Assembly: GCF_004027225.2 (NCBI RefSeq)
Contig: NC_044301.2
Span: forward strand, 17,257,255-17,321,254
DNA from: Strigops habroptila
Lineage: Eukaryota; Chordata; Aves; Psittaciformes; Psittacidae
Reading direction: 5' to 3'
DNA length: 64,000 nucleotides
Positions 1 to 64,000 of this stretch are shown here, piece by piece (position 1 is the first letter of the stretch; each line of letters opens with the position of its first letter). Under the pieces are notes generated by a model that ran no database searches, was not told the origin of the DNA, and worked only from the letters and a program-made list of their open reading frames with translations. The position numbers and the translations under genes are program-made.

Positions 1-475
1 TAGGAGCAGCCTCACGCTCGCAAGCCCTTACCCTCACGGGGGACTTCAACCACCCCGATATCTGTTGGAGGGACGGCACGGCACAAGCAATTCAGTAGGT
101 TCCTTGATTGTGTGGAAGACAACTTCCTCTTGCAAGTGATAGAGGAGCCAACAAGGAGAGGTGCCATACTTGACCTCGTGCTCACCAACAGGGAGGGGCT
201 GGTGGGGAATGTGATGCTCCAAGGCAGCCTTGGCTGCAGTGATCACAAGATGGTGGAGTTCAAGGTCCTCAGGGCAGTGAGAAGGGCACGGAGAAAGCTC
301 ACTGCCCTGGACTTCAAGAGAGCAGACTTCGACCTCTTCAGGAACCTGCTCAGTAAGGTTCCATGGGATAAAGCCCTAGAGGGCAGGGGAGCCCAAGATT
401 ATAGAGATTCTTAAATATTATTGAAAAGCATTGCAGGAAGTGCAGTAAAAATTTCAGAATAATCACTCAATCCCC
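1..475 (+). repeat. Left arm of a near-perfect 475-bp inverted repeat
   Basis: Bases 1-475 pair without gaps to the reverse complement of 14591-15065 (position p matches 15066-p). Both arms encode the same 100-residue endonuclease piece; I see one mismatch (381 G against A on the other arm). The arm includes CR1 sequence (1-398) and about 77 bp of non-CR1 sequence (399-475). It may extend further left, outside the window. Confidence 0.93.
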
Positions 476-476
476 C
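399..476 (+). other. 78-bp non-CR1 insert within the CR1, also present beside the right arm
   Basis: CR1 sequence is continuous across this point in a related copy (near 44740, minus strand), so this stretch is foreign. The same bases (reverse complement) are found at 14591-14667, where they flank the truncated CR1 in intron 2. CR1 resumes at 477 after a 9-bp near-duplication (AGCCCAAGA / AGCCCAAAA). Confidence 0.85.
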
Positions 477-2554
477 AGCCCAAAATGCTGGCTAATATTC
501 AAGGATCACCTGCTCCAAGCTCAGGAGCGATGCGTCCTGACAAGAAGGAAATGGGGCAAGAAGGCCAGGGGGCCCCCATGGATGGATAAGGAGCTGCTGA
601 GAAAATTCAGAAGGAAAAAAGCAGCTTATAGAAGGTGGAAGCAAAGACAGGCGGCCCGGAAAGAATACAGGGAGATTGTCCAGTAATCTAGGGACCAGGT
701 CAGGAAAGCTAAGGCCCAGATAGAATTGAGTCTGGCCAGGGATATGAAAGATAATAGGAAGGGCTTCTATAGGTATGTAGCAAACAATAGACAGACTGGG
801 AACAATATGGGCCCTCTCCGGAAGCTATCAGGAGAACTGGTTACCCTGGATTTGGAGAAGGCTGAGGTTCTCCATGACTTCTTTGCCTCAGTCTTCACTG
901 GCAAGTGCTCTGACCACGCCGCTCAAGTCTTGCAAGGCAGATGCAGGGACTGTGAGAAAGAAGACCTTAGGCCTACTGTAGGAGAGGATCAGGTTCGAGA
1001 TCATCTTAGGAACCTGAATGTGCACAAGTCCATGGGACCTGATGAAATCCATCTCTGGGTCCTGAGGGAGCCAGCGAATGAAGTTACTAAGCCACTATCC
1101 ATCATATTTGAAAAATCATGGCAGTCAGGTGAAGTGACTAAAAAAAGGAAAATATAACCCCCCTTTTCAAGAAGGGGAAAATGGAAGACCTGGGGAACTA
1201 CAGAGCAATCAGTCTCACCTCTGTGCCTGGCAGGATCATGGAGCAGATTCTCCTGGAAAGCATGCTAAGACACATGAAAAACAATGAGGTGGGTGGTGAC
1301 AGCCAACATGACTTCCCTAAGGGCAAATCATGCCTGACCAATTTGGTGGCCTTCTACGATGGAGCTACAGAACTGATGGATAGGGGCAGAGCAACTGACA
1401 TTGTCTACCTGGACTTGTGCAAAGCGTTTGACACTGTCCCACACATGACATCCTTGTCTCTAAACTGAAGAGACACAAATTTGATGGATGTACCACCCGG
1501 TGGATAAAGAATTGGCTGGATGGCCACATGCAGAGAGTTGTGGTCAATGGTTCAGTGTCCACATGGAGGTGGGTAACGAGTGGTGTCCCTCAGGGATCGG
1601 TGTTGGAAATGATCCTGATCAACATCACTGTCGGCAACATGGACAGTGGGATTGAGTGCGCCCTCAGCAAGTTTGCTGATGACACCAAGCTATGTCGTGT
1701 GGTTGACATGCTGGAGGGAAGGGATGCCATTCAGAGGGACCCTGACACACCTGAGAGGCGGGCCAATACAAACCTCATGAAGTTCAACACAGCAAAGTGC
1801 AAGGTCCCACACCTGGGTCGGGGCAATCCCAGGCACAGCTACAGGTTGGACAGAGAAGTGATTCAGAGCAGTCCTGCAGAGAAGGACTTGGGGGTATTGG
1901 TGGACAAGAAATTTTACATGAGCCGGCAGCACGCGCTCACAGCCCAGAAAGCCAACTGTATCCTGGGCTGCATCAAAAGGAGTGTGACCAGCAGGTCAAA
2001 GGAGGTGATCCTGCCCCTCTACTCTGCTCTTGTGAGACCTCACTTGGAGTATTGTGTACAGTTCTGGTGTCCTCAACATAAGAAAGACATGGAGCTGTTG
2101 GAGCAAGTCCAGAGGAGGGCAATGAGGATGATAAGGGGACTGGAGCACCTCCCATACGAAGACAGGCTAAGAAAGGTGGGGCTGTTCAGCCTGGAGAAGA
2201 GAAGGCTGCATGGAGACCTCATAGCAGCCTTCCAGTATCTGAAGGGGGCCTATAAGGATGCTGGAGAGGGACTCTTCATCAGGGACTGTAGTGGTAGGAC
2301 AAGGGGTAATGGCTTCAAACTTAAACAGGGGAAGTTCAGGTTAGATATAAGGAAGAAGTTTACTCTGAGGGTGGTGAGGCACTGGAACATGTTGCCCAAG
2401 GAAGTTGTGAATGCTCCATCCCTGGCAGTGTTCAAGGCCAGGTTGGACAGGGCCTTGGGGTGACATGGTCTAGTGGGAGGTGTCCCTGCGGATGGCAGGG
2501 GTGTTAGAACTAGATGATCTTAAGGGTCCTTTCCAAACCTAACCATTCTGATAG

Positions 2555-2641
2555 TCCTGGGCAACTGGCTCTAGGTGGCCCTGCTTGAGTGGGATTGGAC
2601 CCCCAGATGACCTCCAGAGGTCCCTTCTGACCTCAACCATT
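2555..2641 (+). mobile_element. CR1 3' tail fragment of a second subfamily
   Basis: A short segment with the CR1 3'-end signature (gaccTCCAGAGGTCCCTTCTGACC form, ending AACCATTCTCTGA). It directly follows the tail of the larger CR1, giving two CR1 3' ends back to back. It ends 73 bp from ZFR exon 9. Confidence 0.75.
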
Positions 2642-2713
2642 CTCTGAGTATTTCATGTTGAATAAATTTTCACTAAAATAGTTAAAAAGTAATCTACATT
2701 TTCATATCAATAC

Positions 2714-32387
<29,674 letters not shown>

Positions 32388-32435
32388 GAGTCCAAGCTAG
32401 CGGCGAAAACAGCGGCTGAACGCTGAACTATCACT

Positions 32436-32501
32436 ATTTTTTTTTATTTTTTTTTTCTTCTTCTTCTCCTCCTCCTCCTCCTCCTCCTCCTCCTCCTCCT
32501 C
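32436..32501. repeat. T tract and (TCC)n microsatellite in the ZFR 5' UTR/promoter
   Basis: A T-rich tract (32436-32460) runs into a TCC triplet repeat (about 32466-32501). On the gene strand this is (GGA)n followed by an A tract, 50-115 bp upstream of the start codon, so it may be transcribed. Confidence 0.9.
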
Positions 32502-32554
32502 GTCACTACCGCGCCCACTCCCTACGGCTGCACACCTACGGCGGATTACAGCCG

Positions 32555-32720
32555 GAGCCACGCGCACGCGCGAAATGTGTGAGAGGCCACTGGGAATTGT
32601 AGTCCGACCCAAGACTATGCCCCCTTCACCCCGCTCGCAGAAGAGGGCGCTTGGTGCCGCGGGAGCGAATCATGTGCGCATGCGCGGGATGCGCAAAGGC
32701 TCTTGGGAACTGTAGTCCTT
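32555..32720 (-). promoter_or_regulatory. ZFR promoter: two ZNF143-like sites and NRF1-like sites
   Basis: On the gene strand ACTACAATTCCCAG lies at 32603-32590 and ACTACAGTTCCCAAG at 32716-32702; both match the ZNF143/Staf (SBS) consensus, the second with one change. TGCGCATGCGCG at 32675-32686 is a palindromic NRF1-type motif and a second GCGCACGCGCG-like stretch is near 32560-32572. This is a TATA-less CpG promoter by appearance. Factor binding is inferred from motif only. Confidence 0.65.
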
Positions 32721-32785
32721 CTTCCTGAAGCCCAGGCATGAGGGAGAGCTGCTCTTAAAGGAGCGCTGCACGTAGCGCCCGTCTG

Positions 32786-32864
32786 CCCCCTCCCTCCCTT
32801 CCTCCCTTCCTCCCTTCCTCCCTTCCTCCCTTCCTCCCTTCCTCCCTTCTTCCCTTCCTTCCTT
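32786..32864. repeat. (CCCTTCCT)n pyrimidine microsatellite
   Basis: About 80 bp of nearly pure polypyrimidine made of TCCC and TTCC units (the complement is GGAAGGGA), upstream of the ZFR promoter. Confidence 0.95.
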
Positions 32865-33210
32865 ATCCCCTGTTCTGAACCTACAGTCACACCACACCTG
32901 TACCCATGGACTCATGTTGCAAAGATAGAGTCAGTTTCTTATTCTTGCCTGCAAAGGGACAACACACCACAGAAGGTAGCTCAAGTAACAGAAATCTTGG
33001 TGGAACAGGTCATCACCACCCTTGCCACATACTGGTGTTTGTCCCCACGCACGTACTGCATGTGTCAGTATTTACCAGCTTTCCTATGCAAACACATTAT
33101 CAGCTGAAGACTGACATACACAGCAGGTATCTAGTTAGCACTCCTGCAAGGCCACAGAGCTAGTGCACGTGCAGAGTTCACAGTGATACTAAATTAAACA
33201 AGTATTTCAT
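32865..33210. other. Spacer between ZFR promoter and ERV relic
   Basis: Unique sequence; nothing recognised. Confidence 0.6.
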
Positions 33211-33788
33211 TGTGTATAGAGGCATAGTCATGGACAAGGCTACGAGGACCCTCAAGATAAGGAAGGCATGCAACAAGAGGACCAGATGTCTTCTTTCAAA
33301 TTGATGTGGGCCTTCCTCCTGTTGATAAGGCCTGAGAAATAGGTAAACAGCTGTAAAAGAAAACAGCTACAGGAGCCTCTCAGGGTCATAAATTAGCCCA
33401 AACAAGAACATGTAGTTAATTGGCAAGACTAAACACACATTCTAATGTCCTTAACTAACAGATTTCCATAAAATGGTAAAATGAGTGGGGATATTTCTCC
33501 CCAAATGACCACCACGACTCCCAGAGACAACTCCTAGAATTCACAGTGCCTGCGCCACAGCCTTATCTACCCAAATTACCATATGCACGAGTAACAGGAA
33601 TTGGGTGGGCACTTAGCACAATGATAATGAATATGTATATAATGAAGATATATAAGCTGTAAACTGTCTCTTCTCAGTGTGCGTGATAGGTGGAGTGATC
33701 CCCCATGCACCTGGTACCTTAATAAAGTAATGTCGGTTTCTAACCTGTCATTCTGGTTGGAGAGTTTATTTCCCAGATTTCGGTGACA
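33211..33788 (+). mobile_element. 5' LTR of a gammaretrovirus-like (ERV1-type) relic
   Basis: A probable LTR from TGTGTATAGAGG (start uncertain) to TTCGGTGACA. It has a TATATAAG box near 33649 and an AATAAA signal at 33721-33726, followed by the GT-rich end of R/U5. The right end is fixed by the primer-binding site 5 bp beyond it. There is no 3' LTR in the window to confirm the left boundary. Confidence 0.75.
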
Positions 33789-33793
33789 GTTTT

Positions 33794-33811
33794 TGGCGAC
33801 CCAGATGGGAC
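33794..33811 (+). promoter_or_regulatory. Primer-binding site, arginine-tRNA type candidate
   Basis: TGGCGACCCAGATGGGAC follows the LTR by 5 bp. The complement resembles the 3' end of an arginine tRNA. The assignment is from memory of tRNA ends and is tentative; the position supports a PBS regardless. Confidence 0.7.
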
Positions 33812-34238
33812 CCTGCGTCAGGAGTTTGACAGACTGGAGGAATCACTAGAGCTCCAGCATGCACTGAAGTATTTTTGAGGAGATCTTTCGATTCCCTGGT
33901 CTGGTGAGTACTCCATGCATTTCCCTTTGGGAAACAGGTAAAAAGCATTAACTTTAAGGTATTTGCCTGCACGTAAGTTGCACTTGGTGATAGTACGCAG
34001 TGTTGGGCTAAAAGGGTTTGGTACAGGTTTGCTGCTGGCATTGGGTAATGCTGTACACTACTACGGGGACACCTGGAGTACAGCTCAGGTTTTGGAATTT
34101 TGGGTACCACAATGGGTGGTGCAGGACAATCTTCGCAATCCTGAGGGGAAGGGATTCCGAAGCATTCTCCTTTAGGTTGTATCCTGAGGTACTGGAAGAA
34201 GTTTAGGAGTGACCCCTTGACGTGTACATTGGTGGCCA

Positions 34239-35045
34239 ATGTATAAGTTAGAAGGTCAGGAGAAATGGCTTGTTAATGGAACTGTTGATTATAGTACAAT
34301 TTTGCAATTGACGCTGTTTTGCCAGAGAGAGGCAAAGTGGGATGAATTGCCATGTGTTGATTTATTCTCTGATTTGCAGAATAATTCGGATTTGCAAAAG
34401 GGGTGTATGAATATACCTAAGGATCCTATGGTATTAGCATTGGAAAAGGATAATAAGAAACCGCTCAAGAGATGTTGTTCTGCGTGTAGTATTGGTAAGC
34501 GGTGTATTAAATACAAGCAGGAAGAAGAGGATGTGAAATTATTGGTTGGGCCAAAAGGTAGAACAGAAGAACAAGTGCGGGGGCAGATTCGGATTCAGAT
34601 GGGGAGGAAAGCCGCTATGCTAGAAGTGGGAGCTTTAGCCCCATCTCGAGGAAAACAAGGAGAGGTGCTCCCCTAAACATTCAAGCCCCCTTACACCAGG
34701 AAGTAGGGGCGGAGGGGCCGGCAAGCTGTAAAAGCTGGGACAGATCCACGGTATCTCAATAAACTGCTGGAAACAGCCTGGAGAGTGCACAATAACAGAG
34801 AAGTCATCGAAAGGGAGAGGGAAAAGAAGGAAAAGAATAGGGAAAGAAAATTGTTGGCTGTAGCTATCACACAGGAGACCAGGAAAGGGGGGGAACGACT
34901 CAGAAGGGAAGGGTCAAAGGGAAGGATTGCATGGAAATGTTTGTGAACAGACTCCGCAGGTTCACTTAGAGAATGATCAGTGTGCAATTTGTAAACAGAG
35001 GGGGCACCGGAAGAGAGAATGCCCTCAGAGTCAAAATAAATACCA
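34239..35045 (+). pseudogene. Degenerate gag of the ERV1-type relic
   Basis: A 145-residue open frame at 34239-34676 resembles the N-terminal (matrix) part of a gammaretroviral Gag. After stops and shifts, a single zinc knuckle is readable at 34981-35022 (Cys, Cys, His, Cys with C-x2-C-x4-H-x4-C spacing), as in a nucleocapsid. Most of capsid is missing or unrecognisable, so no Gag polyprotein can be made. One knuckle rather than two fits gammaretrovirus-like elements. Confidence 0.75.
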
Positions 35046-35116
35046 GAGATTTAGTGGAACGTCAGGCAGCAAAAATGATGACTTTAGATGAAGACTGAGG
35101 AGAACCAGGAGAAGAT

Positions 35117-35407
35117 TTGACACCCTCCCCAACATGGCCCCTGGTTACAGTTAGGTTGGGGAATGATAAAGTAAAATTTGTTGTAGATCCAGGAGCAACC
35201 TATTCTGTTATAAATACTTGTAAAGGGCAATTAAGCAAACAGCCAGCTTCGGTCATTGGTGCCACAGGGAGGAAAGAAAACTGGCCTTTCTTTCAAACTT
35301 TAAAATTTAAAATTGGCAAATGGATGTTGACCCATCATTTTCTTTACATGCCTGAATGCCCCATGCTGTTATTGGGTAGAGATATGCTGAGTAAACTACA
35401 TGCATAA
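35117..35407 (+). pseudogene. Retroviral aspartic protease relic
   Basis: A 96-residue frame with the protease fold signature: an active-site region reading V-V-D-P-G-A-T, a G-A-T-G flap region and a C-terminal L-L-G-R-D motif. The catalytic D-T/S-G triplet is changed to D-P-G, so it is predicted to be inactive. It lies just after the nucleocapsid knuckle, the expected gag-pro order. Confidence 0.8.
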
Positions 35408-35457
35408 ATTAGGTTTTAAAAGGAAATATTCAGATACATATTTCTGAGGAAAAGGCT

Positions 35458-35890
35458 GTGGAGGCCCAAGTTTTTATGTTACAGAAACCAGCCACTGAGC
35501 CAGATATACTGGAGGAAGTGGAGAACTCAGTCACCCCGTTGGTATGGGCTACTGGAGTACCGGGACGATCACAAAATGCAGAAGCAGTAACTATTCATCT
35601 GAAACCAAACATCAGACTGGTAAGGCAGAAACAGTATCCTATAAAATTGGAAGCAAGGAAAGGACTAGAGCCTCTAATAGAAAATTAAATATAAATTACT
35701 CGTGGAATGTCAATCTAGATTTAATACTCCCATCTTACCAGTAAAGAAACCACACTCAACTGAGTATCACCTAGTACAAGACCTCATCAAATAGTACAAG
35801 ATGTACATACATCAGTTGCAACAACAGTCCTTCTGATCCAGGAAGCAAGAAAGCTAACTTTGGGACAAAAAAAAATGGACTATATTTGTA
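35458..35890 (+). pseudogene. Reverse transcriptase remnant with palm deleted
   Basis: The N-terminal RT segment (V-R-Q-K-Q-Y-P-I near 35620-35650) is present. The core including the expected Y-x-D-D box is absent: within about 200 bp the sequence passes to what should be thumb/connection. Stops at about 35686 and later break the frame. Loss of the palm appears to be an internal deletion. Confidence 0.75.
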
Positions 35891-35896
35891 CCTCAC

Positions 35897-36664
35897 ATGG
35901 TAACAACCATCCTGGAACAGAAAAGCAGTCACTGGCTTTCCCCAAGCAGGCTGTTAAAATATCAGGCCATGCTTCTGGAACAAGAGGACGTAGAATTGAA
36001 AGTAACTAACCTTTTGAATCCAGCAGTGTTTCTGACAACCTATCCAGAAGCAGGAGAGCTGACTCACAACTGTTTACAGACTATTGAGCAGGTGTATTTC
36101 AGTCATACTAACCTACAAGATACCCCACCGAAGGATGTGGATTGGGAGCTGTTTGTGGATGGTAGTAGCTTTGTGAAAAATGGAAACCGGAAAGCAGGAC
36201 ACACTGTGGTAACCCAACATGGTGTAATAGAGGCTAAAGCCCTGGCCCCCAACACATCAGCACAGAAAGCCGAGCTGATCGCGCTACTGAGAGCTCTGGA
36301 ATTGTCAGAAGGCAAAATCATTATCATATGGATGGACTCAAAATTTGCTTTTGGAATGGTTCATGCCCATGGGGCCATATGGAAGGAAAGGGGGTTGTTA
36401 ACTTCTATGGGGTCCCCTATAAAATATGGACAAATAATACAGGAACTGTTAAAAGGAGTCCAGCTACCCTGGAAGGTAGCAATAATGCATTGCAAGGCAC
36501 ATCAATCCAGTAATACTCCAGTGAATACTGGTAATTACCTTGCTGACAAAACAGCCAAAGAAGTTGTGGGTGGGGACCTTTTATTAATATTGCCTCATAA
36601 GTATCAGTGCTTGGATAATGAAGTTCCAAGTTATCAGAGGATGAGAAACTGGCAAGTCTACTAG
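35897..36664 (+). pseudogene. RT connection and RNase H of ERV1-type pol
   Basis: A 255-residue open frame. The first about 70 residues read as RT connection; RNase H follows with its four acidic positions visible: Asp in L-F-V-D-G-S-S, Glu in K-A-E-L-I-A-L, Asp in I-W-M-D-S-K-F and Asp in N-Y-L-A-D-K-T. This is the best preserved part of the element. It is disconnected from RT and integrase by stops, so it is unlikely to be expressed as an enzyme. Confidence 0.88.
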
Positions 36665-36689
36665 GAGCCAAGAAGAATGAAGGATGGTG

Positions 36690-37456
36690 GGTTACACCAA
36701 ACAGGCAAGTAATAATTCCCCAGCCTCTTATGAGAAAAATAGCTGAAGAAAAACACCAGGCAACTCATGGGGGAACAGAATCAATGACTGAGGCTTTAAA
36801 ACACCAAGTTCTGAGTGTGCAAATGGCAGGAATATAAAAAGTGTTGTAAAGAAGTGTGAACTTTGTTTATGAAATAATTCTTACAATGCTAAGAGACCCC
36901 CACCTGGAACAACAAAGGCAATTGTCCAGGACACTATTGGCAAGTGGACTTTACAGAACTGCTGCAGCAAAACAGGCTCAGGTATATCTTGGTGCTAGTA
37001 GATACATTTTCTGGTTGCCCACAGGCTTTCCCTTGTCACACCAATAAGGCCAAGGAAGTAGTAAAAATTTTGTTAAAAGAAATCATTCCAAGATTTGGGG
37101 TACCCATAGGAATGTCATCTGATCTGATCACATTTCATTACTGAAATTGTATGAAATCTATCCAAGGTAATGGGGATAAAGTGGGATTTGCATATGACTT
37201 GGAGGCCCCAGTCTAGTGGGAAAGTAGAAAGAATGAATCAGAGTTTAAAGAAACAAATAAGCAAGATTTGCCAGGGATCATATCTGAAATGGCCAGATGT
37301 GTTACCTCTGGCCTTGTTAAGAGTTAGAGTCAGACCAATGTCAAAAGAAAGCTTAAGCCTGTATGAAATATTATATGGGTGACCATATCAAATCACAGAA
37401 AGTAAAGCAAATGAAGAGATTATTGGAGATCAGCATCTAACAGAAAATGTTATGTC
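36690..37456 (+). pseudogene. Integrase relic of ERV1-type pol, cut off by a CR1
   Basis: Frames at 36856-37047, 36944-37144 and 37170-37382 hold pieces of the integrase core (D-F-T-E-L-L and V-L-V-D-T-F-S-G, then V-E-R-M-N-Q-S with the catalytic Glu), with frameshifts between them. An HHCC-like start near 36755-36800 is partly readable. Sequence resembling the ERV stops at the CR1 3' end (37457). No env or 3' LTR was found. Confidence 0.85.
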
Positions 37457-39423
37457 ATAGAATCATAGAACAGTTTGGGTTGGAAGGGACCTTCAAAGGT
37501 CATCTAGTCCAACCCCCCTGCAATTAGCAGGGATATCTTCAACTAGATCAGGTTGCCCAGAACCACACCCAGCCTGGCCTTGAATGTCTCCAGGGATGGT
37601 GCATCCACCACCTCTCTGGGAAACCTGTTCCAATATTTTACCACCCTCATTGTAAAGAATATTTTCCTCACATCCAGCCTGAGTCTCCCCTCTTTTAGTT
37701 TAAAACCATCACCTCTCGTCCTATCTATCGCAATAGGCCCTGCTAAAAAGTCTCTCCCCATTTTTCTTATGGGCCCCTTTTAAGAACTGAAAGGCTGCAA
37801 TAAGGTCTCCCCAGAGTCTTCTCCAGGCTGAACAAGCCTGACTCTCTCAGCCGTTCCTCATAGGAGAGGTGCTACATCCTTCTGACCATTTTTGTGGCCC
37901 TTTTCTGGACCCTCTCCAAACAGGTCCATGTCTTTCCTGTACTGAGGGACTCTAGAGCTGGATGCAGTACTCCAGGTGGGGTCTCACCAGAGCAGAGTAG
38001 AGGGGAAGAATCACCTTCCTTGACCTGCTGGCCCTGCTCCTTTGGATTGCAGCCCAAGATATGATTGGCCTTTTGGGCTCGTGTCCAATCTTTCATCCAC
38101 CAGTACCCCCAGGTCCTTCTCCTCAGGGGTACTCTCAATCCCTTCATCCCCAGCCTGTATTGATACCAGGGGTTGCCCTGACCCAGGTGTAGGACCCTGC
38201 ACTTTGCCTTGTTGAACCTCATGAGGTTCACATGGGTCCACCTCTCAAGCCTGTCCAAGTCCCTCTGGATAGCTTCCCATCCCTCAGGTGTGTCATCTGC
38301 ACCACTTAGCTTCATGTCATCTGCAAACTTGTTGACAGCGCACTCAATCCCACTGCCTATGTCACTGATGAAGATATTAAAGAGCACTGGTCCCCGTACA
38401 GACCCCTGAGGGATGCCACTTGTCACTGGTGTCCATCCAGACATTGAGCCATCGCACCCTTTGGATGCAACCACCCAGCCAATTCCTCATCCACCAAACA
38501 GTCCACCCATCAAATCCATATCTCTCCAGCCTAGAGAGAAGGATGTTGTGGGGGACTGTGTCAAAGGCTTTACAGAAGTCCAGATAGACAACATCCGTAG
38601 CCCTTCCTTTGTCCACTGATGTAGTAACTCCATCATAGAAGGCCACTAGGTTGGTCAGGCAGGACTTGCCCTTGGTGAAGCCATGCTGGCTGTCTCACAT
38701 CAGCTCCCTGTCCTCCATGTGCCTTAGCATAGCTCCTAGGAGGATCTGTTCCATGATCTTCCTAGGCACAGAGGTGAGGCTGACAGGTCAGTAGTTCCCA
38801 GGGTCCTCCTTTCTACCCTTTTTAAAAATGGGTGTGATATTGCCCTTTTTCCAGTCACCAGGGACCTTGCCTGACTGCCATAACTTCTCAAATATCATGG
38901 AGAGTGGCTCAGCAACTACATCAGCCAATTGCCTCAGGACTCTGGGATGGATCTCATCAGGTCCCATAGATTTGTGTATGTTCAGGTTCCTCAAATGGTC
39001 ACAAACCTGATCTTCACTTACAGTGGGAGGGACTTTGCTCCCCAGTTCCTGTCTTGCAGTTCATCCACTCGAGAGGTGTAAGGAGAGAGCCTGACAGTGA
39101 AGACTGAGGCAAGAAATTTGTTGAGTACCTCATCCTTCTCCCTGTCCATTGTTACCAGTTTACCAGTCTTGCTCATCGGGGGGGCACACTTTCTTTGACC
39201 TTCCTCTTCTGGTTGACATACCTGTAGAAGCCCTTCTTGTTATTCTTTGCATCCCTTGCCAAGTTCAGCTCCAGCTGCATGTTGGCCTTCCTGACCCCAT
39301 CTCTGCACAACCGGGCAACGTCCCTATACTCTTCCCAGGATACCTGTCCCTGCTTCCACTGCCTTCTTGCCCTCTAGTTTGACCAGCAGGTCTCAACTCA
39401 GCCATGCCAGCCTCTTGCCTTCC

Positions 39424-40533
39424 TTACTCAATTTTTTTACACCTGGGGATTGTGAGCTCTTGTTCTCTATGGAAAGCATCCTTAAAGATTTGCCAACTCT
39501 CTTCTGCTCCCTTGTCCTTGAGGGTAGTTCCCCAGCGGGTCCTACTGACTAACTCCTTAAAGAGCTGGAAGTTGGCTTTCCTAAAATTCAGCGTCCTGAT
39601 TGTACTCTTTGCTTGTCTCACCTCCCTTAGGATGGCGAACTCCACAAGTGCATGATCACTGCAGCCCAGGCTGCCTCCAATCTTGATGTCACCAATTAGC
39701 TCACTCACATTGGTGACCATCAGGTCCAGTATTGCATCCCCCCTGGTAGGGCTGTCTATTACCTGGCTTAAGAAGTTATCCTCAATGAGGAGTCTCTTGG
39801 ATTGCCTACAGCTCACTGTGCTACTTTTCCAGCAGATGTCAGGGTGGTTGAAGTCCCCTAGCAGGACAAGAGACTGCAAGCGTGATGCTTCCTGTAGCTG
39901 TAGTAAGAAGGCTTCATCAATAGTCTCCCCCTGATTGGGTGGCCTGTAGTAGACACCAGTCGCAAGGTTTCCTTTGTTGCCTTGGTCCCTGATTCTTACC
40001 TGCCAGCTTTCGACCTGCTCATGGCTATTCTGCAGAAACAACTCTTTGCACTCTATCCCTGTCTTGATGTAGAGGGCAACCCTTCTACCCTTCCTTCCTT
40101 GCCTATCCCTTCTGAACAGCCTGTAGCCATCGATAGCCACACTCCAGTCATGGGATCCATCCCACCAACTTTCAGTAATGGCCACCAGGTCATAGCTTTC
40201 TAGCTTCACAGTGGCTTCCAACTCTTCCTGTTTGTTGCCCATGCTGCATGCATTGGTGTAGAGGCACTTCAGCTGGGCTGTTGGTATTGTCACCTTCTTA
40301 GAGGAACACCTCTTAATTCCTTTGGAGTGTTTCACTGGTGTTTCCCTGTTGGCTCCTATTACCCCAGGTGCCCCTTCCTCATCTCCGTGAGACTTCAAGT
40401 TTGCTCCAGTGTGACCAACACATCTCAGAGCCACTGGCTGAGGGTCCTCACTAGCACCCTGCCCCTCTAACCTTGGCATCTCATCCCACAGCTTGTCATG
40501 GGCGAGCTTGATATTGTCCCCCTCCCCCATCAT
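39424..40533 (-). pseudogene. CR1 ORF2 endonuclease domain, open reading frame of 369 residues
   Basis: An apurinic/apyrimidinic-type endonuclease that nicks target DNA for reverse transcription. Visible motifs are T-N-A-C-S-M-G-N-K (Asn), A-I-T-E-S-W-W-D-G-S (Glu), L-L-G-D-F-N-H-P-D-I-C-W (Asp/Asn) and G-C-S-D-H-A-L-V (Asp-His), so all main catalytic positions are present. The ATG is 2 nt past the ORF1 stop codon (40536-40538). The frame ends where RT should follow, so the full ORF2 is interrupted. Confidence 0.9.
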
Positions 40534-40535
40534 GT

Positions 40536-41661
40536 CTAGTTTAAAGCTCTGTCAATGAGCCTGGATAGCTCCTGAGCAAAGACCCTCTTCCCCCTTTGAG
40601 AAAGGTGAATCCCATCTGACACCAGCAATCCTGGTGCCATGTAGGCCATCCCATTATCAAAAACCCCAAAACTGTGGCAGCGACACCAGCCATGGAGCCA
40701 TGTCTTAACAGACTGGGTCTGTCTATTTCTTCTAATGTCATTGCATGCAACTGGAAGGAGAGAAGAGAACTTGTGCCTCAGATCCTCTAACCAGCCATCC
40801 CAAGGCCCCGAAGTCTCTTTTGATCTCCCTTGGACTACAGGTTGCAGTTTCATCACCACCCACATGGAAGACCAGTAACAGGTAGTAGTCCAAGGGCCGT
40901 ACCAGGCTAGGGAGTTTCCTAGCAATGTCCTTAACCCAGGCCCCAGGGAAGCAGCAGACTTCCCTATGAGGAGGGTCTGTTTGGCATATTGGACCTTCTG
41001 TTCCTCACAGGAGGGAGCAGCCTACAACTATAACCCATCTTTTCTTCCTCATGGAAGTGGTTGTAATACGGGGCATATGCCTTCCTGACCCTGTCACCAC
41101 CTCTGGTGTGGATGGACCTTCATCCTCCTCATCCATTGACTGGCCATTCACATCCATAGCCTCATACCTGTTGTATAGAGGCACCTGAGAGGGTGAGGTG
41201 GGCAAGGGAGGTTTTCACATGCTACCCCTAGTGTGGACTTGCATCCATTCACGCCTATCCCTTGAGCTACTGCCTTCAGTCTTGCAGGGGGAGGTTTCAG
41301 GACCCCCTGGATCTTGGGTTTTTTCTGCTGGCCATCTCAGTGAGGCCAGAGCCTGGTTCCACCAGTCTATCTCCTTCTCAGACTCCCTGATACTTCTTAA
41401 CCTTTTTACTTCATCTGTTAGCTCTGCCACCAGGCTGAGCAGATCATCCACCTGATCACATCTGAGACAGCTGCTGTCCCTAATACCATTCAATACCAGA
41501 GAAAGGCTCTGGCACACCCTGCAGCCTGAGACCTGTGTTGCTGCATGTTTTCGTGGCAGCTCTGTCTGGGTTGCTACATCCTTCCTGGTGAGTGCAGAGG
41601 ATATGACTTTGCACTGGGTAGATACCATTTCCAGGCTTTCTGGGAGGGTGATAATCACCAA
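40536..41661 (-). pseudogene. CR1 ORF1, broken
   Basis: Three minus-strand frames make up a degraded ORF1. The 5' piece (41215-41661) has paired cysteines (C-R-V-C and C-L-R-C) and a Leu/Val heptad region suited to trimerisation. The 3' piece (40536-40925) ends with D-G-I-H-L-S-Q-R-G-K-R, similar to the Asp-x-x-His block of SGNH esterases reported in CR1-type ORF1 proteins. Frameshifts separate the pieces. Confidence 0.75.
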
Positions 41662-41840
41662 TAGAGCAAATCCCTTAAGCTGGCAAGGTGCCTACACCCT
41701 CCTCACACATGCTTCTTGCATGAACTGCCTGCACAAACTGCCACACCGCACCCTGACTGACGTGCCATGCCCTGTTTGCCCACTCTGTTTGCTGCACTCC
41801 TGGTCAATCGCACTCCCAGGGAGAGTGTTTTATGCATTTT

Positions 41841-42869
41841 ATACAACATATTTTGAGATTTACCAGTGAAAGGCATTGCAGCTAGGAAAGTAGTTCAACC
41901 CTCCTCTAACTGAATGGGTCTCTCCAAGCCTGTATTTTTACTCTGCTTTTTCCTTTCCTGGGCTGCAGAAAGATTTTAGGTCCATAGTTAACCCAGAGGA
42001 TGTTTCCATCTCTGTATCAACTCTCCAGTGAATTCTTGGTACTTGTATTTTTGATATTAGCATGATTGGATATTTCTTCCTTGCACTCATTTCCAAGTTA
42101 TTTTAGATTATAAAGGCCTGGCATACTCTCAAGCACAAATCTTAAATTTGGCAACATTGCTGCAACAGACACATGCATACAGAAAGCAGAAGGCTAGACA
42201 AAACAGAATAATTTGTATTTAAAAGCACAGGAAAGAAACAAAATTAAATTCCCTCAATATTATATGATTGCTGCAAAGAAATGAGCTTGTAGCTTGGCAA
42301 AATGTGTAAGCTTTGCCTCTCTGAAGGCTATAAAAGTTACTGCTTACTAGTTAAGGTTCCAGTGTATTTAAATCATTTGGTTCCTATTTAATAGAATTTC
42401 TGAAGGATTGAGAATAAATAGAAAAAATATCCAAAGTTTATTTATACTAATTAAAACATTTCCCAGACCTTAAAATGCCAGGGGGAATTTTCTTCCCAAA
42501 GAAAGGTTACATTGAATCCTGATTTAAATCAGTTGCTAATCATCATTAAAATCAGGGGTTTATATGGTGTCTAAGACCCAGGATAACCCTCCCATTATTA
42601 ACTCTGTACCATCTGATAGTGCCCTCTGTAGGAAACAGACAAAGAACATGGTAAACAGGTGACAAGACATGACAGACTCTGTGATAACATACTCCTATTT
42701 CTTTAACAGAAACATTTTGTTACAATTTAGGTATGTGATATGCTTGCATTTTTAAAATGTGTGAAAGGAAAATGCACAGAACAAAAAGTCAAAGGACACC
42801 AATTACTGTAGATATTTTAAATTATCAAGTCTTAAAAGAAATAAAACACAATTCACAAATAAGCAAAGG
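41841..42869. other. Spacer between CR1 and the nested LTR complex
   Basis: AT-rich DNA. I looked for the missing 3' part of the ERV1-type relic here (env, 3' LTR) and did not recognise it. Confidence 0.6.
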
Positions 42870-43475
42870 TGTCCTGGTTTCACCTGTAACAGTTATTTTT
42901 CTTCCTAGTAGCTTAGTACAGTGTTGTGTTTTGGCTTTAGTTTGAGAATAATGCTGATAACACACCAATGTTTTAGTTGTTGCTAAGTAGTGCTTACCCT
43001 GATCAAGGACTCTTCAGTCTCTCATGCTCTGCCAGCAAGGAGGGGCACAAGAAGCTGGGAGGGAGCAGAGACAGGACACCTGACCTGAACTAGCCAAAGG
43101 GGTATTCCGTACCACAGCACGTCATGCCCAGTATAGAAACTGGGGGGAGTTACCCGGAAGGGATCGTTCACTGCTTGCAGATCAGTCAGCAGGTGGTGAG
43201 CAACTGTATTGTGCATCACTTGCATTTTCTGAGCTTTCATTTCTTTTTTGTTGTTTCCTATTATTATCATTATTGTTTATTGTTGGTATTCTTTCTATTA
43301 TCACTGTATTTTACTTTATTTCAGTTATTAAAATGTTCTTATCTCAACCCTCGGGTTTTACATTCTTTCAATTCTCCTCCCCTTCCCATCTGGGGGGGGG
43401 GGGGAAGGCGGAAGGCAGGTGAGTGAGCAAGTGGCTGCATGGTACTTATTTACCAGCTGAGTTTAAACCATGACA
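42870..43475 (+). mobile_element. LTR of the ERVL-like family, no target duplication
   Basis: A full-length LTR from TGTCCTGGTTTCAC to CCATGACA. The left flank is AAAGG and the right flank CTCTC, so there is no target duplication. The right end abuts the interior of a minus-strand CR1 directly, showing loss of the original flank by rearrangement. Confidence 0.9.
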
Positions 43476-45222
43476 CTCTCAAGCATGTTAAGGTCCCTCT
43501 GGACCCTCTGGTCCCTCCCCATTTCTTCCCTCCAGTGTGTCAACCACACCACATAGCTTGGTGTCATCAGCAAACTTGATGAGGGCGCACTCAATCCTGC
43601 TGTCCATGTTGCTGACAAAGATGTTGAACAGGATCGGTCCCCACACTGACCCCTGAGGGACACCACTCATCACTGGTATCCATGTGGACATTGAACTGTT
43701 GACCACAACTCTCTGTGTGCGGCCATCCAGCCAATTCTTTCTCGACCGCATGGTCTATCCATCAAATCTATGTTTCTCCAATTTAGAGACAAGGATGTGC
43801 AGGACAGTGTCAAACACTTTCCACAAGTCCAGGTAGACAATGTCAGTTGCTCTGCCCCTATCCATCAGTTCTGTAGCCCTGTCATAGAAGGCCACCAAAT
43901 TGGTCAGGCAGGATTTGCCCTTAGTGAAGCCATGTTGGCTGTTACCAATCATGTGCTGTAGCATGGTTTCCAGGATAATCTGCTCTATGATCCTGCCAGG
44001 CACAAAGGTGAGACTGATTGCTCTATAGTTCCCCAGGTCTTCCATTTTCCCCTTCTTGAAAATGGGGGTTATATTTTCCTTTTTCCAGTCATCAGGAACT
44101 TCACCTGACTGCCATGATTTTTCAAATATGATGGACAGTGGCTTAGCAACTTCATTTGCCAGCTCCTTCAGGACCCACGGATGGATTTCATCAGGTCTCA
44201 TGGACTTGTGCACATTCAGGTTCCTAAGATGATCTCGAACCTGTTCCTCTCCTACAGTGGGCCTAAGGTCTTCATTCTCACAGTCCCTGCATCTGCCTTG
44301 CAAGACTTGGGTGGTGTGGTCAGAGCACTTGCCAGTGAAGACTGAGGCAAAGAAGTCATTGAGAACCTCAGCCTTCTCCAAATCCAGGGTAGCCAGTTAG
44401 CTTCCAGAGAGAGCCCACATTATCCCTAGCCTGTCTTTTGTTTGCTACATACCTATAGAAGCCCTTCCTATTATCTTTCATATCCCTGGCCAGACTCAAT
44501 TCTATCTGGGCCTTAGCTTTCCTGACCTGGTCCCTAGCTTCCTGGACAATATGTCCCTGTATTCCTCCCAGGCCACCTGTCCTCACTTCCACCTTTTGTA
44601 AGCTTCTTTTTTCCTTCTGAGTTTTCTCAGCAGCTCTTTGTCCATCAGTGGAGGCCTCTAGGCCTTCTTGCTCCATTTCCTTCTTGTCAGGACGCATCAC
44701 TCCTGAGCTTGGAGCAGGTGATCCTTGAATATTAGCCAGCATTCTTGGGCTCCTCTGCCCTCTGGGGCTTTATCCCATGGAACCTTACTGAGCAGGTTCC
44801 TGAAGAGGTCGAAGTCTGCTCTCTTGAAGTCCAGGGCAGTGAGCTTTCTCCGTGCCCTTCTCACTGCCCTGAGGATCTTGAACTCCACCATCTCATGATC
44901 ACTGCAGCCAAGGCTTCCCTGGAGCATCACATTCCCCACCAGCCCCTCCCTGTTGGTGAGCACGAGGTCAAGCATGGCACCTCTCCTTGTTGGCTCCTCT
45001 ATCACTTGCATGAGCAAGTTGTCATCCACACAATTGAGGAACCTCCTGGATTGCTTGTTCCCTGTTTCTTGCCATGCTGTCCCTCCAACAGATATCGTGG
45101 TGGTTGAAGTTCTCCATGAGGACCAGGGCTTGCGAGCGTGAGGCTGCTCCTATCTGCCTATAGAGGTCTTCATCCACAGAGTCCTCCTGATTGGGTGGCC
45201 TGCAACAGAAGCCCACAGTAAT
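43476..45222 (-). mobile_element. Internal CR1 fragment (endonuclease to mid-RT), both ends cut
   Basis: Minus-strand frames: endonuclease at 45022-45216 and 44697-45029, the linker at 44368-44742, RT at 43755-44381 and 43488-43751 (F-A-D-D-T-K-L-C). It is of the same subfamily as the copy at 1-2553. It lacks the 3' end, which breaks off at an LTR, and the 5' end, which breaks off at an inverted gag fragment. Confidence 0.93.
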
Positions 45223-45837
45223 GTCTCACTTCTTATAGAAACAGGTTAGAATGCCTTTCCATGGGGTCAGGAGTAAGATCAGCCCTTCTACTCTGTCTGG
45301 AGACTGGATCAGCAACTCTCCTGGAAGAAACCCCACTGGTCGTTGTTTTCCCTTGCAAGTTATATGTGTCTCTAGGGTTGAGGTAGGCTTTCCATTCCAC
45401 TTCCTCATGTCTTCTCTGTAGTCCCACAGGTAAAAGCACAGGGTACCCCATGGTGTGTATCTTCTATATCCTCCCTCTTGAGTGGAAGGATGCTTACTGT
45501 TAACAGCTGAGATACCAGTCCATACATGTGGGGAGAAGGATCTATCCTTGTCAAGTCGCTGAACCAGTTTCTCCACAGCCAAGACAAGGGAGGAAGAGAG
45601 ATTTTCTTTGTATTGCCAGACATGGCATTCAACTTCATCAGTGCCTCTTCGTCTCTCCAGCTCATTACTGCCAACGAGTTGGCATATGACGATGGTGGAC
45701 TTCGTACCAACTTCTGCCAAATGGGTAATGCACATTGGACTTCGTCTGTGTCTATGCGTAACTGTGCATTGTTCAGGTCATAATAGATCCTCTCTAGCAT
45801 GGCTAATTCCCTCAGGTACTGAATACCTCTCTCCATT
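45223..45837 (-). pseudogene. Inverted gag fragment of the ERVL-like family
   Basis: Minus-strand frames at 45226-45735 and 45405-45851 match the C-terminal half of the gag at about 48090-48740 (shared landmarks: G-I-Q-x-L-R-E, a Y-R-R-Y-T-P motif, F-Y-L-W-D and D-M-R-K-W). It belongs to a second, diverged copy of the same family, in opposite orientation to the provirus that begins at 45838. Confidence 0.9.
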
Positions 45838-46403
45838 TGTCCTGGGTTCAACTATAGCAGTTATTTTTCTCCTTCTTAGTAGCTGGTGCAGTGCTGTGTT
45901 TTTGACTTTCAGCCTGGGAACAATGCTGATAATACCAATGTTTTTAGTTGTTGCTAAGTAATGTTTACTCCGACGAAGGACTTTCTCACTCTCATGCTCT
46001 GCCAGGGAGGAGGGGAAGCCAGGAGGAAGCAGAGACAGGACACCTGACCCAAACTAGCCAAAGGGGTATTCCATACCACAGCACATCATGCCCAGTATAT
46101 AAACAGGGGGGAGTTACCCAGAAGCTCAGATCACTGCTTGGGTTGGGCTGGGTATCGGTCAGCGGGTGGTGAGCAATTGTATCCTTTCCCCTTGTTATTT
46201 CACTAATCATTATTATTATTAGTGGTGGTAGTAGTGGTTTTGTATTATACCTTAGTTACTGGACTGCTCTTATCTCAAACCGTGGGAGTTACATTCTTCT
46301 GATACTCCTCCCCATCCCTCCGGGAGCAGGGGGAGGAAGAAGGGGGGGGAGTGAGCGAGCAACTGCGTGGTTCCCAGTTACCGGCTGGGCTCAAACCACG
46401 ACA
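45838..46403 (+). mobile_element. 5' LTR of the ERVL-like provirus (566 bp)
   Basis: From TGTCCTGGGTTCAAC to AACCACGACA, with a TATATAAA box at 46096-46103 and a T/A-rich R region near 46190-46260. The left flank CCATT is not repeated after 51359. Confidence 0.93.
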
Positions 46404-46411
46404 GTTCTTTG

Positions 46412-46429
46412 TGGTGCCCAACATGGGGC
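46412..46429 (+). promoter_or_regulatory. Primer-binding site, lysine-tRNA type with two changes
   Basis: TGGTGCCCAACATGGGGC starts 8 bp after the LTR. It differs from the lysine-1,2 PBS by two transitions, both at former CpG positions (C to T and G to A), consistent with CpG decay. Confidence 0.75.
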
Positions 46430-46965
46430 ACGAAGGGTTGAGATAACGACAGATCTGACCACAGTGTGTCTAATCATATTTGTGATAAACATTCATTGTT
46501 ACTACTTGTCACAATGTTGATTTATTTGCTCTCAGAGTCGTTGCACTAGATCTAAGAGTTTCAGCATGTCATACCTTACTTACAGCAAGTATTTGCTGTT
46601 TTAGTGTTTATCGGCTGGGAGGCCTGGGCTAAGGTTACTGTTTCACTGTACTTCATGGTAATGACTTGTAATGCAATAGAATCATTGATCCTGAAAATGG
46701 TCTGGCTTGCGTTCCCGCGTGGTCATCACCTCAATACTTTAGGAGGTATATAATGAAATTTCTTAGCAATTGCATATCTTTTTTTTCTCCTCGGGGGGTC
46801 AACCTATGAAGGAGGCATTCCCTTACACCCTCCGCTCCCCCACCAGGCTACTTACAGCAGCATTTAAGAGTTCTGAAGTTTTTGGATGGCCTTTGAATAC
46901 CCTTGAGACCTGCCTGCTGATTGTGCTGGGGATCAGCATGTTGGCACACATACACAGTGTGTTTT

Positions 46966-47095
46966 ACCCATGGCCATCCCACCCTGGGAACACCCTATTT
47001 CATCTGATCTTGAAAGTTAAGCAGTATCGGGTTCAAATCTGGTCTAGGGTTAGACAACGATGATATAGGAGGACCACCAAGAGATTTTCCCCGAG
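46966..47095 (+). ncRNA. 5S-rRNA-like segment in the provirus leader
   Basis: Bases 46972-47032 align to vertebrate 5S rRNA from GGCCAT to TCGGGCC (about positions 7-63) with roughly three quarters identity by eye. Shared blocks include GGCCAT, CCACCCTG, TCTGATCT and TAAGCAG, and many differences are CpG transitions. A weaker continuation (GGTTAG, GATG, GGAGGACCACC against GGAGACCGCC) suggests up to about 47095. Between the PBS and gag, in the same orientation as the provirus. Not a functional 5S gene: the internal control region is altered. Confidence 0.72.
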
Positions 47096-47120
47096 GCTGG
47101 ACAGTCATGAATGGCAGGGT

Positions 47121-48764
47121 GTGCGGGATAGTATGGGCAAGTATCTAGGCCAGTGGGCCCCTCCAGTGCTTTGGAACTTCACCACTGAACAAGTGCAACA
47201 TCCGGAAAAACTAGTAAAACACTTAAAAGAGGTGTGCTGTTGTCCTGGTTATACCACAGAGGGACAACTTGCTGCAACGTGCTGGGGCTTGGCCTACACC
47301 TACAGAGCCCTGCTCAACACTATCCAGCACCTTCAAAGGGAAAAAAAAGTCTCTGGATCTGATGGCAAAGCAACAGACAACGCAGTTACTCCAACTACAA
47401 GCACAGCAACTACACCAACCCCAGTGAGAAGCACAGCAGCTACTCAAACCTCAACAGCAACAGACAATGCAGCTGTTGGTGTTACTCAACCCCCAAGCAC
47501 AACAGCTGTACCAACCCCGGCAACAGAGACTGCAGCCACTCCAACCCTAGTGGCAGACGCTGCAGCCACTCCAACCACAGTCATAAACACTGCAGCTAAA
47601 CCAAATGGCCAATTTGTGACAATGTCTGTTGCCCCTGTAAGCAAAAGCAAACAAGAGGCACAAAGAGCAACCTGCGAAGCGAAGAAAGATGAAGACCCAA
47701 TGCCATTACTACACGGAACACCATCTGAACAAGAGTTACTACTACATGGATCAGAGGAAGAGGAAGAAGAAGAAGAAGAGGTGACTTCTCAACCCCGGAC
47801 CTCAACTGAGCTGCGGAATATGCGAAAATATTTCACCCGTCTTCCAGGGGAGCACATCGTCACCTGGTGGCTCCAATGCTGGGACAATGGGGCCGATGGT
47901 CACGAACTAGAAGGTAGGGAAGCCAAGCAGCTGGGATCACTTGCTAGGGAAGGAGGAATTGACAAAGCGATTGCAAGAGAGAAGCAAGCCCTAAGCCTTT
48001 GGAGGCGGCTCCTGGCAGCTGTGAAGGACAGGTTTCCCTACAAAGACGATATTACGAGTCGCTCAGCCAACTGGACCATGATAGAGAAAGGCATCCAGTC
48101 CCTGAGGGAATCAGCCATTCTAGAGATGATCTATCATAGGCCAGATGCCAGGAACAGATCCGTAGATCCAGATGAAGTCGAATGTACATGACCCATGTGG
48201 TGGAAACTTACACGGAGTGCACCATCATCATATGCCCACTCATTGGGATCAATGACCTGGAATGATGGAGTATCACCAACAGTGGATGAACTGATTCGTC
48301 AACTCCGAGAGTTCGAAGACAATCTCACCCCTTCCATCATTTCAGCTGTGGAAAAACTGTCCCAGGAGTTCAAACAATTGAGAGACGATTTATCCGATCT
48401 ATCCAGCTCCCCACGTGTACAAACCCATGTCTCAGCTATTAACAGAAGGCGCCCTACTGCTCGAGAGAGAAAATATAGGAGATACACGCCACGGGCCACC
48501 CTATGGTTTTACCTGTGGGATCACGGAGAAGACATGAGAAAGTGGGATGGAAAACCTACCTCAGTTCTGGAGCAACGGGTGCGTGAACTGAAGAGGAGAA
48601 CAATGGTCAAGGATGATCCTCCCATGAAAGCTGCTGCTCCAGTCTCTGGTGAGCAGTTTCCCAGATGGAGTGGAAGAGCTGATTTTACTCCAGCTCCTGT
48701 GATAAGGAATACTAATCCCTTTCTACAAGATATAAGTGGAGAATTTTATGATCACTATTAGAGG
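47121..48764 (+). pseudogene. gag of the ERVL-like provirus, interrupted by one in-frame stop
   Basis: The first frame (47121-48191) is 356 residues: an N-terminal domain, a Thr/Ala/Pro-rich linker at about residues 80-165, a nine-Glu tract near residues 233-241, then a capsid-like region with W-W-L-Q-C-W. A TGA at 48189-48191 interrupts it; the same frame continues at 48195-48761 with the Y-R-R-Y-T-P and F-Y-L-W-D landmarks shared by the inverted copy. I see no CCHC knuckle. Apart from the single stop the frame is well kept, suggesting moderate age. Confidence 0.85.
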
Positions 48765-48782
48765 GGCCCTGCCTCCATCCAG

Positions 48783-50234
48783 GTGGAGGAGAGGGATAAT
48801 CAGGTTTACTGGACTGTGTGGATCAGATGGCCTGGCACATCAGTCCCACAGGAGTATAAGGCTCTAGTAGATACCGGTGCACAGTGTACCCTGATGCCAT
48901 CAAGGTATCAAGGGGTGGAACCCATTTATATTTCTGGAGTGACAGGAGGATCCCAAGAGTTGACTGTACTGGAGGCTGAAATCAGCCTGACTGGGAGGAA
49001 GTGGCAAAAGCACCCCATTGTGACTGGTCCAGGGGCTCCATGCATCCTTGGCATAGACTATCTCAGGAGATGGTACTTCAAAGACCCAAAAGGGTATGGA
49101 TGGGCTTTTGGTATCACTGCCTTGGAAACAGAGGAAATGAAGCAGCTGTCCACCTTGCCCAGTCTCTCAGAAGATCCTTCTGTTGTGGGGTTGCTGAAGG
49201 TCGAAGAACAACAAGTGCCAATCACTACCACAAGAGTGCACCGGCAGCAATATCGCACCAACCGAGACTCCTTGATTCCCATCCATAAGCTGATCCGTAG
49301 ACTGCAGAACCAAGGAGTGATCAGCAGGACTCGCTCACCCTTTAATAGCCCCATATGGCCAGTGCAAAAGTCTAATGGAGAGTGGAGATTAACAGTAGGC
49401 TATCGTGGCCTGAATGAAGTCACACCACCATTACCTGCTGCCATACCGGACATGCTAGATCTTCAATATGAACTGGAGTCAAAGGCAGCCAAATGGGATG
49501 CCACAAGTGATATTGCCAATGCATTTTTCTCAATCCCTTTGGCAGCAGAATGCAGGCCACAGTTTGCTTTCACTTGGAGGGGCGTCCAGTAAACTTGGAA
49601 CCGACTGCCCCAGGGGTGGAAACACAGCCCTACCATCTGCCATGGATTGATCCAGACTGCATTGGAACAGGGGCAAGCTCCAGAACACCTGCAATACATT
49701 GATGACATCATCGTGTGGGGCGATACAGTGGAAGAAGTTTTTGAGAAAGGGAGGAAGATAATCCAAATCCTGCTGAAGGCCAGTTTTGCCATAAAATGGA
49801 GTAAGGTCAAGGGACCTGCACAGGAGATTCAATTCTGGGGAATAAAATGGCAAGATGGACGTCGCCAGATCCCCACAGACATGATCAACAAGATAACAGC
49901 AATGTCTCCACCAACTAACAAGAAAGAAACCCAAGCTTTCTTAGGTGTTGTGGGGTTCTGGAGAATGCACATCCCAAATTACAGTCTGATTGTAAGCCCT
50001 CTCTACCACGTGACCCAGAAGAAGAATGATTTCAAATGGGGCCCTGAGCAACAACAAGCCTTTGAACAAATTAAACGAGAAAGAGTTCATGCAGTAGCCC
50101 TTGGACTAGTCCGGGCCGGGCCAGATGTGAAAAATGTGCTCTATACCGCAGCATGGTCCTACCTGGAGCCTCTGGCAGAAAGTTCCAGGGGAGACTCGAG
50201 GTCGACCCCTTGGCTTTTGGAGTCGGGGATATAA
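48783..50234 (+). pseudogene. Protease and reverse transcriptase of the ERVL-like provirus
   Basis: The aspartic protease has an intact D-T-G at residues 30-32 of this frame and a C-terminal I-L-G-I-D motif. RT follows with fingers/palm motifs, S-P-T-I-C-H-G after the interruption, and the active site Y-I-D-D at 49695-49706. A single TAA at 49590-49592 interrupts the RT in frame, and a frameshift near 50200 ends it in the connection/RNase H approach. In a working element this would be one pro-pol polyprotein. Confidence 0.9.
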
Positions 50235-51284
50235 AGGATCCGAGGCCAGCTATACTCCCACTGAAAAAGAGATACTGGCAGCCTATGAAGGGGTTCGAGC
50301 TGCCTCAGAAGTGATTGGAACTGAAGCACAGCTCCTCCTGGCACCCCGGTTGCCTGTGCTGGGCTGGATGTTCAAAGGCAGGGTCTCCTCTATACATCAT
50401 GCAACTGATGCTACATGGAGTAAGTGGGCCGCACTAATTACACAACAAGCTCTAATAGGAAATCCCAGTCATCCAGGAATTCTAGAAGTCATCATGGACT
50501 GGCAGGAGGGCAAAGATTTTGGAATGTCACCAGAAGAGGAGGTGATGCGTGCTGAAGAGGCCCCACCATATAATGAACTGTCAGAGAGTGAAAAGCAATA
50601 TGCCTTGTTTACTGATGGGTCCTGCCCTATTGTGGGAAAGCATCAGAGATGGAAGGCAGCTGTGTGGAGGCCCCTGTGACAAGTTGCAGAAACTGCTGGA
50701 GGAGAGGGTGAATTGAGTCAGTTTGCAGAGGTGAAAGCCATCCAGCTTGCCTTGGACATTGCTGAACAAGATAAATGGCCAGTACTTTATCTCTATACTG
50801 ACTCCTGGATGGTGGCAAATGCCCTGTGGGGGTGGTTGCAGCAATGGAAGCAGAGCAACTGGCAATGCAGAAGTAAACCCATCTGGGCTGCTGCGCTGTG
50901 GCACCAGCCTCTGGGAAAATTGAATGGTACAATGGGCTGTTAAAAACTACCCTGAGAGCAATGGGTGGTGGGACTTTCAAACACTGGGATACACATTTAC
51001 CAAAAGCCACCTGGTTGGTCAACACTAGGGGATCTGCCGACAGGACTGGCCCAGCCCAATCAGAACTTTTACGTCCTGTAGAGGGGGATAAAGTTCCTGT
51101 GGTGCAAATAAAGAATTTGTTGGTGAAGACAGTCTGGGTTATTCCTGCTTCAGGTAAAGGCAAACCCACTCGTGGGGTTGCTTTTGCTCAGGGACCTGGA
51201 TATACTTGGTGGGTAATGCGGGAAGATGGGGAAGTCCGATGTGTACCTCAAAGGGATGTAATTTGGGGGGAAAACAGCCAATGA
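50134..51284 (+). pseudogene. RNase H and integrase remnant of the ERVL-like provirus
   Basis: RNase H begins with L-F-T-D-G-S-C in 50134-50679, is cut by a TGA at about 50677, and continues with E-V-K-A-I-Q and Y-T-D-S-W in 50713-50943. At about 50890-50920 the sequence jumps to the end of the integrase core (G-K-I-E-W-Y-N-G, with the catalytic Glu) and the C-terminal domain (50898-51284). The zinc-binding N-terminus and the two catalytic Asp positions are missing, so integrase is deleted in its centre. Confidence 0.87.
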
Positions 51285-51359
51285 ACTCAATTGTATGCTG
51301 TTGCCTGCTCTATAACACTTTTATAGCCCACCAGGTATAACGTGGCTCAAACCACAACA

Positions 51360-53810
51360 TCTTGCTAATCTTGTAACTAGGGATTTTATAAATCTCTTTC
51401 AAGTAATTTGTTTATAGTTTATCAAAAGGTAGACTTAGACTCTTGAGCCCCATTTAGGTTTTCTGACTTTTGCAGCCAAGTCTTTTTTTTTTTTTTGTGT
51501 TTGTAAACAAACATTTTGCTCCTAGTCTGACTACAGGAATTTAAATCCTTTTTGCGAAGCACTAGCTATACTTACTGAGTAATATTCCTCTATGTACTGT
51601 ATCTGGTTGGTAGCCGACTGCTGATAGTATAGGACCTTACAACTGATTTCTCTTTGTTCTGGGAGTTATAGCTTAGGTTAAAAAGTTGGTGGAAAGTTGC
51701 ACCAGTAGTTGAAAGGTACTAGGGGTACAATAAGCTTGAAAGATGTGCTTGCAATGGCTTTTTAATGCTTTTAAGGGATGCAGCATGTAGTAAAGCTAAC
51801 TGTAGGTGATTTGCTTTTTGTTTCGCTAGTTATATTTGTGCAAAGCAGGATGAGAATAGGTGTAAAAACATCAATGTCTGAATGATATCAGTTTGCAGAT
51901 AGCTTACACAAAATCTAACTGTTATAAGGATAAGACCAATAGGCATTAATATTATTAATCTTTAGGTATGGTACCATTGACTTCAACGAGAATGCTAAAC
52001 TGACTATATGTTTTCCATCTGAATGAGTGAAGAGCAGTGAAATGGGAAAGTATTTTGGGGATATATGTAACTGATTTGGACAATCAGCTGTACAGAAATG
52101 GATATAATTGTAATAGTCCTAGTTAAATTGAATATCAAAAGCCAAGTAGTAACAATGAACAAGAAAGAAAAATTAATAGATTGTCATCAAAGACTAATAG
52201 ATCATAAGTTAACATTACAGGTGTAAAAAGAAGTACCTATCTGGCTATGCACTATATTCTTCAAGTGAATAACATTATTCCTACTGGCTGGACTTTTGCA
52301 TGGGTGCTGGGTGTTGATTCACTTTAGTAAGATTTTCCAGCATCTGGTCCTAAATTTTAATTTTAATATCTAAAAAGGAATGGTAATGTTTGGTTTACAT
52401 TTTCTTGTACAGAACAATACTTTTTCTTCAGTTATAGTATTTTTTTCCCTCTGAAGTTTTTTAAACTTTTATATATGGACAGTAGGCTGGGCCAGGCTTT
52501 CAGTATGTTTCACTCCATACAATGACTTCTACTTGGTTGAAGTGTGTAAAAATGTTCCTGATATATTTACATTGTAACTGATCCTCTCTTGAGAGCTCTG
52601 TACGAAAACACTGCAAAAATCAGGCTCACAGATTTTCTGTGAGAATAGGGTCTAGTATAGTCATACTGAAATCAGTGGGGTTAATCATCAGCTGCTGTAA
52701 ATCAGAATATTTCCAGCAATTTCAATTAAATTTTGCTTACACCAACTGGGCATGCTAGGCTTGTGTAATAGTGGTGAAAAAAAAAAATTAAGCTGACTTC
52801 CTTTGCATAAAGGACAATGATGCATTTACATTTGATTCCAGTGTATTTTAACTGCATGCCTCAGAGCAACAGCAGTTTAATTAAATATCAGTGGAGGGCT
52901 TTTTCTAGACAGAGACCTCTGGAAATTGCTTTAACCCTTTAACATTTAGAAAGCATATTTAGAGAAATGGGATGCTTCCTTTTATGCACTTGCTTTCACA
53001 GTGGTAGAAAAATAGTAAAACATTTGCAGGAAGATACCATCCCATTTCAATCCATTCCACTAGAAGTAATAAAAATCAGCTCTAAGTTTTGTTTTATGAT
53101 AAAGACTCCTACATCAAAATCTAGGAAAAATAACTGGGAGGTAATTTGCTTTATATGACATATGAAATTTTTGAAACTTCTGTCAGTCATGTTATCACAC
53201 TGATGTCATGTCAGTCTCTGGTCATCTTCAGACTTTTAAATCCTAAACCAACACGCTTTTATCACACATGTAGAAATACATATAACTAGGTTTTATCTTC
53301 AGTTGTATTTGAGCTGTATTTGAGCAGAGTCAAATGCAATTTTGCCATGGAAATAAAACATAATTATTAGAATTCCTTGCCTGTCTCCTCTTGAGTTGTT
53401 TAAAATCATGTCTTAGGACTTAAAACATTTTATATTTATTTAAATCTGTATATATTTCTAATTCCAGTTAATCCATAGAAATTTAAATTAGGTGAAGATT
53501 GGAAGAGGAGATAGTTACATTGCAATCTCCTCAACTAGTGTTACTCAGCTAGCACTATGAAGGACAAACTTTTTGCCAGAAACTGTCAACAGGGGGGAAA
53601 AAAAAAAAGCTGGGAAAACCCCTGAGGTCAGAATATAAAGGGGTAAGGGAGAAAAGGTAAGAGAGACTCTTTGTTGAGTTGCAAGGTTCACAGTGAACCC
53701 CTCCTTGCTTCCTAAACTCCTCAGAGAGGAGTTCAGATGCAGCTGGATTCAGTGTTAGGTTCGGACTCAGCCAACAGTTTATGTCTGAAGCATTTAGCAG
53801 GACTTAATCA
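51360..53810. other. Unique AT-rich spacer
   Basis: No gene or repeat recognised apart from short T and A tracts (51487-51497, 53598-53608). Confidence 0.65.
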
Positions 53811-54870
53811 TAGACTCATAGAATCATAGAATAGTTAGGGTTGGAAAGGACCTTAAGATCATCTAGTTCCAACCCCCCTCCCATGGGCAGGGACACCTCG
53901 CACTAAACCATGTCGCCCAAGGCTCTGTCCAACCTGGCCTTGAACACTGCCAGGGATGGAGCATTCACAACTTCCTTGGGCAACCCATTCCAGTGCCTCA
54001 CCACCCTCACTGTAAAGAACTTCTTCCTTATATCTAATCTAAACTTCCCCTGTTTAAGTTTGAAGCCATCACCCCTTGTCCTACCACTACAGTCCCTAAG
54101 GAAGAGTTCCTCCCCAGCATCCTTATAGGCCCCCTTCAGATAGTGGAAGGCTGCTGAGGTCTCCATGCAGCCTTCTCTTCTCCAGGCTGAACAGCCCCAA
54201 CTTTCTCAGCCTGTCTTCATACGGGAGGTGCTCCAGCCCCTGATCATCCTCATGGCCTCCTCTGGACTTGCTCCAACAGCTCCATGTCCTTCTTATGTTG
54301 AGGACACCAGAACTGTACACAATACTCCAAGTGAGGTCTCATGAAGCAGAGTAGAGGGGCAGGATCACCTCCTTCGACCTGCTGGTCACACTTCTTTTGA
54401 TGCAGCCCAGGATACGGTTGGCTTTCTGGGCTGCAAGTGCACACTGCTGGCTCATGTTAAGCTTCTTGTCAACCAACACCCCCAAGTCCTTCTCTGCAGG
54501 GCTGCTCTGAATCTCTTCTCTGCCCAACCTGTAGCTGTGCCTGGGATTGCCCTGACCCAGGTGTAGGACCTTACACTTGGCTTGGTTAAACTTCATAAGG
54601 TTGGCATTGGCCCACCTCACAAGCGTGTCAAGGTCCCTCTGGATGGCATCCCTTCCCTGCAGCGTATCAACCGAACCACACAACTTGGTGTCATTGGCAA
54701 ACTTGCTGAGGGCACACTCAATCCCACTGTCCATGTCGCCGACAAAGATGTTGAACAGGACCGGTCCCAACACCGATCCCTGAGGGACACCACTTGTTAC
54801 AGTTTTCCAACTGGACATTGAGCTGTTTACCACAACTCTTTGCGTGTGGCCGTCGAGCCAATTCTTTAGA
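53811..54870 (-). mobile_element. CR1 LINE 3' half, minus strand
   Basis: The 3' end with TCATAGAATCATAGAATAG is at 53811. Minus-strand frames: C-terminal region 53903-54166, RT 54339-54935 ([12 protein letters not shown] and F-A-N-D-T-K-L, where the usual first Asp of F-A-D-D is Asn). Same subfamily as 1-2553. 5' truncated near 54870. Confidence 0.93.
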
Positions 54871-57479
54871 CCGACTAGAAGTCGGTGACTTGGGGGTATG
54901 TTTGAATTGTGGATTGATATCAGATAAACTTGCACCCTACATGGTGTGTTACTGGGCCACTCGTCTGGCTCTGAAACTCGGCTTTAAAAAAACTGATCAT
55001 AAGATGCTGTTATGAAAGTTTGGGGAATTTAGAAGATAGTAATCACTGCAAGGGTTTAGAGGATTTTCAGATGCCTTGAGGAGAAAATACTTAAAAAAAA
55101 CCAACCACCACCAATATACAAACAAATAACACCCCCCAAAAAACCCCCAAACCAAACCCAAAACAACATCCCCCCCCAAAAAAAAAAAAAAAAGGACAAA
55201 AAACCACCCCACCATACAGACAGACAAACATAAACCACTAAAAACTTCCGATATGTTAAGCTTCTAAGGCTGTTCTATGATTCCTTTGGTTTCATCATGA
55301 ATTTCCAGAAGTAGCATACTGCTTTATCAGTACTGAAGGATCAGAAGTTGACAAATGTGTTGGTTTGTGCATATCCCTGAAGAAATTTTCAGCTAGGTTT
55401 GAAATTGGAGTGTTCCTGACTGTACTTTTTTATATTTTAAATGAAGTATAGTTAATGCTTTTGGATAACTGAGTGTATCTACTTGGGCTGTTTCTAAACA
55501 AAAAGAGAAATCTTGCCCTGCTGTTCTCTTAGCATGTAACAAATACTGCTTTCAATTGGTCCTCCTGAGAGTCTGAAAGTAAGTGGTGTTGAAGTAAGTG
55601 GTTGTTAATACATTTTGCATGTATTGCACATCTATGTATTCACAGGGCTTGGGAGTGCATAAAAAATATGTTTATTTGATGATATACTGGGAAACAACGT
55701 AGGAGGAAGTAATCGTTCGTGTCTGTTACTCAGAGTGAGAATAACCCCTCAGAGCATCTTAAACCAGGTCAGCAAGGCACTAAGGGCTTGTCGAACAATT
55801 GTGCAGTTGGACAGTGGTATTGGTGAAAATGAAAGTCTTTGATTTGCAAAGTCTTATATGATGTTCTTCATGTAATGTGGGATTTTTGTTTTGAGCAGCC
55901 TGTTATGCTGTTATGCTGACCCACAAACATGATATAATACTGCAAAGGCAAGTGCTTAGATGTTTGCTGCTGCTACCTGTTAGCTCCTCAGCATAAATTA
56001 TATTATGCTGTACCTTGCTCATGAAAAATGAGCATTTGTATAATATAAAATGTATCAAGGTAATAGTGACTGAAACTTACAATGGCTTGCAGTAACTTTG
56101 AAAACTTACAAACTTAATTTCAGGGGGAATTTTACCTATAACAAGAATTAATTTTATGTACAAGCAATTTGACAGCTGCTGCATTTTCAATTGTTTCAAA
56201 ATCCTTGGTGAAGGGCAGGAAATCAGTTAATTTGGGTTTACGTCAGTCATAGCTGGACTAAAAGCTTTACTGGATATAGATTCTGAAGTGCTTCAGTTAT
56301 TTGCGGTGTTTCCTTAAATGTTGAAAGCTAGACTCCCTCAATGGTTTTTCAGAATATAAATAATCTTTTGTTGAGATCTTGTTATAATAATCTTAACTTG
56401 AGGGTTATCAGTTAGAATTGAACCTCTGCATAGTTCACTGGTAGTTTAGATCAGCCCCTTTATGTATGGAACTATTGACATACATGACCTGTAATAGGTG
56501 TGATTTTTGCATCCTTCAGACTGATACATATGGCACAGTTAATCCAAGAGACCATTAGATGGTACAGTCTAAATTACATCAGAAATTATTACATTTCATG
56601 CTCAGTATAGCAAGTTTTACTTTTTAGACAAAAGTGTATCAGATTAAGGTTTCTCAAAGGCAGAGAGGTGGTGTTCAGGTGATTGTGGTGACAGAAGATT
56701 TATCAGCTTTGGTATGTCTAGCTCCAAAAGTGTAACTGCATGACAGAGTTTAAAAAGGAAAAAAAAAAAAGAAAAATATCCTTGTCAGCTTGACTTGAGG
56801 GTCAGAGCTTTTTTTTTTCTTCCTCCAGTCTCAGACTTGTAAGTGGGAATTCTGCTTATTGCAGTATGCAAGCAGTATTTCATCTGTGTTGGTTCATATT
56901 TAAAGGATGGCAAGACCTAACACAGCTGTTCAATGCATAGCAAGCCACAGGCATCAGGCAACTAACCAGAGTTACTTTAAATCCAGAGTTTGGGGTTTAT
57001 AGTAGTGGGGGGCTTTGTCAGTTTTGCTTTTTTTTTGCTTTTTTTTTAATTTCTTTTTTCTTATGTATGGGCTATTGAGGGTAGAAAAGAACAAATGCCT
57101 ATACCAGTACTAATGGTTGTATGTTGCAGTTAATAAAACTAATGCAGTCTCTCAAAGATAATTTAGCCTTCTAGTACAGTTGTACTTCCTGCAAAGACAT
57201 GTAAATAACAGTACCTGCTTTAGGTAAGTTGTTTGTGTGAACTAGCAAACCAAATAGGGTGAATGAGCTATACCTCTACCAGTGTGAGATTGTTAACTCC
57301 ACAGCAGCAACAGTTGAACAAGGTGTTTCACACTTTCTGACCCCCAACTACTTCCCATTCAATGTGCTAGCATAAAGTGATGTTAATTTCACTTTACCTT
57401 TGAGTTGAGATTCACTCTTGCTGTATCGTGAAGGTAGTATGGAGATCAGTCTAGCTACGTTTTCCACAATGACACAAGC
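54871..57479. other. Unique AT-rich spacer with simple tracts
   Basis: An A/C-rich tract at 55090-55230 (AAAACC and CCCCAAA units and an A15 run), poly-A near 56757-56772 and T-rich stretches near 56809 and 57029. No gene supported. Confidence 0.65.
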
Positions 57480-58090
57480 TGTCCTGGTTTCAGCTGGGAT
57501 GGTTTTGTGTTTTTTTTCCTAGTAGCTGGTACAGTGCTGTGTTTTGGCTTCAGTCCGAGAATAATACTGGTAACACACCAATGTTTTAGTTGTTGCCCAG
57601 TAGCGCTTACCCTGATGAAGGACTTTTCAGTCCCTCGTGCTCTGCCAGCAAGGAGGGGCACAAGAAGCTGGGAGGGAGCAGAGACAGGACACCTGACCTG
57701 AACTAGCCAAAGGGGTATTCCATCCTACAGCATGTCATGCCCAGTATAGAAACTGGGGGGAGTTACCCAGAAAGGGCCAATCACTGCTCGGGTCAGGCTG
57801 GGTATCGGTCAGCGGGTGGTGAGCAATTGTACTGCGCATCACTTGTGTTTATTGTTTGTTTGGTTTTTCTTTTCCTTTCCCCTTTTAGTTTTATACTCTC
57901 TCCCCTTGTTATTTAACTTATTATTATTATTATACTGTACTTTATTTATTACATTGTTCTTATCTCAACCTGTGGGGATTACATTCTTTCCATTCTCCTT
58001 CCCATCCCGCCCCCGGGAAGGGGGAAGGGGGGGAGGGGTAAGCGAGCAGCTGAGTGGTACTGAGTTGCTGGCTGGGCTTAAACCACAACA
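57480..58090 (+). mobile_element. Solo LTR of the ERVL-like family, 611 bp
   Basis: TGTCCTGGTTTCAG to AACCACAACA, with CAAGC on both sides (57475-57479 and 58091-58095): a 5-bp target duplication. Confidence 0.94.
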
Positions 58091-58095
58091 CAAGC

Positions 58096-58971
58096 AAACA
58101 AAAACCACTAGATTTTTGTGACCCCTGGAAAGAGGAGAGGTTGGATATGTCATGGGATGCTTTAAGAAGAAAATGCTAAAGGGAAGAAGGGTGTTAGTCA
58201 CTTTTCCTCATGAATTTACATTAAAAAAGTTCATGATTTGATTCATGACAATGATTTGAACCTCTCCTAAGTTACTTTCTTATACACAGCCATAACTACT
58301 ACACTAGATTCTTAAGCTTCTCTGCTCTATTAAAATTTGATTCAGAGCCCTAAATGAGAACCTTTGAGGTCTTGGCCTTACACTATAAATGTGAAGGCTT
58401 TTTTACTCAAAATATCAAATACCTTAAGTGATGCCGTTTGTTTTTCTCTGAATGTGTATAAACTCCTCCACCTCATGGGGCAATTGGCATAGGCTGCATC
58501 TATAAAAACATGTAGATAAAGCAAGGTAAATTGCAATGTAAATATTTTTTAGGTGTTTCATGAGGTAAACAGGTTAATGAACATAAGGAGGCAGTCCTCA
58601 ATACAGGTTGTGGGCAAGCTGGCAAAAATGCAATTTCTTCACAGAAACAAAATCATAGTTCTTGACTAATGGGGAGATGAAAGTTCTAGGGCTTTCCAGA
58701 GAACAGTGCTTTCTTAGTAGTGGTCTATCTTGGGTGTCAGCAAAGTGGGGATTATGCTTTCCGATAAGGTATTATACATGTAGGTAATAGAGATCTTATA
58801 TAGAGGGAAAGATGCTAGAGGACAAAGGACAGAATTTTCTAATTGCACTAAAGCTGGGATAAATAAGGCATTTAAACCTGTTTGTTTTCTTATGGTAAAT
58901 TTACCTGGTGATCCTGTAATGGTGTATATACAAAACAATAATTAACTGAACTTAGTACAGATCTTTGCCTA
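58096..58971. other. Spacer between LTRs
   Basis: Unique AT-rich DNA; no feature seen. Confidence 0.6.
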
Positions 58972-59308
58972 TGCCCTGGGTTCAGCTGTAACAGTTATTT
59001 TTCTCCTTCTTAGTAGCTGGTGCAGTGCTGTGTTTTCGACTTGAGTCTGAGAACAATGCTGATAACACACCAGTGTTTTAGTTGTTGCTAAGTAATGCTT
59101 ACCCCAATCGAGGACTTTTCAGTCTCTCATGCTCTGCCAGTGAGGAGGGGCACGGGAAGCCAGGAGGAAGCAGAGACAGGACACCTGACCCAAAGTAGCC
59201 AAAGGGCTATTCCATCCCACAGCACATCATGCCCAGTATAGAAACTGGGGGGAGTTACCCGGAAGGGGCCGACTGCTCTTCAGGGACAGGCTGGGCATTG
59301 GTCAGTGG
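58972..59308 (+). mobile_element. 3'-truncated LTR of the ERVL-like family
   Basis: Begins TGCCCTGGGTTCAG and follows the LTR to GGTCAGTGGGT, where similarity stops; about half the LTR is lost. No target duplication can be tested. Confidence 0.9.
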
Positions 59309-59473
59309 GTTCTTGATGAAACAAAAGGGGCCACAAAAAGGGAACGGACTTGTTAAAAGAGAAAGCATGTTCCCTACTGGGTGATGCTCCAATGAGAAAA
59401 TGATGAATAAATAGCTAGCTAACATGCATGGACTAATGTATAATTTATTTTTCAATTTGCCAAAGCAGCTAAA

Positions 59474-60101
59474 TGCCCTGGGTTTAGATGTAACAGTTAT
59501 TTTTCTCCTTCTTAGTAGCTGGTGCAGTGCTCTATTTTCAGCTTTAGTCTGAGAATAACGCTGATAACACAGTGATGTTTTAGTTGTTGCTAAGTAACGC
59601 TTACCCCGATCAAGGACTTTTCAGTCTCATGCTCTGCCAGAGAGGAGGGGCACAAGAAGCCAGGAGGAAGCAGAGACAGGACACCTGACTCAAACTGGCC
59701 AAAGGGCTATTCCATCCCACAGCACATCATGCCCAGTATAGAAACTGGGGGGAGTTACCTGGAAGGCCCAGATCGCTACTCAGGTTGGGCTGGGTATCGG
59801 TCGGCGGGTGCTGAGCAATTGTATTGGGCATCACTTGTGTTTATTGTTTTCTTTTCCTTTTCCCTTTTTAGCTTGATATTCTCTCCCCTTGTTATTATTT
59901 CCCTTATCATTATTATTATTAGTGGTAGCAGTAGTGGTTTTGTATGGTACCTTAGTTATTGGACTGTTCTTTTCTCAACCTGTGGGAGTTACATTCTTTC
60001 GATTCTCTTCCCCATCCCTCTGGGAGCGGGGGGGGAAGAAGGGGGGGAGTGAGGGAGCGGCTGCATGGTTCCGAGTTACCGGCTGGGCTTAAACCACGAC
60101 A
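59474..60101 (+). mobile_element. Solo LTR of the ERVL-like family, 628 bp
   Basis: TGCCCTGGGTTTAG to AACCACGACA, with CTAAA on both sides (59469-59473 and 60102-60106). It shares the TGCCC start with 58972-59308, so the two belong to one subgroup. Confidence 0.94.
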
Positions 60102-60106
60102 CTAAA

Positions 60107-62560
60107 TCAAATCAGTGTGTAGCACTAAACTGTAGATCCTAAGCATGTATTTTTTTTTAAAATACACTGCTTTTCCTACAATGTTACAGATTAGCCCTTC
60201 CACAAAGCCATAGATAGGATCCTATACAGAATGTAAGTGTTTAGCTGCTTTAGCCAAGTGCTGAAATGCTTGAGAAATTAGACATGGCCTCTAACTTGAA
60301 GCCAGTGCCCCTTACTAAGTACTCTTATAGAGATACTTCAACTTTACCTTTCTTCTGTACTGGACTTAACCCAGCCAATCTACAATAGCCTGGAGGAGAA
60401 TAAGATCACTGATCAGTTGGTGGGGCTAATTTTGCATTTTACAGGAAGATGAAGGGAGAAAAAGGAAAAAAAAAACAAAACCAAACTCAAACACTGATTC
60501 CCACCTTACTGCAATAATGTACTTTCCCAACAGATCAATAACTGAAGAAAAAAAACATGTTAGTGGTCTCAGTTTGGTTTTGGTTTTTGTTTGGTTTGGG
60601 TTTTTTTTTTACTAACAAGTGCTAGCACAGGAAAAAGCTCATGCAGCCTTGCATGCTTTGTTATGTTTGTTATGGACTAGAACCTATAAAGGTCTGATCT
60701 CTCTTTAGAACCATGACACAAATGTTATTAATCACTAGAATCCTGTCATACACTCAGGTACACTTACAGGAACTGTTTTCAGCTATTTTATCAAATAGGT
60801 GCATTCTTACTATATATTCCCCATATATCCTAGAAATACTGGTAGACTATTTCAGGCTTTTTGCTGGCTCAAGTAGTTGCAGATGGTCCCAGCTATCACT
60901 TAGTTCAAACACATCCTACTAAGCAGCATTCAACTCTTGGAACTGAACTTTTTTTATTTTTACTTACATGCTTGGTTTTGTATTTCTGTGGCTTCTATTA
61001 ACTGTTCTTGGTTCTATCTTGTGTGGTTTCTTCAAGGGCACCACTGGAGGCTTCTCAGATTTGAATCTACTAACCAGCCTTCTACATAAAACATTTTTAA
61101 TAAAACAATGTCTAGCTTGATGCTTACTAATTTTTCTGTTGTAGGATATGGGAAGCAGTGTTGGTGGATAAAATATGCCACAAAGTAAAAAGTTGGTGAG
61201 TTTATGTTAGTCAATATCAAATACCTTTTAATGTTAGCATTTTTAAAGCTAAGACCTCATTTTATTTTAGAATTGAAATTTAAGTAATTTAAAAGCCAAG
61301 TTTGTGGAAGCTAATAGCCCTGAACTTGTTTTGTTTTTCCTTAAAAATAGAGGATGCCATTTCCATTTAAGCAGAACTGTAGGAAATCACATGGATACAG
61401 ATGGGTACAAAGTTTGATGCTTGCACGTTTCCCCCCCCCTGCTTTTTCTGTACATATGCCAAGGCTCTGTTAGCAACTGATGGGTTGGTCCAGCAGCAGC
61501 AGATAGGAAGTTCTGCTACAGAGCTCAAATCTGGATAAAGAGAAAATACCAGATTTCTATACTCTCTATTCTTCTTCTCCAATTACAAGAACAAAAAAAT
61601 TGCATGACAACATGATTCTCAAGCCTACTGATGCTGAGCTAGGTACAATCTTTTAATATTAATTTATTATGTTTATATTGAAGCTTTATACTGGTTGATT
61701 AGTGCAGGCTGAAAGCTTCTCACATTTTCTGCTCAAAGATGATCCTCATGAAAATGTTTGAAATTAAAATTCTAAATTGCTCAAATAAAAATTATTTTTC
61801 CTTGGGTTTACTATTTTACCATTTACAATATTATGTCATGCAAATTTTAACAGGGTAGATATTATGACTAGTCCCTACATTGCTTACCAGCCTATGTTTT
61901 GGCACCAGCTGAACAAATTACTTGGTTTTATAAATTTTTTTTTTTAAAGGATTTTTTATCTTTCAGATTTTTCTTCCATAGTAATGAAGATCTCTCCATG
62001 CAAAAATATCCATCCAATTGTCACTCTCTCTCCAGTTTCATCTGTTTCTTTGAAGGCAGGGTTGAAAAGTGATTAAAAAATAATCCAGTTATAGTCAACA
62101 ATAAAATAATATAGTCTTTGGTAGGTAGAAAGCACACAATGCATGAACGGAAGGAAGGATACTGCCCTAAATGCAACATGAATGAATGAGTTGGCAAGAC
62201 AAACTGGAGGACAGGTTATCTAATCAAGGTAGTAGAGGGCCCTACTTCTCTTCATATTCCCACAATAGGGTCTGGATTTAGATCTAGGTAGAGGAAGGGA
62301 GAAGGGGAGGAGAACTAACAGATTTAATTTACAAGGTTGATTGTAAATACAGAGACCTGACATATCTGGTTTTTGAGGATGGCTACGTTTTCTGTCATAG
62401 GATGCCAATACTCATTTTTCGTTAAGGCTGATCTGGCAGCTTATGCTCCTGAATTACCTTGCTGAAAGATCAGATTGGTGTTTGCTTATGTCAGAGCAAG
62501 GCAGAGTGGCAGAAACATGGCTTTACCAGCTTGCTTCATCTTAAACTGTCACAGACCTTT
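60107..62560. other. Unique AT-rich spacer
   Basis: Nothing recognised except short A/T and GTTT tracts (60460-60485, 60578-60611). Confidence 0.65.
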
Positions 62561-63349
62561 CTTCACCGTTGAGCACAGATGGTTTGGAAACAGTATGCTC
62601 CCCATGCCTGGATGCTACTCCTCACGTGGAGTGGCAAAATGGTTTTGCTGGCCATCAGCCCTCTCAGCATCACTGGCAGAGCCAAGCGTATCAGTGCCTG
62701 CATCTTGAATGGACTTTTAAATTGTGATACACAACATGCTGCATTATTAGTGCCTGAAATCCTGCCTGCGTGTGGGTGTTCAGCCGCTGCCCCAGTGAGA
62801 GCTGCTATATGTTCTCTGCAGGCAGGCCTTGCAGCGTGCAGCAGCACATTGCACAGCACCCCGCGGCTGCGGCAATGCAGACAGCTTAGTGATCTTATTG
62901 CAATAGCACGATTTCTCAATTAAAAGTACGTGTATGTTCGACGCACCTCCTCGCTTTGGCATCAGGAAGGACAACACCTGCTGTGGGGAGCGCTTAGCCC
63001 TAGCTTCCCGCTATCTACGGGCACAGGCCCCATGGGCGATGGCGGTGCCAGCCGGCAACACAAGGGAGCTTCAGCTTCCAGGCGGTGCCACTTCCGACAC
63101 GGGCGAGCCCAGGCCAACCCCTCGCACTGCACCGGCGCTGAGAGGAACCGTCACCACCACTGAGAAGCACCCTGCACCCACCATCCTCCCCTGGTCCCGA
63201 AACCCCGGGTGAACCCCTAATGCTCCTCGGGGGAAGTGATGGTGGTGTAAAAATGCCCCAGCCGCCTCACTACGCCCCACAACCTTCGGGGACTGTTTCT
63301 CCTATTCCGCCATCACCGCACCACCAGGAACGACTCCCCCCAGAGCACC
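62561..63349. other. GC-rising region upstream of PRKAA1
   Basis: Composition becomes GC- and CpG-richer. Several open frames exist on both strands (for example 62579-62923), but none resembles a known protein, and I do not call them genes. Confidence 0.5.
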
Positions 63350-63404
63350 GCTAAGACAACCCAATCCTCCCCCTCCTCGAAGAGCAATGGTTTATCCCCG
63401 GGGA

Positions 63405-64000
<596 letters not shown>

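What the first reader, a model, noticed from the sequence alone, without database searches (positions are those of the whole stretch)
46966..47095. 5S-rRNA-derived segment carried in the leader of an ERVL-like provirus
Between the primer-binding site and gag lies a stretch that aligns to 5S rRNA (blocks GGCCAT, CCACCCTG, TCTGATCT and TAAGCAG in order and at the right spacing over 61 bp, with a weaker tail). Sequence shows the similarity directly; the 5S block order is established knowledge; acquisition by the retroelement is inference. Capture of a Pol III gene piece in a retroviral leader would be unusual and could affect packaging, translation or Pol III factor binding. It also creates a GGTTCAAATCT stretch that resembles a tRNA B box.
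Basis: partly seen in the sequence, partly recalled or inferred. Interest (0 to 1): 0.75.

Follow-up and report, generated by a model that had tools for sequence, protein, structure and literature searches.

The report
5S rRNA piece inside retroviral Gag
A family of ancient retroviruses in parrot DNA carries some 60 letters of 5S ribosomal RNA, in frame, inside its Gag protein gene, which looks like a scrap of host RNA that was patched into a virus and then copied many times.

Summary
The 5S similarity is real, but it lies inside the N-terminal gag reading frame, not in an untranslated leader, and only the 5' half of 5S is there. Window 46972-47031 matches 5S nt 7-66 without gaps at 46 of 60 bases (score 64; 2000 shuffles reach 31). 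Rfam RF00001 agrees (30.9 bits, E 2.7e-4), below its gathering score. The 'weaker tail' is gag. Gag proteins of the parrots Guaruba and Melopsittacus read like frame +3 of 5S there (Guaruba 14 of 20 residues; 0 of 500 shuffles as good for either). Raptor, ibis, duck and goose relatives run past this place without the 23 codons. In the host genome 28 of 28 fetched copies (one is the window), selected by similarity, carry the block at one place; one sister copy lacks it (L040). Best reading: a single RNA-templated patch of packaged 5S rRNA into gag, kept in frame and amplified. The RNA route is inferred. A Pol III promoter role is unlikely because the C-box half is missing. Cassandra and Ajax carry 5S in LTRs of non-coding elements.

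The parts
45838..46403 (+). 5' LTR of the provirus (TG...CA, 566 bp)
   Evidence: blastn of 45780-46440 against the window: four other LTR-like places 72-79% alike over 585-633 bp, two partial ones 80-85%; no close 3' LTR found
46412..46429 (+). primer-binding site; looks tRNA-Lys1,2-like with two CpG-decay changes (assignment recalled)
   Evidence: read from the sequence; assignment not tested
46514..46714 (+). start of the hydrophobic gag N-terminal extension, two in-frame stops in this copy
   Evidence: tblastn of P0021 residues 1-67, also P0005, P0006, P0029
46806..47060 (+). gag N-terminal part with a hydrophobic helix, open up to a TGA at 47061-47063
   Evidence: tblastn of P0001 1-224 over 46806-47513, 59%, E 4e-93; ORF 46767-47063
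46953..47030 (+). codons absent from insert-lacking relatives (26 codons here, 23 in P0001)
   Evidence: MAFFT of 15 chosen N-terminal peptides, raised gap penalty
46966..47031 (+). segment derived from 5S rRNA, sense; solid for nt 7-66, nt 1-6 placed mainly by the covariance model
   Evidence: cmscan RF00001; pairwise 46/60 for nt 7-66
47064..48191 (+). gag core (375 aa, open)
   Evidence: 296 relatives at E <= 0.001, 120 listed, best two parrots
48762..50234 (+). protease and reverse transcriptase, two ORFs
   Evidence: Pfam RVT_1 (E 6e-11 in the second ORF); protease and first RT piece below Pfam's cut-off; RT structures matched

Best explanation
An ancestor of this avian provirus family acquired about 60-66 nt of host 5S rRNA (from near its 5' end to nt 66) as an in-frame insertion of 23 codons into gag, just after a hydrophobic, probably membrane-spanning helix and before the conserved gag core. 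Most likely 5S rRNA packaged in a virion served as a patch template during minus-strand synthesis: reverse transcriptase jumped from gag RNA into 5S near nt 66, copied to about its 5' end and jumped back. Frame +3 of human 5S has no stop before nt 114, so such a patch can be translated, here as a probably disordered linker. The insertion was tolerated and then spread with the element in parrots. Shown: 5S identity, in-frame position, presence at one place in the copies examined, relatives without it. Inferred: RNA template, single event, membrane topology, linker role.
For: DNA and covariance match. P0001 residues 54-73 against 5S frame +3: score 70, null maximum 43, 0 of 500; P0002: score 60, null maximum 41, 0 of 500. 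P0122, P0123, P0076 and copies L034 and L041 keep 5S-like residues lost in the window (R-P and/or R-L with I/S). The insert stands out as one clean run against seven insert-lacking rows of 15. Of 132 proteins held, 34 had 35 or more residues before a gag anchor: 3 carry it, 25 lack it, 6 are unreadable there, by my eye. 28 of 28 fetched host copies, one being the window, carry it at the same place. In 20 stretches of 10 kb spaced along the same contig: whole block in 3 copies, its 3' half in 1, at most its last dozen bases in 1, none in 1. P0001 and P0002 agree at 23/26 residues in the block, 41/49 before and 26/35 after it. The model gives pLDDT below 50 for residues 51-76, right after helix 32-50. 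Precedent, passages of PMC4997597: 5S rRNA is packaged in MLV, 7SL was patched into a retroviral recombinant, patch repair uses host sequence.
Against: The window's own translated block is weak as a peptide (score 33, 15 of 500 shuffles as good), as is P0076 (33, 33 of 500); the non-carrier P0006 reaches 34 (24 of 500). The protein argument thus rests on P0001 and P0002. Covariance scores are below Rfam's gathering score in all 20 loci scanned, and 6 of the 20 gave no match at E <= 0.1. The host's 5S gene could not be retrieved, so identity was counted against recalled human 5S. The 28 copies were selected by similarity to the block. Nt 1-6 are poorly matched and the junctions are not resolved to the base; L040 has changes of its own there. 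Nothing here separates an RNA patch from insertion of a 5S fragment as DNA.
Confidence: 0.7

Rival explanations
1. A 5S-derived SINE (SINE3/AmnSINE type) or a 5S pseudogene fragment inserted as DNA into one provirus, and only the 5' part of 5S remains.
For: 5S-headed SINEs exist, and PMC10886601 (discussion) proposes SINE3 insertion as the origin of Ajax and Cassandra.
Against: No 5S beyond nt 66 is detectable in the window, L041 or L043, whereas a SINE head needs the promoter to nt ~97 (recalled); relatives show one clean 23-codon insertion with no evident extra body.
Confidence: 0.2
2. The block is kept for RNA or promoter function (TFIIIA/Pol III binding, packaging through 5S-binding proteins) rather than as coding sequence.
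For: Sense orientation; the A-box region (recalled nt 50-64) is included; a B-box-like string lies at 47030-47039.
Against: C-box half absent; the block of the window and of L041 folds no better than shuffles (z 0.46 and -0.03); B-box letters impossible in P0001 and P0002; the seven-codon loss in P0076 and P0123 keeps the reading frame.
Confidence: 0.07
3. Chance similarity of gag coding sequence to 5S.
For: The peptide of this copy alone is near the noise (15 of 500 shuffles), and no copy reaches Rfam's gathering score.
Against: 0 of 2000 shuffles at DNA level; two parrot proteins are closer to 5S than the window is; the match coincides with the codons that relatives lack.
Confidence: 0.02

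Closest known systems
Cassandra and Ajax (TRIMp3 retroelements; PMC10886601 abstract and discussion seen; PMC10853983 title and abstract start in a listing)
   Same: 5S-derived sequence carried by an LTR retroelement
   Different: There it lies in the LTRs of short non-autonomous elements and supplies, or probably supplies, a Pol III promoter; here it lies in gag of a coding provirus, without the C-box half
Retroviral patch recombinants with host small RNA, such as the 7SL recombinant of Hajjar and Linial 1993 (seen only as cited in passages of PMC4997597)
   Same: A Pol III host RNA that virions can package ends up as an insert in a provirus
   Different: That recombinant was experimental; this insert is in frame in gag and sits in many genomic copies
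SINE3 / AmnSINE1 (recalled, and the PMC10886601 discussion)
   Same: 5S-derived head
   Different: No C box and no second module or tail detected here

Membership tests
5S rRNA gene or pseudogene (RF00001) | match at the gathering score over full length | tested here: not met
   30.9 bits against 38; homology not detectable after nt 66
5S rRNA gene or pseudogene (RF00001) | sequence derived from 5S | tested here: met
Cassandra/Ajax (TRIMp3) | 5S-derived sequence in the LTR | tested here: not met
   the block starts 563 bp after the LTR end, in gag
Cassandra/Ajax (TRIMp3) | short element without protein genes | tested here: not met
   gag and RT present
SINE3 | internal promoter including C box, and a 3' body | tested here: not met
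   no 5S after nt 66; box positions recalled
Retroviral host-RNA patch | insert absent from sister elements, flanks continuous | tested here: met
Retroviral host-RNA patch | RNA template rather than DNA | not testable with these tools
   a 5' limit near 5S nt 1-5 is compatible with run-off at an RNA end, no proof
ERVL (class III) | RT groups with ERVL and foamy viruses | tested here: inconclusive
   RT piece matches a p80 RT of the murine/xenotropic type best (4hkq, E 1.8e-23) and a Pr125Pol entry next (7o0h, E 6.9e-18); virus names of the entries recalled; no tree built

The most novel reading that the evidence does not exclude
A non-coding host RNA became protein-coding virus sequence: the 5S-encoded linker of some 20 residues after the hydrophobic helix is under selection in parrot ERV Gag, so a retrovirus gained a new Gag segment by reading ribosomal RNA in frame +3, and the N-terminus of this gag is a repeated capture site (Amazona copies fuse an MXRA7-like host segment there as well).
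Probability: 0.25. Interest if true: 0.78.

Novelty: new variant of a known kind. Interest (0 to 1): 0.6.

Why it matters
Retroviruses package Pol III RNAs, and patching of such RNA into a provirus is known from an experimental recombinant. Here is a natural, amplified case in which the patch lies in the gag reading frame, with empty-site relatives that should let the event be placed on the bird tree. It also warns that a 5S-like string in a retroelement need not be a promoter.

Tried and rejected
Scans of IMG/VR with gag, protease-RT and N-terminal peptides and with one DNA pattern, and of prokaryote genomes with P0001, gave no relative. Pfam and NCBIfam found nothing credible in the gag N-terminal or fusion proteins. 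A Foldseek search with the P0001 model (mean pLDDT 63.5, pTM 0.47) gave nothing (best E 2.6). Paper searches: 5S with ERVs or gag, Cassandra, MXRA7 with ERVs, kakapo W, ERVL/spuma Gag. The lists were capped. Among the titles and abstract starts shown I saw no report of this case; that is all the absence claim rests on. PMC8775094 mentions a provirus next to a 5S gene, which is unrelated (passages). A search for chicken-type 5S strings found no paper. Chance, a complete Pol III promoter and a retained 5S fold were tested and rejected. The left-boundary walk for L041 used a wrong offset and was not used.

Full report
What is there. Window 46966-47031 resembles the 5' half of 5S rRNA on the sense strand. 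cmscan over 46600-47400 gives RF00001 at 46966-47051 with 30.9 bits and E 2.7e-4, and two chance-level matches to other families; over the whole window nothing reaches a gathering score. Its score of 64 compares with 30 for tiles that do not overlap the block and at most 31 in 2000 shuffles. Nt 1-6 match at 2 of 6 in the window, while copy L041 keeps nt 5-8. After 47031 there is no 5S: the tail scores 17, 15 and 13 in the window, L041 and L043, with 339, 939 and 1630 of 2000 shuffles as good.

Where it lies. The provirus has a 5' LTR at 45838-46403 and a PBS-like string at 46412-46429 (read). tblastn of avian gag proteins shows gag homology from 46514 (P0021 residues 1-67, two stops in this copy). 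From 46806 it runs in one frame through the block to 47513 (P0001, 59%, E 4e-93, one stop at 47061-47063). Counted from 46514, the block is about 150 codons into gag.

Relatives. The downstream gag ORF found 296 proteins at E <= 0.001 among 7996 scored candidates, 120 listed; the best two are from parrots, Guaruba guarouba and Melopsittacus undulatus. Both contain, in line with the window's block, a peptide like frame +3 of 5S: P0001 has PHHPENTRSCPISEAKQGQA against PYHPERARSRLISEAKQGRA, 14 of 20 (score 70, 500 shuffles at most 43); P0002 scores 60 (at most 41). The window's own peptide scores 33 (15 of 500 as good) and P0076 33 (33 of 500); the non-carriers P0005, P0006, P0011 and P0018 score 28, 34, 27 and 26. 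So the protein argument comes from two better-preserved parrot proteins, the DNA argument from the window. Other parrot proteins (P0035, P0051, P0088, P0096) begin after the block and say nothing. A search with residues 1-110 of P0001 found P0001 and P0002 among 12 candidates. A search with N-terminal pieces gave 12 proteins. Of these P0122, P0123, P0125 and P0126 carry the block or a shortened form, P0121, P0124 and P0127 lack it, and P0128-P0132 end where it would begin. P0123 and P0076 (Amazona, Neopsephotus) share an in-frame loss of seven codons.

Presence and absence. A hand-made anchor pattern on the 132 proteins held found 34 with 35 or more residues before the gag core: 3 carry the block (P0001, P0002, P0123), 25 run from a hydrophobic stretch into the core without it, and 6 have other 5' ends (my reading; the duck and goose flanks are loosely alike). 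Named species among the 25 are raptors, an ibis, a duck and a goose; eight are unnamed. In an alignment of 15 chosen rows, 8 carry it and 7 do not, and the difference is one run of 23 codons in P0001 and 26 in the window (gap penalty raised). The named carriers are parrots; P0122 is unnamed.

How it may work. The P0001 model (51 sequences, mean pLDDT 63.5) has helix 32-50, then residues 51-76 with pLDDT below 50, which is the 5S-like part. The simplest picture is a disordered linker behind a membrane helix. The block folds as RNA no better than shuffles (z 0.46 and -0.03). 5S boxes (recalled: A 50-64, IE 67-72, C 80-97) imply that the C box was not captured. The B-box-like string sits at the 3' junction. 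Passages of PMC4997597 report 5S rRNA in MLV particles, 7SL patched into a recombinant, and patch repair with host sequence, which makes an RNA patch the likeliest route. Insertion as DNA remains possible.

Comparison. Cassandra and Ajax carry 5S in LTRs of short non-autonomous elements (PMC10886601, abstract and discussion). Here the 5S piece is internal, in a coding frame and without the second half of the promoter. It is not a member of those groups and probably does not work like them. It fits natural retroviral patch insertion, as a new variant.

Doubts. No DNA of other parrots, no host 5S gene, junctions unresolved to the base, selection on the block untested beyond 23/26 identity between P0001 and P0002, and ERVL membership not settled.

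Noticed in passing
proteins P0123, P0125, P0126, P0128-P0132: Eight Amazona aestiva proteins, on contigs of eight different lengths, share a host-like segment fused before this gag's hydrophobic helix. P0129 and P0132 are named matrix-remodeling-associated protein 7 by NCBI and P0130 by UniRef. Against human MXRA7 (recalled) P0129, P0130, P0132, P0123 and P0128 score 100, 99, 87, 83 and 65, with 300 shuffles at most 69, 75, 67, 73 and 61; the sequences are compositionally biased and Pfam finds no domain. It may be a second host capture at the gag N-terminus.
   Followed up: partly
gag N-terminus, window 46514-47060; P0005, P0006, P0021: These avian Gag proteins have an N-terminal extension of about 150 residues with hydrophobic stretches and NYT-type sites, reminiscent of a membrane-inserted, glyco-Gag-like form.
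   Followed up: partly
G000:C25: The contig, W-like by size, holds 32 of the 40 scored copies; PMC8310711 (passages) reports ERV accumulation on avian W chromosomes, kakapo included.
   Followed up: no
window 45226-45851 (-) against 48081-48572: An antisense gag fragment of a related element lies next to the 5' LTR of this provirus.
   Followed up: no
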